This document shows positions 1 to 62,977 of a DNA stretch of 62,977 nucleotides, piece by piece. Origin of the DNA: Paludibacteraceae bacterium (GTDB taxonomy: Bacteria > Bacteroidota > Bacteroidia > Bacteroidales > Paludibacteraceae); NCBI GenBank assembly GCA_017558065.1, contig JAFYWK010000018.1, positions 1-62,977 on the forward strand, read 5' to 3'. The position numbers and the translations under genes were made by a program. The notes under the pieces are model-generated. The model was given only the letters and a program-made list of their open reading frames with translations. It was not told the origin of the DNA and searched no databases. Positions within the stretch are counted from its first letter, which is position 1; each line of letters begins with the position of its first letter.

Positions 1-988
1 AGCACGATATGGAAACATAGAAGTATTGTTTACCGACTTCACCCATTGCAATCAATCTTTCAGCCACCAAGTGGCAATCCCCTCTTGGTGTAATAATGAA
101 TGGCGCGCCAATAATTACCCTCGCGAATTGTATTTGCAGGGCTTTATTGTGGGTGAGCAACAAGCAGGTGAAAGCATTGAGCAAACGCAGCAACGTGTAA
201 AAGAGAAAGCGCAAGCGGAAGCCCTACAAAATATTATCACTATTTCAAACAAGATAAAAGATCTTGCCCATTTGTCGGTGGAGAGTTGGCATAATCCGAA
301 AACGAATGAGGTGTTTGCTTTTGCATGGGTAAAGAAAGAGGATTTGACACGTACACTGAAAAAGCATATTATCAGCCATATCACTCGTGCGGAGATGGCG
401 ATGGAAGAAGCAGAGGGTTTGCTGGCAGAGGGCGAAAAAGGGGCTGCAAACAAGGCGATTGCCAAAGCCATGGAGCAGTTGCAGCAGGTAGAGGAGCAGC
501 AACAAGTAGTACAGAATGTGGACGCTACAATCAATATGGAGGATATAGCGTTTGCAGAAAGTAACGCCCTAAAACAACGAGTAGCAGCATTGCAACAGCA
601 ACTAAAGAATGGCGTGATTGTATATATCGGAGGTGATGTGACTATTTTTGATAAAACATATCCCACTTTCATAAACCAAATCAAGCAACAGATTTCTCCT
701 ATGGGTTGCACCTTCACCACAAATGAAGCAGAGGCAGATTGGGTGATTCGGTTGCAAGGAACGACGCGCGAATATAACACCTTGCATACGGGCGCTTATA
801 CTGCCTACTTTGTATTAGCAGAAGTGGCATTGCAGATTGTGAAAGGCAATACGCAGAGTACAATATACGAAGGCAGTTTCAGTGAAAAAGGTTCGCACAC
901 ACTCAATCGTGAAGAAGCGGGATATGCTGCGTATAAAGAGGTTTATCAGCAAGTTGCTGCAAAAGTCAAAGAGATAATAAATAACTAA
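1..988 (+). CDS. LPP20-like envelope protein with coiled coil (5' end outside window)
   Basis: The reading frame is open from base 2, so the N-terminus with any signal peptide lies outside the window; the TTG at 26 is internal. The visible part starts with an LPP20/lipoprotein-like segment (SWCNNEW, YLQGFIVG, then a helix rich in Lys, Gln and Ala). A coiled coil of Glu, Ala and Gln follows at about residues 120-200, then a second alpha/beta domain (VIVYIGGDVTIFD) ending at the stop. A CsgG-like gene follows after 27 bp in the same direction, so the two are probably co-expressed. Proteins of this type act in the cell envelope, often beside CsgG/LpoB-like partners. The function is not known from sequence; the LPP20 assignment rests on general resemblance of the N-terminal third. 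Confidence 0.6.
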   Translation, partial: ARYGNIEVLFTDFTHCNQSFSHQVAIPSWCNNEWRANNYPRELYLQGFIVGEQQAGESIEQTQQRVKEKAQAEALQNIITISNKIKDLAHLSVESWHNPKTNEVFAFAWVKKEDLTRTLKKHIISHITRAEMAMEEAEGLLAEGEKGAANKAIAKAMEQLQQVEEQQQVVQNVDATINMEDIAFAESNALKQRVAALQQQLKNGVIVYIGGDVTIFDKTYPTFINQIKQQISPMGCTFTTNEAEADWVIRLQGTTREYNTLHTGAYTAYFVLAEVALQIVKGNTQSTIYEGSFSEKGSHTLNREEAGYAAYKEVYQQVAAKVKEIINN

Positions 989-1015
989 AATACAAACAAT
1001 TAAACAATTACAACA

Positions 1016-1969
1016 ATGAAAACAAAAACTATTTTATTCTTATTCCTATTGATTTCGGGAATGGTATCTGCCCAAGTGAAGCGCGTAGCAGTCTTGGAAA
1101 CGGTGGATAAAGAAAACAAGGTTTCGTATGCAAATAAATTGGTGTTGCGCACCAGTCTGAGTAAAGCAATTGCTAATACACCAGGTTATGAGGTGTATGA
1201 TCGTACCGATGTGGATGCAATTATGAGCGAGCATACATTCCAACGTACAGGTTTAGTAAATAGTGACCAAATTAAGCGTTTGGGTGAAATGACAGGTGCC
1301 CAGTATATTTTGGTAGCAGAGGCTGTGAAAATAAATGCACAAAATCTATTCGTTACAGCCAAATTGTTAGATGTAGAAACAGCTCGCACTATTGTGACAG
1401 AGATGCTGGAAATCAATACCGATCATATGCAACAAGGATGTATGATTTTGGCAAAAAAGATGTTCTCTGATAAAAGAGAGTTAGACTTTGGTACAGCACC
1501 TGTAGGTCCTCAATTGGTACGTAATTCAAGAACGGATCAAAAATTATGGGGCTTAGAAGTATATTCATATGGTGATATGCAAATAGACAAAAAGGAGATG
1601 AAAACATTTTTACGCAATAACAATCCTAATGTGTATAAACAATATATGAAAGGACAATCAACCATTAATGCTGGTTGGGGTGTTGCAGGAGCAGGAGTAG
1701 CAGTAGTTGCGACAGGTGGCATTATGTATATATTAAACAGTTATTCAAATCTACGTCTTTATATAGATAATGAAGATTTTGTTTTTATAGGTCTAATGTC
1801 AGGTGGTGCTGCTCTAACTTTGACATCTATTCCACTATTCTGTATAGGTCACAATCAACAGAAAAATGCTATCAATAAATTCAATCAGCAAAATAGTAGG
1901 CAACAAGCACCTATTACGCTCAATCTGCAAGCAAGTCAAAATGGCATAGGTTTGGCATTGAACTTCTAA
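1016..1969 (+). CDS. CsgG/LpoB-like envelope protein
   Basis: 317 residues. A signal peptide (MKTKTILFLFLLISG) ends near residue 20 without a lipobox cysteine. Residues 22-155 match the CsgG/penicillin-binding-protein-activator fold: a VAVLET strand, YEVYDRTDVDAIM, TGAQYILVAEAV and the typical LLDVETARTIV hairpin. Two hydrophobic segments near residues 220-240 and 255-280 could anchor the protein in a membrane. CsgG-like proteins form or gate outer-membrane secretion assemblies or activate cell-wall synthases; which applies here cannot be told. It lies 27 bp after an LPP20-like gene and is followed by a terminator, so the pair looks like the end of one operon. Confidence 0.65.
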   Translation: MKTKTILFLFLLISGMVSAQVKRVAVLETVDKENKVSYANKLVLRTSLSKAIANTPGYEVYDRTDVDAIMSEHTFQRTGLVNSDQIKRLGEMTGAQYILVAEAVKINAQNLFVTAKLLDVETARTIVTEMLEINTDHMQQGCMILAKKMFSDKRELDFGTAPVGPQLVRNSRTDQKLWGLEVYSYGDMQIDKKEMKTFLRNNNPNVYKQYMKGQSTINAGWGVAGAGVAVVATGGIMYILNSYSNLRLYIDNEDFVFIGLMSGGAALTLTSIPLFCIGHNQQKNAINKFNQQNSRQQAPITLNLQASQNGIGLALNF

Positions 1970-1999
1970 GAATAGAAGGCTATATTACCAACTTTTAGC

Positions 2000-2043
2000 A
2001 ATCCGCATAATCGAAAGACAAATCGGTTGTGCGGATTCTTTTA
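2000..2043 (+). terminator. Rho-independent terminator after the CsgG-like gene
   Basis: AATCCGCA at 2000-2007 pairs with TGCGGATT at 2030-2037, followed by CTTTTA. It lies 31 bp after the stop codon of the CsgG-like gene. Confidence 0.7.
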
Positions 2044-2174
2044 TGGGGATGCCAGGAAAGTCCTAGTGGTAACCGAGTGGTTTCGGAAGAGATTAAAAGC
2101 CAACCTTCCCTACCCAAAAAAGACATACATAAAATAGGGATAAGTTATCGATGTGCCTACAATGTGCCACTATC

Positions 2175-2207
2175 AACCCGTCAAGAACCCGTCATGAACC
2201 CGTAATT
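2175..2207. repeat. 3 x 11-bp tandem repeat (AACCCGTCAAG type)
   Basis: Three units of 11 bp: AACCCGTCAAG, AACCCGTCATG, AACCCGTAATT. The 11-bp phase continues to the left with a different word (GTGCCTACAAT then GTGCCACTATC from about 2152). It lies between the convergent CsgG-like gene and rlmI. Apart from the terminator at 2000-2043 I see nothing else in 1970-2243. Confidence 0.8.
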
Positions 2208-2243
2208 GATCGCTAACTAGTGAGGACTTGGCTGGGTTATTGA

Positions 2244-3482
2244 TTACTCTACTTGCAAGACCAAGCCCTTTAGATACTCACCTTCTGGGTGGTAGATATT
2301 GATTGGGTGATCGGCAGGTTGGTGCAGTTGGTGCAAGATACGCACCTTACGTCCCACTTGTGCCGCAGCAGAGAAGACTGCCAAACGGAACATGTCCTTA
2401 TCAATCGCCTGCGAGCATGAGAAAGTAAACAAGATACCACCAGGACGGATGGCTTGTATGCCCTTCGCATTCAAGCGCTGATAGCCACGAAGTGCGTTCT
2501 TAACCGCATCGCGGTGCTTGGCGAATGCAGGGGGATCCAATACTATCAAATCATACTTATTCTGATTCTTAGCCATGAACTCAAATGCCTCCTCGGCAAA
2601 CGCCTCGTGTGGTGCATGCTCGCCAAAGTTGTGTGCCACATTACTACGCACCAAGTCAATCGCCTTCTGACTCACATCCACCGAGTGAACCAATTTCGCA
2701 CCGCCACGCAAGGCATACACAGAGAAACCGCCCGTATAACAGAACATATTAAGCACCTCTTTGCCTTGTGCATAATGCTCTAGCAATGCACGGTTGTCGC
2801 GCTGGTCAATGAAGAAGCCCGTCTTCTGTCCTCGGAGCCAGTCAATGCGGAAGTCCAATCCATTCTCTTTTGCCCAGAAATCGCCGTTGAAATCGGCTTT
2901 TTCTGCACCTATCAGGTAACCTACACGCTCCCCTTGAATAGGCGCTTTGTGAGGCAAGGTATCATCTGACTTATAATACACCTTGTCCACCTGTGGCACA
3001 ACCTGCACAATTGCCTCCGCAATCTCCATGCGATGACAGTGCATACCGATGGAATGGGCTTGAATCACGGCTGTGTCTGCATACACATCCACAATCAGTC
3101 CTGGCAGAAAATCTCCCTCGCCATGCACGAGGCGGTAGGTGTTGTTGGCAGTTGGCAGTTGAGAGTTGGTAGTTTCTGTAGAGATCAAACCCAATGAACA
3201 ACGTACCTGATAGGCAGCACGGATACGCTCTTGCCAAAAATCCGAAGGTAGTTCCCCTACTCCAAAAGCCAAGATACGTACAGCAATAGAGCCAATCTGA
3301 TAGTGTCCAACGCCTAAGATTTTGCCGTTGGAATCGAGCACTTGTACCACTTCGCCCTCTTGTGGCTGCGCATGTGGATAGTCAGCGTCCAATTGAATAC
3401 TGCGAATAGCACCCGAGAAGACCCAAGGGTGAAAACGAAGAAGCGATTCTTCTTTATGGGGTTTCAAATATACCGTCGTCAT
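2244..3482 (-). CDS. rlmI: 23S rRNA m5C methyltransferase, RlmI family
   Basis: 412 residues, usual for the family. An N-terminal PUA domain (about 1-75, HPWVFSGAI) is followed by the family linker (YRLVHGEGDFLPGLIVDVY, about 115-135) and a Rossmann methyltransferase domain with NMFCYTGGFS (SAM loop) and YDLIVLDPPAF. By homology it methylates a cytosine of 23S rRNA (C1962 in E. coli). The stop of the exonuclease-like reading frame is 12 bp away on the same strand, so rlmI is upstream in a probable operon. An odd in-frame tract near residues 104-113 (TTNSQLPTANN) is encoded by a 4 x 7 bp repeat at 3145-3172 and sits just before the conserved YRLVHGE block, where it looks inserted. Confidence 0.9.
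   Translation of the reverse strand: MTTVYLKPHKEESLLRFHPWVFSGAIRSIQLDADYPHAQPQEGEVVQVLDSNGKILGVGHYQIGSIAVRILAFGVGELPSDFWQERIRAAYQVRCSLGLISTETTNSQLPTANNTYRLVHGEGDFLPGLIVDVYADTAVIQAHSIGMHCHRMEIAEAIVQVVPQVDKVYYKSDDTLPHKAPIQGERVGYLIGAEKADFNGDFWAKENGLDFRIDWLRGQKTGFFIDQRDNRALLEHYAQGKEVLNMFCYTGGFSVYALRGGAKLVHSVDVSQKAIDLVRSNVAHNFGEHAPHEAFAEEAFEFMAKNQNKYDLIVLDPPAFAKHRDAVKNALRGYQRLNAKGIQAIRPGGILFTFSCSQAIDKDMFRLAVFSAAAQVGRKVRILHQLHQPADHPINIYHPEGEYLKGLVLQVE
3145..3172. repeat. 4 x 7-bp repeat inside rlmI
   Basis: Plus-strand units TTGGCAG, TTGGCAG, TTGAGAG, TTGGTAG. It encodes part of TTNSQLPTANN in RlmI, in the linker between the PUA and methyltransferase domains. Confidence 0.85.
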
Positions 3483-3494
3483 AATCTCTAAATA

Positions 3495-4211
3495 CTAAAC
3501 AGTAGCCGTTTTAGCGGCGTCCTCTAAACACTTTTTAGCCATTGCTTCTTGTTGGCGGCGTATCTGTGCCTCTTTTTCGGCACGTTTGAGCGCCTCTACC
3601 GCACGCTTAGATAATGGTTTGACCTGCTGCAATGCCAGATATATACTGAGTGTAGCCCATGCATCGGTAGAAGCATAACGCGCTTGCTCGGCTGTGAGAT
3701 GTGAGTTCTCCCAATTGGTGAGCTGCTGTGCCTTGCTGATCTTCTTGCCAAAGATGATAGCAAAAATCTTTTGCAATCCCAGCTCCATAATGCCATACTT
3801 GCAAACCATAGACTGCAAGTCAATGCAATTGGCAGGTTTGAAGTCGCGCCTTCTGCGCAGACCGTTGATATCGTCCTTGAAAGCCAACCCCACCTTGCAG
3901 ATATCGGGATTAGCAAAGATAGCTGCGATTTCAACGGGCATTCCCACATGCGTCAAGCGAAACAGGTAGCAGCGCTCCAAGGTGGATATTTGCACCAAAG
4001 CGGTAGGATAATGTACGCCACGTTTGAACGAAGGACGCGCCTCGGTATCCACGCCCAACACGGTATGCTGGCGCAAGTACGCCGCAGCATCTGCCACCAT
4101 CTCGGGCTTGTCCACCACAATGACTTCGCCCTCAAAAAAAGTCACAGGCAGCGCCTGAATAGCCGTCTTGTCAATATGTGGTGCAAAAGTATTTGGCAAA
4201 AAACTGCTCAT
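3495..4211 (-). CDS. 3'-5' exonuclease domain protein (RNase D-like)
   Basis: 238 residues from the ATG at 4211. This start is chosen because it follows the TGA of the DUF5063 gene by 1 bp and begins MSSFLPNTF, whereas the longer frame would run into that gene. The DEDD exonuclease motifs are visible: VLGVDTEARPSF (Exo I Asp/Glu), a middle Asp in FKDDINGLRR, and YASTDAWATLSIYLAL (Exo III Tyr and Asp). HRDC domains of true RNase D are absent, and the tail is a basic Ala-rich helix. It likely trims RNA 3' ends. The 1-bp spacing implies translational coupling with DUF5063, and rlmI follows downstream. Confidence 0.85.
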   Translation of the reverse strand: MSSFLPNTFAPHIDKTAIQALPVTFFEGEVIVVDKPEMVADAAAYLRQHTVLGVDTEARPSFKRGVHYPTALVQISTLERCYLFRLTHVGMPVEIAAIFANPDICKVGLAFKDDINGLRRRRDFKPANCIDLQSMVCKYGIMELGLQKIFAIIFGKKISKAQQLTNWENSHLTAEQARYASTDAWATLSIYLALQQVKPLSKRAVEALKRAEKEAQIRRQQEAMAKKCLEDAAKTATV

Positions 4212-4212
4212 A

Positions 4213-4743
4213 TCAAATTTCTTTTTCTTCGCTATTAGACAAGAGGTGCAACGGACGAAGCACATTGAGCAGTTTCTGTCCCCAATGTTGCTCGAAGGCC
4301 TCTAAGCAACTGACCAACGCATCGTTCATCACCGCCTCATCGCGCGTCTGATAGTTGCATGCCAAGTCTTTCATCTCTTGATAGATATCGGCGATATTCT
4401 CCGAGATAAACGCCGTGATGGGTTCATCGGAATAGCGCATCTCCTCTACAAACACCTCCAAGTAGGCATCGTCCGAACCTAATTTCTGTGCGATGAATTG
4501 GCGCAAATCTTCATATTCTTGCTCCGTCACAAAGCGCTCGGAATAGCCGTCTAACTCTTCGGTTGCCTTTGGCACAAGACGCGCTTTGAGGTATAACAAT
4601 GGCAACATACAGAGCATCTTCTCAATAAAATCTGCTTTTTCGTGCTCGGCTGTTTGCTCCAAATATAAGCATAATTGTACAGCCACCGTCACAAACTCAA
4701 TCGCTGGCTCCTGATAAACATAATGCGTATTCTGCTCCTTCAT
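4213..4743 (-). CDS. DUF5063 family protein
   Basis: 176 residues from ATG 4743. The longer frame to 4761 would start inside the -7 box of the promoter at 4759-4790, so it is rejected. The protein is acidic and helical with no signal peptide or membrane segment (PAIEFVTVAVQLCLYLEQ, LPLLYLKARLVP). I recognise it as the DUF5063 family, which in Bacteroidales commonly precedes the RNase D-like exonuclease, as it does here with a 1-bp gap. The function is unknown; the tight coupling suggests an accessory or inhibitory partner of the exonuclease. Confidence 0.7.
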   Translation of the reverse strand: MKEQNTHYVYQEPAIEFVTVAVQLCLYLEQTAEHEKADFIEKMLCMLPLLYLKARLVPKATEELDGYSERFVTEQEYEDLRQFIAQKLGSDDAYLEVFVEEMRYSDEPITAFISENIADIYQEMKDLACNYQTRDEAVMNDALVSCLEAFEQHWGQKLLNVLRPLHLLSNSEEKEI

Positions 4744-4758
4744 ATTCAAAATTTTGTG

Positions 4759-4790
4759 CAAAGGTAGTAAAAAATTTGCGTATCTGCAAA
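4759..4790 (-). promoter_or_regulatory. Promoter for the DUF5063-exonuclease operon
   Basis: Minus-strand TACCTTTG (4766-4759) with TTTG at 4790-4787, spacing 20 bp. It overlaps the plus-strand upp promoter. Confidence 0.75.
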
Positions 4791-4806
4791 AAAAGCAGTA
4801 ACTTTG
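4775..4806 (+). promoter_or_regulatory. Promoter for upp
   Basis: TTTG at 4775-4778, 20 bp, TAACTTTG at 4799-4806. It puts the transcript start near 4813, just before the ATG at 4833, and decides the upp start. Confidence 0.75.
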
Positions 4807-4832
4807 CGCAATATTTTCAATACGAATACCCC

Positions 4833-5495
4833 ATGAAAGTCATTAATCTATCCGAGCAACCCTCGTTGCTGAATCAGTATCTAAAAGAAATGCGTAGCAC
4901 AGAGGTGCAAAAAGACAGCATGCGTTTTCGCCGTAATATCGAGCGAATAGGCGAAATCATGGCTGTAGAAATCAGCCGTCATCTGACCTACGCCGTCGAA
5001 AAAGTACAGACACCGTTGGCTGTGGCTGAAGTGCAAGTGCCTCAAGACAAAATTGTGCTTGGCACGCTGCTACGCGCGGGACTGCCTATGCATCAAGGAT
5101 TTCTGAATATGTTTGACCAAGCAGAAAACGCCTTCATCAGCGCCTATCGCAAAGAAACCATCGGTCGTAGAGGCGAGATGCAAATAGAGATTGTATCCGA
5201 ATACTTGGCTGCGCCATCTATTGAAGGCAAGACATTGATATTGGTGGATCCAATGCTCGCTACAGGCCTCTCGATGGAGGTGGGATACAAGGCATTATTG
5301 AGCCACGGGAATCCTAAAAATGTGCATATAGCATGTCTGTTTGGTACCCCTCAAGCCATCGAGTATCTGCAAGCCAATATGCCAGAAGAAGCCACTTTGT
5401 GGTGCGCAGTGATTGACCCTATGCTCAACGAAAAGAAGTATATCGTTCCTGGTTTGGGTGATGCAGGCGACTTATGCTTTGGCGAAAAATTATAG
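4833..5495 (+). CDS. upp: Uracil phosphoribosyltransferase
   Basis: 220 residues from ATG 4833. An upstream in-frame start at 4776 lies before the promoter -7 box and is rejected. The protein converts uracil and PRPP to UMP in pyrimidine salvage. The PRPP loop reads ILVDPMLATGLSM near residue 133, the flexible-loop region KETIGRRGEM lies near 107-116, and the C-terminal uracil-binding stretch is PGLGDAGDLCFG. The length is normal. Its last 22 bp overlap the VanZ-like gene, so upp, VanZ-like and dprA look like one operon. Confidence 0.93.
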   Translation: MKVINLSEQPSLLNQYLKEMRSTEVQKDSMRFRRNIERIGEIMAVEISRHLTYAVEKVQTPLAVAEVQVPQDKIVLGTLLRAGLPMHQGFLNMFDQAENAFISAYRKETIGRRGEMQIEIVSEYLAAPSIEGKTLILVDPMLATGLSMEVGYKALLSHGNPKNVHIACLFGTPQAIEYLQANMPEEATLWCAVIDPMLNEKKYIVPGLGDAGDLCFGEKL

Positions 5496-5860
5496 GATAC
5501 TGGAAGAGTTTTTTGGTGATTAGCGCAATAGCATATGTCTGCCTATTGCGCGAACCAAGCGTGCCCCTACCTGCCATTGAAGGTGCAGATAAGTGGGCAC
5601 ATATGTTGATGTACTTGGTGCTAACATTGGCATTGCTTTGGGATAGCAAACGAACGGGCTGCCAACCCTGGCTGCTATGGACCATCGCCATCGCTATTCC
5701 TGTAATATATGGCGGATTCATCGAGATAATGCAAGATAGATATTGCTATCCACGTACAGGCGACTGGATGGATTGGTTGGCCGACTGCGTAGGCGTTGCG
5801 TTGGCTGTTGGCGCATGGATAATAGGAACAAAATGGTATGAGAGAAGAGTGGCTCAATAG
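5474..5860 (+). CDS. VanZ-like small membrane protein
   Basis: 128 residues with four hydrophobic segments (FLVISAIAYVCLL, MYLVLTLALLW, LLWTIAIAIPVIYGGFIEIMQ, VALAVGAWIIG). The family signature DKWAHMLMYLVL and the later GDWMDWLADCVGV identify the VanZ-like family of Bacteroidota. The role is unknown; it is not evidence of teicoplanin resistance. It overlaps upp by 22 bp and dprA by 23 bp, so translation is coupled on both sides. Confidence 0.8.
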   Translation: MLWRKIIGYWKSFLVISAIAYVCLLREPSVPLPAIEGADKWAHMLMYLVLTLALLWDSKRTGCQPWLLWTIAIAIPVIYGGFIEIMQDRYCYPRTGDWMDWLADCVGVALAVGAWIIGTKWYERRVAQ

Positions 5861-6911
5861 AATAGCTATCACATGGGGCAACCGTACACGCCAGAGGCAG
5901 TTGCGAGAAGTGTTAGATCGATACGACAGTGCCACCGCAGCCATAGCTCACCATCCCGACATGGTAAGCCGTGAAGCGATGCTACACGCACAAAAAGAAC
6001 TCGAGTTCATCGAGAAACATAATATCCAACTATACTATTACAAAGACACCAACTATCCTTATCGCCTCGCGCAGTGCGTGGACGCACCCCTACTATTATA
6101 CGGAAAAGGCAATATTGACGTCAATCCTCAGCACGCGGTCAGCGTGGTGGGTACACGTATGCCCAGCGAGAGAGGCAAGGACTGGTGCAAACGCCTTGTA
6201 TTGGACTTAGCCGCCCAAGTGCCCAACTTGACCATCATCAGCGGATTGGCATATGGAATAGATGTGATTGCACACAGGGCCGCAATAGAAGCAGGGATTC
6301 CTACAATCATCATCCCTGCCCACGGATTAGATAGAGTATATCCTGCGGTGCACCGTAATGTGGCAGTACAATCCTTAGACAAAGGTGGGATACTCACCGA
6401 ATACACCACTGGCACAGAACCCGAACGCTTTAATTTTGTAGCGCGCAATCGTATCGTAGCAGGTATGGCAGATGCGGTGGTAGTGGTGGAGTCGAAAGCC
6501 AGAGGCGGTTCGCTAATTACCGCACAGATGGCACAAGACTACAATCGCGATATATTTACAGTACCAGGACGGCCAGATGATGTGTGTAGTGCTGGGTGCA
6601 ACCAACTAATCAAACAACAAAAAGCACAACTCATAGAAAATGCCGCTGACCTACTATCTGCTATGCGTTGGGAAGAACAAACCAAGCAACCCAGACAGAC
6701 TACGATGATGGAAATGCTATATGACCTAACCCCTACGCAGCAACAACTCATCAACCTTTTGCGCGACGCCGAAAACGGCATGCACATCAATCAACTGGTG
6801 ATGGAAACACAATTGGCATACGGCACCGTATCTGCCGAACTAATGATGATGGAGATACAAGAGATAGTGAAATCCATGCCTGGTGGCATGTGGCGCGTAA
6901 AGAACGTCTAA
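5838..6911 (+). CDS. dprA: DNA-processing protein DprA
   Basis: 357 residues. DprA binds incoming single-stranded DNA and loads RecA during transformation or other recombination. An N-terminal helical region (1-85) precedes the Rossmann-like DprA domain with VSVVGTRMPSERG, TIISGLAYGIDVIAHRAA, IIIPAHGLDRVYP, RNRIVAGMADAVVVVES and GGSLITAQMA. A C-terminal winged-helix domain is visible near 300-357 (HINQLVMETQLAYGTVSAEL). The start overlaps the VanZ-like gene by 23 bp. The length and domain order are standard. Confidence 0.92.
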   Translation: MREEWLNRIAITWGNRTRQRQLREVLDRYDSATAAIAHHPDMVSREAMLHAQKELEFIEKHNIQLYYYKDTNYPYRLAQCVDAPLLLYGKGNIDVNPQHAVSVVGTRMPSERGKDWCKRLVLDLAAQVPNLTIISGLAYGIDVIAHRAAIEAGIPTIIIPAHGLDRVYPAVHRNVAVQSLDKGGILTEYTTGTEPERFNFVARNRIVAGMADAVVVVESKARGGSLITAQMAQDYNRDIFTVPGRPDDVCSAGCNQLIKQQKAQLIENAADLLSAMRWEEQTKQPRQTTMMEMLYDLTPTQQQLINLLRDAENGMHINQLVMETQLAYGTVSAELMMMEIQEIVKSMPGGMWRVKNV

Positions 6912-6945
6912 TATGAGGATATTTTGCAAGAAAATAGAAAAAGAT

Positions 6946-6976
6946 TTTGTTATCTCAAAAAAATGTTGTACCTTTG
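6946..6976 (+). promoter_or_regulatory. Promoter for the 55-aa protein, folB and parC
   Basis: TTTG at 6946-6949, exactly 19 bp, TACCTTTG at 6969-6976. This is a full Bacteroidota consensus; the next ATG is at 7014. Confidence 0.85.
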
Positions 6977-7013
6977 TAGCGAAAATAAAGTTAATTAAAA
7001 AACTATAACGTAT

Positions 7014-7181
7014 ATGAATACCCTTTTGAAAAATTTAGGTGCTATTTTGGTATTGCTTGGCGTAGTATGCTTGGCAGTATATTATTTGGGAGTACAAGTC
7101 AACGGTTTGCTGGTAGCAGCATTGGCTCTTGAGGTGGCAGGCGTATTGTCCTACATCTTGATTAACAAGCGTTTAGGATAA
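7014..7181 (+). CDS. 55-residue two-helix membrane protein
   Basis: A short gene starting at ATG 7014 and ending with TAA at 7179-7181. The product has two hydrophobic helices (GAILVLLGVVCLAVYYLG and LLVAALALEVAGVLSYILI) with a short basic tail NKRLG. A consensus promoter lies 37 bp upstream, and folB begins 2 bp after its stop, so it is translated and coupled to folB. The function is unknown; it could be a small assembly or stress-linked inner-membrane protein. The hydrophobic pattern, promoter and spacing together make it a real gene. Confidence 0.8.
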   Translation: MNTLLKNLGAILVLLGVVCLAVYYLGVQVNGLLVAALALEVAGVLSYILINKRLG

Positions 7182-7183
7182 TC

Positions 7184-7525
7184 GTGATTATCCGTCTGCG
7201 CGACATCCAATGCCATGCCTATCATGGTGTATTGGAAGAAGAGAAGCAGAAGGGCAACACCTTTCTCGTAAATGTGAGCATAGTGGTAGATGACCCGCTG
7301 GGCATACCATCGGACGATATCCAAGACACATTGGATTATCGTTCTGTTTGTACTATAGTACATCAGGAGATGCAACAAGCATCAGACCTGTTGGAGCATG
7401 TGGCATGGCGCATCAAGCACGCCTTACAAACCGCCTTCCCACAAGCACAAGAAGTACATGTGAGAATAGCAAAGAAGAATCCACCATTGGACTTGCCAGT
7501 TGCATGGGCAGAAGTGGAATTGTAG
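7184..7525 (+). CDS. folB: Dihydroneopterin aldolase
   Basis: 113 residues from a GTG start 2 bp after the previous stop; MIIRLRDIQCHAYHGVLEEE matches the family N-terminus. The enzyme cleaves dihydroneopterin to 6-hydroxymethyl-dihydropterin in folate synthesis. The catalytic Glu lies in HGVLEEEKQKG and the catalytic Lys in RIAKKNPP near residue 98. The length is typical. It sits between the 55-aa membrane protein and parC. The 32-bp gap to parC contains a 7-bp repeat leader. Confidence 0.9.
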   Translation: MIIRLRDIQCHAYHGVLEEEKQKGNTFLVNVSIVVDDPLGIPSDDIQDTLDYRSVCTIVHQEMQQASDLLEHVAWRIKHALQTAFPQAQEVHVRIAKKNPPLDLPVAWAEVEL

Positions 7526-7534
7526 TTTGGTATT

Positions 7535-7555
7535 TTAGAATTTAGTGTTTAGAGA
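7535..7555. repeat. 3 x 7-bp leader repeat before parC
   Basis: TTAGAAT, TTAGTGT, TTAGAGA, ending 2 bp before the parC ATG. Confidence 0.75.
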
Positions 7556-7557
7556 AT

Positions 7558-10188
7558 ATGGCAGAGCATAACGATTCAGTGAAACAACATTTGACAGGCA
7601 TGTACCAAGACTGGTTCTTGGACTATGCTTCGTATGTGATATTGGAGCGTGCAGTACCCGCTATCGAAGATGGTCTGAAACCTGTACAACGCCGTATTCT
7701 GCACGCCATGAAAGGTGTGGATGATGGCAAGTACAACAAGGTTGCCAACATCGTGGGTCAAACCATGCAATACCACCCTCACGGTGATGCCAGCATCGGA
7801 GATGCACTTGTGCAACTGGGACAAAAGAACCTGCTCATAGATTGTCAAGGTAACTGGGGAAACATTCTCACTGGCGACGGCGCAGCCGCACCACGTTACA
7901 TAGAGGCAAGATTGAGCAAGTTTGCTCTGGATACGGTCTTCAACCCCAAAACCACACAATGGATGATGTCCTACGATGGACGCAAAAAAGAGCCAATCCA
8001 TCTGCCTATCAAGTTCCCATTGCTACTGGCACAAGGCGTTGAGGGTATTGCCGTGGGTCTCAACTCTAAGATTCTGCCTCACAACTTCTGCGATATTTGC
8101 GATGCCGCTTTAGCCCACCTGCGCGGTGAAGAGTTTCAACTCTATCCCGACTTCCCAACAGGCGGCGAGATAGATGTGAGTCGCTACAACGATGGCGAAC
8201 GTGGCGGCACCGTACGTATCCGTGCTAAAATACAAAAGTCGGACGACAACCGCACACTAATCATCACCGAGATACCCTTTGGTACAACAACAACCAAGAT
8301 CATCGAAACCATCACGCGCGCTGTACAGAAAGGCAAAATCAAAGTACGTAAGGTGGATGACTTCACTGCCGAAGAAGCACGTATCGAAGTGCAACTGGCA
8401 CCAGGTAGTTCGTCCGACAAAACGATAGACGCACTCTACGCGTTCACCGATTGCGAGATAAACATATCGCCTAACTGCTGCGTGGTACAAGATAAGAAAC
8501 CTATCTTCACCACCGTCAGCGAACTGCTCCGAATGTCTGTAGAACACACCAAAGCCCTACTGAAATGGGAATTGGAGATTCTAAAAGCCGAATTAGAGGA
8601 GCAATACTTCTATACCTCGCTCGAGAAAATCTTTATCGAGAACCGTATTTACAAGGAAGAGGGATACGAGACAGCTCCTGACAAAGAGAAACTGATTGCA
8701 TTCGTTGATAAGGCATTAGAGCCATGGAAAGAGAAACTGATTCGTGAAGTACGCCGCGAGGATATAGAACGACTGTTTGAGATTCGCATGATTCGTATCA
8801 CACGCTTCGACTCAAAGAAGGCCGATGAGCTGATGCGCGAATTGGATAAGAAAATCAAAGCAACCATCAAGAACCTCAAAAATCTCAATGACTATACCAT
8901 AGATTGGTTTGATACACTCAAAGCCAAGTATGGACAATTGTATCCACGCCGCACAGAAGTACGCAACTTTGCGAACATCAATATAAAGACCGTAGTAGAA
9001 GCTAACGAGAAACTGTATATCAACCGCGCAGATGGCTTCATTGGTACCGCCCTGAAGAAAGATGAGTTCCTATGCAACTGCTCTAATCTGGACGAAGTAA
9101 TCATTTTCCACAAAGATGGTAAATACAAGATTGTGAAAGTGGCCGACAAGGTGTTCGTTGGATTGGATATTATCCATATAGATATATATCGCAAGAACGA
9201 CAACCGAACCATCTACAATGCTATCTATCGCGATGGAAAAGGCGGCATATACTACATGAAACGTTTTGCGGTAACAGGCGTTGCGCGCGACAAAGAATAT
9301 GACCTCACTCAAGGCAAGCCAGGTTCGCGCGTCATGTACTTCACTGCCAATCCAAACGGCGAGGCAGAAGTGATTAAGATTCAACTCAAACCTGCACTGC
9401 ACCTCAAGAAACTGGAAGTCATCAAGGACCTCAGCGAGTTGGCTATCAAGAGCCGCACCGCACGAGGCAATGTACTCACCAAATACGATGTAAAATCCAT
9501 TACCCTCAAGCAAAAAGGACATTCTACACTTGGCGGACGTAAAGTATGGTTTGACCCAGATATATTGCGCTTGAACTACGATGGACAAGGCAAATACTTA
9601 GGCGAGTTTACAGACGAGGATCGTATCTTGGTGATTACCAATACAGGCGGCTATTACCTCACCAACTTTGATTTGACAGCGCACTTTGACCAAAACATTT
9701 GGCGTATTGAGAAATTCGATAGCGAAAAAGTTTGGTCACTCGCCATGTGGAATGCCGATCTGGGTTACTACTATGGCAAGCGTTTCCAAATGGACGCACA
9801 AGCTAAACTCCAAAATATGTTGGGCGAAAATAGCGACAGCAAGATGACGATTCTGACCGACCGCGAAGAGGCCATCTTCCGTATCACTTTTGTGGACGAA
9901 ACCAAACCAGCCATCGAGGTACAGATGTCCGAGTTTATAGAAGCCAAATCACCCAAAGCAAAAGGAAAACGCTTCTCCACACTGGATATTGCTAAGATAG
10001 AAGACATCACTCCTGAACCAGAACCAGAGCCAGAGATCGAACCAAACGAAGGCGATGAGCAGGCAGAGCCAGCAGGTGATGAAGCGCAAACAACGACCGA
10101 AACGAATGTAGTAGATGTGCCATTCACCATCACCAACGAAGTGCCCGAAGATAGCAAACCCGTGGACGAACAACTGAGTTTGTTCTAA
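7558..10188 (+). CDS. parC: Topoisomerase IV / gyrase-like subunit A
   Basis: 876 residues. This is the DNA-cleaving subunit of a type IIA topoisomerase. The cleavage Tyr is Tyr114 in APRYIEARLS, with GQTMQYHPHGDASI before it and QGVEGIAVGLNSKILPHNF after it. The C-terminal region has the beta-pinwheel character of ParC-type proteins and ends in an acidic tail of Glu-Pro repeats (about 820-876). The Bacteroidota ParC group is commonly annotated only as gyrase/topoisomerase IV subunit A; no GyrA-box is obvious, which favours ParC. It ends at a strong bidirectional terminator facing asd. The parE partner is not in the window. Confidence 0.88.
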   Translation: MAEHNDSVKQHLTGMYQDWFLDYASYVILERAVPAIEDGLKPVQRRILHAMKGVDDGKYNKVANIVGQTMQYHPHGDASIGDALVQLGQKNLLIDCQGNWGNILTGDGAAAPRYIEARLSKFALDTVFNPKTTQWMMSYDGRKKEPIHLPIKFPLLLAQGVEGIAVGLNSKILPHNFCDICDAALAHLRGEEFQLYPDFPTGGEIDVSRYNDGERGGTVRIRAKIQKSDDNRTLIITEIPFGTTTTKIIETITRAVQKGKIKVRKVDDFTAEEARIEVQLAPGSSSDKTIDALYAFTDCEINISPNCCVVQDKKPIFTTVSELLRMSVEHTKALLKWELEILKAELEEQYFYTSLEKIFIENRIYKEEGYETAPDKEKLIAFVDKALEPWKEKLIREVRREDIERLFEIRMIRITRFDSKKADELMRELDKKIKATIKNLKNLNDYTIDWFDTLKAKYGQLYPRRTEVRNFANINIKTVVEANEKLYINRADGFIGTALKKDEFLCNCSNLDEVIIFHKDGKYKIVKVADKVFVGLDIIHIDIYRKNDNRTIYNAIYRDGKGGIYYMKRFAVTGVARDKEYDLTQGKPGSRVMYFTANPNGEAEVIKIQLKPALHLKKLEVIKDLSELAIKSRTARGNVLTKYDVKSITLKQKGHSTLGGRKVWFDPDILRLNYDGQGKYLGEFTDEDRILVITNTGGYYLTNFDLTAHFDQNIWRIEKFDSEKVWSLAMWNADLGYYYGKRFQMDAQAKLQNMLGENSDSKMTILTDREEAIFRITFVDETKPAIEVQMSEFIEAKSPKAKGKRFSTLDIAKIEDITPEPEPEPEIEPNEGDEQAEPAGDEAQTTTETNVVDVPFTITNEVPEDSKPVDEQLSLF

Positions 10189-10209
10189 ACATAAGATAAC
10201 TAAAAAAAC

Positions 10210-10237
10210 AAAAGGTTGCCAATTTGGCAACCTTTTC
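10210..10237 (+). terminator. Bidirectional terminator between parC and asd
   Basis: Perfect 11-bp stem AAAAGGTTGCC / GGCAACCTTTT (10210-10220 and 10226-10236) with a 5-nt loop. The A-run and T-run let it serve both convergent genes. Confidence 0.9.
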
Positions 10238-10253
10238 TGTAAATAGCGTTGTA

Positions 10254-11279
10254 TTATTTCTTAACGACAATCTTCTCAGCAATCTGCACCGCATTCAGCG
10301 CAGCACCTTTGCGGATTTGGTCGCCTACACACCAAAAAGTGATACCATTCTCATTTGCCAAATCACGGCGTATACGACCTACATATACGTCATCAGTACC
10401 ACTCAAGTATAATGGCATAGGGTAAGGGAATGTGCCATTGGACTTAGTAGGATCATCCATTATTTGTACACCTTCTGCATGAGAAAGAGCTTCGCGCACT
10501 TGCTCTGGAGTAAGCGGCTCGGCAGTCTCCACCCAAATTGCCTCTGAGTGCGCACGCAAAGAAGGCACACGCACACAAGTCGCCGACACAGCAATGTCAG
10601 AGTGCATGATCTTGCGCGTCTCGTGGTACATCTTTAACTCTTCTTTGGTGTAGTCATCATCACCAAAGACATCAATCTGAGGAATGAGATTATACGCGAG
10701 TTGGTAAGCAAACTTTTGATGCTTTACTTCTTCACCATTGACAGCTTGGCGGTATTGCTCCTCCAACTCAGCCATTGCACTGGCACCCGCGCCAGAAGCC
10801 GATTGATAAGAAGATACGTGTACGCGCTTGATATGCGAGAGTTCCTCAATGGCCTTCAAGCAGACTGCCATGATGATTGTAGTACAGTTGGGGTTGGCGA
10901 TGATACGTTTCCCACCCTCCTGCAATGCTTGGGCAATGTCGTCAGCATTGAGTTCGGGAACCACCAAAGGTACATTCTCGTCCATACGGAAAGCAGAAGA
11001 ATTGTCAATCATGATTGCTCCATAGCGGGTGATGTCCTCTGCGTATTCCTTAGACACAGAACCACCTGCGGAAACGAAAGCAATATCAATGCCACGGAAG
11101 AGATCACCGTGCTGGAGTAGTTCTACGGTGTATTCCTTGCCGCAGAACGTATATGTAGTGCCCGCAGAACGTGCGGAACCGAATAGTCGAAGGGAAGTGA
11201 TAGGAAATTGGCGCTGAGCCAATATTGAAAGGAGTTCTTGTCCTACGGCGCCTGATGCGCCCACGATAGCTATATTCAT
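10254..11279 (-). CDS. asd: Aspartate-semialdehyde dehydrogenase
   Basis: 341 residues from ATG 11279 ([17 protein letters not shown]). The longer frame to 11390 would begin inside a hairpin and repeat region and lacks family similarity. The enzyme reduces aspartyl phosphate to the semialdehyde for lysine/diaminopimelate, threonine and methionine synthesis. GASGAVG at 7-13 binds NADP, Cys132 in [10 protein letters not shown] is the catalytic nucleophile, and the C-terminal part carries the active-site His in [13 protein letters not shown]. The leader is unusual: five 11-bp repeats then a hairpin. Confidence 0.93.
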
Positions 11280-11297
11280 AGTAGTTGGATGAGATTG

Positions 11298-11352
11298 GAA
11301 TTGTGCGTGTATTGTCCGTCTATTGTGCGTGAATAGTGCGTCTATTGTGCGT
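11298..11352. repeat. 5 x 11-bp repeat in the asd leader
   Basis: Plus-strand units GAATTGTGCGT, GTATTGTCCGT, CTATTGTGCGT, GAATAGTGCGT, CTATTGTGCGT. The core TTGTGCGT recurs every 11 bp. It ends 18 bp from the asd start codon. Confidence 0.9.
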
Positions 11353-11365
11353 AATTGACGGCTAA

Positions 11366-11398
11366 AATAGAGCCGTTTGGCAAATGCCAAACAGCCCT
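11366..11398 (-). terminator. Hairpin downstream of the winged-helix gene, probable terminator
   Basis: On the minus strand GGCTGTTTGGC pairs with GCCAAACGGCT around an ATTT loop, followed by CTATTTT. It lies just after the winged-helix gene and immediately before the asd repeat leader. The same hairpin-then-repeat order occurs elsewhere in the window, so termination may not be its only role. Confidence 0.6.
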
Positions 11399-11409
11399 AA
11401 GAATAACAA

Positions 11410-11604
11410 TTAAAGCAAAGAAATAGTCAATTCTTCTGCCTCTTCGAAAGCGATTTTACCTTCGCGAGCCAACCAGCCCAAAGCGAGGTTCAAATCGTCG
11501 TTTTTCAATTTTGTAGCTTTCTTCAAAGCTTTGAGTGTGAGAGCACCACCTTGTAATGCATTCCAGATCAAACCTGCGTTCTCACCAATTTTAGTTGTAA
11601 TCAT
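11410..11604 (-). CDS. Small winged helix-turn-helix protein
   Basis: 64 residues, all of it one winged-helix domain: GENAGLIWNALQ, LTLKALKKATKLKNDDLNLA as the recognition region, ALGWLAREGKIAFEE as wing and final helix. It belongs to the short winged-helix family common in Bacteroidota and may act as a DNA-binding regulator or nucleoid-associated factor; no target is apparent. It lies between fabF and asd. Its 5' side (11605-11702) carries a hairpin/repeat/hairpin element. Confidence 0.8.
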   Translation of the reverse strand: MITTKIGENAGLIWNALQGGALTLKALKKATKLKNDDLNLALGWLAREGKIAFEEAEELTISLL

Positions 11605-11638
11605 AATACCTTAAAAAATAAAACAGTTAATATATAAT

Positions 11639-11718
11639 GTGGCTGAGCCACGTTTCAAAAGTTTCAAAAGTTTCATGCAGCAAAGCTGCTGGTTTCAATG
11701 CTTCAAAGTTTTTTGAAG
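11639..11718. repeat. Hairpin - 9-bp repeat - hairpin element between fabF and the winged-helix gene
   Basis: In order on the plus strand: hairpin GTGGCT/AGCCAC (11639-11651), units GTTTCAAAA, GTTTCAAAA, GTTTCATGC (11652-11678), hairpin GCAGC-AAA-GCTGC (11677-11689), two more TTTCAA-like words, and an inverted repeat CTTCAAA/TTTGAAG (11701-11718) that spans the fabF stop codon. Confidence 0.8.
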
Positions 11719-12956
11719 AGCAAGCATGCGTTGTGACCACCAAAGCCAAAATTATTACACATGGCATAGTGGATATCCCGCTGCTGTGCTTGATTGAAAG
11801 TGAAATTGAGTTTATAATCAATATTCGGATCCTCATCCCCCTCTTCATGGTTGATAGTAGGAGTGACTACCCCATGTTGCATAGAGAGGATAGAAATAAT
11901 AGCTTCTACCGCTCCTGTACCCCCCAAAAGATGCCCTGTCATGGATTTGGATGAAGTCAGCGAGATATTGTATGCATGTTCACCAAACACATCTTTGACG
12001 GCTTTCAACTCTGCCAAATCACCAATCGGGGTAGAAGTACCATGTGTATTGATATAATCCACCTCATCAGGTTTGATACCTGCTTCATTGATGGCGAGTT
12101 GCATAGCATTTTGTGCTCCCGTTCCCTCAGGATCAGATGCAGTCAAGTGATAAGCGTCAGAAGTCAAACCGACACCGATAAGTTCGGCGTAAATGTGTGC
12201 ACCACGCGCCTTAGCGTGCTCATACTCCTCTAGCACCAGCGTTCCAGCACCTTCACCTAAGACAAAGCCATCGCGCGAAGCAGAGAAGGGACGGCATGCA
12301 GTTTCGGGCGAGTCATTGCGGGTTGATAGAGCATGCAATGCATTGAAACCACCTATGCCTGACACTTCAACAGCAGCCTCTGTTCCGCCTGAAATCATCA
12401 CATCTGCCAAGCCCATTCGTATTTGATAATACGCACCAGCAATAGCATGCGCAGAAGAGGCACAAGCCGAAGTAGTAGCATAGTTCACGCCTTTGAATCC
12501 ATATCGAATAGCCAAGAGTCCAGCTGCCATATTGGTAATACACATTGGGATGAAAAATGGGCTGTGACGAGGTGTACCATCTCCTGCACCATATCCACCA
12601 ATATTCACATCTAAGGTGTGAACACCACCCATACCACTACCATATATGATACCGCAACGAAGTGCATCCTCCTGATTCACATCAATCTGCGCATCTAACA
12701 TGGCTTCCTCAGCCGATTTGATAGCATAGTGGATACAACGATCATATCGTCTCGCCTCCTTGGGATCAAGGATAGATGATATATCTAAATTCTTTACTTC
12801 ACACGCGAATCGTGTCTTGAATTTAGATGCATCGAAATGAGTGATGGAATCCGCTCCACTCTTACCCATTAGAAGATTCTCCCAAGATGTAGGAACATCG
12901 TTTCCCAACGGTGTTACCATTCCTATACCAGTAATAACAACTCTTCTCTTCTCCAT
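11703..12956 (-). CDS. fabF: 3-oxoacyl-ACP synthase II
   Basis: 417 residues. It condenses malonyl-ACP with acyl-ACP in fatty-acid elongation. The catalytic Cys165 lies in TTSACASSAHAIAG, the two active-site His lie in INTHGTSTPIGD (about 304) and SMTGHLLGGTGAVEA (about 341), and RRVVITGIGMVTPLGND opens the protein. It follows acpP by 70 bp on the same strand, the usual partner order. The rnc gene that often follows fabF in Bacteroidota is absent here. The last codons and stop form one arm of an inverted repeat. Confidence 0.95.
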   Translation of the reverse strand: MEKRRVVITGIGMVTPLGNDVPTSWENLLMGKSGADSITHFDASKFKTRFACEVKNLDISSILDPKEARRYDRCIHYAIKSAEEAMLDAQIDVNQEDALRCGIIYGSGMGGVHTLDVNIGGYGAGDGTPRHSPFFIPMCITNMAAGLLAIRYGFKGVNYATTSACASSAHAIAGAYYQIRMGLADVMISGGTEAAVEVSGIGGFNALHALSTRNDSPETACRPFSASRDGFVLGEGAGTLVLEEYEHAKARGAHIYAELIGVGLTSDAYHLTASDPEGTGAQNAMQLAINEAGIKPDEVDYINTHGTSTPIGDLAELKAVKDVFGEHAYNISLTSSKSMTGHLLGGTGAVEAIISILSMQHGVVTPTINHEEGDEDPNIDYKLNFTFNQAQQRDIHYAMCNNFGFGGHNACLLFKKL

Positions 12957-13026
12957 ATAACATCAACAACAGCGAGTCCACAGTAAAAAACCGCAAACTC
13001 GCTAATGAAAAAATTAGATAGGCGAA

Positions 13027-13263
13027 TTAAGCCTGAAGTTTCTCAATGTAATCAATTACGTCCTTTACAGTGTTGATTTTTTGAGTATCCTCATCTGGAA
13101 TAGAAATACCAAATTCCTTCTCAAATTCCATGATCAACTCTACTGTATCCAATGAGTCTGCATTAAGATCTGCTGTAAAACTTGCCTCTGGAGTAACTTG
13201 TGATTCTTCAACACCAAGTTTGTCCACGATGATTGCTTTTACTTTTGCTTCAATTTCAGCCAT
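13027..13263 (-). CDS. acpP: Acyl carrier protein
   Basis: 78 residues, acidic. The 4'-phosphopantetheine attachment site is Ser37 in [13 protein letters not shown]. Helices and length match fatty-acid ACP. It is the first gene of the acpP-fabF unit, with a promoter at 13337-13368. The ATG at 13263 has an A-rich leader and no Shine-Dalgarno site. Confidence 0.96.
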
Positions 13264-13336
13264 AATGTTAATGATTTTTGTTATTAATAATTATATATTT
13301 TTTCTTCTTCCTTTGATTACTGCACAAAATCGGGTG

Positions 13337-13368
13337 CAAAGTAACAACTTTTTTTTCGATTTTCCAAA
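13337..13368 (-). promoter_or_regulatory. Promoter for acpP-fabF
   Basis: Minus-strand TTTG (13368-13365), 20 bp, TTACTTTG (13344-13337). The -7 box has one mismatch to TAnnTTTG. Confidence 0.6.
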
Positions 13369-13389
13369 TTTTTAGGCATAAATCTGCAA

Positions 13390-14238
13390 TTATTCCGCTA
13401 TTTTAAGCAAAATTTTGCCAATTCTGGCTCCAGACTTGCCCATCTGCGACAATAAAACACTATCGCCATCTAAATTTTCAACATACCTATTTGTGACCAC
13501 TTTATGGGTATGTCCCCCCACAATCACATCAATATTGCGTGTCGCTTTAGCCAACGCTACATCGGATATTTGTTCATCACTTATGGCATCAGTACCAAGA
13601 TGGCTGAGGCATATGACGACATCGCATTGATGTTGTTTCTTCAACTCGTCAGCTGCTTTTTGCACCACAGGTATAGGTTCTAAATAGCGAAGTGGATAAA
13701 AATTCTTATCAGCAACCAATCCCTTTGGATTGACACCTACACCTAATATACCTACGCGGACGCCCGCGCGCGCGAGCACCACATAAGGACGAACAATACC
13801 CTCCAATGGCGTGTTTCGCACATCGTAATTGGTGGAAACCACTGCAAAATCGGCATCTCGCAAAACACTTGCCAACGTATCTACTCCATTATCAAACTCA
13901 TGATTGCCCAGTGTCACGGCATCGTACCCCATCCTATTAAACGCCTCTACTTCCATTCTTCCTCGATAGAAATTAAAATAGGGTGTCCCTTGACAAAAAT
14001 CGCCCGCATCCACAAGAATCAGGTTGGGATTAGCCTCTCGCTCCTGCTGTATGAGCCCCATTCTTCTTGCATAGCCAGCATGATCACCATCACGTTTTCC
14101 CGCTGCGATAGGTTCTATCTGCGAATGTGTATCGTTGGTATGCAAGATAACCAATGTATCGGTGGCAGAAGAACAAGCAGCACAGAGGATGCTCAACAGT
14201 AGCCCCATACAACCATTAAAAACGCTTTTGTACTTCAT
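13390..14238 (-). CDS. 5'-nucleotidase-type metallophosphatase lipoprotein (N-terminal domain only)
   Basis: 282 residues from ATG 14238, chosen because MKYKSVFNGCMGLLLSILCAAC gives a lipoprotein signal with a lipobox cysteine (ILCAAC). Metal-binding motifs of the calcineurin-like fold are present: HTNDTHSQI, VDAGDFCQG, LGNHEFDNG, CLSHLGTD and IVGGHTHKV. This equals the N-terminal domain of periplasmic UshA-type nucleotidases; the substrate-binding C-terminal domain is missing. In Bacteroides the two halves can be separate neighbouring genes, but no C-terminal half is seen here. The start overlaps the end of mutL by 23 bp. Confidence 0.82.
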   Translation of the reverse strand: MKYKSVFNGCMGLLLSILCAACSSATDTLVILHTNDTHSQIEPIAAGKRDGDHAGYARRMGLIQQEREANPNLILVDAGDFCQGTPYFNFYRGRMEVEAFNRMGYDAVTLGNHEFDNGVDTLASVLRDADFAVVSTNYDVRNTPLEGIVRPYVVLARAGVRVGILGVGVNPKGLVADKNFYPLRYLEPIPVVQKAADELKKQHQCDVVICLSHLGTDAISDEQISDVALAKATRNIDVIVGGHTHKVVTNRYVENLDGDSVLLSQMGKSGARIGKILLKIAE

Positions 14239-16015
14239 CGAGTGTAAGAATTGTAAAAATAGTTTGACCATTATTGAGGTATTGTACTGAATAATTTTCG
14301 TTGAAACGAATCAGCAAGTCGCGCATCTCCATGTCAGTGAGAGACTTACCCAGAGGTATTGCCATCTTATCCGCAAGGGTCAAGGTCATTGCTTCTTGCC
14401 ACTGAAGAGCCACATTAGAACCAGTGTCTTGCACTTGATGAATGACTTGCAGAAGCGTATCAATCGGATTCACTTGTCCGAGTTGCATAGGCACCGCTGT
14501 GATGGTATATGCATTGGGCGATAACTGTTCCAACGCAAAACCCATCACTTGCAAATCGCTCTGCAAGGATTGCAGTGTCGTCATATCTGCATTGGAGAGT
14601 TCAATCACTTCGGGGAAAAGCAGAGATTGGGATATTCCTTTACGCTCCTTCAATTGAGACAACAATTCCTTGTACAAGACAGCCGTATGAGCACGATGTT
14701 GGTGAACCAGCATTAATCCCTGCTCCGTAGGCAGCACAATATACTTATTTTGCCACTGCATCAATGGGGTGGTATCCGTAATGGATGGCAATGTGAATAA
14801 CTGTTGAGGAGCCGGCTCAGAAGTTGGTTCGTAGGAAGATGGCACATACAGTTTCTCCCAGCCAGTTGCGGCAGACTGTTGTTGGTGTGAAGATGGTTTC
14901 TTAAAAGGATTATAAGAAGGGTCCACCTGTAAACGCGGCATGGCAATCGTAGTTGGCTTAGGAGAGGTCTGCGGCATCTCAATACGCGTTTCTGATGTAA
15001 AATCCAAGGATGGCGTAATATTAAACTTGCCCAAAGACTCGCGCACCGCAGCCAGCAGTATTTGGAATATGGCTTGCTCATCAGCAAACTTGATTTCCGT
15101 CTTTGTGGGATGTATATTCACATCTATCGCATCTGGTTGAATATCAAAATAGATGAAATACGAAGGGACAGTTTCCGCAGCTAACAGTCCAGAATACGCG
15201 GTAAGAATGGCCTTATGAAAATAAGGATGACGCATAAATCGCCCGTTCACGAAGAAATATTGATGGCTATTTTTCGTCGCCATCTCGGGTTTCCCGACAA
15301 AACCATAGATATTGACCAATTCGGTGTTAGCAGAAACATCAACGAGCTGGCTTGTGAAAGGTTTGGAGGTATGCCCAAACACATTCTCTATCCGCTGCTT
15401 CATAGAAGAAATAGGAAGCTCGGATATTATTTCGTCATTATTGACCAGAGTGAATTGCACTCCAGGATAGACCAATGCGATACGATTGTACTCAGTTTGA
15501 ATATTTCGCATTTCGGTCTGGTCTGTCTTCAGAAAGCGTCGTCTTGCAGGCACATTATAGAACAGATTCTTCACACGAATATTCGTGCCCACAGGACATT
15601 GCACCACCTCTTGCGCCATGACATCAGAGCCAGCTATTTCCAGACGCGTTCCCATTTCATCTTCAGGTCGCCGCGTAGTGACCTCCACATGAGCAACCGC
15701 GCAGATACTGGCCAATGCCTCTCCGCGGAATCCCATTGTACGAAGCTGAAAAAGGTCAGATGCTTGTTGAATCTTAGATGTAGCATGGCGTTCGAATGCC
15801 ATACGCGCATCTGTTGGGCTCATACCTTTTCCATCATCAATCACCTGTAGCAAGGTACGTCCACCATCTCGTACCAGAACACGGATGTGTGTAGCACCTG
15901 CATCCAGCGAATTTTCCACCAACTCTTTTAGACAAGATGCTGGACGCTGAATCACCTCGCCAGCCGCAATTTGGTTGGCCACATTATCAGGCAACAGATG
16001 AATAATATCACTCAT
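14216..16015 (-). CDS. mutL: DNA mismatch repair protein MutL
   Basis: 599 residues from ATG 16015 (MSDIIHLLPDNVANQIAAGE). The upstream gene stops with a 4-bp overlap at this ATG. GHKL ATPase motifs are clear: ELVENSLDAGA, DDGKGM, TMGFRGEALASI and GTNIRVKNLFYNVPARRRFL. A low-complexity linker with Gln, Ser and Pro follows near 345-415, then the dimerisation domain. The endonuclease motif DQHA-x2-E-x4-E is degenerate here (VHQHRAHTAVLYKE), lacking the first Asp and an acidic residue. Nicking by this MutL is therefore doubtful. Confidence 0.92.
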   Translation of the reverse strand: MSDIIHLLPDNVANQIAAGEVIQRPASCLKELVENSLDAGATHIRVLVRDGGRTLLQVIDDGKGMSPTDARMAFERHATSKIQQASDLFQLRTMGFRGEALASICAVAHVEVTTRRPEDEMGTRLEIAGSDVMAQEVVQCPVGTNIRVKNLFYNVPARRRFLKTDQTEMRNIQTEYNRIALVYPGVQFTLVNNDEIISELPISSMKQRIENVFGHTSKPFTSQLVDVSANTELVNIYGFVGKPEMATKNSHQYFFVNGRFMRHPYFHKAILTAYSGLLAAETVPSYFIYFDIQPDAIDVNIHPTKTEIKFADEQAIFQILLAAVRESLGKFNITPSLDFTSETRIEMPQTSPKPTTIAMPRLQVDPSYNPFKKPSSHQQQSAATGWEKLYVPSSYEPTSEPAPQQLFTLPSITDTTPLMQWQNKYIVLPTEQGLMLVHQHRAHTAVLYKELLSQLKERKGISQSLLFPEVIELSNADMTTLQSLQSDLQVMGFALEQLSPNAYTITAVPMQLGQVNPIDTLLQVIHQVQDTGSNVALQWQEAMTLTLADKMAIPLGKSLTDMEMRDLLIRFNENYSVQYLNNGQTIFTILTLDEVQKRF

Positions 16016-16251
16016 AGAAAATAGTAAAAGACAACCAACAGCATGAACAATAGCGCAACCCACAATAGGAGTTTGGATTTACGCTGTTTTTGCTCTTTTC
16101 GCTTGTATGTATTCAACTCGTGTGTCTCACGAAAGGAGCCACGATGAAGACGCGCAAGTTTCTCCTTGCGCGCCTCCTTCTCTTTGTCATAGTAGATGGG
16201 GCGATAATCCCACCCACGGGGTTTGGGTACTTTAGGAAAAAGAACCGACAT
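16012..16251 (-). CDS. Small basic single-pass membrane protein
   Basis: 79 residues: a basic, Tyr-rich N-terminus (KPRGWDYRPIYYDKEKEARK), a Lys/Arg/Glu helix, and one C-terminal membrane helix (LLLWVALLFMLLVVFYYFL). It is probably tail-anchored with its charged part in the cytoplasm. The start overlaps the stop of the OmpA/TPR gene (TAATG) and its stop overlaps the mutL ATG (ATGA), so it is translated between them. The function is unknown. Confidence 0.75.
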   Translation of the reverse strand: MSVLFPKVPKPRGWDYRPIYYDKEKEARKEKLARLHRGSFRETHELNTYKRKEQKQRKSKLLLWVALLFMLLVVFYYFL

Positions 16252-17942
16252 TACTTAACGATCTCTTGGAATTGTTGATCGTATTGGTATTTAGCAAACT
16301 CAATATCGCTTTGTGCTTTAGCCTTCATTTGTGCATTGCGTTGCACAGCTACTTTCAAGTTAGCATATACAGCGTCACGGTCATTGGTACGAGCGCCAAC
16401 AACAGCAGCCAAATAAGCAGTAGTAGCATTAGGTTTAGCAACACGTGCCAATGTTTGGCGTGCAGCAGCATAGTCCTCGTTCAAGATTTGTTGAACAGCA
16501 GCGTTATTGGTAGCCTCTTTGCCATAAGCAGTCTTAGCAGCAGAATAATCACCCTTCATGGTGTAGAGTGTACCCATCGCTACTTTCAAATCACCCTTAG
16601 TACCAGCTGCTTTGCCCAGATATTGCTCAGCTTGTGCCAAATCATTCTCTGCCATTGCTGCAATACCAGCGTTGTAATTTACATCTGGATTAGCAGGAGC
16701 CAATTGAAGCGCCTTAGCAAAGCTTCTGCGTGCATTAGCCACATCACCTTGGTTGAAATACAACATACCAATATTGTTGAAAGAGCGATAATCTGCAGGG
16801 AATAACTCTGATGCTGTGGTATAAATGGCCATTTTCTCAGCAGCATCAGCAGTGAGAGTAGCAGCATAGAGCAACTCATCTACATTCAATGCACGAGGAT
16901 CGTTTTTAGCCAAAGCAGCAATCTCTTCGTCAGATTTACCAATCAAATCGGTAGTCAAAATCAGACGGCTACGACGCAATGCTGGCAAAATCTCATCTGC
17001 GATTGTTTTGTAAACAGCACTCAGGTTCTTGATTTGTGTCTCACGCTCCTCTGGATCGGTGTACATGCTCAACACGCGGAGAACCAACTCCTTGTCTTGG
17101 ATGTTACTTGCCTCCATAGCCGCTTGGAAACCAGCCCAGTCCTCAGCAGTTACATTTGACTCAATATCTGCTGTTACTTTTGCTCTCTTGAGTTGGTTTT
17201 TCAAATATTTCTCAGCGTTTGCTTGACGAGCGTCAGCCAACTTCTCGTTCAAACCTTCAGAACCATCAGGAGAAGCATAACCAGCTACCTCAATCTTGTT
17301 GATTGCTTTGTTTTCAGCAGTATTAGCGTCCTTAATTGCAGCATGAAGATCTTTCATCTCTTGGCTCTTCAATTCAGAATTACGGAGTGTAGATTGCTGG
17401 ATAAGGAAACGGATATCCGCCTCTTGTACCTCTTGAATAATGCGTTGGAATTTGTCAGCTGTGATCTGTGGTTTAACCTCTTCAGCAGAAGCGACTACCA
17501 TCTTAGCAGTAGAAACGACACCATCTGCAATTTTCACATCAGGGATAACCACAGTCTTGTTACCAGAACGAGCCACAAAACGTAAATAGAGCTCAGATTT
17601 AGCCATTGCAGGAACATAATCAAAGGTAGCCACTTGTCTGTATTTACCACCCACACTGTAGTAAACAACTTGACCATTCTCTCTAGCCTTCTCGCCTACA
17701 TAAACTACAGATTGAGCCAACGCCTCACCGCCTTCATATTTGAGAACAGGCGTGATGGTTAATACTGCGTTTTTAGCAAATTTCTTTACAGGGAATGTAC
17801 CTGTAATCTCTGCTTCAACTTGATCGCCCACCACTGTAAGCGGACTTGGATTAACGGAAACTTGCTCTGGTTGAACAGCAGTTCCACAAGATGTCAGCAC
17901 TGCAAGTGCAATAATCGACACAAAGAATAATGATTTTTTCAT
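16251..17942 (-). CDS. OmpA/TPR lipoprotein
   Basis: 563 residues. The lipoprotein signal MKKSLFFVSIIALAVLTSC has a lipobox Cys at 19. A beta-rich N-terminal region (20-165) is followed by an OmpA-like peptidoglycan-binding domain near 200-270 (INKIEVAGYASPDGSEG, LADARQANAEKYL). TPR repeats run from about 370 to the end (FNNIGMLYFNQGDVANARR, VNYNAGIAAMAENDLAQAEQYL). It probably tethers outer membrane to cell wall and has a scaffold role. It has its own promoter (18027-18058) and leads the cluster with the small membrane protein, mutL and the phosphatase. It has a more even, Ala-rich codon content than its neighbours, consistent with high expression. Confidence 0.85.
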   Translation of the reverse strand: MKKSLFFVSIIALAVLTSCGTAVQPEQVSVNPSPLTVVGDQVEAEITGTFPVKKFAKNAVLTITPVLKYEGGEALAQSVVYVGEKARENGQVVYYSVGGKYRQVATFDYVPAMAKSELYLRFVARSGNKTVVIPDVKIADGVVSTAKMVVASAEEVKPQITADKFQRIIQEVQEADIRFLIQQSTLRNSELKSQEMKDLHAAIKDANTAENKAINKIEVAGYASPDGSEGLNEKLADARQANAEKYLKNQLKRAKVTADIESNVTAEDWAGFQAAMEASNIQDKELVLRVLSMYTDPEERETQIKNLSAVYKTIADEILPALRRSRLILTTDLIGKSDEEIAALAKNDPRALNVDELLYAATLTADAAEKMAIYTTASELFPADYRSFNNIGMLYFNQGDVANARRSFAKALQLAPANPDVNYNAGIAAMAENDLAQAEQYLGKAAGTKGDLKVAMGTLYTMKGDYSAAKTAYGKEATNNAAVQQILNEDYAAARQTLARVAKPNATTAYLAAVVGARTNDRDAVYANLKVAVQRNAQMKAKAQSDIEFAKYQYDQQFQEIVK

Positions 17943-18026
17943 ATTATTAAAAAGTTTTATTTGATTTTTCGCTTATGCTGTGTATTTCTTAACAAAAATC
18001 GTGCAAAGAGCATACTTTATCGCCTG

Positions 18027-18058
18027 CAAAGGTACAAAAATATTTGCAAACGACCAAA
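18027..18058 (-). promoter_or_regulatory. Promoter for the OmpA/TPR gene
   Basis: Minus-strand TTTG (18058-18055), 20 bp, TACCTTTG (18034-18027). The leader is about 78 nt. Confidence 0.75.
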
Positions 18059-18166
18059 TATATGCATGTTTTTTGTTAAAAATTCATAATTTTTTATTAT
18101 CCGATTGATTGCCACCGCCTATTTCTTCATTTTTTTGGGCTAAAAACAGCCTCAAATTGCTGTGCA

Positions 18167-18198
18167 TTTGTACATTTGCAAAAAAAATCGTACCTTTG
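18167..18198 (+). promoter_or_regulatory. Promoter for the 270-aa lipoprotein
   Basis: TTTG at 18167-18170, 20 bp, TACCTTTG at 18191-18198, 31 bp before the ATG. Confidence 0.8.
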
Positions 18199-18229
18199 TA
18201 GGCGAAAACGAAGATAAACTCTTAGAGAT

Positions 18230-19042
18230 ATGAAAAAAATATTCTTTTTTGTGTGGTTATGCACAATATTGATCGTAGGCTGCACACCCTCTGACAGTGA
18301 GCAAGCACAAGCCTTGGTGGAAGAAGCATATCAATTAGTCAACAATGGGCAATGGCGTCAAGCACGTATTGTCCTTGACTCCTTGCACCAGGTATTTCCC
18401 AAAGAAGTTGCACAACGCCGCGTGGCTAAAGCACTCGAAGACAGCATCACCTATCTTGAAGCTCAACAAACACTCGCATACACAGACACACTTCTGCCAC
18501 CTCTCATCGAGCAAGCAGACCAACTCATCAAGCAGTTCAAATACGAAAAAAACGAGAACTACGAGGACCACGGCAAATATGTGCATCGTCTTCTCAATAC
18601 AGGAAGCAACACTTCTCGTAATTTTCTTCAGACCTATGTCCTTGACAACAGGCAAACCGTTGTCAAAAGTTATTATTACGGCAATATCCAAGTGAATCAA
18701 CAATCTGTTGTCCTTCAGGCGGAGGGCGAAGAAGTCACTTTCTCAGGGCGCAGCCACCACTTTAAAGATGGAGCACATCACGAGATTATGACATTGGAAA
18801 ACGAAGACGCCTTGGCTCTGCTCAATTTTATTGACACCCACCGAAAGCATAAGATTCGTGTAGAAGGCAAAGGAGATAAACCCACACGCAATTGGGTGTA
18901 CTACCTCAACGAAAAAGAGAAACAAGCATTATCAGCCACCTACCAATTAGGGTGGCTAATGAAAGACATCAAACGTATTGAGGATATTCAGCGCACTGCC
19001 TCCGCACAGATAGAGAGATACCAGCAAAAAAGGAATAAATGA
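18230..19042 (+). CDS. Lipoprotein of unknown function
   Basis: 270 residues. The signal MKKIFFFVWLCTILIVGC ends in a lipobox cysteine. Residues 25-100 form helices with a TPR-like repeat (AYQLVNNGQWRQARIVLDSL). The rest is beta-rich (FLQTYVLDNRQTVV, SYYYGNIQVNQQSVVLQAEG) with a final helix (LSATYQLGWLMKDIKRIEDI). I do not recognise a named family. It has a consensus promoter and stands alone, converging on the radical SAM gene with only 3 bp between the stops. Confidence 0.75.
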   Translation: MKKIFFFVWLCTILIVGCTPSDSEQAQALVEEAYQLVNNGQWRQARIVLDSLHQVFPKEVAQRRVAKALEDSITYLEAQQTLAYTDTLLPPLIEQADQLIKQFKYEKNENYEDHGKYVHRLLNTGSNTSRNFLQTYVLDNRQTVVKSYYYGNIQVNQQSVVLQAEGEEVTFSGRSHHFKDGAHHEIMTLENEDALALLNFIDTHRKHKIRVEGKGDKPTRNWVYYLNEKEKQALSATYQLGWLMKDIKRIEDIQRTASAQIERYQQKRNK

Positions 19043-19045
19043 TTC

Positions 19046-20026
19046 TCAATGATCACATTCCTTGCACATGGGTATGCTATTTCCATTATTGATTACACGC
19101 AGGCGAAAAGCATCCGCTTTTTCGCCATGCCAAAGCGCCGCTAACGTGTTGTGCGACAATGAGCCAAAGGCATATTGCCCCATCTTATCATAACAGCATG
19201 GCAACACCTCGCCCTCTGCCGTGACTACACATCCCGACCACAATCGGTAGCATGGAGTGTTGATCCAATGACGACGCATCCATGACCTATGCAAGCGATA
19301 TGTGCCTTCTTTCGTTTTTCGATAGCGGGAATAGCGAGGATTAGACGGCATCAACGCGTGCCCATGTTGATAATCGTATAATTGGGCAGTCTTGAAGACC
19401 AATCGTGTAGCCCCCAGTTCGCGATAATGGCGACGTATCCATTGCCATTCATTCTCATTGGTATGCAAACGCAGTACTTGTAGTTCGATACATATGCGTG
19501 CATGGCTACGCTGGCGCGCTTCAGCCAAATAGCGCAATCCCGCCAATGCCTTTTCCAGACGACCACCAACACGATAAGATGAATAAGAGTCCTGCGAGAA
19601 ACCATCAATAGAAACAATGATACGATTCAATCCGCTATCCACAAGGGCAGCGGCCAATTCGGCGGTAAGGGCTTGTGCATTAGTGGATACTATTGTATAC
19701 AACCCTACTGCGTGTGCTGCAGCAATCATTTTAGGGAGTTCAGGATGCAATAAAGGTTCACCCTGAAAATAAAACTGCATCGTATGTGCCGTTTTGCCCA
19801 CCTGTTCTAATACCGAAGAAAATAACTCCAGCGACATATGTTTGGCCTTGTTATCTGCGCGCAAACGCTGTCCCACAGGGCATTCTGGGCAGCGCAACTG
19901 ACAATAATTAGCCGGCTCAACACTAACAAAAGTAGGAAGATGGTGCACACGCACCACTCCCAAAAGCGATAGTAAATAACTCCACAGACACTGGAGTGTA
20001 TTGATTACACGCATAGAATGAGACAA
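19046..20026 (-). CDS. Radical SAM / SPASM domain protein
   Basis: 326 residues. The radical SAM cluster motif is C-x3-C-x2-C in NYCQLRCPECPVG near residue 45. Motifs GEPLLHPEL and TNAQALT follow, then RIIVSIDGFSQDSY. A C-terminal SPASM-type half with cysteines (CYRLWSGCVVTAEGEVLPCC and MCKECDH) would bind extra Fe-S clusters. Family members modify peptides or cofactors or act in metabolite maturation; the substrate is not evident. It is the last gene of the MarC-TlpA-QueG-RpiB run, 4 bp after rpiB. Confidence 0.8.
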   Translation of the reverse strand: MSHSMRVINTLQCLWSYLLSLLGVVRVHHLPTFVSVEPANYCQLRCPECPVGQRLRADNKAKHMSLELFSSVLEQVGKTAHTMQFYFQGEPLLHPELPKMIAAAHAVGLYTIVSTNAQALTAELAAALVDSGLNRIIVSIDGFSQDSYSSYRVGGRLEKALAGLRYLAEARQRSHARICIELQVLRLHTNENEWQWIRRHYRELGATRLVFKTAQLYDYQHGHALMPSNPRYSRYRKTKEGTYRLHRSWMRRHWINTPCYRLWSGCVVTAEGEVLPCCYDKMGQYAFGSLSHNTLAALWHGEKADAFRLRVINNGNSIPMCKECDH

Positions 20027-20030
20027 GGTC

Positions 20031-20477
20031 TTATCTCACTGGTATCTTATTCACTCGACGTTCGTGACGTCCTCCCTCAAATTCAGAAGCAAAAAACACC
20101 TCTACAATTTGCAACGCTTTTTCTACAGAGACAAAAGACGCAGGAAGACACAGCACATTAGCATTATTATGCTGGCGCGCCAAACGAGCAAGCGGTTCGT
20201 CCCAGCATAAAGCAGCACGAATACCCTGATGATGATTGGCAGTCATGCATATGCCATTGCCAGTAGAACAAATAGCAATACCCATATCATTCACACCTTC
20301 TTCGACAGAAGCGGCCATAGGGTGAGCAAAATCAGGATAATCACAGCTCTCAACAGATGGACATCCATAATCAGTAACAGTTGCACCATGCTCCTTGAGC
20401 CATGCTATCACCTCTTGGCGGAGATTATATCCCGCATGATCGGATGCGATACCAATCTTATAATTTAACATATTCAT
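20031..20477 (-). CDS. rpiB: Ribose-5-phosphate isomerase B
   Basis: 148 residues, the usual size. RpiB interconverts ribose-5-P and ribulose-5-P. The family opening KIGIASDHAGYNLRQ is clear, with CSTGNGICMTANHHQGIRAALCWDE holding the active-site Cys and anion hole, and ARLARQHNNANVLCLPAS following. Either Met1 or Met3 may be the start. It begins 6 bp after the QueG-like stop and ends 4 bp before the radical SAM gene. Confidence 0.92.
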   Translation of the reverse strand: MNMLNYKIGIASDHAGYNLRQEVIAWLKEHGATVTDYGCPSVESCDYPDFAHPMAASVEEGVNDMGIAICSTGNGICMTANHHQGIRAALCWDEPLARLARQHNNANVLCLPASFVSVEKALQIVEVFFASEFEGGRHERRVNKIPVR

Positions 20478-20483
20478 ATATCA

Positions 20484-21185
20484 TTAATGGTTATTATATG
20501 GACAAACGATTTGACATTCCAGGCAATGATGCGTCACATAGGCGATACACTGCCGCGCATCCCATATCTCATTGCGCAGTGCACCTGTCGGACAAGCCTC
20601 CGTACACCTATTACAATCGGCACATGCTGCATTGTGCGGCAGCTCTTTCAAACAAACATCCTCTTCAACAGGCACATTCAACACTATTTCCCCTGGATGA
20701 ACCATACTACCCAATTCCGGATGAATGAATTGATGATTTCTACCAATAAACCCCAACCCTGCCTCTACACACCATCGCCTTTCTAACACAGGAGCGGAAT
20801 CGCAAAAAATATGCTGATGCGTATCTGAAACAACATCTTCACCAAACGCCTCCCGAAGTTTAGCCTCCAACGCATACAACAACGACTTCACACGTCTATG
20901 ATAATCTCTGCCCGAATGTTCATACGTGAGCAAACACACCACTATCGTCTTCCCCCCAGGAACCAGCAACGCTGGGTCATATCGCTTGTCGCAATTGCGC
21001 TCAAGGTAAGTCATATCACCATGCAACCCACGCGCCACCCATTCATCCATGTATCGAGCATCTGCATCCAAACGATGAACAGAGGCAATACCACATGCAT
21101 CAAAACCAACCTCAGTAGCCAGCTTACAGATATTTTTGGATGTCAGCTTCAAGTTGTTTGAAATCGATATACCGACCTTGTACAT
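20484..21185 (-). CDS. Shortened QueG-like iron-sulfur protein
   Basis: About 233 residues from ATG 21185; a TTG at 21152 would fit the usual QueG N-terminus better. Epoxyqueuosine reductase (QueG) makes queuosine in tRNA and normally has more than 300 residues. Conserved parts are GFDACGIAS, YDPALLVPGGKTIVV, the catalytic Asp in FCDSAPVLERRWCVEAGLGFIG, and two Fe-S motifs (CADCNRCTEACPTGAL and CLECQIVCPYN). The segment between the second-cluster cysteines is shortened (AYVTHHCLEC), and the protein stops directly after CPYNNH, so the C-terminal third is missing. It may be a minimal active enzyme or a repurposed one. It overlaps the TlpA-like gene by up to 62 bp. Confidence 0.75.
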   Translation of the reverse strand: MYKVGISISNNLKLTSKNICKLATEVGFDACGIASVHRLDADARYMDEWVARGLHGDMTYLERNCDKRYDPALLVPGGKTIVVCLLTYEHSGRDYHRRVKSLLYALEAKLREAFGEDVVSDTHQHIFCDSAPVLERRWCVEAGLGFIGRNHQFIHPELGSMVHPGEIVLNVPVEEDVCLKELPHNAACADCNRCTEACPTGALRNEIWDARQCIAYVTHHCLECQIVCPYNNH

Positions 21186-22191
21186 TACCCTTACGATCAA
21201 GCAAAAATAGCGTAGGAAGTCCCTGCACATTATATTGCATCAACACGGATGCGGATGCGTTCTGGTCAGCACGCACAGTCACCCATGGCAGGTGCTCTGT
21301 GGCTTGCTCCCAAGCCAATTGATTATTATCCAACGATACGGAGTATATCGCAAGGCCTTGCTTGTGGTATTTATTATACAGCTCTCTCAACTCAAAATTA
21401 TACTCCACATATTGGTTCATCATCGAATGAGAAAATTCCAACACAATCACATCTCCACGCAAGTCGGATAAGGATTGCAATTCTCCCTGCTCATCAGGTA
21501 GTGTAATATCTAAAAACGCATTATCCGCCTCCTGAATAAACTGCTGCATCGCTGCTTGATTTTGCAACGAACGCTCTGCGCGCAAGACATCCAGCACCTG
21601 TCCATACAATGCAGTCGTGCGTTCGTATTGCGGCATCCACGTTTGGAAAGAGGTAGCTACGGCTTGATACATACGACGATCAGATGGGTCAAAAATATCC
21701 CATACATATCGACCTTCTTTTTTCAAAAAAACCGCATAGTACGCAGCCAACGAACGAGGATTAGCCGTGATTATCAACTTCGCTTTTTCACGCAACTCAT
21801 CCAACGATTCTGTCCTTGCCACATAGCGCAACCGAGCTATAGCCAAGGTATTGGCACTTCCTTCTATTGAAAAAGTATATGGCAAACTGTCACGCTGGGT
21901 GGTCACAGTGATCGTTTCGGTAGAATCTACTGCTAAAGGCAAAGCCAGCGCCCCCACACGCAAGCGATAAAAATCTGGAAAAGTTGGTGCTGGAGCTTTG
22001 AGCAGGAACTCTCCTTCGGCATCCAGCAGGCAGGAATCCAATGCGACGGTAGCACGCAAAGCTGTGTGCTCCAGATAAACCATCTCACCCGCTGCGTTGG
22101 ATATTGTTCCATCCACAGTAAACATCGGCGCGCGCTGGCAACCAAACAGAGAAAATAACAATATACCCGATATAATAAAATACTTGTTCAT
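21124..22191 (-). CDS. TlpA/thioredoxin-like lipoprotein lacking the CXXC motif
   Basis: About 355 residues from ATG 22191 or 22194. The signal MNKYFIISGILLFSLFGC is a lipoprotein signal. An N-terminal DUF4369-like beta domain (30-130, FTVDGTISNAAGEMVYLEH) is followed by a helical middle and a C-terminal thioredoxin fold (DITLPDEQGELQSLSDLRGD onward). At the place of the WCxxC active site the sequence reads VLEFSHSMMNQYVEYN, with no cysteine, while the cis-Pro region VQGLPTLFLLDRKGN is intact. It therefore keeps the fold but cannot do dithiol exchange, and is probably a periplasmic binding or chaperone-like protein. It lies 32 bp after marC. Confidence 0.82.
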   Translation of the reverse strand: MNKYFIISGILLFSLFGCQRAPMFTVDGTISNAAGEMVYLEHTALRATVALDSCLLDAEGEFLLKAPAPTFPDFYRLRVGALALPLAVDSTETITVTTQRDSLPYTFSIEGSANTLAIARLRYVARTESLDELREKAKLIITANPRSLAAYYAVFLKKEGRYVWDIFDPSDRRMYQAVATSFQTWMPQYERTTALYGQVLDVLRAERSLQNQAAMQQFIQEADNAFLDITLPDEQGELQSLSDLRGDVIVLEFSHSMMNQYVEYNFELRELYNKYHKQGLAIYSVSLDNNQLAWEQATEHLPWVTVRADQNASASVLMQYNVQGLPTLFLLDRKGNVQGRYIDFKQLEADIQKYL

Positions 22192-22223
22192 CATTCTATT
22201 TTTGGTTTGCAAAAGAGGATAAT

Positions 22224-22820
22224 TTAATGACCAAACACCATAGCCAAATTAGCAAACATCAATTTACAAGCAATGGCTAACACAATGATTCCAAAGAATT
22301 TACGAAGAATATATAGCGTTGTCTGCCCCACATATTTGTTCAACCAATTGGTACCTGCCAGCACCAAAAACAACACCACGGTATTCAATGCCACCGAGAC
22401 AACCAGGTTTATAATATCATATTCCGCTGTAATAGACAGCAGTGCGGTAAAAGCACCAGGACCAGCATACATAGGAAACGCCAATGGCACAATACTACCT
22501 GACCCGTCCAGTCCTTCATTTTTGAAGATAGTAACATCCAATATCATTTCCAATGCCATCAAAAAGATGACAAATCCACCCGCAATAGCAAAATACTCAA
22601 TCTTTACACCAAACAACTTCAGCACCCATTCACCTGCAAAAAGAAAGGTAATCAAGATGATAATAGTTGCCAAACTAACACGCATAGGAGAAATCGATAT
22701 TCCTCTTCGCTGCATATTTAGTGTTACAGGCAAATTGCCCAATGGGTCAATGATGGCAAATAGGAAAATAAATGAAGACAAGACTTGCCAGATGTCAAAT
22801 GTTCCAAAAAATGCACTCAT
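22224..22820 (-). CDS. MarC family integral membrane protein
   Basis: 198 residues from ATG 22820; the longer frame would start within the promoter. Six hydrophobic segments are visible, with the family signatures FLFAIIDPLGNLPV near residue 25 and IVPLAFPMYAGPGAFTALL near 100. MarC proteins are inner-membrane proteins whose substrate is unsettled. It leads the minus-strand run of TlpA-like, QueG-like, rpiB and radical SAM genes, with its own promoter at 22868-22898. Confidence 0.88.
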   Translation of the reverse strand: MSAFFGTFDIWQVLSSFIFLFAIIDPLGNLPVTLNMQRRGISISPMRVSLATIIILITFLFAGEWVLKLFGVKIEYFAIAGGFVIFLMALEMILDVTIFKNEGLDGSGSIVPLAFPMYAGPGAFTALLSITAEYDIINLVVSVALNTVVLFLVLAGTNWLNKYVGQTTLYILRKFFGIIVLAIACKLMFANLAMVFGH

Positions 22821-22867
22821 ACCATTTATTATTATAACAAGGTTACTATTTATTCTTATCGTGACTG

Positions 22868-22898
22868 CAAAGGTACAACAAAATTTGCATATATGCAA
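22868..22898 (-). promoter_or_regulatory. Promoter for marC operon
   Basis: Minus-strand TTG (22898-22896), 20 bp, TACCTTTG (22875-22868). Confidence 0.7.
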
Positions 22899-22935
22899 GA
22901 ATTTTCACATAAAGTTGATTTTTCGAATCGATTTG

Positions 22936-22967
22936 TTTGCGTATGTGTAATTTTTGTTGTAATTTTG
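22936..22967 (+). promoter_or_regulatory. Promoter for the HD phosphohydrolase gene
   Basis: TTTG at 22936-22939, 20 bp, TAATTTTG at 22960-22967. The ATG is at 23001. Confidence 0.7.
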
Positions 22968-23000
22968 CATAGTTTTTATAGCTTTTTATTGCGATTGCCT

Positions 23001-24245
23001 ATGTTACCAACGCGAAAAATCATCAACGATCCTGTTTTTGGATTTCTCAACATTCCTGACGGTGTACTCTATCAAGTGCTACAACACCCTTACCTACAAC
23101 GATTAACTCGCATCCGTCAATTAGGGCTGAGTTTCTTTGTCTATCCTGGCGCGATGCACACTCGATTGCTACACTCTTTAGGCGCGATGCACCTCATGCA
23201 AGAGGCCATCAATGTGCTGCGACAAAAGAAGATCACCATCACCGACAACGAGGCCACCGCAGCGATGTTGGCTATTTTGCTGCACGATATAGGACACGGG
23301 CCATTCTCTCACGTGATGGAACACACCTTAGTCAGCGGGATTACGCACGAGGATATTAGCCTCATCATGATGAAGCAAATCAGAGAAGATCTGCAACAAA
23401 CCGCTTCACCTGATTACGTCCAGCTATTAGACCTCGCTATCAGTATTTTCAAAGACGAGTACGACAAACACTTCTTGCATCAACTCATATCCTCACAATT
23501 AGATGTGGACCGTCTTGATTACCTTTGCCGCGACTCATTTTTCTGCGGGGTTACAGAGGGTAGCGTCGCCAGTGCACGTATTCTGAAGATGATCAATGTG
23601 GTTGACAATCACCTTGTTGTAGAGGCCAAAGGCATCTATTCGGTTGAAAAATTCTTAGTAGCACGCCGCCTTATGTACTGGCAAGTGTATCTCCACCACA
23701 CTAGTGTGGCAGCCGAACAACTACTCATCAAGATTCTTGAACGCGCCAAACAACTCGCGTCACAGGGTGTAGCGCTATTTGGCGCACCAGCATTGCAATT
23801 CTTCCTCTACAACCAAATCACCACAGAGGAATTTACCAACAACCCTAACGCGCTACATCAATATGCACTATTAGACGACTCCGACCTACTATCCGCTATC
23901 AAAGTGTGGATGAAAAGCGAAGACAAAGTGCTCGGACTGCTGTGCCAACACTTCACCAATCGCCAACTATTCAAAGGCAAAATCCTTGAACATCCACTCA
24001 CACAAGCGGAGCACGAGGCCCTTTGCACGCACTATGCAACTCTGTTCGGCGTCACAAACGAAGAAGCACAGTATTTCTTCGTGGAACATATTTCCACTTC
24101 TAACACGTACTCAGAGAAGGGAGAATCCATCGGTATTCTATTCAAAGATGGCTCCGTTCGCGATATTGCTGATGCTTCCGACATGCTGAATATGGAAACG
24201 CTTACCTTCAAACCACAGAAAAGATATATATTTATGTTCCAATAG
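23001..24245 (+). CDS. HD domain phosphohydrolase
   Basis: 414 residues from ATG 23001; an upstream Met at 22785 is before the promoter. The HD motif is complete: the first His in HTRLLHSLGAMHL, ILLHDIGHGPFSHVMEH as the HD pair, and the final Asp in SSQLDVDRLDYLCRDS. This arrangement matches dGTPase-like/SAMHD1-like proteins of Bacteroidota, which may hydrolyse deoxynucleoside triphosphates; substrate is not shown. It is a single gene divergent from marC. Confidence 0.85.
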   Translation: MLPTRKIINDPVFGFLNIPDGVLYQVLQHPYLQRLTRIRQLGLSFFVYPGAMHTRLLHSLGAMHLMQEAINVLRQKKITITDNEATAAMLAILLHDIGHGPFSHVMEHTLVSGITHEDISLIMMKQIREDLQQTASPDYVQLLDLAISIFKDEYDKHFLHQLISSQLDVDRLDYLCRDSFFCGVTEGSVASARILKMINVVDNHLVVEAKGIYSVEKFLVARRLMYWQVYLHHTSVAAEQLLIKILERAKQLASQGVALFGAPALQFFLYNQITTEEFTNNPNALHQYALLDDSDLLSAIKVWMKSEDKVLGLLCQHFTNRQLFKGKILEHPLTQAEHEALCTHYATLFGVTNEEAQYFFVEHISTSNTYSEKGESIGILFKDGSVRDIADASDMLNMETLTFKPQKRYIFMFQ

Positions 24246-24252
24246 CGACACT

Positions 24253-24269
24253 TTGGCACGCTATTTGTA
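24253..24269 (+). promoter_or_regulatory. Sigma-54-type promoter candidate before hsp20
   Basis: TTGGCACG-CTAT-TTGTA against the sigma-54 consensus TTGGCACG-N4-TTGCA: 12 of 13 defined positions match. The one mismatch falls in the -12 GC. It lies 91 bp before the ATG, and no TAnnTTTG box is seen in 24246-24359. Confidence 0.5.
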
Positions 24270-24323
24270 TATCTTCCTCGCGAAAGCAAAATGGCGAACC
24301 GGCTATATAGAGCACGTTGCCAT

Positions 24324-24344
24324 AAACCTAAAACCTAAACTATA
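24324..24344. repeat. 7-bp leader repeat before hsp20
   Basis: AAACCTA, AAACCTA and a degenerate AACTATA, 16 bp before the ATG. Confidence 0.65.
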
Positions 24345-24359
24345 AAATTTATTGTTATT

Positions 24360-24797
24360 ATGTTACCTACTATCAAAAGGCAAAACAATTGGTTGCCAAC
24401 TATTTTCAACGATTTCTTCAACGATGATTGGTTTCCTATGCGTGCAGTAGCGGCTACTGCACCCGCCATCAATGTCAAGGAAGATGAAAAAACATTCACC
24501 GTCGAGATTGCTGCTCCTGGCATGACCAAAGATGACTTCAAAGTGCATGTCAACGACAAAGAGCAACTGGTGATTTCTGTCGAAAAGAAAAAAGAAACCA
24601 AAGACGAAGACAAATCTGCAAAATACCTTCGTCGTGAATTCAACTACACTCATTTCGAACAAGCACTACTTCTCCCCGAGAACGTGGATAAAGAAGCCAT
24701 CACTGCCAAAGCATGCAGCGGTGTGCTCTGCATCACCCTGCCCAAATTAGCTACAATGCCAGACAAGCAAACTACACGCGTGATTGATATCCAATAA
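24360..24797 (+). CDS. Hsp20 / alpha-crystallin small heat-shock protein
   Basis: 145 residues. An N-terminal arm (LPTIFNDFFNDDWFP) precedes the alpha-crystallin domain (about 32-130: FTVEIAAPGMTKDDFKVHV, YLRREFNYTHFEQALLLPE, GVLCITLPK). Small heat-shock proteins hold unfolding proteins as an ATP-independent chaperone. A sigma-54-like promoter lies upstream and a clear terminator follows. It stands alone between the HD gene and the convergent nuclease gene. Confidence 0.93.
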   Translation: MLPTIKRQNNWLPTIFNDFFNDDWFPMRAVAATAPAINVKEDEKTFTVEIAAPGMTKDDFKVHVNDKEQLVISVEKKKETKDEDKSAKYLRREFNYTHFEQALLLPENVDKEAITAKACSGVLCITLPKLATMPDKQTTRVIDIQ

Positions 24798-24838
24798 TCA
24801 TACGGATTTGTTTTTAGTGTTTTTATTGTTTTTAGTGG

Positions 24839-24874
24839 GAGAGTGTGTCTATTTTTTGGGCACACTCTCTTTTA
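24839..24874. terminator. Bidirectional terminator after hsp20
   Basis: GAGAGTGTG (24839-24847) pairs with CACACTCTC (24861-24869), followed by TTTTATTT. It also serves the convergent nuclease gene ending at 24872. Confidence 0.8.
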
Positions 24875-25807
24875 TTTGCTCATTATAGTCAACACTATGG
24901 GCATGTGGTCAGAATAACCGCCATGATACCTAAAGCCTACAAACGTACGTTTCGGCTGATAATCCAAGTATTTATTATCCTCTTCCAACAACCATTCGGG
25001 CGAATAGATTTGCACAGAAACCCTGTCTTTTAATTCCTTTGACACATAATACTGATCCAGACATGACCACACCCCTTGATATTTGTGCGTACCCTGCCCC
25101 ACTTGCTCCAGAACTATCATCTGATTACTCATACCATTAAGGTCGTTCTTTGCCTCACTATTCATATCCCCCATAACTACAATATTCGCTTGGGGCTGCT
25201 GATGCAAAATACTATCTATCTGCTGTTGAATTACCTGCTTCGCTTTCAGGCGCTTCCATTCCGTGGCTGCCCCGCCGCCCAAACGAGAAGGCAAATGGCA
25301 AACCATCGCATACATCGTATCACTCTCGTGCAACAACGCCTTAACATACAAAATATCCCGCGTATTATCTTCATTTAAGTCCACACACAAAGGCCTGCTA
25401 TCCAGCACCTTTACTTTTGTACTATCATACAGCAACGCCACATCTATCCCCCTTTCATCCTCACTCTCATAATGCACATAATGATAATGAAAACGCTTCA
25501 GCCGATAGCATAAATCACGCAAACAGCGAGCGTTCTCCACTTCGCACAAGCCAACCAAGGCAGCGCTCTCCCAACCCGAGATATTCACCACCACCTGCGC
25601 TATCCTATCCAACTTTGTTTGATACTTGTGATACGTCCAATGATGATCACCATCGGGCAGAAACGAGTAATCGTTTTTCAACGTGTCATGCTGACAATCA
25701 AACAGATTCTCCACATTATAAGAGATAATTGTCAGCGGCTCTTGAGCCACAAGAAATCCACACTCAACACCCAACAGCACCATCAATATCAAGCGTGGAA
25801 ACGTCAT
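24872..25807 (-). CDS. Secreted endonuclease/exonuclease/phosphatase family protein
   Basis: 311 residues with a signal peptide (MTFPRLILMVLLGVECGFLVAQ would be cut near residue 21). EEP-fold motifs are visible: ISYNVENLFDC, GLCEVENARCL (metal-binding Glu), ERGIDVALLYDS, ANIVVMGDMNSEAKND (Asp and Asn) and the terminal YSDHMPIVLT (His). Such proteins hydrolyse nucleic-acid or phosphate esters outside the cytoplasm. It lies 9 bp after sufS. Confidence 0.85.
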   Translation of the reverse strand: MTFPRLILMVLLGVECGFLVAQEPLTIISYNVENLFDCQHDTLKNDYSFLPDGDHHWTYHKYQTKLDRIAQVVVNISGWESAALVGLCEVENARCLRDLCYRLKRFHYHYVHYESEDERGIDVALLYDSTKVKVLDSRPLCVDLNEDNTRDILYVKALLHESDTMYAMVCHLPSRLGGGAATEWKRLKAKQVIQQQIDSILHQQPQANIVVMGDMNSEAKNDLNGMSNQMIVLEQVGQGTHKYQGVWSCLDQYYVSKELKDRVSVQIYSPEWLLEEDNKYLDYQPKRTFVGFRYHGGYSDHMPIVLTIMSK

Positions 25808-25816
25808 AATTCTTAA

Positions 25817-27034
25817 TTATTGAAGCATCATAATCGCCTTTCTCAAAGCAGCAATGAAGGTGTCAATATCCTCTTTCGTATTGTACATCGCCACCGACGC
25901 ACGCACCGTACCTGGCACCTGCAAATGGTCAATCAGCGGCTCCGCACAATGATGTCCCGTGCGCACAGCTACACCCTGACGATCCAGCAACACACCCACA
26001 TCAAACGGATGAATCAGCACCCCATCCTCACGATATACATTAAACGACACCGCTCCTGCTTTCTCTCGTCCCGCAGCGTATATCCTTACGTTTGGCAATA
26101 ACGCCAGTTGCTCTTCTAAATACACAGCCAGTTCGTGCTCATATTTTGCAATTGCCTCTAATCCAACCGATTGCACATAATCAATCGCCTTGCCAAAAGC
26201 ATAACTGCCTACATAGTTCGGCGTACCCGCCTCAAACTTATACGGCAGCACATTGTAGGTCGTTTTCTCAAAGCTCACATGCTCAATCATCTCTCCCCCA
26301 CCCTCTGCTGGAGGCAGTTTATCAAGCCACTCTTTCTTGCCATACAGCACACCCAAGCCCGTCGGACCATACATCTTGTGCGCACTCATCACCAAGAAAT
26401 CGCAGTCCATCTCCTGCACATCTACCGCCAAATGGGGCACCGACTGCGCACCATCTACACACACGGCCACACCCCTCGCATGAGCCAAACGAATGATCTC
26501 CTCCACAGGATTCACTATCCCCAACACATTGCTCACCTGCGCCACCGACACCAATCGTGTCTTCTCGCTCAACAATCCCTCAAATGCCTCTATATCAAGC
26601 GATAAGTCCTCGCGCAATGGGATTACTTTCAGCACCGCTCCTTTGCGCTCACACAGCATTTGCCATGGCACGATATTCGAGTGGTGCTCCAATTGACTAA
26701 CAATAATCTCATCGCCCGCTTTCACCATCGCATCGCCAAAACTACGTGCCAACATGTTGATACTATCCGTTGTGCCCTTCGTGAAGATTATCTCCTCTTC
26801 CGACTGCGTATGAAGCAATCCCGCCACTTTCTTGCGTGCCTCCTCATGCTTCTGCGTTGCCACTTGGCTCAAATGGTGCACCCCGCGATGCACGTTCGCA
26901 TTCCACTTTCCATACGCCTCTGCTATCGCATCTATCACTACCTGCGGCTTCTGCGTAGTCGCAGCATTATCCAGATACACCAACGCTCGTCCGTGTACCT
27001 TTTCATTCAATATCGGAAAATCTTCTCTTCTCAT
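25817..27034 (-). CDS. sufS: SufS-type cysteine desulfurase
   Basis: 405 residues. It takes sulfur from cysteine for Fe-S cluster assembly. YLDNAATTQKP opens the PLP fold; the PLP Lys is in DFLVMSAHKMYGPTG near residue 227, His in SQLEHHSNIVPW, and the catalytic Cys in RTGHHCAEPL near residue 362. It is class II (SufS-type). The rest of the suf operon is not next to it; instead it follows gldB with a 4-bp ATGA overlap. Confidence 0.93.
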   Translation of the reverse strand: MRREDFPILNEKVHGRALVYLDNAATTQKPQVVIDAIAEAYGKWNANVHRGVHHLSQVATQKHEEARKKVAGLLHTQSEEEIIFTKGTTDSINMLARSFGDAMVKAGDEIIVSQLEHHSNIVPWQMLCERKGAVLKVIPLREDLSLDIEAFEGLLSEKTRLVSVAQVSNVLGIVNPVEEIIRLAHARGVAVCVDGAQSVPHLAVDVQEMDCDFLVMSAHKMYGPTGLGVLYGKKEWLDKLPPAEGGGEMIEHVSFEKTTYNVLPYKFEAGTPNYVGSYAFGKAIDYVQSVGLEAIAKYEHELAVYLEEQLALLPNVRIYAAGREKAGAVSFNVYREDGVLIHPFDVGVLLDRQGVAVRTGHHCAEPLIDHLQVPGTVRASVAMYNTKEDIDTFIAALRKAIMMLQ

Positions 27035-28032
27035 GGCTTATAAAAACTCTGTTCTAATATCTTTTGTGCATCGCCTTCACGAATCAAATCATAAATAGTA
27101 ATATCCTGATTATGTCGCATATAACTATCCACTATACGCCAGCCAACCCACAATCCCAACCTTCCGGGCGAGTCTTGTGTCACTTCTGCTGTAAAAGGAC
27201 CTTCGTTCATATACGAACTCAGCACGCTGGATTCTGTCTTAAACAAATCCCGCTTCTCCATAATCCGATTCCAAATGGCTCTCTCATAGTGTTCGCACCA
27301 TGCCCATTGTTCTTCTGTGTAACCTATCACCTGCCATGCGGGCGCTTCGGGCAGCAATTGGCTCAGCAAAAATAACTGTTTCCCCCTGAAGATCATTTGT
27401 TCTAACAATCTGTTATACTTACTGTTATACGCAATATGATATGCCAAATACATACTCATCACATCGCGCACCACATATTCTTTTTGCATCGTAGGTCGCT
27501 GGTAGTCATACACCACATTATTATAGTACGGATAATCACCACCCAAATACATATCCACACCCACGCCCAACATATCTTCGTAGTAAATCACAGTGGAATT
27601 GAAGCCCGACACAAACAAATACACCGTGGGTATCTCCCACTCGGGATAAAGGTAATGCAAGCGCGAAAAGCCCATATTCAATGCCTCTTGCAAACTATCC
27701 ACTTTCGCAAACTTCTCTTTTGCCAATGCGTTCGTCTGCGCAAATCCCATCACCGTATCAGTCAAAAAATCGGCATATAGTGCACACAGATATGCCGTAT
27801 CTTCGCTCGGAAGTCCCAAGACTCCCTCTACAAACATCGGCATAAACGCCTCATAATCAGCATACAGCTTCTCTATATCCTGCCGCACGCTATCCGTACG
27901 CACTGCCAATTGTGCGCTATCAAACCGCACAATCTCCACTTCCACCGCCTCAATATCCTTTGGGATATATTGATACCTATTCCCACACCCGCACATCACT
28001 AGCGCCAACAATATATATACGTACTTCTTCAT
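27031..28032 (-). CDS. gldB: GldB-like lipoprotein
   Basis: 333 residues. The lipoprotein signal MKKYVYILLALVMCGC ends in Cys16. The body matches the GldB family of Bacteroidota: EVEIVRFDSAQLAV, then VYLFVSGFNSTVIYYEDMLGVGVDMYLG, and RLGLWVGWRIVDSYM near the end. GldB is required for gliding in Flavobacterium, but homologues occur in non-motile Bacteroidales with unknown function. The stop overlaps the sufS start by 4 bp. Confidence 0.75.
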   Translation of the reverse strand: MKKYVYILLALVMCGCGNRYQYIPKDIEAVEVEIVRFDSAQLAVRTDSVRQDIEKLYADYEAFMPMFVEGVLGLPSEDTAYLCALYADFLTDTVMGFAQTNALAKEKFAKVDSLQEALNMGFSRLHYLYPEWEIPTVYLFVSGFNSTVIYYEDMLGVGVDMYLGGDYPYYNNVVYDYQRPTMQKEYVVRDVMSMYLAYHIAYNSKYNRLLEQMIFRGKQLFLLSQLLPEAPAWQVIGYTEEQWAWCEHYERAIWNRIMEKRDLFKTESSVLSSYMNEGPFTAEVTQDSPGRLGLWVGWRIVDSYMRHNQDITIYDLIREGDAQKILEQSFYKP

Positions 28033-28048
28033 ACTCTCTTTTTTTTAC

Positions 28049-28082
28049 TTCTCCCCTTTTAGGGAGAGGTTGGGAGGGGGCT
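28049..28082. repeat. CTCCCC/GGGAGAGG hairpin repeat between lolD and gldB
   Basis: TCTCCCCTTTTAGGGAGA forms a hairpin, followed by GGTTGGGAGGGGG. Similar pyrimidine/purine-rich hairpin sequences are common between genes in Bacteroidota. Confidence 0.6.
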
Positions 28083-28084
28083 TG

Positions 28085-28735
28085 TTAATCTACTACCCCA
28101 TCCCTCATCTCAATCACTCGATCACTTATCTCCGCCAATTCCTTATCGTGCGTCACAATGATAATCGTCTGTCCATACTGCTCACGCATCTGTAATAGCA
28201 ACTTATGCAACTCCTTTTTGTTGCTCTCATCCAGACTTCCGCTTGGCTCATCTGCCAAGATCACATCAGGCGACATCATCATCGCCCTCGCGGCTGCCAC
28301 ACGTTGCTTTTCGCCACCAGACAACTCATTAGGCTTATGCGTAAGTCGCTCAGCCATACCCAGTTCTGTCAGTAATTGCACCGCACGCTGCTCCGCCTCT
28401 TTCTCGCTCATGCGAGCAATCATCGCAGGCATCATCACGTTCTCCAGCGCATTGAACTCAGGCAACAACTGATGAAACTGAAAGATAAATCCAATATGTC
28501 GATTGCGAAAATCCGCCAACTCTTTCTCCTTCAACGCAAATACATCCACCCCATCAATCACCACGCTACCCGAGTCTGGCTTATCCAGCGTACCAATAAT
28601 CTGAAGCAAGGTCGTCTTGCCTGCTCCACTCTTACCAATAATACTCACAATCTCGCCCTTCTTCACGGCAAGATTTACCCCCTTCAGCACCTCCAACGTG
28701 CCAAACGACTTGTGTATATTCTTTACTTCAATCAT
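28085..28735 (-). CDS. lolD: ABC transporter ATPase, LolD-like
   Basis: 216 residues. It has Walker [14 protein letters not shown], signature [15 protein letters not shown], Walker [14 protein letters not shown] and the switch His [10 protein letters not shown]. The size and [17 protein letters not shown] region place it in the LolD/MacB group, which drives lipoprotein release or substrate export across the inner membrane. No permease gene is adjacent, so the partner must be elsewhere. It starts 9 bp after the S41 protease stop. Confidence 0.8.
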
Positions 28736-28743
28736 GCTTTTAT

Positions 28744-29769
28744 TTATTTTTTATATGCCGAATATATCAAATCCACCGCCTCTTCTATCAAATCATCCTT
28801 ATCCTCAGAGTGCTGATTCACAAGCAGATGCGGCCTTATTCCGCTTTCAATACTCTGCATCTCTCTGTCGTACATCTTCACGCTCGAGAAGCGCACCAGC
28901 CAGCCGTTAGGCAGTTCATAACTCATCGGCATACCGCCTCCTCCCCCACTCTTTCCGCCCAGTACCAGGCAGTTATCCGCATAGCGCATGATACTCACAA
29001 AGAAGTTCGCCGCAGAATAACTATGCCTATTGCACAGCACCACCACAGGCCGCATCCAATTGCCTTTACTATCCTCCATCTTCATCTCCTCTACCTCCGA
29101 AAAATCCTCATGTCCCCTACCCGACTTATGTTGCCAATAACCCACTATCGTATCCTTCGAGAAGAATGGCGCCGCCAACAGATAGGCATTTTCCATGCTG
29201 CCGCCACCGTTATTCCTTACATCCAACACAATTCCCTTACAATCAGCAAAATAGTTCATTACCATCAGCCAGTTCAGATACGAAAATCCATCCGAGAACG
29301 AACCATAATACACATACCCAATACTATCGCCATCTATCCTGTTGTAATTCAGTCCCCCTGCTCGGCGATAGTCCTTCAAATAGTATTTCGTCAGTATCTC
29401 CGAATCAAAGTTCTCAGGATATCCCTCATACCACGATCTACAAACCGACACATCAAACGACGAATATAGATTCACATGCCCGTCCTCCAACGTATTCAAC
29501 ATCTCCTCCAGCAAGTCAAACATCCGATAATTATCCTCAAACGCCACCAACTGCATCGTATCAAACTGCGGTTGATACACCGCATACACCGAATCCCAAT
29601 CCACCTTCTTATCATCAAACAAGCAGTATTTCTCATCAATAATCTGCCACAACGCCTCAAAGTTCTCCAACGGTGTATTCTTGTGATTATCAAACTCATG
29701 CGTACAACCAACCCCGCCAATCAACATCAGCACCCCTATCGCAATATGTCTTAATTTTATAATCACCAC
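28744..29769 (-). CDS. S41 family peptidase lipoprotein
   Basis: 341 residues from a GTG start at 29769. The signal peptide [15 protein letters not shown] has a lipobox Cys. The C-terminal processing-peptidase domain follows: the core [20 protein letters not shown], catalytic Ser in [16 protein letters not shown], and [18 protein letters not shown]. There is no PDZ domain between the N-terminal helical region and the catalytic core. It probably cleaves envelope proteins. The start codon lies inside the first unit of a 10-bp repeat array. Confidence 0.83.
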
Positions 29770-29816
29770 TCTAAACCATTCTAAACCATTCTAAACAACT
29801 CTAAACCACTCTACTC
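29767..29816. repeat. 5 x 10-bp repeat in the S41 peptidase leader
   Basis: CACTCTAAAC, CATTCTAAAC, CATTCTAAAC, AACTCTAAAC, CACTCTACTC. It fills the gap between the S41 start and the stop of the next gene upstream. Confidence 0.88.
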
Positions 29817-29819
29817 CCC

Positions 29820-30632
29820 TCAAAACACCACCTTCGGCCGTGTTTTGTACTGCCACACACATCCCACAACCGCACTCACCATCTCGCGCGAGAACATCAT
29901 ACCTTTCTCGCCATATTCCAGATACTCATGCGCTATTCCCACGCGCCAAGTACTCCGTTTCAGTTGCATGTCGAAGGTCAGTTCGTGTTGCAGATGCCTG
30001 TGATTCCACATACCCGCACAACGAAAATCACCCAACACACCTTCGCCCATCTCATAATACGAATGCCAATAATCGGGTAGGTAGTCCATACCTATCACAT
30101 TCGCCCGCACCATATAGCGCAACCTATAACTGGTCTTTTTCGCGCGAAACGCCCATTCCAATCCGCCCATAGCGCACAAATTCACCGCCAAATCCATCGA
30201 ATAGGGCTTATTCACACTACTACCATGCATCTTCCCCGTCAAGTCCACATCCATGTATGGTCCCAATTTCACGCGCAGTCCATAATCTGTCCAATGCCAG
30301 TTGTAACATGCTCCCCAACCGCCGTGCAACCCTAACGAATAAATCAGATTCGTGTACATATGGTTGTACATCCAACCAAATCCCACGTCCATCTTCCCCA
30401 CATGCTCCCACTTCTTCGTGCTATCACACCGAAACTCTTGCCACCATTCATTGCTCAATCCCACCTGCTGTCCCGAATAGAGTAGGGGACTCAAATACTG
30501 ATCTTGCATCCACATACCTCCATATCGCACACTCAGCACATTCTCATGCTCCACACCCCAATCACTTGCCAATACAGCCGACTGACAACCAATCACTAAC
30601 AGCAATATGATAATGAGCAATTTATTTCGCAT
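29820..30632 (-). CDS. Secreted barrel-like protein (DUF3316-like)
   Basis: 270 residues. A signal peptide (MRNKLLIIILLLVIGCQSAVLA) is followed by aromatic, Gly-rich beta strands typical of an outer-membrane barrel (MDVGFGWMYNHMYTNLIYSLG, YDYGLRVKLGPYMDVDL-like strands, YRLRYMVRANVIGMDY, WRVGIAHEYLEYGEKG). It resembles the DUF3316 family of Bacteroidales; I hold this loosely. Function unknown. Its leader (30671-30730) carries TAATTTTtG repeats. Confidence 0.6.
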   Translation of the reverse strand: MRNKLLIIILLLVIGCQSAVLASDWGVEHENVLSVRYGGMWMQDQYLSPLLYSGQQVGLSNEWWQEFRCDSTKKWEHVGKMDVGFGWMYNHMYTNLIYSLGLHGGWGACYNWHWTDYGLRVKLGPYMDVDLTGKMHGSSVNKPYSMDLAVNLCAMGGLEWAFRAKKTSYRLRYMVRANVIGMDYLPDYWHSYYEMGEGVLGDFRCAGMWNHRHLQHELTFDMQLKRSTWRVGIAHEYLEYGEKGMMFSREMVSAVVGCVWQYKTRPKVVF

Positions 30633-30670
30633 CAGTCAAATAATTTTGAGTAATATACTACAATAAATTA

Positions 30671-30730
30671 TAATTTTTGGAGAGCAACTTAATTTTCGAT
30701 AATTTTTGGAATAATTTTGTGTAATTTTTG
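30671..30730. repeat. TAATTTT-box array left of tsaE
   Basis: TAATTTTTG at 30671, TAATTTTC at 30690, TAATTTTTG at 30700, TAATTTTG at 30712 and TAATTTTTG at 30722, spacings 19, 10, 12, 10. Confidence 0.75.
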
Positions 30731-30732
30731 TT

Positions 30733-31236
30733 TTATGGTTTTATAATTAATGTGCGATCCCCATTTTCTTCTACTGTGATTTGGACATTCACCGTATCCT
30801 CTGGCAGCAATGGCTCTATCATCTCTGCCCACTCAATAAAGCAGTAATTACCCGAGTACAAATACTCTTCCGTACCCATATCCATCGCCTCTCTCAAGTC
30901 CTTAATTCGGTAACAATCAAAGTGATATATCTCGCCTTTAAACTTTAAACCTTCAACTTTCAACTCATCAGGGTGGCGATTAGCGTTGACTTCGTACACA
31001 TTCACTATCGCGAACGTCGGACTATTCACCACATCTTCTGTCCCCATTGCCTCGCACAGGCATTTGATAAAGGTGGTCTTGCCAGCCCCCATCTTCCCGT
31101 CAAACGCAAACACGCGTGCCGCTCCGCACTTATCCAAAATATCCGTTGCAGCCACTTCCTCTCCTTGCTCATTCAGCAAGTAGATACCTTTCTCAGCATC
31201 CTTTTTTATCGTGTATTTCAAATTGTTTGCCATCAA
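30733..31236 (-). CDS. tsaE: tRNA threonylcarbamoyladenosine ATPase TsaE
   Basis: 167 residues. TsaE helps TsaB and TsaD form t6A37 in tRNA. Walker A is FDGKMGAGKTTFIK (about 46-59), followed by SPTFAIVNVYE, IYHFDCYRIKD and FIEWAEMIEPLLP. The segment between VNVYE and IYHFD is longer than usual by about a dozen residues (DELKVEGLKFKG), and this stretch is encoded by a 4 x 7 bp repeat. The leader is long and structured: promoter at 31423-31453, a 97-bp element and a TAATTTTG array. Confidence 0.92.
   Translation of the reverse strand: MMANNLKYTIKKDAEKGIYLLNEQGEEVAATDILDKCGAARVFAFDGKMGAGKTTFIKCLCEAMGTEDVVNSPTFAIVNVYEVNANRHPDELKVEGLKFKGEIYHFDCYRIKDLREAMDMGTEEYLYSGNYCFIEWAEMIEPLLPEDTVNVQITVEENGDRTLIIKP
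30937..30964. repeat. 4 x 7-bp repeat inside tsaE
   Basis: TTTAAAC, TTTAAAC, CTTCAAC, TTTCAAC on the plus strand, encoding part of ELKVEGLKFKG in TsaE at about residues 91-100. Confidence 0.88.
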
Positions 31237-31239
31237 TAA

Positions 31240-31307
31240 TAATTTTAGTTAATTTTGTATAATATTCTATAATTTTGGTTGTGTAAAAATTATTCCTTTA
31301 ATTTTTG
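31240..31307. repeat. TAATTTT-box array in the tsaE leader
   Basis: TAATTTTAG 31240, TAATTTTG 31250, TAATATTC 31260, TAATTTTGG 31270 (exact 10-bp steps) and TAATTTTTG 31299. It starts 4 bp before the tsaE ATG. Confidence 0.85.
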
Positions 31308-31310
31308 TTT

Positions 31311-31406
31311 TTGGTTGCAAGCGACGCGTCGCTCATCCAACCAAAACAAAAAATTCACCTTGAATTGACAATAATTGACATCAAAATTGACATCAATTGT
31401 CTTTAA
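31311..31406 (-). promoter_or_regulatory. 97-bp hairpin plus TTGAC-box element, copy 1 (tsaE leader)
   Basis: Plus-strand order: GGTTG, hairpin AGCGACGCGTCGCT (31320-31333), CAACC, A-rich spacer, then TTGAC at 31365, 31375 and 31387 and TTGTC at 31397, ending CTTTAATA. Copy 2 at 34471-34567 has the same order, the same 10-12-10 spacing, and compensating stem changes. It lies inside the predicted tsaE transcript. Confidence 0.75.
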
Positions 31407-31422
31407 TAAAATAATTTCGCTG

Positions 31423-31453
31423 CAAAATTACTAATTTTTTTTCAATTACACAA
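31423..31453 (-). promoter_or_regulatory. Promoter for tsaE
   Basis: Minus-strand TTG (31453-31451), 20 bp, TAATTTTG (31430-31423). The predicted leader is about 180 nt. It overlaps the last codons of the GNAT gene. Confidence 0.6.
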
Positions 31454-32009
31454 CTATTTCCGCTGCATACAGCTCATATTCCTCGTTGAATATCTCGATT
31501 ACCCTCTGATACGAAAATCCCAACTTCTGATATAGCTTTTTCGCTCTGTTCTCTGGTTCTACTGCCAACGTCACCACAGCTATCCCCAATTCTCTTGCCA
31601 TTTCTTTGGCTTTTTCTATCAAAGCCGTCCCCACGCCTTGATTCCTGTAGGGTAGGGACACCGCCAAACTGTCAATATAGAACTCTCCTGCTTTCGCTTC
31701 ATCCTCCATCTCGTCCCAACCCTTGCCAAAAGCCACATCAAACAACCCCTTCAGCTGCGGATACATCTTATCTCTCTGCTCACGGTAATATTCCCCATCT
31801 ACAGCAATCATCATCCCCGCTCTTATGCCATCCACTTCGGCAATCCAAGTATTCCTGTAACTATAATGCGTATCCTCTTGCGCACATACATCCTTCAGTA
31901 TCTTAATCCATTGATTATAAAGCGCTTCATCATTCAACAAAAACGCATGGTATATCCCCTCCGCGATATACGCCACATCTTCTATTGTTGCTCTTCTAAT
32001 CCTAATCAT
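31446..32009 (-). CDS. GNAT family N-acetyltransferase
   Basis: 187 residues from ATG 32009 (MIRIRRATIEDVAYIAEGIY). Motif A for acetyl-CoA is SLPYRNQGVGTALIEKAKEMA near 125-145, followed by TLAVEPENRAKKLYQKLGFSYQRV. Acetyl-CoA transfer to an amine is expected; the substrate is unknown. Promoter at 32065-32096. The gene is single, upstream of tsaE. Confidence 0.85.
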   Translation of the reverse strand: MIRIRRATIEDVAYIAEGIYHAFLLNDEALYNQWIKILKDVCAQEDTHYSYRNTWIAEVDGIRAGMMIAVDGEYYREQRDKMYPQLKGLFDVAFGKGWDEMEDEAKAGEFYIDSLAVSLPYRNQGVGTALIEKAKEMARELGIAVVTLAVEPENRAKKLYQKLGFSYQRVIEIFNEEYELYAAEIVV

Positions 32010-32064
32010 ATTTGCCCGTATTTTTGTTACCAAGAAATTGTTGTCGATTATTTTATTTCCCGCA

Positions 32065-32096
32065 CAAAATTACTACTTTTTCTTCACATATGCAAA
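32065..32096 (-). promoter_or_regulatory. Promoter for the GNAT gene
   Basis: Minus-strand TTTG (32096-32093), 20 bp, TAATTTTG (32072-32065). Confidence 0.7.
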
Positions 32097-32153
32097 TACA
32101 ATCAATTTTCTTCCCTATTTTCCGCTACTCTTCCGTTATCAATTACGTTACAT

Positions 32154-32221
32154 ATACGATAGATACACGATAGATATACGTTAGATATACGATAGATAAC
32201 ACTATTTATACCGTAGGTATA
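32154..32221. repeat. 4 x 11-bp repeat followed by a palindrome
   Basis: ATACGATAGAT, ACACGATAGAT, ATACGTTAGAT, ATACGATAGAT (32154-32197), then the hairpin TATACC-GTA-GGTATA (32207-32221). It lies upstream of the GNAT promoter. Between it and 32340 I see only a GCCCCAA/TTGGGGC hairpin (32267-32286). Confidence 0.85.
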
Positions 32222-32350
32222 GCATATAGATAACGCTTTACTACCTCTTTGTCCATTAGCCCCAAATCATATTGGGGCGCTTGCCTATCCGCCACCTGTT
32301 TTGCTTTTGCTAGTGGTCTGGCAAATATCCCTACCTTTACACTCTACACC

Positions 32351-32379
32351 AAAAAAATCGCCCTCCAAGGCGATTTTTC
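32351..32379. terminator. Bidirectional terminator-like hairpin
   Basis: AAAAATCGCC / GGCGATTTTT with loop CTCCAA. It would stop any transcript entering from either side and insulates the RNA locus that follows. Confidence 0.75.
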
Positions 32380-32410
32380 TTGCTCAATCCAAAATATTTC
32401 ACTACCTTTG
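32380..32410 (+). promoter_or_regulatory. Promoter for the structured RNA and orphan gene
   Basis: TTG at 32380-32382, 20 bp, TACCTTTG at 32403-32410. Predicted transcript start near 32417, more than 300 nt before the next ATG. Confidence 0.75.
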
Positions 32411-32416
32411 CAAACG

Positions 32417-32638
32417 ATTCGGTAAAGCGTTACCCATCACTACATATTTTAGTATAGCGTTATAAGCCAAAACTTGATTATCTGGAACTTCGACAACTTC
32501 AGAAATCATTATTAACTCAAGTACGGTTTATGCACGCTCGCGTTAACAGCGTGAGTTTTCCGTGCATAGATTTGAGTTAATAAGGTAGTCGAAGACCTCA
32601 GATAATCAAATTGAAGCGAACGAAAGTTCACGCTTTTT
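32417..32638 (+). ncRNA. Candidate structured RNA with rod-like fold and terminator
   Basis: Between the promoter and the orphan gene, 32474-32609 folds into one long rod. TTGATTATCTG (32474) pairs with CAGATAATCAA (32599), CTTCGAC (32488) with GTCGAAG (32588), TTATTAACTCAA (32509) with TTGAGTTAATAA (32572), TATGCACG (32529) with CGTGCATA (32561), and CTCGCG with a CGTGAG arm at the tip. A 14 x 4 nt asymmetric bubble sits in the middle. A terminator follows at 32613-32636 (AAGCG/CGCTT plus TTTTT, with GAAA at its tip). It may be an independent small RNA, a 6S-like rod, or an attenuating leader of the gene at 32735. Confidence 0.55.
32613..32638 (+). terminator. Terminator-like hairpin between structured RNA and orphan gene
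   Basis: AAGCG-AAC-GAAA-GTT-CA-CGCTT followed by TTTTTG; stem ends AAGCG/CGCTT with inner AAC/GTT. Nothing further of note is seen from 32639 to the ATG apart from an A-rich leader. Confidence 0.65.
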
Positions 32639-32734
32639 GTATGTATACACGAATAAAAATAACAAACTATAAATCAATAATTTAACGGAGTAAGCCGAAA
32701 ATCCGAAGAAGAGTAGGCAAAAAAACATACTACC

Positions 32735-33490
32735 ATGATTATTCAATTAGTTTCGTTTCCAAAGTATCAGCGTCTTACATCTGCAGAATGTACAAATCGC
32801 ATGGATATTATTTCAATGATTCTTACATCCAGTAATGCTGACTTTATTATGTTTAGCGAGCATGTATTAAAATCTGAGGATGACTTATATGCTTTGTTGA
32901 AATTACGCAAATATAACAAAAACATCACAGCATTATTTGAACTCAAAGAATCAAATGGTTTAAGTGGTAATCGGTTATATTTACTTCAAAATGGTTTTAT
33001 TAGAGAACTTCGTCATCAACTAATTTCAACAGCAGATGAAGTAAATGAAGATACTGTTGATGCGCTATTAAAAGAATTTAAGCGACGTCGACAATTTGAT
33101 GTCAATGGCAAGCGTTTCCTTATAGTTCAATGTGGCGAAAATAATATTTTAAAAGGAACTACAGGATGTGCAGAGTTTCGCCTAAAAGATACCCAACCTG
33201 AACAACATAGTCTATTTGAGAAGTTGCTTAATAATGTAGATATAGTTTTAAATCCTGTACATACTCGTTGGGGAAGATTCGCTAATTTCCTAACTCGAAT
33301 TAGAAAATTTAGTGATAACAACAGATATTGTTTCTCTTGTACACAAATGGAAGGAAATCAACTTCAGAGTGCGAGAGAAAATCCAACACATAATACTACA
33401 CACGTAGCTATGTATAACCAAGAACTGATTACACCCGTCTATACGAATGAAAATGAGAATTATCTAATACAATCATACGAGATAGAATAA
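32735..33490 (+). CDS. Orphan AT-rich gene, possible nitrilase-fold protein
   Basis: 251 residues, markedly AT-rich compared with neighbours, the only plus-strand gene in a 22-kb minus-strand region. I do not recognise a close family. The layout resembles the carbon-nitrogen hydrolase (nitrilase) fold: a possible catalytic Glu42 in ADFIMFSEHVL, a possible Cys133 in GKRFLIVQCGENN, and a late strand-helix DIVLNPVHTRWGRFANFLTR followed by NRYCFSCTQMEG, as in nitrilases. The catalytic Lys is not certain (Lys113 or Lys116). There is no signal peptide. It follows the structured RNA without a second clear promoter. Low GC and isolation suggest transfer. Confidence 0.65.
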   Translation: MIIQLVSFPKYQRLTSAECTNRMDIISMILTSSNADFIMFSEHVLKSEDDLYALLKLRKYNKNITALFELKESNGLSGNRLYLLQNGFIRELRHQLISTADEVNEDTVDALLKEFKRRRQFDVNGKRFLIVQCGENNILKGTTGCAEFRLKDTQPEQHSLFEKLLNNVDIVLNPVHTRWGRFANFLTRIRKFSDNNRYCFSCTQMEGNQLQSARENPTHNTTHVAMYNQELITPVYTNENENYLIQSYEIE

Positions 33491-33614
33491 CATCTGCATC
33501 GCGAAAAGTTCGTGGCAACTTTTTCGCGATGAAAATATAAAATACAAAAATAGGGGCTCAACACCCCTATTTTTTTCGCCTATTATCTCTCAAAACGCTG
33601 TAAATATTGCTCTT

Positions 33615-33905
33615 TCACACCACCAACAATGCCGTAATAGCAGTCAATATCGCCTCCAAATTGCTAAATACCGCGTACCCTACAGCCATGCTTCCTGTTC
33701 CGCCAACGAGTAACCAACGAACGGCATCCATCCGCATGGCCAACCGTTCCAACATCGTGTACCTACGCAAACTCTCTTGCAACTCACTGCTGGACGATGG
33801 CATAAGATTAATCTGACGAATAGTATCCGCCATAAACGCCTCACTATTTTTTACTTGCGGAGCACTCGCCCGCAAACGTTGTTTGAATTTTCTGTTGGTA
33901 ATCAT
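33615..33905 (-). CDS. Small single-pass membrane partner of the ECF sigma factor
   Basis: 96 residues. A basic, soluble N-terminal part with NRKFKQRLRASAP and a helix RYTMLERLAMRMDAVRW is followed by two close hydrophobic stretches (LLVGGTGSMAVGYAVF and LEAILTAITALLVV). It starts 17 bp after the sigma stop, with a 7-bp repeat filling the junction. Position and membrane character suggest an anti-sigma role, but it has no zinc-binding HxxxCxxC motif. The function is inferred from position only. Confidence 0.65.
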   Translation of the reverse strand: MITNRKFKQRLRASAPQVKNSEAFMADTIRQINLMPSSSSELQESLRRYTMLERLAMRMDAVRWLLVGGTGSMAVGYAVFSNLEAILTAITALLVV

Positions 33906-33908
33906 AAC

Positions 33909-33936
33909 TCAAAATTCTTAATTCAAAATTCAGAAT
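33909..33936. repeat. 4 x 7-bp repeat bridging sigma stop and partner start
   Basis: TCAAAAT, TCTTAAT, TCAAAAT, TCAGAAT. It includes the last codons and stop of the sigma gene and ends 4 bp before the next start codon. Confidence 0.88.
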
Positions 33937-34420
33937 TTAACATGGCTTTCAACTTCTTCCTGGCTCGAAACAACATCACCGCAATATTGCCTTCCGATAT
34001 TTCTGTGATCTTGCTTATCTCTCTAATACTCTTTTCCTCCAAATAATATAGTATCACCACCACTTTCTCTTGCTTCGGCAACTTGTCAATTGCCTGATAC
34101 AGTGGCTCATAGCGAAAAGCCGAATCAGTTTGTTCACTCGCTACTTCTGTATCAACACTTTCATAGTTCTCTACTGCCACGCGATGGGTATTCCAGTACT
34201 TATTTTGTACGTTAAGGTATTCATTGTACGCAATGCGAAACACCCAAGTCTGCAAAGCCGACTTATGTTCAAAGGTAGCACAATGCAAATAGGCCTTCAG
34301 TATGGCCTCTTGTGCAAGATCGTTAGCCAGTTCTTCATCGCCATGAGTCAGCACAAGCAGGAATCGCCGAAGGGACTCCTGCATGCCGCCAATGGCGGAA
34401 ATAAACTGCTGCTTATCCAT
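33923..34420 (-). CDS. ECF-type RNA polymerase sigma factor
   Basis: 165 residues from ATG 34420. Sigma-70 region 2 is visible (HGDEELANDLAQEAILKAYLH, QTWVFRIAYNEYLN) and region 4 (QAIDKLPKQEKVVVILYYLE, SIREISKITEISEGNIAVMLFRARKKL). It directs transcription of an unknown regulon; Bacteroidota ECF factors often pair with membrane anti-sigma proteins, here probably the 96-aa neighbour. Its 5' side carries the second 97-bp hairpin/TTGAC element. I see no consensus housekeeping promoter, so it may be self-regulated. Confidence 0.88.
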   Translation of the reverse strand: MDKQQFISAIGGMQESLRRFLLVLTHGDEELANDLAQEAILKAYLHCATFEHKSALQTWVFRIAYNEYLNVQNKYWNTHRVAVENYESVDTEVASEQTDSAFRYEPLYQAIDKLPKQEKVVVILYYLEEKSIREISKITEISEGNIAVMLFRARKKLKAMLNSEF

Positions 34421-34470
34421 AAAATGATGAAAAACAAGTGATCTAATCTCGAAAATTCTTCGTTTTGTTT

Positions 34471-34567
34471 GGGTTACCAATGCGCTGAAGCGCATTCCTC
34501 TAACCTAAACAAAAGATATCCTGAATTGACGATAATTGACATTAAAATTGACAATAATTGTCTTTAA
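34471..34567 (-). promoter_or_regulatory. 97-bp hairpin plus TTGAC-box element, copy 2 (ECF sigma 5' region)
   Basis: GGTTA, hairpin AATGCGC-TGAA-GCGCATT (34479-34496), TAACC, A-rich spacer, then TTGAC at 34526, 34536 and 34548 and TTGTC at 34558, ending CTTTAATA. Stem bases differ from copy 1 but pairing is kept. Confidence 0.75.
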
Positions 34568-34589
34568 TAGAAAGTCAGACAAACGCAGT

Positions 34590-35051
34590 TTACGCTTTTT
34601 CAGCAAGCTCTTTTTCTTCTTTCTCAATTTCTTTTTTGAGATAATTCTTTGACACAAAGAACATCACTAAGAATGCTACACCAATAGTCAGGAGCAAACC
34701 TCCGATGATTACAGCCTTGTTAATTGGGTTGATGAACAAGCCATAAAGGAGTACAAACAATCCTACCAACGAGCAAAGTGCACCATACTCCAAGTGTTTC
34801 AACACTGCCATCTTGGTAGTCTTCTTTTTGCTGTCCGTCTCGTTCAACATCTCTGCCATTGCTTTGAAGTCAATGTTTGCGCTTTCACTCTTCTCAATCA
34901 TCTGAGAGATGAGTTTGCTGTGCTCCTCTACTTTGTGACGGCGGTTTTTGAGATACATAATCACACCCGTCAAAATAATTGCTGGTATTCCACCAAAAAG
35001 TAACAACATTCCAAATAGGGGCACTAATTCATCAATAATGGTTGCGTACAT
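34590..35051 (-). CDS. DUF6249-like membrane protein
   Basis: 153 residues from ATG 35051 (MYATIIDELVPLFG). Hydrophobic helices are near 10-32 (GMLLLFGGIPAIILTGVIMYL) and two near 95-140 (CSLVGLFVLLYGLFI, VIIGGLLLTIGVAFLVMFFV), separated by a charged helix (HSKLISQMIEKSESANIDF). The layout fits the DUF6249 family seen near ECF sigma genes in Bacteroidota; that label is tentative. It could be a target or regulator of the adjacent sigma system. A small hairpin GTCGC/GCGAC at 35089-35104 precedes it. Confidence 0.6.
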   Translation of the reverse strand: MYATIIDELVPLFGMLLLFGGIPAIILTGVIMYLKNRRHKVEEHSKLISQMIEKSESANIDFKAMAEMLNETDSKKKTTKMAVLKHLEYGALCSLVGLFVLLYGLFINPINKAVIIGGLLLTIGVAFLVMFFVSKNYLKKEIEKEEKELAEKA

Positions 35052-35219
35052 AATACTAAAATTTAATAAGTTTAACAAATCGTTTTCTGTCGCTTCTTTG
35101 CGACTACACCCATTAGACAAATGAGAAAAAGAAAATATTACAAACGACTGTTATTTTTTCTTCCAAAACACATCATTTTGCCTGTGTCTTGTTCCACGCT
35201 CATCAAAAATATTCAATTC

Positions 35220-37037
35220 TCAGGGCGTTATTTCACCATTAAAATGCTCGTAAAGCATTGTGCCTGAGCGACTTCCGAGCAAATCAATCCACTCTTCCAA
35301 TTTGGCACTTCTAGCACGCGCCACGGAGCCAAATCTCTGTAGTATCTTTTGCTTCGTAACTGCTCCAACCCCCTGAATATCATCGAGTTCACTCTTTGTT
35401 TGTGCTTTACTTCTCTTCTTTTTGTGGTAACTAATAGCAAATCTATGCACCTCATCCTGTATCTCTACCATTAGACGGAAGATCTCGTCTGTCACTTTCA
35501 TACCAAACTCCTGAACAGGGTCACCATAGAGTAGGGTATTCGTCCTATGCTTGTTATCCTTCTTTAATCCAGCCACAGGGATATCCAATCCCAACTCACC
35601 TTCCACTACCTCACGAATAGCCCCCATCTGTCCCAATCCACCATCGGCAATAATCAAGTCGGGTAGGGGACTACCTTCTTCCATCAATCTTGTATATCTT
35701 CTCCGCACAACCTCCCTCATACTTGCGTAGTCATCGGGACCTTCCACAGTCTTGATCTCAAACTTCTTATACTCACTCTTGCATGCTTTTCCCTTCTTAA
35801 ACACCACACACCCAGCTACGGCATTACTGCCTTGTGTATTCGAGTTATCAAAACTATCTATCCACATCGGTAGGGCAGGCAGACCCAACAAACTTTGCAA
35901 TCCTCCCAATATACGCGCAGCCCGTTGGTCAGGATTCAGCTTATCATCCTGTTTAATTCGGTCTTTTTTATACTGCTGCACATTCTGCATCGCCAGATCC
36001 AAGAGTTTCTTTTTGTCGCCTCCCAAAGCGATATTCACATGCAAATTTTCATCAATTATCTCCGGAATAAACGGAACAATCACCTCTTTTGTCTTACTTC
36101 CTAATTGCTCTCGTAATTCGTAAATACCCATCGCCAAGACCTCCTCTCTGCTCTCATCCAACTGCTTCTTATACTCAATCGTCTGCCCCTGCACAATACT
36201 TCCCCTATGCACATGAAGCATACTGATATACACGTTTTGCCCCATTTCATCGTAACCAAACACATCCACATCACCCGCGTGCGAGTTCGTGATAATAGTC
36301 TTACTGGTAAATTGTTCGATGAAATCGAGCTTTTCTTTCAATCTGCCTGCTTCCTCATACCGCATTTCCATAGCAGCTTGCAGCATCTCTGCCTCTATCT
36401 GCTTGGCAATCTCTTGCGCATCGCCTCGGATAATCTTCCTCGCTGCATCTATATATTCCAGATATTTCTCCCGACTTACTTTTCCTTCACACACACCGCA
36501 GCAATTACCCAAATGATACTTCAAGCACACGCGATATTTCCCCATTTCAACGCTACTTTTATTCATCTGCATAGCGCATGTACGAATAGGGTAGAGCTTA
36601 TGTATTAGCTCCAAAACCAAGTCCAAAGTATAACCAAAACTATACGGACCAAAATACTCACCAACACCCTTAATAATCTTCCTAGTCTTAAATATCCTAG
36701 GATATTCCTCTCTCGTAATACAAATACTTGGATAACTCTTTCCGTCCTTCAGCAATATGTTATAGTGTGGCTGATACTGCTTAATCAAGTTATTCTCGAG
36801 CAAAAACGCATCCTGCTCGCTATTCACCACCACATATTTAATATCAGCCACGCTCTGAACCAGCAGTTTGGTCTTGTATCTATCCTGCGCTTTATGAAAG
36901 TAGCTGCTTACCCTGCGCTTTAGGTTCTTTGCCTTGCCCACATATATCACTTCCCCTACTTCATTGAAGTATTGGTACACCCCCGGCTCTTCAGGCAACC
37001 GCCGAAGTATCTCTTGTATATGTGGATTTTTAGACAT
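35220..37037 (-). CDS. uvrC: Excinuclease ABC subunit C
   Basis: 605 residues. UvrC makes both incisions in nucleotide excision repair. The GIY-YIG domain opens the protein (GVYQYFNEVGEVIYVGKAKNLKRR begins near residue 18). The UvrBC-binding domain is near 200-235 (AAMEMRYEEAGRLKEKLDFIE), the RNase H-like endonuclease follows (IDSFDNSNTQGSNAVAGCVV and LIIADGGLGQMGA), and the C-terminal helix-hairpin-helix reads LDDIQGVGAVTKQKILQRFG. The length is normal. It lies about 100 bp after apt, the gap holding a 7-bp repeat leader. Confidence 0.95.
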   Translation of the reverse strand: MSKNPHIQEILRRLPEEPGVYQYFNEVGEVIYVGKAKNLKRRVSSYFHKAQDRYKTKLLVQSVADIKYVVVNSEQDAFLLENNLIKQYQPHYNILLKDGKSYPSICITREEYPRIFKTRKIIKGVGEYFGPYSFGYTLDLVLELIHKLYPIRTCAMQMNKSSVEMGKYRVCLKYHLGNCCGVCEGKVSREKYLEYIDAARKIIRGDAQEIAKQIEAEMLQAAMEMRYEEAGRLKEKLDFIEQFTSKTIITNSHAGDVDVFGYDEMGQNVYISMLHVHRGSIVQGQTIEYKKQLDESREEVLAMGIYELREQLGSKTKEVIVPFIPEIIDENLHVNIALGGDKKKLLDLAMQNVQQYKKDRIKQDDKLNPDQRAARILGGLQSLLGLPALPMWIDSFDNSNTQGSNAVAGCVVFKKGKACKSEYKKFEIKTVEGPDDYASMREVVRRRYTRLMEEGSPLPDLIIADGGLGQMGAIREVVEGELGLDIPVAGLKKDNKHRTNTLLYGDPVQEFGMKVTDEIFRLMVEIQDEVHRFAISYHKKKRSKAQTKSELDDIQGVGAVTKQKILQRFGSVARARSAKLEEWIDLLGSRSGTMLYEHFNGEITP

Positions 37038-37098
37038 GTTTTCCGATAAAATCGGAGCAAATTACAAATTAGCAGCATTTATTTTTACCACTACTAAT

Positions 37099-37133
37099 TT
37101 GTCTTTGCTCCTTGTTCTTGGTTCTTTATTCCT
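37099..37133. repeat. 5 x 7-bp repeat between apt and uvrC
   Basis: TTGTCTT, TGCTCCT, TGTTCTT, GGTTCTT, TATTCCT: pyrimidine-rich on the plus strand. It ends 2 bp from the apt stop codon. Confidence 0.8.
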
Positions 37134-37135
37134 TT

Positions 37136-37669
37136 TTAGCAACTCAGCAAGCTACTAATCTCCACATCTTCGCCAATGGCTTTTCTACCATTCAAGAAGT
37201 CCAACTCAATAATAAAGTTGATATACACTTTCTTCACATTGAACTTTCTTACCAATTCCAATGCTGCGGCCATCGATCCTCCTGTTGCCAATAGGTCATC
37301 ATGCAACAACACTACATCATCCTCACACAACGCATCTGCGTGAATCTGTATAGTATCTACGCCATATTCCTTTGCATAGCTTACCTCAATAGTTTCTGCA
37401 GGTAATTTACCTGGTTTACGCACAGGCACAAACCCTGCACCCAGATCCATAGCCACAGCAGGACCTAATATAAATCCTCTTGACTCGATACCTACTACCT
37501 TGGTAATGCCGTATGCGCGATACAGGTTAACAATCTCATCTTTCATCCATTTCAAATACTCTGGATTACTCAATACAGTAGTAATGTCCTTAAAAACAAT
37601 TCCCTCTACAGGAAAATCCTTTACATCGCGAATCGCCGCGAGCACTTCTTCGTGTTTCATATCATTCAT
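37136..37669 (-). CDS. apt: Adenine phosphoribosyltransferase
   Basis: 177 residues. It converts adenine and PRPP to AMP. KDFPVEGIVFKDITTVL is the family N-terminus, GIESRGFILGPAVAMDLGAGFVPVRK the adenine-binding region, and VLLHDDLLATGGSMAAALEL the PRPP loop near residue 120-135. Start may be Met1 or Met4. It lies between mnmG and uvrC, an order often seen in Bacteroidales. Confidence 0.93.
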   Translation of the reverse strand: MNDMKHEEVLAAIRDVKDFPVEGIVFKDITTVLSNPEYLKWMKDEIVNLYRAYGITKVVGIESRGFILGPAVAMDLGAGFVPVRKPGKLPAETIEVSYAKEYGVDTIQIHADALCEDDVVLLHDDLLATGGSMAAALELVRKFNVKKVYINFIIELDFLNGRKAIGEDVEISSLLSC

Positions 37670-37721
37670 CTATTATAAATTATCTAATCAGTAATGATGT
37701 TTATCTAATCTCCTTTTTTAA

Positions 37722-37737
37722 TGTTCCACGTGAAACA
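37722..37737. promoter_or_regulatory. parS centromere site
   Basis: TGTTCCACGTGAAACA matches the 16-bp parS consensus TGTTNCACGTGAAACA at every position. ParB binds such sites to segregate the chromosome; they cluster near the origin. It lies between apt and mnmG. Confidence 0.9.
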
Positions 37738-37747
37738 AATCCACGTC

Positions 37748-37775
37748 TTTAACCTCTAACCTTTTGCCTTTAACC
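37748..37775. repeat. 4 x 7-bp repeat next to parS
   Basis: TTTAACC, TCTAACC, TTTTGCC, TTTAACC, between parS and the mnmG stop. Confidence 0.85.
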
Positions 37776-37780
37776 TAATA

Positions 37781-39655
37781 TTACCTTCCCATCAGCACCA
37801 GCAACACACTCACATCATTAGGACTTACTCCAGGTATTCTGCTTGCCTCACCAATCGTGTTGGGCTGAATACGAATCAGTTTTTGTCTGGCTTCTGTACT
37901 GAGCGATTGCACACTGTTGTAGTCAAAATCCTTTGGCAAACGGATATTATCCAATCTTCTCAGTTTATCCGCTGCCAACTTCTCACGCTCAATATAACCC
38001 TTGTATTTGATATTGATTTCCGTGCTTTCTACAATCTCCTCTTGTCTTGAACCTAATATTTCTATCTTCTCTTTCAACTCAGGCAATGCATCTGCCAATC
38101 CCATGATAGTTACATTCGGACGAGCCACTATATCTATCAGTTTGCAAGTTTGTTGCAGATCGCCATAACCCATTTGGTTCAAATAGGCATTAATATCTTT
38201 GGCTTTTACCGAAGTAGTACGCAGCAATTCTGTCAACGCTTGCTCACCCTCTTGTTTGCTCTTGAGCAAAGACAAACGATAATCATCTGCTAATCCTAAC
38301 TCATAACTGCGTTCTGTCAGTCGAGCATCGGCATTATCTTGGCGAAGCAGAATACGATACTCCGCTCTTGAGGTAAACATTCTATATGGCTCATCCACTC
38401 CCTTATTTACCAAATCATCAATCAACACACCTATATAACTCTCATCTCTTGCCAGTGTAAATGGCGCTCTGCCTGTGATATTCTGGTGTGCATTGATACC
38501 TGATACCAATCCTTGTCCTGCTGCCTCTTCATAGCCTGTTGTACCATTTATCTGACCTGCAAAGAAGAGATTCTTGATCTTCTTTGTCTCCAATGTATGC
38601 AATAGTTGAGTAGGGTCAAAGAAGTCATACTCTATCGCATATCCAGGACGGTAGAGAACAATGTTCTCTAAACCCTTCACTGTCTTCAATGCTTGCCATT
38701 GTATTTGCCAGGGTAGGGAAGAAGAAAAACCATTGATGTAATACTCATTTGAGTCCACACCCTCTGGCTCTAAGAACAATTGGTGCATGTCCTTATCGGC
38801 AAAAGTCACAATCTTCGTCTCAATACTGGGGCAGTATCTTGGACCGATACTCTGAATCTGTCCGTTATATAATGGCGAATCTGCCAATCCACTACGCAAC
38901 ACCTCGTGGGTTTGCGTATTCGTATAGGTGATCCAACAACTCATTTGTTTCAGTTGTCGCTGTACCGTATCCAAATACGAGAATTGGTGATTATCCTCAT
39001 CGCCCAGCTGTTCTGTCAGTTGCGAGAAATCAATACTTCTCTTATCCACACGCGCAGGAGTACCAGTCTTCATTCTGTCCGTAGCAAAACCTAATTGGCG
39101 TAACTGCTCAGTAATACCAAAACTACTTGGCTCGGATATACGCCCTCCTTCTATCTGTGTCTTTCCAAAGTGCAACAAACCATTCAAGAATGTACCATTG
39201 GTCAATATAACCGCCCTTGCTTCCATCTCCACACCCAACAATGTCTTTACTCCGCATATTTGACCATCTTTCACTATCAACTCCATCACAGTATCTTGCC
39301 AAATATCCAAGTTCGGAGTAGTAGTCAATATCTTCACCCATTCCTCAATAAAGCACTTTCTATCGCTTTGGCTACGAGGACTCCACATAGCAGGACCTTT
39401 GCTGCGATTGAGCATACGGAACTGAATAGCACTTCTATCTGTCACGATGCCCATCTGTCCACCCATTGCATCTATCTCTCTAACAATCTGACCTTTAGCT
39501 ATTCCACCTACAGCAGGATTACAACTCATCTGACCAATCTTATTCATGTCCATCGTGATGAGCAATGTCTTGCTACCCATACGAGCAGCAGCACTGGCTG
39601 CCTCGCAACCTGCATGTCCTGCACCTACTACAATAATATCATACTTAAATTCCAT
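37781..39655 (-). CDS. mnmG: tRNA uridine-5-carboxymethylaminomethyl modification enzyme MnmG
   Basis: 624 residues from ATG 39655 (MEFKYDIIVVGAGHAGCEAA); 39667 is an alternative. With MnmE it modifies U34 of several tRNAs. The FAD loop is VVGAGHAGCEAASAA, followed by SCNPAVGGIAKGQIVREIDAMGG, GTFLNGLLHFG, GRISEPSSFGITEQL, and the C-terminal helical MnmE-binding domain. Length is usual. It ends next to parS and begins 12 bp after yraN. Confidence 0.95.
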   Translation of the reverse strand: MEFKYDIIVVGAGHAGCEAASAAARMGSKTLLITMDMNKIGQMSCNPAVGGIAKGQIVREIDAMGGQMGIVTDRSAIQFRMLNRSKGPAMWSPRSQSDRKCFIEEWVKILTTTPNLDIWQDTVMELIVKDGQICGVKTLLGVEMEARAVILTNGTFLNGLLHFGKTQIEGGRISEPSSFGITEQLRQLGFATDRMKTGTPARVDKRSIDFSQLTEQLGDEDNHQFSYLDTVQRQLKQMSCWITYTNTQTHEVLRSGLADSPLYNGQIQSIGPRYCPSIETKIVTFADKDMHQLFLEPEGVDSNEYYINGFSSSLPWQIQWQALKTVKGLENIVLYRPGYAIEYDFFDPTQLLHTLETKKIKNLFFAGQINGTTGYEEAAGQGLVSGINAHQNITGRAPFTLARDESYIGVLIDDLVNKGVDEPYRMFTSRAEYRILLRQDNADARLTERSYELGLADDYRLSLLKSKQEGEQALTELLRTTSVKAKDINAYLNQMGYGDLQQTCKLIDIVARPNVTIMGLADALPELKEKIEILGSRQEEIVESTEINIKYKGYIEREKLAADKLRRLDNIRLPKDFDYNSVQSLSTEARQKLIRIQPNTIGEASRIPGVSPNDVSVLLVLMGR

Positions 39656-39667
39656 ATTATCAATCAC

Positions 39668-40111
39668 TTATCTACCTATTACTCTATTCCTATGCTTCCA
39701 TCTGCCTTGTCCGCTAAAACTGCTCTTTCCAATCGTTCGTTGTGGAGGCAAAAAAGCATCCTCTAAATGCGTCAATTCCTTTACTTCATATGTATTTGGG
39801 TCCATCGAAATACCAATAATATCAAATCGTGGAACCAACTCTATCTTATGAAACTTAATATACGCATTCGCCGCTGCCGCCATCCTTCTCCGCTTCAATT
39901 CATCCACATACTCCTCTGGGCGTTTTCCTCCAAAAGAAGTAGTACGGGTCTTTACCTCAACAAATGCAATTTCTTTCCTATTCACCGCTATCACGTCCAT
40001 CTCCAGGTGCCCAAACTTCCAGTTGGTATCCACCACCCGAAAACCTTTCTTGCGCATCGTTTCGCAAGCAATCTCCTCGCCCTTCTGTCCTATGATATTA
40101 TGCTCTGCCAT
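39668..40111 (-). CDS. YraN family (UPF0102) nuclease-fold protein
   Basis: 147 residues. The restriction-endonuclease-like core is visible: GQKGEEIACETMRKKGFRV, then HLEMDVIAVNRKEIAFVEVKTR carrying the Asp and Glu-x-Lys residues. Members occur in nearly all bacteria, with unclear function in DNA or RNA handling. A 30-residue basic tail follows the core. Its start overlaps the rodA stop by 1 bp. Confidence 0.88.
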   Translation of the reverse strand: MAEHNIIGQKGEEIACETMRKKGFRVVDTNWKFGHLEMDVIAVNRKEIAFVEVKTRTTSFGGKRPEEYVDELKRRRMAAAANAYIKFHKIELVPRFDIIGISMDPNTYEVKELTHLEDAFLPPQRTIGKSSFSGQGRWKHRNRVIGR

Positions 40112-41571
40112 TATCCTTGCATCTTATTCACGCGCGCAGCGTCCAGTCTTAGCATAATCGCCAGCAGTATCGTGAAACCCCACAACGACGAACCTCCATA
40201 ACTAAAAAATGGCAATGGAATACCTATCACAGGCAACAATCCCAATACCATACCTATGTTAATCGTCACGTGGAACAATAATATACCCGCTACACAATAC
40301 GCATATATCATACTAAACTTATCTCTCTGTCGTTCAGCAATATATATAATTCGTAATATCAATGCTAAGTACAGCAGCAATAATCCTGCCGACCCAATAA
40401 ATCCCCATTCTTCACCCACCGTACAGAAGATAAAGTCGGTATCTTGCTCAGGTACAAACTTCAACTTTGTTTGTGTTCCTTGCAAAAATCCCTTACCTGT
40501 CGTTTGTCCCGAACCTATCGCAATCAACGATTGATTCACATTATATCCTGCACCATGAGGGTCATCTTTCATACCCAAAAGTACTTCAATACGCACCCGT
40601 TGGTGGCGTTGAAGAATATTATGGAAGGCATAGTCACAACCTTGGCAGAGTAGGGTAGAAATCATCACAAATCCCACTATCCATCCCATACTACTTTTGC
40701 GCTGCTTCACCGCTTGTATCAACAAATAAATCGCTACATACGCCAAACTTGCAATAGCCACATAGTTAAAATCTACTACTGTCCATATATTAATGATTAG
40801 TCCTATTCCGTAGCATACCACTACTCCTAAAGCCATAATAATAGCAGAGCGTAAGTCTTTTTCCTTACCAATCAACAATCCTAACACAATCATGTGTATA
40901 ACTGTTGTGCTTATCAATATTCCCAAATTACCTGTTCCAAATGGCAATGCCATCTCTCCAAAACGAATCACTAATATAAAGAGAAATATACTCGCCACTC
41001 CCCAACTCAGTACATATCCCGTCATACCTTGACGATAAAAAGCCAACAAGAAAGAAATAAAAACCAATGCCGAACCTGTCTCACGTTGCGCTACCATAAT
41101 AATCAACATAGGTACTCCCATCAGCAAGAAAGGTACGGTCAAATCGCGCAAATCTCTCACTTTATAGCCATATCTACTCATGTATTTAGCAATAGCTATC
41201 GCCGTGAAACATTTGGCAAACTCCGCCGGCTGCAAACTTATCGGACCTATCGTCAGCCACGACAACGAACCCTTAATATCCCTTGCAAAAATAGGTGTGA
41301 CTATCAGCAGCAATAGCATCACTCCATAGAAGATATATCCCAATACATCGTATGCCTTCTCCTCTATCATCAGTATAATTCCACCCATCACAACGGCTGT
41401 AGCTAACCATACCAACTGCTTTCCTGCACGGTTGGAGAAGTCCCAAATACTTGTTTGGTCAAACGAATAGCTCGAACCATAGATATTCAGCCAACCAAAC
41501 AGTGCAATCACGAGGAACAACACTATTGTCCACCAATCAATACCCGATATGATACTTCTGTTATTCCTCAT
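40111..41571 (-). CDS. rodA: Peptidoglycan glycosyltransferase RodA
   Basis: 486 residues with about ten membrane helices. RodA polymerises glycan strands together with PBP2 in the elongasome. Conserved parts: PAEFAKCFTAIAIAKYMS, AQRETGSALVFISFLLAFYRQG, SLIAIGSGQTTGKGFLQGTQ, FIFCTVGEEWGFIGS and the terminal GIPLPFFSYGGSSLWGF. It overlaps mrdA by 11 bp and yraN by 1 bp. A partial match to a parS half-site in its coding region (40262-40277) is noted below as rejected. Confidence 0.94.
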   Translation of the reverse strand: MRNNRSIISGIDWWTIVLFLVIALFGWLNIYGSSYSFDQTSIWDFSNRAGKQLVWLATAVVMGGIILMIEEKAYDVLGYIFYGVMLLLLIVTPIFARDIKGSLSWLTIGPISLQPAEFAKCFTAIAIAKYMSRYGYKVRDLRDLTVPFLLMGVPMLIIMVAQRETGSALVFISFLLAFYRQGMTGYVLSWGVASIFLFILVIRFGEMALPFGTGNLGILISTTVIHMIVLGLLIGKEKDLRSAIIMALGVVVCYGIGLIINIWTVVDFNYVAIASLAYVAIYLLIQAVKQRKSSMGWIVGFVMISTLLCQGCDYAFHNILQRHQRVRIEVLLGMKDDPHGAGYNVNQSLIAIGSGQTTGKGFLQGTQTKLKFVPEQDTDFIFCTVGEEWGFIGSAGLLLLYLALILRIIYIAERQRDKFSMIYAYCVAGILLFHVTINIGMVLGLLPVIGIPLPFFSYGGSSLWGFTILLAIMLRLDAARVNKMQG

Positions 41572-43402
41572 CTGCTTTATCTATCAAATTTGCATTCGCC
41601 ATGCGCTCAAAGAGTGCACTTCGCTTGATTTCTCCTGTCAGATATTGCTCCATAACCAATGTGGCCATCGGGCAGGCCCAAGTAGCACCAAAGCCGGCAT
41701 TCTCGACAGCTACCGCCACGGCTATTTGTGGATTGTCCATCGGAGCAAAACCAATGAATAGGGCATGATCTTCGCCATGTGGGTTCTGCACCGTACCTGT
41801 CTTGCCACACATTTGCAACTCTGGAATATTATACCATCGTCCTGTACCTTCAGTCATTACGCGCGACATACCTCTATGCACTACATCAAAATGAACGGAA
41901 TCCACCAAAGTAGTATGAATATCCGATTTCATCGAGTCATTCCGATTAAAGTGTGGGGTGATATAATAACCCTTGTTGGCTATTGCAGCCGCTTGGTTCG
42001 CCAATTGCAGAGGCGTGACCAATATCTCTCCTTGTCCGATAGACAGCGAACGAATGGTGATGGCTTTCCAGCCCTTTTGTCCATATATTCGATTATAAAA
42101 GTCAGTTGTTGGCAGATAACCCTTTGCTTGTTCCCTAATATCCGTATTCGCAAATCGTTCGCCTAATCCAAAACTGGCTATAATTTCTCTCCAATCATTG
42201 TAGTGCTCTTTGAAAAGGGCATGCCCATTCTCATAACCGTCTTGCTGGAGCATATCACGATAAAGTGCCCAAAAATAGGGATTGCAACTCTGCTCTATTC
42301 CTTCTTCCAAATCCACAGGACTACCATGATCATGCGTACATTTGATAGGTGTAGATGTTTGACCACTACATGGATATTTCGTATTTGGAGTGATACAACC
42401 ATTTTGTAATGCCGCTAATGCCTGCAATATCTTAAACGTAGAACCAGGGGCATATTGCGCTTGGGTAGCCCTATTCATCAAAGGTTTATGCGAATCATCC
42501 AGTAATTGCTGATAATTAGCAGAACGCTCTCTACCTACTAACCGCTTCGGATCCCAGTTAGGAGCACTTACCATAGTGATAATTTCACCCGTCTGTGGTT
42601 CAATAGCCACAATACTACCCACCTTATTTTGCATCAGTTGTTCAGCCAATTGCTGCGTCGCCCTATCAATACTCAAATACAAATCTGTACCTGCTTCGGC
42701 TGGTCGGTCTAATAATCCATTCTGATATGACCCCTGTATGCGCCCTCGCGAGTCTCGCATATAGACTTCTACTCCTTTCTTTCCGCGCAATTCTTTTTCA
42801 TACGTTCGCTCGATTCCACCGCGACCAGAGTAATCTCCTACTGCATAATAATTATCACTTTCTATATCGTTATAATTCACCTCCCCTACATTGCCTAAAA
42901 CATGCGATGCTATGGGATAAGTGTAATCGCGTAGTGTACGAATACGGATATCTATGCCAGGATACTTATACTGCTCTTGTTGCAATTGTGCAATATCTTC
43001 CTGACTAAGGTTTTGCATAAAAATCTGAGGAGTATAGCGTGAGAATCCTCTATTCTTTCGGCGATCAGACATCTCCTGCATACGCATTGCAAAATCATTT
43101 GATGTAATATGTAATGCATTGCAAAATCCAATTGTATCGAAATGTTCTTGCATCATCTCGCGTACAATAACCGTTATCTCATAGATGGGTTGATTAGCTA
43201 CGAGTAATTCGCCTTTGCGATCATAGATAAGTCCACGTGAAGGATATAGTGTTTGGCGCAACTGAGCATTATTAGCAGCTTTCTCTTGAGTAGATTGATC
43301 AATGACTTGTAACAAAAATAAGCGTACTATATAGGTTAGCACTATCATAACTGCAATGCTACCTACCACATATTTACGCCTATAAAAATTATCATTAATC
43401 AT
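41561..43402 (-). CDS. mrdA: Penicillin-binding protein 2
   Basis: 613 residues. One N-terminal membrane helix (VVGSIAVMIVLTYIVRLFLLQV) is followed by the pedestal domain and the transpeptidase. The active-site triads are SxxK in APGSTFKILQAL, SxN in EQSCNPYFWAL and KTG in MCGKTGTVQNPHG. It crosslinks peptidoglycan during elongation with RodA. It lies 1 bp after mreD and overlaps rodA by 11 bp. Confidence 0.95.
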   Translation of the reverse strand: MINDNFYRRKYVVGSIAVMIVLTYIVRLFLLQVIDQSTQEKAANNAQLRQTLYPSRGLIYDRKGELLVANQPIYEITVIVREMMQEHFDTIGFCNALHITSNDFAMRMQEMSDRRKNRGFSRYTPQIFMQNLSQEDIAQLQQEQYKYPGIDIRIRTLRDYTYPIASHVLGNVGEVNYNDIESDNYYAVGDYSGRGGIERTYEKELRGKKGVEVYMRDSRGRIQGSYQNGLLDRPAEAGTDLYLSIDRATQQLAEQLMQNKVGSIVAIEPQTGEIITMVSAPNWDPKRLVGRERSANYQQLLDDSHKPLMNRATQAQYAPGSTFKILQALAALQNGCITPNTKYPCSGQTSTPIKCTHDHGSPVDLEEGIEQSCNPYFWALYRDMLQQDGYENGHALFKEHYNDWREIIASFGLGERFANTDIREQAKGYLPTTDFYNRIYGQKGWKAITIRSLSIGQGEILVTPLQLANQAAAIANKGYYITPHFNRNDSMKSDIHTTLVDSVHFDVVHRGMSRVMTEGTGRWYNIPELQMCGKTGTVQNPHGEDHALFIGFAPMDNPQIAVAVAVENAGFGATWACPMATLVMEQYLTGEIKRSALFERMANANLIDKADEE

Positions 43403-43403
43403 A

Positions 43404-43895
43404 TCACTGTTTTAGCCGATCATAACCCAATATGATAAATATCGTCATTATACTACTAATCAAGGTTTGTAGCAATACTATCCACCATTGTGAAAAGTTC
43501 CATGCTTCCAACGCAAACACGATAAAATGATGGATAATTGTCAGTATTATTACACATTTTGCATATTCCATCACCCCTATCATTCTACCCGCAATATTAT
43601 CTTTGATACGTTCTATATCCTGCACAGTATTAGATAACAGAATAGGACGAATAAACGCTATTGCTACACATGCAGCCATATGAACTCCCAACGACGAATA
43701 CCATACATCCATCAATAATCCCACCACACACCCTATTAACAATTCTGCCCAGCGTGGTACACGTGGAGAGAGATTTATCAAAAATAATATATAGACCATA
43801 GGGAATCCCCATATAGCTATATGCAGATGATTAAATAGCAGTACCTGAAGTACAACTATGAGTAATAATCGTCCTATTTCTCTAATCCACTCCAT
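43404..43895 (-). CDS. mreD: Rod shape-determining protein MreD
   Basis: 163 residues with five or six hydrophobic helices and little else (LLLIVVLQVLLFNHL, GFPMVYILFLINLSP, LLIGCVVGLLMDVWYSSLG). MreD is an integral component linking MreC to the elongasome. It overlaps mreC by 22 bp. The call leans on context between mreC and mrdA as well as on the hydrophobic pattern. Confidence 0.9.
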   Translation of the reverse strand: MEWIREIGRLLLIVVLQVLLFNHLHIAIWGFPMVYILFLINLSPRVPRWAELLIGCVVGLLMDVWYSSLGVHMAACVAIAFIRPILLSNTVQDIERIKDNIAGRMIGVMEYAKCVIILTIIHHFIVFALEAWNFSQWWIVLLQTLISSIMTIFIILGYDRLKQ

Positions 43896-44719
43896 AAGGA
43901 TTGATTTGTTTGATACTCTATATTATGTGTTGCTCGATTATGAATAACTTGTACATAACTCAGTTTCCTATAATCCGCAGCAATTTGCAGTGTAATATGA
44001 TGATAATTATCACTATTTGTTAAGTTCGTTTGCTCTACTACACCCACAAGAATACCGCTTGGAAATACAGGGGTCAATCCACTTGTGATAATAGTATCAC
44101 CTTTATTTACAGTCACATGGCGCGATATATCTTCCAGTTGCAGCTGAGTACTATTCGTTCCTAACCAATGTGTTCTACCTATATAATTATTTGTCTGTAT
44201 TCTACAGCTAAGATTCATCTCCGTATGTATCAGCGGCACTACCAATGCATATCGCTCACTCACAGCACTCACTATACCTACCACACCATCTTGATTCACC
44301 ACACCCATATCCTCAACTATCCCATCATAACTTCCCTTATTGATTGTAAGATAATTATGTTGCTTATGAGTAGTTAGACCTATCACTTTAGCAGGTATAT
44401 ATTCCCAATCCAGATGAGAATAAATATATTGACTATCTCGCTCTACCACACTTTCCGATGCATTATTCATCAGCATCATTTGTGTTTTTAAGTATGCATT
44501 CTCTTCAGCAAGACGCACATTTTCTTCGCGCAGAGAAAAATAGTCTGTAATATTGGTTGCCAAATGCTGTATAGATGCCACAATCTTATTTGCCGCCGAC
44601 CATGTAGCACTTTGTTGATAGTGATTGGTGGTGGTAATCAGTATAAACGCAACAACTTCCAATATCAAGAAGATTAGGAAGTTGCTATAGCGTGTTAAAA
44701 ATTGTAGCAGATTTTTCAT
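43874..44719 (-). CDS. mreC: Rod shape-determining protein MreC
   Basis: 281 residues: one N-terminal membrane helix (FLIFLILEVVAFILITTT), a coiled coil near 60-85 (YFSLREENVRLAEENAYLKTQ), then the beta-barrel domains (YIPAKVIGLTTHKQHNYLTI, GVVNQDGVVGIVSAVSERYA, GDTIITSGLTPVFPSGILVG). MreC organises the elongasome in the periplasm. It lies between mreB and mreD. Confidence 0.93.
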   Translation of the reverse strand: MKNLLQFLTRYSNFLIFLILEVVAFILITTTNHYQQSATWSAANKIVASIQHLATNITDYFSLREENVRLAEENAYLKTQMMLMNNASESVVERDSQYIYSHLDWEYIPAKVIGLTTHKQHNYLTINKGSYDGIVEDMGVVNQDGVVGIVSAVSERYALVVPLIHTEMNLSCRIQTNNYIGRTHWLGTNSTQLQLEDISRHVTVNKGDTIITSGLTPVFPSGILVGVVEQTNLTNSDNYHHITLQIAADYRKLSYVQVIHNRATHNIEYQTNQSLWSGLEK

Positions 44720-44743
44720 ACGGCTACGCTTTCTGTATTGTAT

Positions 44744-45763
44744 CTATCGAATCAAGAAGCCAAAGTTATTCACATTCTTCAATGCCACTCCCGTACCACG
44801 GGCCACTGCATGCAATGGATCTTCTGCCACATGGAAAGGAATAGTGATCTTATCCGTAAATCGTTTGCTCAATCCGTGCAGCAATGCGCCACCACCAGTG
44901 AGATAGATGCCGCGTTTCACGATGTCGGCGTAGAGCTCAGGAGGTGTTACTTCCAGTGCTTGCAGGATTGCGCTTTCGATTTTTGCGATACTCTTGTCCA
45001 TACAATGAGCTATTTCCTGATAGCTGATGGGTACTTGCATTGGCAACGCGGTCACTTTGTTTGGACCGATAACCATATAGTCTTCAGGAGCTTCTTCCAA
45101 TTCAGGCAAAGCTGAACCCACTTGCATCTTGATGCGCTCAGCGGTTGGCTCGTCAATGCGTAGGTTATGTGTGCGTCCCATGTACTCCACGATATCGCGG
45201 TTGAGGTCATCACCCGCAATCTTAATGGATCGGTTTGCTACGATTCCACCGAGAGAAATCACAGCAATCTCCGTAGTACCACCACCTATATCTACCACCA
45301 TACATCCCTCTGGTTGCTCTACATCAATACCCATACCGATAGCCGCAGCCATTGGTTCATAGATCATATATACTTCGCGTCCACCTGCATGCTCACTACT
45401 ATCACGCACCGCACGAATCTCCACTTCTGTACTACCTGATGGAATACAAACCACCATACGGATATTTGGAGTGAATAGACGATTTTGCTTAGGAATCATC
45501 TTTATCATACCGCGAATCATCATCTCGCAAGCATAGAAGTCCGCAATCACACCATCACGCAAAGGGCGTACTGTACGAATCAACGTACCACCTTTACCAA
45601 TCATCTGTTGTGCTTTACGTCCTACAGCCACCATCTTATTCTCTGTCATGCTGATAGCCACTACGGATGGTTCATCCACTACCACTTTGTCATCACAAAT
45701 AATGATGGTGTTCGCTGTTCCAAGGTCAATAGCAATCTCTTGTGTAAACGAAAAAAGTCCCAT
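44744..45763 (-). CDS. mreB: Actin-like cell-shape protein MreB
   Basis: 339 residues. The actin-fold ATP site is visible: DLGTANTIIICDDKVVVDEPS, phosphate 2 MVVDIGGGTTEIAVISLGG and the adenosine motif IYLTGGGALLHGLSK. MreB filaments guide elongation. It is the first gene of the mre-mrdA-rodA unit with a promoter at 45835-45865. In many Bacteroidales purH precedes it; here tRNA-Asn does. Confidence 0.96.
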   Translation of the reverse strand: MGLFSFTQEIAIDLGTANTIIICDDKVVVDEPSVVAISMTENKMVAVGRKAQQMIGKGGTLIRTVRPLRDGVIADFYACEMMIRGMIKMIPKQNRLFTPNIRMVVCIPSGSTEVEIRAVRDSSEHAGGREVYMIYEPMAAAIGMGIDVEQPEGCMVVDIGGGTTEIAVISLGGIVANRSIKIAGDDLNRDIVEYMGRTHNLRIDEPTAERIKMQVGSALPELEEAPEDYMVIGPNKVTALPMQVPISYQEIAHCMDKSIAKIESAILQALEVTPPELYADIVKRGIYLTGGGALLHGLSKRFTDKITIPFHVAEDPLHAVARGTGVALKNVNNFGFLIR

Positions 45764-45834
45764 ATTGTTACTATTATTTTATTAAAGGTTTTATTATTTT
45801 CTTGCTTTCTTACCCAAAACGCCACAAAATCGTG

Positions 45835-45865
45835 CAAAGGTACAAAATAAAATGCATATATGCAA
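45835..45865 (-). promoter_or_regulatory. Promoter for the mreBCD-mrdA-rodA operon
   Basis: Minus-strand TTG (45865-45863), 20 bp, TACCTTTG (45842-45835), giving a leader of about 65 nt before mreB. Confidence 0.8.
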
Positions 45866-45911
45866 GTGTTTCGAAAAAAAAGTGTGATGACTACTTTAGT
45901 CATCACACTCG

Positions 45912-45985
45912 CGCTCCCTCAAGGACTTGAACCTTGGACCCCCTGATTAACAGTCAGATGCTCTAACCGACTGAGCTAAGGAAGC
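45912..45985 (-). tRNA. tRNA-Asn (GTT)
   Basis: 74 nt without CCA. Acceptor GCTTCCT/AGGGAGC, D-arm GCTC/GAGC, anticodon stem TCTGA/TCAGG with loop CTGTTAA (anticodon GTT), T-arm CAAGG-TTCAAGT-CCTTG, discriminator G. All stems pair. Confidence 0.95.
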
Positions 45986-46030
45986 AGTATTTTTTGACCC
46001 CGAAAATCATGTCAGTTCCGAAATCGGGTG

Positions 46031-46061
46031 CAAAAGTACTGCTTTTTTTTGATATAAGCAA
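46031..46061 (-). promoter_or_regulatory. Promoter for tRNA-Asn
   Basis: Minus-strand TTG (46061-46059), 20 bp, TACTTTTG (46038-46031), 46 bp upstream of the tRNA. Confidence 0.65.
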
Positions 46062-46082
46062 GTTTTTTTGAAAAAAAATTAC

Positions 46083-46090
46083 TATCTTTG
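46083..46090 (+). promoter_or_regulatory. -7 box candidate for the PfkB kinase
   Basis: TATCTTTG fits TAnnTTTG but has no TTTG at 19-20 bp upstream. It lies 66 bp before the ATG. Confidence 0.45.
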
Positions 46091-46156
46091 CAAAAATTTT
46101 TGGTTTTATACTAAATTTTGGGTAAAAAATAGCAATTTTTAACTAAAAAATACAAA

Positions 46157-47155
46157 ATGAAACGAGTTTTAGGTTTAGGTAATGCTTTAACCGATATCTT
46201 ACTTCAAGTGTCGGAAGGAGACTTGCGTGAAATAGGTTTTCCCAAGGGAAGCATGAACTTGATTAACGAAGAACAATTAGAAAAAATTCAAACGCGATTT
46301 ATTTCTGTTCGCAAACACCTTGTAGCTGGAGGTAGTGCATCCAATACAGTTGCTACAATTGCACAACTTGGCGGAAAAACGGCATTCATTGGCAAGATTG
46401 GTACAGATGAAGTGGGTAAATTCTATCGCGAAGACCTTATCAAAAACAATGTCAAACCCATTTTACTTAGTTCTTCACTTATGTCAGGTTGCTGTATTGT
46501 ACTTATCACACCCGATGGTGAACGCACATTCTGTACATATCTTGGTGCAGCGGCAGACTTGAGAGCAGAGGATATCCGTAAAGAAGCATTTATAGGATAC
46601 GATATTTGCCACGTAGAAGGATACCTTGTTCAAGATCATAATCTGATAGAAACAGCACTAAGAACTGCTAAAGAACAAGGATGCACAGTTTCACTTGATT
46701 TAGCAAGTTACAATGTGGTGAACGAAAATCATCAATTTCTCAAAGACCTTATATATAAATATGTGGATATAGTCTTTGCCAACGAAGACGAATCATTTGC
46801 TTATACCCACCTCAATCCTGAAGAATCTGTAGAAAATATAGCAGGACAATGTGATATAGCCGTGGTAAAAGTTGGCAAACGAGGTTCATACGTTCGCCAA
46901 GGTAACCAACTACACCATATCGGTGCCATCACCTCTAATTGTCTTGACTCCACAGGAGCAGGCGACCTATATGCAGGCGGATTCCTGCACGCATTATCCG
47001 ACGGATTTGACCTTCGTCGTTGCGGCGAAATAGGAACAATAGCAGCAGGACGTGTCGTTGAAATCGTAGGAACTAAACTTCCAGAAGAAACTTGGGATGA
47101 GATTCGCCGCATCTGCGCACTCTACCGTGGTTTTATGCACAAATTAAAATTCTAA
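46157..47155 (+). CDS. PfkB family carbohydrate/adenosine kinase
   Basis: 332 residues. The ribokinase fold is clear: LGLGNALTDILLQV, VAGGSASNTVATIAQLGG (first PfkB signature), FIGKIGTDEVGKFYREDL, and the second signature DSTGAGDLYAGGFLHAL with the catalytic Asp. It resembles the adenosine kinase-like branch common in Bacteroidota. The substrate is a sugar or nucleoside, not fixed. It begins a plus-strand run with plsC, namZ, the symporter and lpxD. Confidence 0.88.
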   Translation: MKRVLGLGNALTDILLQVSEGDLREIGFPKGSMNLINEEQLEKIQTRFISVRKHLVAGGSASNTVATIAQLGGKTAFIGKIGTDEVGKFYREDLIKNNVKPILLSSSLMSGCCIVLITPDGERTFCTYLGAAADLRAEDIRKEAFIGYDICHVEGYLVQDHNLIETALRTAKEQGCTVSLDLASYNVVNENHQFLKDLIYKYVDIVFANEDESFAYTHLNPEESVENIAGQCDIAVVKVGKRGSYVRQGNQLHHIGAITSNCLDSTGAGDLYAGGFLHALSDGFDLRRCGEIGTIAAGRVVEIVGTKLPEETWDEIRRICALYRGFMHKLKF

Positions 47156-47181
47156 ACACATCATTTATAATTTACAGCACA

Positions 47182-47898
47182 ATGAAAGTTCTATACATTT
47201 TATACCAATATCTTATTGGTCTTCCATTGATTATTTTAGTGACATTATTCACTGCTATTTTTACGATCATTTGTTTCCCTTGGAAAAACGGTAAAGCGCC
47301 TCGCGCTGTGCAAGTTTTTTGGTCGCGTAGTGTATTGTGGTTTTTACTCGTACCTATTAAAGTCACTGGTGCTGAAAATGTCAATCCAAAGCAATCGTAC
47401 GTATTTGTAGCTAATCATCAATCAGCTTTGGATGTATTTGCAGTGTATGGTTGGTTGCCCAATAACTTCAAATGGATGATGAAAAAAGAGTTACGTAAGA
47501 TTCCATTCGTTGGTACTGCATGTGCTGTAGCAGGACATATTTTTGTAGATCGTAGTAACCCTCGTGCTGCTTTGCAGAGTGTTGAATTGGTCAAAAAAGA
47601 GTTAGTAGATGGTATATCCACTGTTATTTTCCCTGAAGGAACACGTACCAAAACTGGTGAAATGGGACGTTTTAAACAAGGAGCATTCAAAATCGCTATG
47701 GATCTAAATCTTCCTGTAGTACCTATTTCGCTAAGTGGTTTTTATGACGCTATGCCTTCTGGTGCATTTTTTGTTCAGCCACACGCACACGTGCACCTAC
47801 ATATAGGCAAACCTATTGACCTACAACAGTTCGAAGACATCAATACAGCTATGGAGCACTTGCGTAATTGTGTAGCTGATGGTATAGATAAACATTAA
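47182..47898 (+). CDS. plsC: 1-acyl-glycerol-3-phosphate acyltransferase
   Basis: 238 residues. An N-terminal membrane helix (IGLPLIILVTLFTAIFTIICF) precedes the acyltransferase core with NHQSALDVF (HX4D motif, read as VANHQSALDVFAV), VDRSNPRAALQS, IFPEGTRTKTGEM and VPISLSGFYD. It makes phosphatidic acid in the inner membrane. It lies 26 bp after the PfkB gene and 5 bp before namZ. Confidence 0.93.
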   Translation: MKVLYILYQYLIGLPLIILVTLFTAIFTIICFPWKNGKAPRAVQVFWSRSVLWFLLVPIKVTGAENVNPKQSYVFVANHQSALDVFAVYGWLPNNFKWMMKKELRKIPFVGTACAVAGHIFVDRSNPRAALQSVELVKKELVDGISTVIFPEGTRTKTGEMGRFKQGAFKIAMDLNLPVVPISLSGFYDAMPSGAFFVQPHAHVHLHIGKPIDLQQFEDINTAMEHLRNCVADGIDKH

Positions 47899-47903
47899 TT
47901 CAA

Positions 47904-49088
47904 ATGAAAAAGATTTTTTCCATTTTCATTTTTTTCTGCGCAGCAGTCATAAGCATTCATGCAGAGCGAGTGCTTGTTGGTGCAGAACAAACAAAGGAAT
48001 ACTTGCCTTTATTAAAAGACAAGCGAGTTGCTTTACTAAGCAATCACACAGGTATTGTCATTCAAGGTAAAGACACTATTCACACCTTAGATTTACTACT
48101 TAAACACGGGATTAATGTCACCGCTATTTTCTCTCCTGAACATGGTTTTCGTGGTACTGCTCGCGAAGGCGAACATGTAGCCAGCAGTGTGGATGAAAAG
48201 ACAGGCATACCTATTCTTTCGCTCTACGATGGCAAAAGCAAACGTCCATCTAAAGAGGCGATGGCGACGTTCGATATTCTCATTACGGATATCCAAGATG
48301 TAGGCCTACGCTTCTACACTTATTATATTACTATGTATCGCCTGATGCACGCGTGCGCGCAAGAGGGCAAGCATTTTATTGTCTTTGATCGTCCAAATCC
48401 CAATGGCTATTATGTCGATGGTCCTATACTTGACATGAAGCATCAGTCGGGCGTAGGGGCTTTACCTATTCCTGTAGTACATGGTATGACGTTAGGTGAG
48501 TTGGCTTTGATGATTAATGGCGAGAACTGGCTCAATGATTCGCTCAAGGTGGATTTAACTATCATTCCTTGTAAAAACTACACCCACCAAACGCTTTATC
48601 GTTTGCCCATTGCGCCATCACCCAACCTGCGCAATATGCTCTCTATTTATCTTTATCCTGCGGTATGTCTCTTTGAGGCAACTCCCGTATCATTAGGTCG
48701 CGGTACAGACAAACCTTTCCTCTGCTATGGTCATCCTAATTTCAATGCACCTCGTACCGAGGCAAGCACATATGGACCAGCCATTACCTTCACGCCTAAC
48801 CAATCTACTCAGAAAGGTCGCATATGCGATGGTGTAGATTTGAGCACAATGACTGAGGAGGAAGCACGCAAAGTGGGATTTTCGTTGCGCTATCTACTGG
48901 ATGCATACAAGCATCTTAATATGGATAATTATTTCTTCCGTCCTTTCTTTGAGTTGCTTGTCGGTCAAGATTATGTGCGCAAAATGATTATCCAAGGCAA
49001 AAGCGAAGAAGATATTCGCGCCTGCTGGCAAGAAGACGTGGCTAAATTCAAAAATCAACGCCGCCCTTATCTCCTATACGAAGAATAA
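47904..49088 (+). CDS. namZ: DUF1343 / NamZ-type exo-beta-N-acetylmuramidase
   Basis: 394 residues with a signal peptide (MKKIFSIFIFFCAAVISIHA). The DUF1343 signature is present: KRVALLSNHTGIV, FSPEHGFRGTAREGEHV, ILITDIQDVGLRFYTYYIT, FIVFDRPNPNGYYVDGP and SLGRGTDKPFLCYGHP. Characterised family members remove terminal MurNAc from peptidoglycan fragments, pointing to cell-wall recycling in the periplasm. It lies between plsC and the sodium symporter, and its neighbour may import a product. Confidence 0.88.
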   Translation: MKKIFSIFIFFCAAVISIHAERVLVGAEQTKEYLPLLKDKRVALLSNHTGIVIQGKDTIHTLDLLLKHGINVTAIFSPEHGFRGTAREGEHVASSVDEKTGIPILSLYDGKSKRPSKEAMATFDILITDIQDVGLRFYTYYITMYRLMHACAQEGKHFIVFDRPNPNGYYVDGPILDMKHQSGVGALPIPVVHGMTLGELALMINGENWLNDSLKVDLTIIPCKNYTHQTLYRLPIAPSPNLRNMLSIYLYPAVCLFEATPVSLGRGTDKPFLCYGHPNFNAPRTEASTYGPAITFTPNQSTQKGRICDGVDLSTMTEEEARKVGFSLRYLLDAYKHLNMDNYFFRPFFELLVGQDYVRKMIIQGKSEEDIRACWQEDVAKFKNQRRPYLLYEE

Positions 49089-49097
49089 CTCTCGCCT

Positions 49098-49118
49098 TTC
49101 AACTATAAACTATCAACT
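49098..49118. repeat. 3 x 7-bp leader repeat before the sodium symporter
   Basis: TTTCAAC, TATAAAC, TATCAAC, running up to the start codon region (ATG 49124). Confidence 0.8.
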
Positions 49119-49123
49119 TTTAT

Positions 49124-50569
49124 ATGAATCCACTAACAATTCTTATCGTCATTGCATGTTATTTTGCACTGCTCTTTTTTATTTCCTACATTGCAGGCCG
49201 CAAAGCTGATAATGCAGGTTTCTTTTCTGGTAATCGTAGCAGCAACTGGTTGCTGGTAGCTATGTCCACTATTGGTGCAGCTATTTCGGGTGTCACTTTC
49301 GTGAGTGTACCTGGTATGGTAGCTACTTCGGGTTGGGCATATATGCAAATGGTTCTCGGTTTTACTGTAGGCCAAATAGTCATAGCGTACGTACTTATTC
49401 CTTTATATTATAAGTTCAACCTCACTTCTATCTACCAATACCTACAACAGCGTTTTGGTATGAGTACCTATAAGTCAGGTGCGTGGCTCTTTTTCGTGAG
49501 TAAAATGCTTGGTGCCAGTGTACGTCTGTTTGTTGTTGGCGAAGTATTACAACTCTTAGTATTCGGCCCATTGGGTGTACCTTTCTGGGTAAATGCTATC
49601 TTCACGGTGCTGATTGTTTATCTATGCACTTTCAAAGGAGGGGTTAAATCGCTTATCTGGACTGACTTACTCAAGACTTGCTGCCTTATTCTCTCTGTAG
49701 CACTCTGTATTTATTTTGTATTGCGTGCAGGAGTGAATATAGACGGTTGGACTTCTAGCCATATGACCCGTACTTTCTTCTTTGATAATCCTAAAGAAGG
49801 TACGTATTTTTGGAAACAATTCCTCGCAGGTATCTTCCTTGTGATTGCTACCACTGGTTTAGATCAAGATCTCATGCAACGTACACTCTCATGTAAAAAC
49901 CCACGCGAAAGCCAAAAGAACCTCATCGTGGGCGCGCTCATGCAGATTGTTGTTATTGGACTTTTCCTTTTCCTCGGTTTCTTACTCTATTCCTATGCCA
50001 ATCAAATGGGCGTTGCGTTGGTAAATGCCGAAGGCACACCATTAAAGGGTGATGATGTCTTCCCATTCTTGGCTACAGGCAATTACTTCCCTGTTATTGT
50101 TGGTATATTGTTTATCATTGGTTTTATTGCTGCGGCATATTCAGCTGCAGGAAGTGCACTCACAGCGCTCACAACATCCTTCACTGTAGATATTCTCAAC
50201 AAAGAGAATGACAGCAACCTTACCAAAGTACGTACCTTAGTACATATTGGCATGGCTGTTCTTATGGTTGTATGTATTTATGTTATTCATATGTTGAACA
50301 ACGACTCTGTCATTCAAACCGTTTATAAGGTAGCCAGCTACACCTATGGTCCGCTGCTTGGTATGTTCTGCTTTGGTATTTTCACCAAGCGTCAGGTGCG
50401 CGACCGTTGGATTCCGATAGCAGTTTTTTTAGCTCCTGTCATCACATGGGTCATTGATGTGAATTCTGCCGTATGGTTCAATGGATATGTCTTCTCACAC
50501 GAGCGTTTGATTCTTAATGCCTTGCTCACTTTTGTAGGAATGGTTTGCCTTATCAAACGAAACAAATAA
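49124..50569 (+). CDS. Sodium:solute symporter (SSS family)
   Basis: 481 residues with about thirteen hydrophobic helices. SSS features include ISYIAGRKADNAGFFSGNRSS near the start, WLLVAMSTIGAAISGVTFVS, GVPFWVNAIFTVLIVYLCTF and the sodium-site helix IGFIAAAYSAAGSALTALTTS near 335-355. It imports a solute with sodium; substrate unknown. Placement after namZ suggests amino sugars or peptidoglycan fragments, which is only a guess from context. Confidence 0.88.
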   Translation: MNPLTILIVIACYFALLFFISYIAGRKADNAGFFSGNRSSNWLLVAMSTIGAAISGVTFVSVPGMVATSGWAYMQMVLGFTVGQIVIAYVLIPLYYKFNLTSIYQYLQQRFGMSTYKSGAWLFFVSKMLGASVRLFVVGEVLQLLVFGPLGVPFWVNAIFTVLIVYLCTFKGGVKSLIWTDLLKTCCLILSVALCIYFVLRAGVNIDGWTSSHMTRTFFFDNPKEGTYFWKQFLAGIFLVIATTGLDQDLMQRTLSCKNPRESQKNLIVGALMQIVVIGLFLFLGFLLYSYANQMGVALVNAEGTPLKGDDVFPFLATGNYFPVIVGILFIIGFIAAAYSAAGSALTALTTSFTVDILNKENDSNLTKVRTLVHIGMAVLMVVCIYVIHMLNNDSVIQTVYKVASYTYGPLLGMFCFGIFTKRQVRDRWIPIAVFLAPVITWVIDVNSAVWFNGYVFSHERLILNALLTFVGMVCLIKRNK

Positions 50570-50590
50570 CAAACATCTGATTTTCAACCG

Positions 50591-51610
50591 ATGAAGTTTT
50601 CTGCACAACAAATAGCCGCATTACTTGGCGGCAAAATCACGGGCGATGCAAATCGCCAAGTATGGGATGTAGGCGCTATTGAGAGCGCTAAAGAGGGACA
50701 ACTCACTTTCCTCTGCGATGCCAAGTACCTTCCTCATTTACATCATACGGGTGCCAGTGTGGTACTTATGACCGATTCCATCGAGTTTACTGGTGAGACC
50801 AATGCTACGCTCATTCGCGTAGAGAACGCTCGTGCTGCGATGGGACAACTGCTTGCGCTTGTAGCCAAAGCGATGAATCCAGCTAAACAGGGCATTGAGC
50901 AACCATGTTTCATCAGCGAAGGTGTTTCCGTACCCGAAGATGCGTATATCGGTGCCTTTGCCTATATAGGTAAGAATGTCCAATTGGGCGAGGGGGTACA
51001 AATCTACCCACATACGTATATCGGCGATAATGTGCGCATTGGTAACAACACCATCCTCTATTCTGGTGTAAAAGTATATTACAACTGTGTGGTGGGCAAC
51101 GACTGTATCCTGCATGCGGGTGTGGTAGTGGGTAGCGATGGTTTTGGTTTTGAACCCGATGCTAATGGTGTTAACCAGAAACTCACTCAGATTGGCAATG
51201 TGATTATTGAAGACGATGTGGAGATTGGTGCTAATACCACCGTTGATCGTGCTATGATGGGATCTACTATCATACACCGCAATACTAAAATCGACAACCT
51301 CGTGCAAGTGGCACATAATGTAGAAGTAGGCGAAAGTACTTTCCTCTGCGCACAAGTGGGTATTGCAGGTTCTACAAAAGTGGGATCACATTGTATCTTA
51401 GCTGGTCAAGTAGGGGTTGCTGGACATATAGAAATTGCTGATAACTGTATCTTTGGTGCACAGACAGGTATTGCGGGTAGTGTTCGCAAGGCAGGTATGT
51501 ACCAAGGTTCCCCTGCTATCGATGCTATGAACTGGCGCCGAAGTAGCGTAGGATTTAAACAACTACCTGACATCATCAAACGCCTCCAAGAATTAGAAAA
51601 AAAAGGGTAG
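50591..51610 (+). CDS. lpxD: UDP-3-O-acylglucosamine N-acyltransferase LpxD
   Basis: 339 residues. An N-terminal uridine-binding domain (1-100, [28 protein letters not shown]) precedes a left-handed beta-helix of hexapeptide repeats (about 105-300, [19 protein letters not shown]). The catalytic His lies in [12 protein letters not shown] near 239, and [15 protein letters not shown] closes the helix. It adds the second acyl chain in lipid A synthesis. It stands alone; the lpxC-fabZ and lpxA genes usually next to it in Bacteroidales are absent. Confidence 0.94.
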
Positions 51611-51624
51611 TTATAATAAGATAA

Positions 51625-52404
51625 CTATTTTTTACACTCTGTGTAAGAGAGCAGAGAGAAGGATACCTTATAAGGGTAACCTTCATGTGCATTGACACTG
51701 CTATGATGAACATAATTATTTTGCCACTTATAACCATCTAACTTGATAGTGTAAGCATTGCCTGGTTTTAGTATTTGTTCATAAGAAAGCTCCTGATAAT
51801 CTAACATACGACCTTTCATATTATAATAGTGAATACGGACCTTAAAATCCTTTATAACCTTATCTGTATTATTGCGAACAGAGAATTGAGCCGTAGGACT
51901 CATTAAATGGTGTTTATACCCCGCAAAAACTAAAGCATCAGGACGAAACCCCATAGAAGTCTTAGTGGGTTCAGAAGGTTTATTAGAGGATGCTGTTTTA
52001 TTTGGTTTAGGCGATACTACAGGTTTGTTACCTAACATAGATACCTGCTGCTGGAGCTGTTGCACCTCATGTGAGAGCGTGTTAATCTGCGTTTGCAATT
52101 GACTAACAATCTGACGCTGCGCATTGAGCGCATCACGATGGTCATTTAGCGCATTCAAATGCTCCGTCCATTGTTCTGGTGTAAGCACAATAAGACGATC
52201 CTCGCTTAAATGCGATGATGTAGGCAAAGGTTGAGTAACTGATGCAGATGATGACGTCGTTTCGTTAGAGGATGATTCAAGTTCTTGAAAAGCCACATAG
52301 GCAACAACCACAAAAATAACAACAATAATAAGGATTATCATCGCATTACAACCCATTCGGGAATCTTCTTCGTAGGCATTGAGGTTTTCCTTTTCTTCAA
52401 TCAT
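51625..52404 (-). CDS. Single-pass membrane protein with coiled coil
   Basis: 259 residues. A short acidic N-terminus, a membrane helix (AMIILIIVVIFVVVAYVAF, about 21-40), a Ser/Thr-rich linker, a coiled coil near 80-125 (DALNAQRQIVSQLQTQINTL), a Pro/Lys/Ser linker, and a C-terminal beta domain (150-255, AQFSVRNNTDKVIKDFKVRI) of the kind found in small extracytoplasmic binding domains. No family is recognised. It is convergent with lpxD. Confidence 0.65.
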   Translation of the reverse strand: MIEEKENLNAYEEDSRMGCNAMIILIIVVIFVVVAYVAFQELESSSNETTSSSASVTQPLPTSSHLSEDRLIVLTPEQWTEHLNALNDHRDALNAQRQIVSQLQTQINTLSHEVQQLQQQVSMLGNKPVVSPKPNKTASSNKPSEPTKTSMGFRPDALVFAGYKHHLMSPTAQFSVRNNTDKVIKDFKVRIHYYNMKGRMLDYQELSYEQILKPGNAYTIKLDGYKWQNNYVHHSSVNAHEGYPYKVSFSLLSYTECKK

Positions 52405-52479
52405 CGTGATAGGGTATAATAAAATTAACTATCAAGTATAACTAACCATAAAAGACTCCTTAATAATAAAAATATATTT

Positions 52480-52660
52480 AATTAAAGATACCTTTATTAT
52501 TATAGGTTGGGGATAACGTGGAAAAAGTTTATACCAAACTTATTTTCAGTTATTTGATGTGTTCAAAAACTTGGATAAGCGTTTGATAAAAAATGATAAC
52601 TTTTGTTTTTCAACCTTCATTCACAATATATTAATGCTATTGTTGAAAACTTGTTTATAA
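52480..52660. other. AT-rich stretch with DnaA-box-like words
   Basis: The gap between the coiled-coil gene and corA has an AT-rich block (about 52460-52503), then near-matches to TTATCCACA on the minus strand: TTATCCCCA in 52506-52515, TTATCCAAG in 52571-52579, TTATAAACA in 52652-52660 and TTTTCAACA in 52641-52649. None is perfect. Confidence 0.3.
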
Positions 52661-53611
52661 CCACTTTTTTAGTTTGAAAATCATCAAGATAGCCACGGTA
52701 AAAACTATCATCAGCACAAAGGCAAATGGATAACCCAACTTCCAATGCAATTCAGGCATAAAGTCAAAGTTCATACCATACATACTGGCAATCAGCGTAG
52801 GTGGAAGGAATACCACATTCACCACAGTAAAAATTTTGATAATCTTGTTCTGCTCAATATTAACAAGACCGAGGAAAGTATCCTGCAAGTAGTCCAGACG
52901 GTCAAAACCAAAACGTGTATATTCGAACAGAGAGTTAATATCCTTGATAATCATAGTGAGACGGGGTTGTAGCTCCGTTGGGAAGAAATCGCACTTAAGG
53001 AAGTTGCTAATCACGCGCTGCTTATCCATGATATTCTGACGGATAATGGTGACTTTTTCCTGAAGATCCTTGATTTGGATCAGTACCTCTTCATCCACTT
53101 GGTCAGTGGCGTTGATTTCACCAGAAAGTTTGGTGATCAGGTCGGTGGTATCCTCGATCATATCCGCATCTTTTTCGACACGTGTCTCCATGAGCGACAC
53201 AAGCACGTGATATCCCGTTGGGAAGTTGCGGGTGTTCATGAGCATCTTTTTGACGGTCTCATTAAAACTGGCAAGTTCTACATCTCGAGTAGTGACGAGA
53301 ATGCTGTTTTTGAGGATAAAGTTGACAGGTTCCATCTCGAAGTTATCGCGCAGGAAGTTAGAGTTAGCCACGATGGAATCGTCCGTCTGTATATAACGAG
53401 ACGACATCTCAATCTCTTCCATCTCTTCATCATCCTGAATGTCAATTTTGAGGAAATCCTCCAATACACCCTCTGTCTTGTCACTAACATCCAGCAAATC
53501 AATCCAGATTATATCTTTCTTATCAAGACTACTCAGAATATTGACACTGCGGCCTACCTTGATTTTGTCTTGTTTATCTTTGTCTCTATAGAATATCTTG
53601 AGTTCTGCCAT
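52655..53611 (-). CDS. corA: CorA family divalent cation transporter
   Basis: 318 residues. A long acidic cytoplasmic domain of helices is followed by two C-terminal membrane helices with the signature YGMNFDF (GMN motif, about residue 277) between them, then FAFVLMIVFTVAILMIF and a short basic tail. It imports magnesium (or cobalt/nickel). It lies 13 bp before a 49-bp heptad repeat that joins it to rsmA. Confidence 0.9.
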   Translation of the reverse strand: MAELKIFYRDKDKQDKIKVGRSVNILSSLDKKDIIWIDLLDVSDKTEGVLEDFLKIDIQDDEEMEEIEMSSRYIQTDDSIVANSNFLRDNFEMEPVNFILKNSILVTTRDVELASFNETVKKMLMNTRNFPTGYHVLVSLMETRVEKDADMIEDTTDLITKLSGEINATDQVDEEVLIQIKDLQEKVTIIRQNIMDKQRVISNFLKCDFFPTELQPRLTMIIKDINSLFEYTRFGFDRLDYLQDTFLGLVNIEQNKIIKIFTVVNVVFLPPTLIASMYGMNFDFMPELHWKLGYPFAFVLMIVFTVAILMIFKLKKWL

Positions 53612-53623
53612 AATCCTTGCCTT

Positions 53624-53672
53624 TTAAACATTAAACATTAAACCTTCCACCTCCAACTTTCAACCTTCAATC
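53624..53672. repeat. 7 x 7-bp repeat at the corA/rsmA junction
   Basis: TTAAACA, TTAAACA, TTAAACC, TTCCACC, TCCAACT, TTCAACC, TTCAATC. It fills the gap and also includes the last four codons and stop of rsmA. Confidence 0.92.
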
Positions 53673-54421
53673 TTTTTAGTGAGTGCGATAAACTCCTCTA
53701 CACTCAGTTGTTCGGGGCGCTTCGTGAAGATAGGGTCGTTGAGCAATGGATTATCCTTGCCAACAATTCCCATCAACGAATTGCGCATCTGCTTTCGGCG
53801 CTGGTTGAATGCTGTCTTGACTACGTTTTTAAACAGCGCCTCATCACAGCCCAATCCTTGGCGGTTGTTGCGAGTCATGCGAATAACCGCCGACTTGACT
53901 TTCGGCGGAGGGTTAAACACATGCTCATCCACGGTGAATAAATATTCTATATCGTAATATGCTTGCAGCAGCACGCTCAGTATGCCGTATGCTTTCTTAC
54001 CTGGTTTGCTGGCGATACGCTCAGCTACTTCCTTCTGAATCATACCCGAACAAACAGGGATACGGTCCTTATAATCAAGCACCTTAAAGAAAATTTGACT
54101 ACTGATATTATACGGATAATTGCCGATTACACAGAATTCTCCATCAGGGTAAATCACATTCAAATCCAATTTCAAGAAGTCGCCCTCTATCAAATGCAAC
54201 TCAGGGTACCACTCTTTGAGGTACGCCACACTCTCCCTATCGATTTCGATAGCGGTAGTCTGCAAATTAGGATTTTTCAGGAGATACTGCGTGAGCACAC
54301 CCATACCAGGACCGATCTCTAAGACGCGGCCTGCTGTGATGGTTTCAGCAATTCGTTGGGCGACACTCAGGTCCTTCAAGAAATGCTGACCCAAAAATTT
54401 CTTGGCTCTTACTTGTTGCAT
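53660..54421 (-). CDS. rsmA: 16S rRNA dimethyladenosine transferase RsmA
   Basis: 253 residues from ATG 54421 (MQQVRAKKFLGQHFLKDLSV), the family N-terminus. It dimethylates A1518/A1519 of 16S rRNA. SAM loop EIGPGMGVLTQYLL, acidic EIDRESVAYLKEW, catalytic motif VIGNYPYNISSQIFFKVL, and the C-terminal PPPKVKSAVIRMTR are present. The last residues (KKIEG) are encoded by the heptad repeat at 53624-53672. Confidence 0.94.
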   Translation of the reverse strand: MQQVRAKKFLGQHFLKDLSVAQRIAETITAGRVLEIGPGMGVLTQYLLKNPNLQTTAIEIDRESVAYLKEWYPELHLIEGDFLKLDLNVIYPDGEFCVIGNYPYNISSQIFFKVLDYKDRIPVCSGMIQKEVAERIASKPGKKAYGILSVLLQAYYDIEYLFTVDEHVFNPPPKVKSAVIRMTRNNRQGLGCDEALFKNVVKTAFNQRRKQMRNSLMGIVGKDNPLLNDPIFTKRPEQLSVEEFIALTKKIEG

Positions 54422-54478
54422 TTTGCTGGTGATAGTCGTCCATAAATGGTTATTTTTGGTTAATAATATTCGGCAAAA

Positions 54479-54510
54479 TTTGCATAGTCGCAAATTTTTG
54501 AGTACCTTTG
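54479..54510 (+). promoter_or_regulatory. Promoter for the GtrA gene
   Basis: TTTG at 54479-54482, 20 bp, TACCTTTG at 54503-54510. Confidence 0.75.
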
Positions 54511-54536
54511 CACGCCGATTTGTTTATTTTCGGCTG

Positions 54537-54568
54537 CAAAATTACAAATTTTATTTCATAAATGCAAA
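54537..54568 (-). promoter_or_regulatory. Promoter for rsmA, overlapping the GtrA start codon
   Basis: Minus-strand TTTG (54568-54565), 20 bp, TAATTTTG (54544-54537). Divergent from the GtrA promoter. Confidence 0.65.
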
Positions 54569-55062
54569 CATTAGCCCAAATAATTACCAAAATAGTCGAT
54601 TTTTTCTATCGACCATTTCGTAATTACATTCCTCAGCAGCTATTTCGCTATGCTGCCTGCGGCGGTGGAAACATGGTGTTAGACTGGGTATTGTATTTTT
54701 TCATTTACAATTTTGTAGTAGGTCATGAGTTGGTATATTTATCCTTACCTTTCGCCTCTAACCTTTCGCCTCTTTGCCTCACACCCCACATCATGTCCTT
54801 GCTGATTGTATTTCCAATCACACTGATGACTGGTTTTTGGCTCAATAAATATGTGACTTTCACCCAATCTTCACTTCGTGGATATAAACAACTCTGGCGA
54901 TATATACTGATTGTAATGATCAATCTGTTGGTGAATTATTTTGGATTAAAACTTTTTGTTGAAGTTTGTGGTATTTATCCTACGCCATCCAAAATGATAG
55001 TGACCATTATCACAGTTGCAATAAGTTTTTTTGGACAAAAATACTTCTCATTTAAGAAGTAA
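54562..55062 (+). CDS. GtrA family membrane protein
   Basis: 166 residues with four membrane helices. The family features are FRYAACGGGNMVLDWVLYFF, FPITLMTGFWLNKYVTF, LMIVMINLLVNYFGLKLFVE-type third helix and ISFFGQKYFSFKK at the end. GtrA proteins are thought to flip lipid-linked sugars. Residues about 61-73 (LPFASNLSPLCLTP) lie between helices 1 and 2 and are encoded by a 5 x 7 bp repeat, where family members usually have a shorter loop. Confidence 0.85.
   Translation: MQTLAQIITKIVDFFYRPFRNYIPQQLFRYAACGGGNMVLDWVLYFFIYNFVVGHELVYLSLPFASNLSPLCLTPHIMSLLIVFPITLMTGFWLNKYVTFTQSSLRGYKQLWRYILIVMINLLVNYFGLKLFVEVCGIYPTPSKMIVTIITVAISFFGQKYFSFKK
54744..54778. repeat. 5 x 7-bp repeat inside the GtrA gene
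   Basis: CTTACCT, TTCGCCT, CTAACCT, TTCGCCT, CTTTGCC. Encodes an extra loop in GtrA. Confidence 0.88.
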
Positions 55063-55083
55063 AGTAAACATAATTATTAACAT

Positions 55084-55156
55084 TTGGGGTGCCTCACTTC
55101 TTTAGGCTGAGATCATACCCATAGAACCTGCACAGGTAATTCTGTAGAGGGAACAA
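55084..55156 (+). promoter_or_regulatory. TPP riboswitch
   Basis: Canonical THI element: GGGGTGC, GCTGAGAT, ACCC, GAACCTG, CAGGTAAT, CTG and GGGA in order. Its 3' edge is 4-6 nt from the ATG at 55157, so thiamine pyrophosphate probably blocks translation initiation directly. Confidence 0.96.
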
Positions 55157-57421
55157 ATGAAAAAATCTATCTTTTTGGCAGCTTACGTAGCTGCTTGTGG
55201 TGTTGCATTTGCCAACACCGACACACTCACTTTCGTTCGCGAATTGGACGAAGTAGTCGTTAACGCGCCTGTAGCGCAAGTCACTAACAACCACACCGCT
55301 CTCACACGCGAGCAGCTCAATCAGAGCAACACAGGGCAAAACCTCCCCTTCTTGCTTTCTTCCACACCTGCGCTCGTTGCCACCAGCGATGACGGACTGG
55401 GTATTGGCTACACCTATTTCCGTATCCGTGGTACCGACCACACCCGCATCAACATGACCCTCAACGATGTGCCGCTCAACGATAGCGAGAGCCAGACCGT
55501 CTTTTGGGTCAATATGACCGACATGGCCAGCAGCATGACCTCACTCAATGTCCAACGCGGCGTAGGCACCTCCACCAACGGCAGCGCCTCCTTTGGCGCC
55601 AGTATCAACATGTCCACCTCGGCAAAGCCAACTCAACCCGCCGAAGGCGCTCAACCTGCGCAGAGCGCACATGACCGTAGCTCCGCTACCATCTCCTTCA
55701 ACGGCGGTATGTACAACACCTTCCGCGAGATGATCGATGCCCACATCGTGTTGCCCAACCAATGGCGTGCCAATGCCCGATTCTCCAAGGTCAACTCCGA
55801 CGGATTCCTCTATCGCACTGCCTCCGACCTCTACTCCTACTACGGCGACCTCGGTTGGTATGGCACCAAAACAGAAGTCGTAGGCCGCTTCTTTGGCGGT
55901 GGCGAGAAAACCGGTATGGGTTGGGATGGTGTGGACTACAACACCGCCTATGGCATCAACGGTGCCGACCGTCGCTACAACCCCGCAGGCGAATATACCA
56001 CCACCACTGCCGATGGCTCCGATTCTACCGCCTACTACCCCAATCAAACCGACAACTATGCCCAACAACATGCCCAATTGGCTATCACCCACCGCTTTAC
56101 TGCGCAATGGTCACTCTCCGCAACTGCCCACTACACCCACGGCGCGGGCTACTACGAGCAATACAAACGCAAAAAACTATCCTATTGGGGATTGCCCTAC
56201 TCGCACAAGGCCTACGGCATGTACCGCAAGCAACTCGACAACCACTTCTTCGGCGGTGTACTTTCTGCCAAATACATCTCCGAACCCGTAGATTTGCAGT
56301 TTGGTGGCGCAGCCAACTACTACTTGGGTGATCACTTCGGCACGCTTCACTACCTCGAAGACTCGCTCATCATTCCTATCAACTACGAATACTATCACAA
56401 CACCGCCCGCAAGACCGACGCCAATATCTATGCCAAAGCCAATTGGCGCATTATCAACCACGCACAGGAGAAACTCTCACTCTATGCCGACCTCCAATAC
56501 CGTTATGTCCGCTACGAGCGCAATGGTCTCAACGATGAAGATATGACCGACCTCCCACTTTCGGTGGACTTCCATTTCTTCAATCCCAAAGCGGGCTTGA
56601 CTTACCAAAACCATGGTCACTTGCTCGCTGCTTCTTTCGCCATCGCCAACCGCGAACCTAGCCGCAACAACTACAAGGAGAATGTCATCTACGATGCCTC
56701 TACAGGCGAATACACGGGTCTTCCCCATGCCGAACGCCTCTACGATTATGAATTGGGCTATACCTATTCCCATCCTCGTTTTGCTATTGGCGCCAACCTC
56801 TATTTCATGGACTACGACAACCAACTCGTCCTCACGGGCGAATACAACGATGTGGGTGCCTACAAGACCAAGAATGTCAAGGACTCCTATCGCATGGGAG
56901 CCGAGATCACGGCGGGTGTGAAGATCACCAATTGGCTGCGTTGGGACGCTAACCTCGTGGCATCACGCAACAAGATCCTCAACTACCACCAATACATCGA
57001 CCTCTACGACGACCAAGACAACTGGAACTGGCTCGGGCAGGATTCTGTGGTAGGCACTACCACCATTGCTTTCTCGCCAACCCTTACCGCTTCATCCCTC
57101 TTTACTTTTGATATAGCGGGCTTCACGGCTACCGTGCAGACGAATTTCGTGAGCAAGCAGTATCTCGACAATACCCAGGACGAGAACGCCATGCTCCGTG
57201 CTTATTCCACCACCAACCTCAATCTCCAATACTTATTGCCAATAGCCAATAACCAATGGCCTACCATCCGCCTCTTGTGCCAAATCAACAATATCTTCAA
57301 CGCCAAGTATGCCAATAACGGTGGTGCCGAGGCAAGTCGATTCATGGACGGCAGTCGTTGCTGCTGGTACTATGCCCAAGCAGGTATCAATATCCATGCA
57401 GGCTTCTCTATAACCTTCTAA
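55157..57421 (+). CDS. TonB-dependent receptor, probably for thiamine
   Basis: 754 residues with a signal peptide (MKKSIFLAAYVAACGVAFA). The plug domain follows directly (LDEVVVNAPVAQVTNNHTA, YFRIRGTDHTRINMTLNDVP, SLNVQRGVGTSTNGSASFGA), without the carboxypeptidase-like domain common in Bacteroidota receptors. The rest is a 22-strand barrel ending in a terminal aromatic (HAGFSITF). The TPP riboswitch directly upstream makes thiamine or a precursor the likely cargo. Residues near 693-702 (LLPIANNQWP) are encoded by a 4 x 7 bp repeat. Confidence 0.9.
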   Translation: MKKSIFLAAYVAACGVAFANTDTLTFVRELDEVVVNAPVAQVTNNHTALTREQLNQSNTGQNLPFLLSSTPALVATSDDGLGIGYTYFRIRGTDHTRINMTLNDVPLNDSESQTVFWVNMTDMASSMTSLNVQRGVGTSTNGSASFGASINMSTSAKPTQPAEGAQPAQSAHDRSSATISFNGGMYNTFREMIDAHIVLPNQWRANARFSKVNSDGFLYRTASDLYSYYGDLGWYGTKTEVVGRFFGGGEKTGMGWDGVDYNTAYGINGADRRYNPAGEYTTTTADGSDSTAYYPNQTDNYAQQHAQLAITHRFTAQWSLSATAHYTHGAGYYEQYKRKKLSYWGLPYSHKAYGMYRKQLDNHFFGGVLSAKYISEPVDLQFGGAANYYLGDHFGTLHYLEDSLIIPINYEYYHNTARKTDANIYAKANWRIINHAQEKLSLYADLQYRYVRYERNGLNDEDMTDLPLSVDFHFFNPKAGLTYQNHGHLLAASFAIANREPSRNNYKENVIYDASTGEYTGLPHAERLYDYELGYTYSHPRFAIGANLYFMDYDNQLVLTGEYNDVGAYKTKNVKDSYRMGAEITAGVKITNWLRWDANLVASRNKILNYHQYIDLYDDQDNWNWLGQDSVVGTTTIAFSPTLTASSLFTFDIAGFTATVQTNFVSKQYLDNTQDENAMLRAYSTTNLNLQYLLPIANNQWPTIRLLCQINNIFNAKYANNGGAEASRFMDGSRCCWYYAQAGINIHAGFSITF
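57235..57262. repeat. 4 x 7-bp repeat inside the TonB receptor gene
   Basis: ATTGCCA, ATAGCCA, ATAACCA, ATGGCCT, in a late barrel loop (LLPIANNQWP). Confidence 0.75.
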
Positions 57422-57425
57422 TCGC

Positions 57426-59186
57426 TTACAGTTTCACCCTCAATAGTACGTGCACGTCCGTGCGCGTACTATTTTTATTATGCTCTACTGCCCATGCCTT
57501 TTGATAGATGGTCTCACTCACACGCAAATAAAGCGAAAACATATCATTGATCTTGTATCGTGCATTCAGCCAAAACCGTCCACCCAACCCATAGACATTG
57601 GGAATAGAGTAGGCATATAGCACATCATTCTCGTAAGCATAAATACGGTTGTTCCACTCGCGCGCGTCGAAGGCCTGCGCGCGCATTTGTAATACAATAG
57701 GTAGGGTGGGAACATGATACTCCACATCTTGCAGCAGCGATACTCCATAATTCCACCCATCTGTTTTCACCATATTCGCATCTGCCTGCGTACGAAAAAC
57801 CCAATCTTGCAGGCGATAAACCAACCGATACCGTAGCGCATACGTATCCTTGCCCACTTGTCGCCTTGCCCGCAAGCGCCAATTCATGTCATAGGTCTTG
57901 TTCGGAATAAAATCCGCTTGCGCCATGGCATCATATCCCTCGCGAAAAGCATCCACATATGCCGCCAATCGCCATTTGGCAAAGGTTCGCACATCTACAC
58001 CCAAGTAGAATCCATTCTCGTCATTCAGCCTGCTTTTCTCTGAAAAAGCATAAGCGTATGGATTATCAAAATAAGGCGAATAATAACGGTATAGAGCCAA
58101 TAAATTCACATCCGAAATAGGCGTAAAATTCATTCCCACTATTCCGCCCCATCCCCAACGCTTACCTTGCGTTGCAGCCACTTCTCCCCACAAATCCACT
58201 CTGCCCCAATTATACCGAGCATTTACACCTACCACCGATTGTGCATCTGTACTATCGCTATACAGATTTTCTATCGCCGTCACGCCCACTTTCAGTTTGT
58301 TCCATTTGCCCGTCGCATTCACACCCACCAGATGGTGCCATGCGCTGTCCTTTTGTTGGTCTATCGAATACATCGCCGACACTTCTGCCCAACCCAACCG
58401 CAATGTCGTTCCTATGCCGTGAAACGCCTGATAATCATCGCCTACAGATGTAAACTTTCGTACACCTTCTCGTGCATTCATACCCGAACTCATCCACCTG
58501 CTCTTGCCCATCTTGAAGGGCGAACCAATCACCAATCCCTGACCAAAATTAGCTTGAAAATTGCCTGCCGACAGGTTCTTAATACACCCGATGTCTTGCA
58601 ACTGCACAAAAGCGCCATATTGCATCTGCTCCCACGCTCCGCCAGTCGGGCGACATATCGTCAATCCCGCTTGTACTTTCTTTTGATAATCAAATCGATA
58701 CCTTAGTTTTCCATACATTGGATCATTCTCATAATCCTCTATATTTCGTGCATCTGCGCGCAGCGTTATCTCATGCTTTGCATAGTGAAACACCTCTCGA
58801 AAATACAAATCCTTGCCTTTAACCTCTAACCTATCACCTTTAACCTCTACAAACGGCAGCAGATTGCGTATATCGTAGTCCTTCAGACTGTGAATCAGTT
58901 GCAGGTCATACACACTCACAAACGCATGCTGGTATTGGTATAGCAAAATATCATCGATCTGCTCATCCGTTAACCAACACAACTGACTCAATTCCTCAGC
59001 ATTAGTCCGATTCAGATCAATAGGGTTTTCTGCTATCTCCATCAGTTGCTCTGCCACATCGTCCATCGCTATTCCATATTCCGCCAACTGACCATAGATA
59101 TCTTCCAATATATCCGCCAACTGATACTGATGTGCCCAACTGCTCAAGCAAACCAACCATACTATGCACACCACTCTCCACCTCAT
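57426..59186 (-). CDS. Helix-hairpin-helix / outer-membrane-type protein
   Basis: 586 residues. A signal peptide (MRWRVVCIVWLVCLSSWA) precedes a helical N-terminal region with a HhH-like motif (NPIDLNRTNAEELSQLCWLT, DDILLYQYQHAFVSVYDLQL, about 54-100). The remaining 450 residues are aromatic beta strands like an outer-membrane barrel. The family is seen in Bacteroidota but has no known role. Residues 113-126 (VEVKGDRLEVKGKD) are encoded by a heptad repeat, separating the HhH part from the barrel. It overlaps the next gene by 4 bp and converges with the TonB receptor (4 bp apart). Confidence 0.75.
   Translation of the reverse strand: MRWRVVCIVWLVCLSSWAHQYQLADILEDIYGQLAEYGIAMDDVAEQLMEIAENPIDLNRTNAEELSQLCWLTDEQIDDILLYQYQHAFVSVYDLQLIHSLKDYDIRNLLPFVEVKGDRLEVKGKDLYFREVFHYAKHEITLRADARNIEDYENDPMYGKLRYRFDYQKKVQAGLTICRPTGGAWEQMQYGAFVQLQDIGCIKNLSAGNFQANFGQGLVIGSPFKMGKSRWMSSGMNAREGVRKFTSVGDDYQAFHGIGTTLRLGWAEVSAMYSIDQQKDSAWHHLVGVNATGKWNKLKVGVTAIENLYSDSTDAQSVVGVNARYNWGRVDLWGEVAATQGKRWGWGGIVGMNFTPISDVNLLALYRYYSPYFDNPYAYAFSEKSRLNDENGFYLGVDVRTFAKWRLAAYVDAFREGYDAMAQADFIPNKTYDMNWRLRARRQVGKDTYALRYRLVYRLQDWVFRTQADANMVKTDGWNYGVSLLQDVEYHVPTLPIVLQMRAQAFDAREWNNRIYAYENDVLYAYSIPNVYGLGGRFWLNARYKINDMFSLYLRVSETIYQKAWAVEHNKNSTRTDVHVLLRVKL
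58817..58844. repeat. 4 x 7-bp repeat inside the HhH gene
   Basis: CTTTAAC, CTCTAAC, CTATCAC, CTTTAAC (a fifth degenerate unit follows). Encodes VKGDRLEVKG. Confidence 0.88.
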
Positions 59187-59998
59187 ATCTTCACTCCTAT
59201 CCTTCCTTGACAGGTCACGCCCAACAATGGGTGCAACTCAAAGTTCGCATCCAACCGCAGTCTATCCCAAGTCACAGCCACACCCATACACCCCACAAAC
59301 TGCTGCTGATAATACACGCCCACTTTCACCACCAATCGCTCTATCGCCTGCCACTCCACGCCTGTGGCGATGCGATAGGTATTGTTCACATCATAGTCCG
59401 CCTGCACCGACCAATGTAATACCTCTTTCCATCGATAATCCAAGCCCAACGAATAGACGGCAGGCAATCTACGCCGCACCTGATCATCTATCGCTATCGT
59501 CTGCACAAACGGATTAAAACCGTGCACACCTATAGTCAGTTCTGGCAGCACATGCACCGTCACACCTATTTGCGGAATAAACGTACCTTTATACCCTAAT
59601 TCATCGCCACAATACAGCGTCAAGTAATTGGCTTGCAATCCTATAGAAAACCTGCCAAACGATCGCGCCAATGCCACACCCGCCATCATCTCCTGATACT
59701 TCGCATACCCAAAAAACGCGTATCCTACACCCACATTCACATACTCATTCGTATATCCCACTTGCAGCATAGCTGTGTTTAGCGAGGGTAGAAAATACCT
59801 GTTCTCATATTGCGCTGCCAACTGCCAACCTGCATCTTGTACCAGCGAAGCTGGATTATGAAAACAAGTCCAGTTGTCGGTTCGCGCAGTTTGCATATTG
59901 GCGATATTCGCGCAGGTGGGCAATACATTGCTCACCTGACCGCTCGCTGCACTACTCATACAGAGAAGAATAACCAATATGACGTGTTTTGCCCTCAA
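59183..59998 (-). CDS. PorQ/PorV-like outer-membrane protein
   Basis: About 271 residues from a TTG at 59998. A start at 60010 would lie inside the -7 box of its own promoter (60008-60015). The signal peptide is LRAKHVILVILLCMSSAASG. The body resembles type IX secretion-associated barrels (FHNPASLVQDAGWQLAAQYENR, VGYAFFGYAKYQEMMAGVALAR, SLGLDYRWKEVLHWSVQADY). It overlaps the HhH gene by 4 bp, so the two are co-translated. Function inferred from resemblance only. Confidence 0.65.
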   Translation of the reverse strand: MRAKHVILVILLCMSSAASGQVSNVLPTCANIANMQTARTDNWTCFHNPASLVQDAGWQLAAQYENRYFLPSLNTAMLQVGYTNEYVNVGVGYAFFGYAKYQEMMAGVALARSFGRFSIGLQANYLTLYCGDELGYKGTFIPQIGVTVHVLPELTIGVHGFNPFVQTIAIDDQVRRRLPAVYSLGLDYRWKEVLHWSVQADYDVNNTYRIATGVEWQAIERLVVKVGVYYQQQFVGCMGVAVTWDRLRLDANFELHPLLGVTCQGRIGVKI

Positions 59999-60007
59999 AA
60001 TCGCCCA

Positions 60008-60039
60008 CAAAGGTACAGTATTTTACGCAAATACGCAAA
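60008..60039 (-). promoter_or_regulatory. Promoter for the PorQ-like/HhH pair
   Basis: Minus-strand TTTG (60039-60036), 20 bp, TACCTTTG (60015-60008). Transcript start falls near 60001, almost at the first possible start codon. Confidence 0.7.
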
Positions 60040-60053
60040 ACTCTTAGCAATTA

Positions 60054-60085
60054 TTTGCTAATTACATATTTTTTTTGTACCTTTG
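60054..60085 (+). promoter_or_regulatory. Promoter for the flippase-like gene
   Basis: TTTG 60054-60057, 20 bp, TACCTTTG 60078-60085; ATG at 60106. Confidence 0.8.
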
Positions 60086-60105
60086 CCGGCGATTTGTATT
60101 TATCC

Positions 60106-61041
60106 ATGAAACCAAACAAACCATACCTCCGTATTTTTAATACGCTGCTTATCCTTGCGGCGTATGGTTATTTGGCATATCGTCTCATCATTTTCGACGA
60201 TTATTCATCATTTCTCAGCGCCTTTCGCACCAGCAATATCGGTCTGTGGCTCACCCTCATTGCCACCCTTCTGCTCATGCCCCTCAATGTCGTGGCAGAA
60301 GCAGGCAAATGGCGTTTGCTGCTTCGCAAAACCGAACCCATGACCATCTGGGGTGCTCAGCGCCAAGTTTATTATGGCTACGTCGGCGCTTTCGTCACGC
60401 CATACCACGCAGGCGATTATCCCGCTCGTGCCATGCTCCTCAAGGACAAGAGCAATTTCTCCGCCGCTGTCGGTCTTGGTCTTGTCGGTACCGTGGCGCT
60501 GCTCGTCGTCGAACTCATCTTCGGCATTCCTGCCACATGGCTCTTTGTGAGTTACCATCCTGCTATACCGATGCAGTATTTCGCGGTAGCGTTCATCGTC
60601 TTGGTGCTTCTGCTCAGTTTCCTGCCTCACCTCGTGCGCTACCTTTCTCGCCACGAGTGGCACAACACCCAGATGCGCCAACTCTCCCTTGCGCTCTCGC
60701 ATATGTCCTATCCGCTCTTTATGAAGACCATCGCATGGTCCATGCTTCGCTATATCATCTGGGCACTCCAACTCGCCCTCACGCTCCACTTCTGCGGCGT
60801 GGATATGACCCTTGTGCAATACATGATCGCCATCCCATTCTACTACATGGTGGTGGCTATCTTCCCATCCATACCCGCGGCTAACATCGCCATCCGTGGC
60901 ACTTGGTCGCTTATCATTTTCGGTGTCTTCAGCCCCAACACAGCCGGCATAGCCCTTGCCGTCGCACTCATCTGGCTCATCAACACCGTCCTGCCAATGC
61001 TCATAGGTTCCATCCTCTACCGCAACGGCAAAACCAAATAA
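60106..61041 (+). CDS. Flippase-like (UPF0104/LPG-synthase TM region) membrane protein
   Basis: 311 residues from ATG 60106; the longer frame to 59989 precedes the promoter. It has eight or so membrane helices. The family pattern is visible: FLSAFRTSNIGLWLTLIATL, NVVAEAGKWRLLLRK, QVYYGYVGAFVTPYHAGDYPAR, FYYMVVAIFPSIPAANIAIR and GVFSPNTAGIALAVALIWLI. Related proteins move lipids or lipid-linked sugars. It precedes malQ. Confidence 0.8.
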   Translation: MKPNKPYLRIFNTLLILAAYGYLAYRLIIFDDYSSFLSAFRTSNIGLWLTLIATLLLMPLNVVAEAGKWRLLLRKTEPMTIWGAQRQVYYGYVGAFVTPYHAGDYPARAMLLKDKSNFSAAVGLGLVGTVALLVVELIFGIPATWLFVSYHPAIPMQYFAVAFIVLVLLLSFLPHLVRYLSRHEWHNTQMRQLSLALSHMSYPLFMKTIAWSMLRYIIWALQLALTLHFCGVDMTLVQYMIAIPFYYMVVAIFPSIPAANIAIRGTWSLIIFGVFSPNTAGIALAVALIWLINTVLPMLIGSILYRNGKTK

Positions 61042-61070
61042 ACAACTCTACACAATTCTACACAATACTA
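61041..61070. repeat. 3 x 10-bp leader repeat before malQ
   Basis: AACAACTCTA, CACAATTCTA, CACAATACTA, between the flippase-like stop and the malQ ATG at 61083. Confidence 0.8.
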
Positions 61071-61082
61071 ACAACAAAACAT

Positions 61083-62977
61083 ATGACCCTACATTTCACA
61101 ATCAACTACCAAGCGCAATGGGGACAACAGCTTGCTGTTCTCTATGCTGCGGATGCGGACATCACTACCGCATCGCCTGTGACTCTCCCTATGGACTGCC
61201 ACGGCAACTCTGAGTGGACTGCACAACTCACACTTAGTGACATCCACAAGTACATCTCTTACTGCTATGTAGTCCTCGACGAACAAGGCAATATCCTCCG
61301 CCGCGAGTCTATGCCTCACCTCCTCGAGTGCCAACCTGGCAATATCGTGCTGCGCGACCTCTGGCAAGACAAATCCCAATCGCTCTTCGCTTCTAAAGTC
61401 TTCAGCCAAGTGCTCTTCGCACACCGTGCGCCTGTAGCGGCTAAGAAAGCCACTGGCAATATCACCCTCAAGGTCTCTGTACCTCGTCTCGAGCGTCATC
61501 AGGGTGTGGCTATCATGGGTAACATCGCCGCCCTCGGCGAGTGGGATCGCACCAAAAAACTCCCTATGACCAATAGCCAATTGCCTATCGCCAATAGCCA
61601 CAACTACAACCCAGAATGGACCGTCACTTTCCACGCTAAACTCGGCTCTGTAGTGGAGTACAAGTATGTCATCTACGACCTCCAATCTGGCGACATCGTG
61701 GACATGGAGTGGGGCGAGAACCGCAAGATCTGGGATGTACAACGTGCTAAGCACTATGTCATCTCCGACTCTCCTTTCCGCTACACCCAAGCCAACTGGA
61801 AGGGTGCCGGCGTAGCTGTGCCAGTCTTCTCTCTCCGTTCAGAGAATGGCTTCGGTATTGGTGAGTTCCAAGATCTCAAACTCCTCGCTGACTGGGCAGT
61901 ACTCACAGGTCAAAAGATGATCCAAACCCTCCCAATCAACGACACTACCCTCCGTCACAACAACCTCGACTCATATCCTTACAACGCAGTTAGCGTCTTC
62001 GCACTCCACCCAATCTACCTCAATATCGAGAAGATGGGTACCCTTACTCCTACCCAACTCAAGAAGTATCGCAAGACACAGGAGGAGTTCAATGCCAAGA
62101 CCATCGCAGACTACCAATGCGTTTACGACGAGAAGATGAAGTACTTCAAGTCCCTCTACAAGACCGACAAAGCTACTCTCTTCGCTTCCGACGAATATAA
62201 GACTTTCCTCGCTGCCAACGAGGGCTGGCTCTTGCCATACGCAGAGTTCCTCTCTAAGCGCGACAAACAACCTAAGGACTTCTATTGCTACCTCCAGTTC
62301 CATGCGGACAAACAGCTCCGTGAGGCGGTGGACTACGCACACTCTGTAGGCGTGGCATTCAAGGGCGATATCCCTATCGGTATCTCTCCTGATTCTGTGG
62401 ACGCTTCCACCGACCCACACCTCTTCAACCTCTCTGCTTCCGCAGGTGCACCACCCGATGACTTCGACGCACGTGGTCAGAACTGGGGCTTCCCAACCTA
62501 CAACTGGGATGTTATGGCTCAAGACGACTACCAATGGTGGAAGTTCCGTTTCACCAAGATGGCGGACTACTTCGATGCATATCGCGTGGACCATATCCTT
62601 GGCTTCTTCCGTATCTGGCAAATGCGCAAAACGGATGTTTGGGGCCTCTGTGGTCATTTCTCTCCTGCTATGCCTTATTCGCTCCAAGACCTCTGGAACA
62701 TGGGCGTGAAGCTCGACGAGGATCGCCTCACCAAACCATATATCCGTGCTAATTTCTTGGGCGACACCTTCGGCTATGATACCGAGTATGTGAAGAATAA
62801 TTTCCTCCTTACCAACGACGGATATATCTACTTCTTCCCTGAGCATCTCGATACCCAACGCAAGGTGCAACAGTTCTTCCTCAACCCTGAGAACCGTGCT
62901 GCTCACGAGAACAACTGCAATATCGACAATGTCCTCAACGGACTCTTGTATCTCCATTGCGAGGTGCTCTTCGTGCG
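61083..62977 (+). CDS. malQ: 4-alpha-glucanotransferase with two starch-binding domains (3' end outside window)
   Basis: Frame open from ATG 61083 to the window edge (631 codons seen). Two CBM20-type domains are visible (about 1-110 and 125-240: NITLKVSVPRLERHQGVAIM, GNIAALGEWDRTKKLPM), then the GH77 catalytic domain: GVAVPVFSLRSENGFGIGEF, NDTTLRHNNLDSYPYNAVSV, GDIPIGISPDSVDA, and the nucleophile Asp in DAYRVDHILGFFRIW. This is the plant DPE2-like form common in Bacteroidota, acting on maltose and glycogen-type glucans in the cytoplasm. Residues 163-172 (TNSQLPIANS) are encoded by a 4 x 7 bp repeat in CBM20 number 2. The gene is very C-rich on this strand. Confidence 0.92.
   Translation, partial: MTLHFTINYQAQWGQQLAVLYAADADITTASPVTLPMDCHGNSEWTAQLTLSDIHKYISYCYVVLDEQGNILRRESMPHLLECQPGNIVLRDLWQDKSQSLFASKVFSQVLFAHRAPVAAKKATGNITLKVSVPRLERHQGVAIMGNIAALGEWDRTKKLPMTNSQLPIANSHNYNPEWTVTFHAKLGSVVEYKYVIYDLQSGDIVDMEWGENRKIWDVQRAKHYVISDSPFRYTQANWKGAGVAVPVFSLRSENGFGIGEFQDLKLLADWAVLTGQKMIQTLPINDTTLRHNNLDSYPYNAVSVFALHPIYLNIEKMGTLTPTQLKKYRKTQEEFNAKTIADYQCVYDEKMKYFKSLYKTDKATLFASDEYKTFLAANEGWLLPYAEFLSKRDKQPKDFYCYLQFHADKQLREAVDYAHSVGVAFKGDIPIGISPDSVDASTDPHLFNLSASAGAPPDDFDARGQNWGFPTYNWDVMAQDDYQWWKFRFTKMADYFDAYRVDHILGFFRIWQMRKTDVWGLCGHFSPAMPYSLQDLWNMGVKLDEDRLTKPYIRANFLGDTFGYDTEYVKNNFLLTNDGYIYFFPEHLDTQRKVQQFFLNPENRAAHENNCNIDNVLNGLLYLHCEVLFV
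61571..61598. repeat. 4 x 7-bp repeat inside malQ
   Basis: CAATAGC, CAATTGC, CTATCGC, CAATAGC, encoding NSQLPIANS. Confidence 0.88.

What the first reader, a model, noticed from the sequence alone, without database searches (positions are those of the whole stretch)
32380..33490. Structured RNA directly upstream of an orphan nitrilase-like gene
A consensus promoter, a 136-nt rod with four perfect helices of 7-12 bp and a large asymmetric bubble, and a terminator-like hairpin precede an AT-rich gene with no close family I can name. The gene has no second clear promoter, so either an independent small RNA lies here or the fold attenuates the gene. The protein shows a possible Glu/Cys nitrilase-like layout; nitrilase domains are known in some reverse-transcriptase defence proteins (DRT1), although no reverse transcriptase is present. 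The pair is flanked by terminators and stands against the strand of its neighbours, like an acquired cassette.
Basis: partly seen in the sequence, partly recalled or inferred. Interest (0 to 1): 0.78.

Follow-up and report, generated by a model that had tools for sequence, protein, structure and literature searches.

The report
Phylum-wide leader RNA for exported proteins
The folded RNA before this odd gene is one copy of a large, apparently undescribed RNA family that precedes many different genes, often for exported proteins, in many Bacteroidota, and it probably controls how those genes are expressed.

Summary
In detail: promoter, strongly folded RNA (z -5.5), orphan ORF, terminator-like hairpins. 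But the RNA is not tied to that gene. It is a multicopy family: 7 copies in the window's genome, hits in 58 of 295 genomes of the order and 51 of 395 of the phylum. No copy scanned reaches an Rfam 15 family; only the short motif after it does (DUF805b).

Covariation on 38 copies is overwhelming: 98.4% of cells paired, 170 doubly changed cells, 0 of 500 shuffles as high. P2 may be a loop-loop contact. In copies outside the window's close subtype, the RNA's 3' tail covaries with the loop of a small hairpin further downstream (0 of 1000 permutations as high; 32 pair types in 46 of 93 copies). There RNA and gene must share one transcript: a cis leader, not a separate sRNA. The window's copy and its 37 close relatives lack this pairing.

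Downstream genes carry signal peptides more often than other genes of the same loci (69 of 94 against 108 of 466). The window's nitrilase-like gene is an exception, in a locus whose genes are exchanged. Nothing links it to DRT1.

The parts
32380..32410 (+). Bacteroidota-type promoter: TTG 32380-32382, 20 nt, TACCTTTG 32403-32410; transcript start expected near 32417 (inferred)
   Evidence: kept in L001 and L002. The consensus is recalled
32421..32434 (+). short 5' hairpin GGTAA/TTACC; other copies show other hairpins here (by eye)
   Evidence: sequence, copies
32454..32638 (+). core of the leader RNA. P0 32456-32460/32630-32634; P1 32474-32484/32599-32609; P2 (possible loop-loop) 32488-32494/32588-32594; P3 32511-32521/32571-32581; P4 32531-32535/32562-32566; P5 32536-32543/32549-32556; H2 stem 32583-32586/32595-32598
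   Evidence: alignment A2 and pair counts, converted to window coordinates by hand; own-genome model hit 204.1 bits
32685..32719 (+). DUF805b RNA motif (Rfam RF02914) between the leader RNA and the start codon
   Evidence: 45.6 bits, gathering score 35.6
32735..33490 (+). ORF of 251 aa, possible nitrilase-superfamily protein (E42 and C133 in candidate positions by eye; the lysine is not placed); no signal peptide by the script
33497..33531 (+). terminator-like hairpin after the gene; the like in L281 behind a different gene
33546..33574 (.). second terminator-like hairpin between the convergent genes

Best explanation
The RNA is one copy of a structured 5' leader family found in many Bacteroidota and in no Rfam 15 family. 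Shown by comparison: helices P1, P2 and P3 by covariation, P4 and P5 mostly by one-sided changes. In about half of the copies outside the window's subtype there is also a pairing between the 3' tail and the loop of a small hairpin downstream, as a rule before the start codon (not counted). Likely but not proven: P2 joins two hairpin loops (UGAAA-loop-UUUCA and AGGU-loop-ACCU), and an invariant helix P0 closes the RNA. Inferred: the folded domain senses something (ligand, protein, or the state of the cell envelope) and makes or breaks the tail-loop pairing, which opens or closes the start region of the mRNA. Genes are exchanged behind the leader; many encode exported proteins, and in this window the gene is a nitrilase-like protein.
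For: Covariation on 38 copies that had been found by sequence, not by structure: 53 pairs, 98.4% of cells paired against 89.9 shuffled, 16 pairs and 170 cells with changes on both sides against 10.5 and 47.6, covariation score 0.271 against 0.104, each 0 of 500; 16 of 49 RNAalifold pairs with changes on both sides. P2 alone: 3 of 6 pairs with changes on both sides, 99.6% of cells paired; own partners fit better than permuted ones, 0 of 300, from 8 distinct pairs. Spread: 77 of 101 genus genomes (DNA query), 58 of 295 order, 51 of 395 phylum. Tail-loop pairing, not part of either model: 93 copies outside A2 score 14.17 against 12.16 (sd 0.23) permuted, 0 of 1000; 29 class-level and plasmid copies 1 of 1000. 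46 of the 93 pass a threshold, with 32 pair types; the stem around the loop 9.95 against 8.06, 0 of 1000. Nearest downstream ORF co-directional in 102 of 114; signal peptides in 69 of 94 downstream genes against 108 of 466 other genes of the same loci, Fisher 4e-20.
Against: The window's copy and the 37 others in A2 show no tail-loop pairing (10.54 against 10.55, 524 of 1000), and 47 of the 93 other copies miss the threshold. In one search one of five measures, further pair types, was reached by 13 of 500 shuffles. H1 and H2 have no double change in A2, so the loop-loop reading rests on position and a few compensatory cases seen by eye (L066, L067, L077). H2 permutation tests show nothing. The H1 test outside A2 gave 3 of 300, but a control pair of strands gave 15 of 300. 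Upstream ORFs are also often co-directional (79 of 113). No expression data and no ligand. The U-run could be a real terminator.
Confidence: 0.75

Rival explanations
1. Independent small RNA with its own promoter and terminator; the downstream genes are coincidental.
For: Promoter upstream and a U-run after the hairpin or P0; no tail-loop pairing in the window's copy or its close relatives.
Against: Tail-loop covariation across the U-run in other copies, among them three of the window's own genome (L066, L069, L070); 102 of 114 nearest downstream ORFs co-directional, and signal-peptide enrichment.
Confidence: 0.12
2. Transcription attenuator: the folded domain decides whether the 3' strand CCCACGC-UUUUU ends transcription, for example by pairing with the P5 3' strand GCGUGGG.
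For: A U-run after a conserved strand in many copies; complementarity of that strand to P5 seen by eye.
Against: P0 pairs the same strand with the 5' end in 38 of 38 A2 copies, without variation. The P5 alternative was not tested statistically.
Confidence: 0.3
3. Mobile or recombination element: the structure is a DNA site or the end of a gene cassette (attC-like).
For: Homology between loci breaks near RNA ends: L042 against L002 share upstream plus RNA but not the gene; L027 against L037 and L032 share RNA plus gene but not upstream. An orthologous locus without the unit, L279. Window RNA closer to L025 (94.6%) than to its orthologues (85.0 and 83.4%).
Against: Breaks at a conserved element are expected if homologous recombination uses it. 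The tail-loop pairing speaks for RNA. Terminal repeats, target duplications and recombinases were not searched for; I only read the junctions of L047 and L279 by eye.
Confidence: 0.12
4. A two-part RNA-nitrilase defence system.
For: Adjacency in the window, L001 and L002; weak nitrilase fold support.
Against: The RNA occurs with many other genes; the protein was not found in 392 of 393 order genomes; only a PADLOC match of E 0.019.
Confidence: 0.03

Closest known systems
DUF805b RNA (Rfam RF02914)
   Same: A short cis-regulatory motif of the same 5' leader, 46 nt after the RNA in the window; also after L072 and, below the cut-off, after L066.
   Different: 35 nt and one small hairpin; it does not cover the large RNA. 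Of 7 DUF805b matches in the own genome (6 over the cut-off), 2 follow a clear R1 hit, 2 a weak one (18.4 and 12.5 bits) and 3 none.
Riboswitches and other large cis-regulatory leaders (recalled as a class)
   Same: Conserved multi-helix fold and a separate pairing towards the start codon.
   Different: No ligand known and no common pathway: the genes share export signals, not metabolism.
Palindromic candidate RNAs of Bacteroidetes such as HMP2_1032 (PMC8040213, passages seen)
   Same: Same phylum, four examples of 80-132 bp, one most often near TonB.
   Different: No sequences at hand, so identity could not be tested; three of the four are described there as predicted terminators.

Membership tests
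Any Rfam 15 RNA family (incl. 6S, Flavo-1) | score above the curated cut-off over the large RNA | tested here: not met
   Searches (window; 40 loci): over the cut-off only tRNA, group II intron and DUF805b, none over the large RNA; to E 10 gave only chance matches besides
DUF805b RNA | match over gathering score | tested here: met
   for 32685-32719 only
Cis-regulatory leader RNA | same transcript as the gene and structure-dependent contact with its start region | tested here: inconclusive
   covariation with a downstream hairpin in copies outside A2, not in the window's subtype; no transcript data
Riboswitch | direct ligand binding | not testable with these tools
   none
Nitrilase superfamily | alpha-beta-beta-alpha fold | tested here: inconclusive
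   poor single-sequence model (pLDDT 43.7); first 14 PDB hits nitrilase superfamily, best E 3.8e-4, prob 0.98, but TM 0.30-0.38 and rmsd 8.7-17.5; hhalign uninformative; no Pfam match
Nitrilase superfamily | Glu-Lys-Cys triad | tested here: inconclusive
   E42 and C133 by eye; lysine not placed
DRT1 | reverse transcriptase domain fused to nitrilase | tested here: not met
   251-aa ORF without any Pfam domain
Integron attC cassette | integrase and attC boxes | not tested
   considered from structure and gene exchange only

The most novel reading that the evidence does not exclude
The leader is an address or export-coupling element: a phylum-wide mRNA structure that ties translation of envelope and secreted proteins to the state of the cell envelope or export machinery, into which new genes are plugged, so that unrelated genes become one regulon by acquiring it.
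Probability: 0.15. Interest if true: 0.92.

Novelty: new variant of a known kind. Interest (0 to 1): 0.74.

Why it matters
Bacteroidota are major gut and soil bacteria, and post-transcriptional control of their surface proteins is little known (recalled). A large, multicopy leader that reaches no Rfam family and precedes, by eye, SusC/TonB-type receptors, lipoproteins and other exported proteins would define a new regulon and perhaps a new sensed signal. Several of the genomes with hits are held as one contig, so a culturable host can probably be found.

Tried and rejected
Protein homologues: none in viral contigs or plasmids; phages only at E 0.5 or worse; 2 in genome contigs. hhalign against 13 nitrilases failed because the query has no diversity. 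Extension of H1 by the variable part of P1 looked like a bistable switch inside A2 (0 of 300) but not in the wider set (77 of 300), so I dropped the switch claim. L047 against L001 was first taken for an empty site; it is an inversion. Minimal start-stop ORFs upstream of some copies were not tested. Literature: the listings of searches showed no description of this RNA; I saw passages of three papers only. Subscription papers and supplements (Weinberg 2017, recalled; the HMP2 tables) were not available, so prior mention cannot be excluded.

Counts that are lower bounds: the own genome gives 7 copies alone (39), 4 and 6 under the stricter filters of the broad searches, and scored candidates per genome were capped.

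Sets and dropped rows: 43 copies; A2 holds 38 (L036 repeats L002; L027, L037, L043 and L049 were left out). A2, A3 and A4 hold 116 rows, of which 102 distinct copies were kept. With 28 class-level copies and one plasmid copy this makes 131. L335 was cut at the wrong place by my script and left out. The 93 copies called 'outside A2' include 8 of the same genus (L066-L071, L277, L283), 5 of them among the 46 with tail-loop pairing. Many A3 and A4 copies come from a few copy-rich genomes and are not independent; they were also found by a model that contains P1-P5. In one search the script looks for complementary strands, so its P2 types are complementary by construction: 31 types, of which 6 (9 copies) look mis-assigned and a few differ in length only; its H1 (4 or more pairs in 96 of 102) and H2 (3 or more in 99 of 102) counts have no chance level. 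The tail window was chosen after seeing examples, and permutation ignores relatedness. The signal-peptide rule is home-made. The first control (90 of 378) included spurious ORFs and was replaced.

Full report
What is at the place. The described pieces are there: a Bacteroidota-type promoter, a strongly folded RNA (z -5.51), the Rfam motif DUF805b at 32685-32719, an ORF of 251 aa and two terminator-like hairpins. Rfam finds no family over the large RNA; to E 10 there are only chance matches below the cut-offs.

First surprise: the RNA is swapped while the gene is kept. In two close relatives (L001, L002) the protein is 98 and 97% identical. The RNA core is only 85.0 and 83.4% identical, with its outer helix and P2 replaced by other, again complementary sequences. 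The best match among the other 37 copies of A2 is L025, at another locus of another genome: 94.6%.

Second: it is a multicopy family. As a DNA query the RNA hits 77 of 101 genomes of the genus, 1 to 8 matches in each that has one. A covariance model from 38 copies finds 7 copies in the own genome and hits in 58 of 295 genomes of the order, 45 of 183 genera. A second model finds hits in 51 of 395 genomes of the phylum, 27 of 171 genera. The RNA is also on a plasmid of Rhizosphaericola mali (model score 43.7 bits). It is in 3 of 80 viral contigs that had been retrieved because they match a short pattern. Of 40 loci scanned none reaches an Rfam family over the RNA.

Structure. On the 38 A2 copies, found by sequence, 53 pairs were counted: 98.4% of cells paired, 16 pairs with changes on both sides, 170 such cells against 47.6 in shuffles, 0 of 500; one further measure, the number of pair types, was reached by 13 of 500 shuffles. 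Sliding the partners drops pairing to 23-47%. P1, P2 and P3 carry the double changes, with one pair in P4. P2 lies between GAAA...UUUC and AGGU...ACCU, so its strands can sit in two hairpin loops. A script found 4 or more H1 pairs in 96 and 3 or more H2 pairs in 99 of 102 copies, without a chance level and with some wrong P2 assignments. These stems barely vary: L066 (CAAA/UUUG and GGGU/ACCC), L067 and L077 (UGGU/ACCA) carry compensatory changes, read by eye. Permutation shows nothing for H2, and for H1 outside A2 only 3 of 300 with a control at 15 of 300. The loop-loop reading is likely, not proven.

The RNA is joined to the gene in many copies. The 3' tail before ACGCUUUUU is complementary to a motif a little downstream, in the loop of a small hairpin: AAGUUCC/GGAACUU in L072, UAAACCCA/UGGGUUUG in L337, AGUACC/GGUACU in L074. 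For 93 copies outside A2 the mean score is 14.17 against 12.16 permuted, 0 of 1000 as high; for the 29 class-level and plasmid copies 1 of 1000; for the 38 A2 copies, the window's among them, no signal, 524 of 1000. 46 of the 93 pass a threshold, with 32 pair types, and the stem around the loop also exceeds all 1000 permutations. Three of these 46 are copies of the window's own genome (L066, L069, L070). Permutation ignores relatedness, but the variety of pairs makes descent alone unlikely. This pairing was in neither model. In those copies transcription must pass the U-run for the pairing to matter, so the U-run is not an obligatory end.

What it precedes. Of 114 copies with an ORF after the RNA, the nearest is co-directional in 102; of 113 with an ORF before it, 79 are. 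Of 94 distinct downstream genes 69 have a signal peptide by a simple rule, against 108 of 466 other genes of the same loci (Fisher 4e-20). By eye they include lipoproteins, BspA-like and ubiquitin-like secreted proteins, SusC/TonB-type receptors and one FecR-like protein (names recalled, not searched). The window's nitrilase-like protein has no signal peptide by that rule and is an exception.

The locus. G406 (L279) lacks the unit: 130 bp where the window has 1415 bp between matching flanks. Beside the same small gene G445 (L277) and G430 (L283) have a divergent RNA and another exported protein. G463 (L281) keeps like promoter and terminator sequences but has other genes and no RNA hit. G431 (L042) keeps the upstream part and the RNA but has what looks like an ABC transporter. 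Genes are exchanged behind, with, or without the leader.

The protein. No family match of weight. A single-sequence model is poor (pLDDT 43.7). Its first 14 PDB matches are all nitrilase-superfamily enzymes (7 of them chains of one D-carbamoylase), but only 3 have E below 0.001 and TM-scores are 0.30-0.38. DRT1 couples a reverse transcriptase to a nitrilase domain (PMC13275509, abstract and passages seen). Nothing here ties this gene to it.

Mechanism and limits. I hold the RNA to be a cis leader whose folded domain controls access to the start region. The covariation is shown; the sensing and the direction of control are inferred. The window's copy lacks the tail-loop pairing, and DUF805b may serve in its place (inference). 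Whether the RNA has been listed before under another name, in tables I could not open, remains open.

Noticed in passing
L066, L074, L077, L078, L083, L087, L097 (upstream of the RNA): A motif like UUUGCCUAUGGAA is followed within a few codons by a stop, so some leaders seem to start with a 2-5 codon ORF (by eye).
   Followed up: no
L068, L069, L070, L277, L283: Subtype of the RNA with a long insertion in the P5 loop (211-244 nt in all).
   Followed up: partly
window 32034-33614 and L277, L279, L281, L283, L042, L047: The place between the GNAT gene and the DUF/sigma-factor genes looks like a hot spot of exchanged genes, with an inversion in L047.
   Followed up: partly
L240/L244 (G000:C1:37321-37659): Two DUF805b motifs 304 nt apart, each before a near-identical short reading frame, without a hit to the large RNA.
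   Followed up: no
L327 (NZ_CP044017.1 15021-15177): Copy of the RNA on a mobilizable Chitinophagales plasmid before a gene with a signal peptide by the script and a metallophosphoesterase gene.
   Followed up: partly
L032, L037, L027: What looks like a ubiquitin-like domain in a secreted protein behind the leader, at different loci (by eye).
   Followed up: no
window 45912-45985 (-): A tRNA gene, the only other Rfam match of the window over the cut-off.
   Followed up: no
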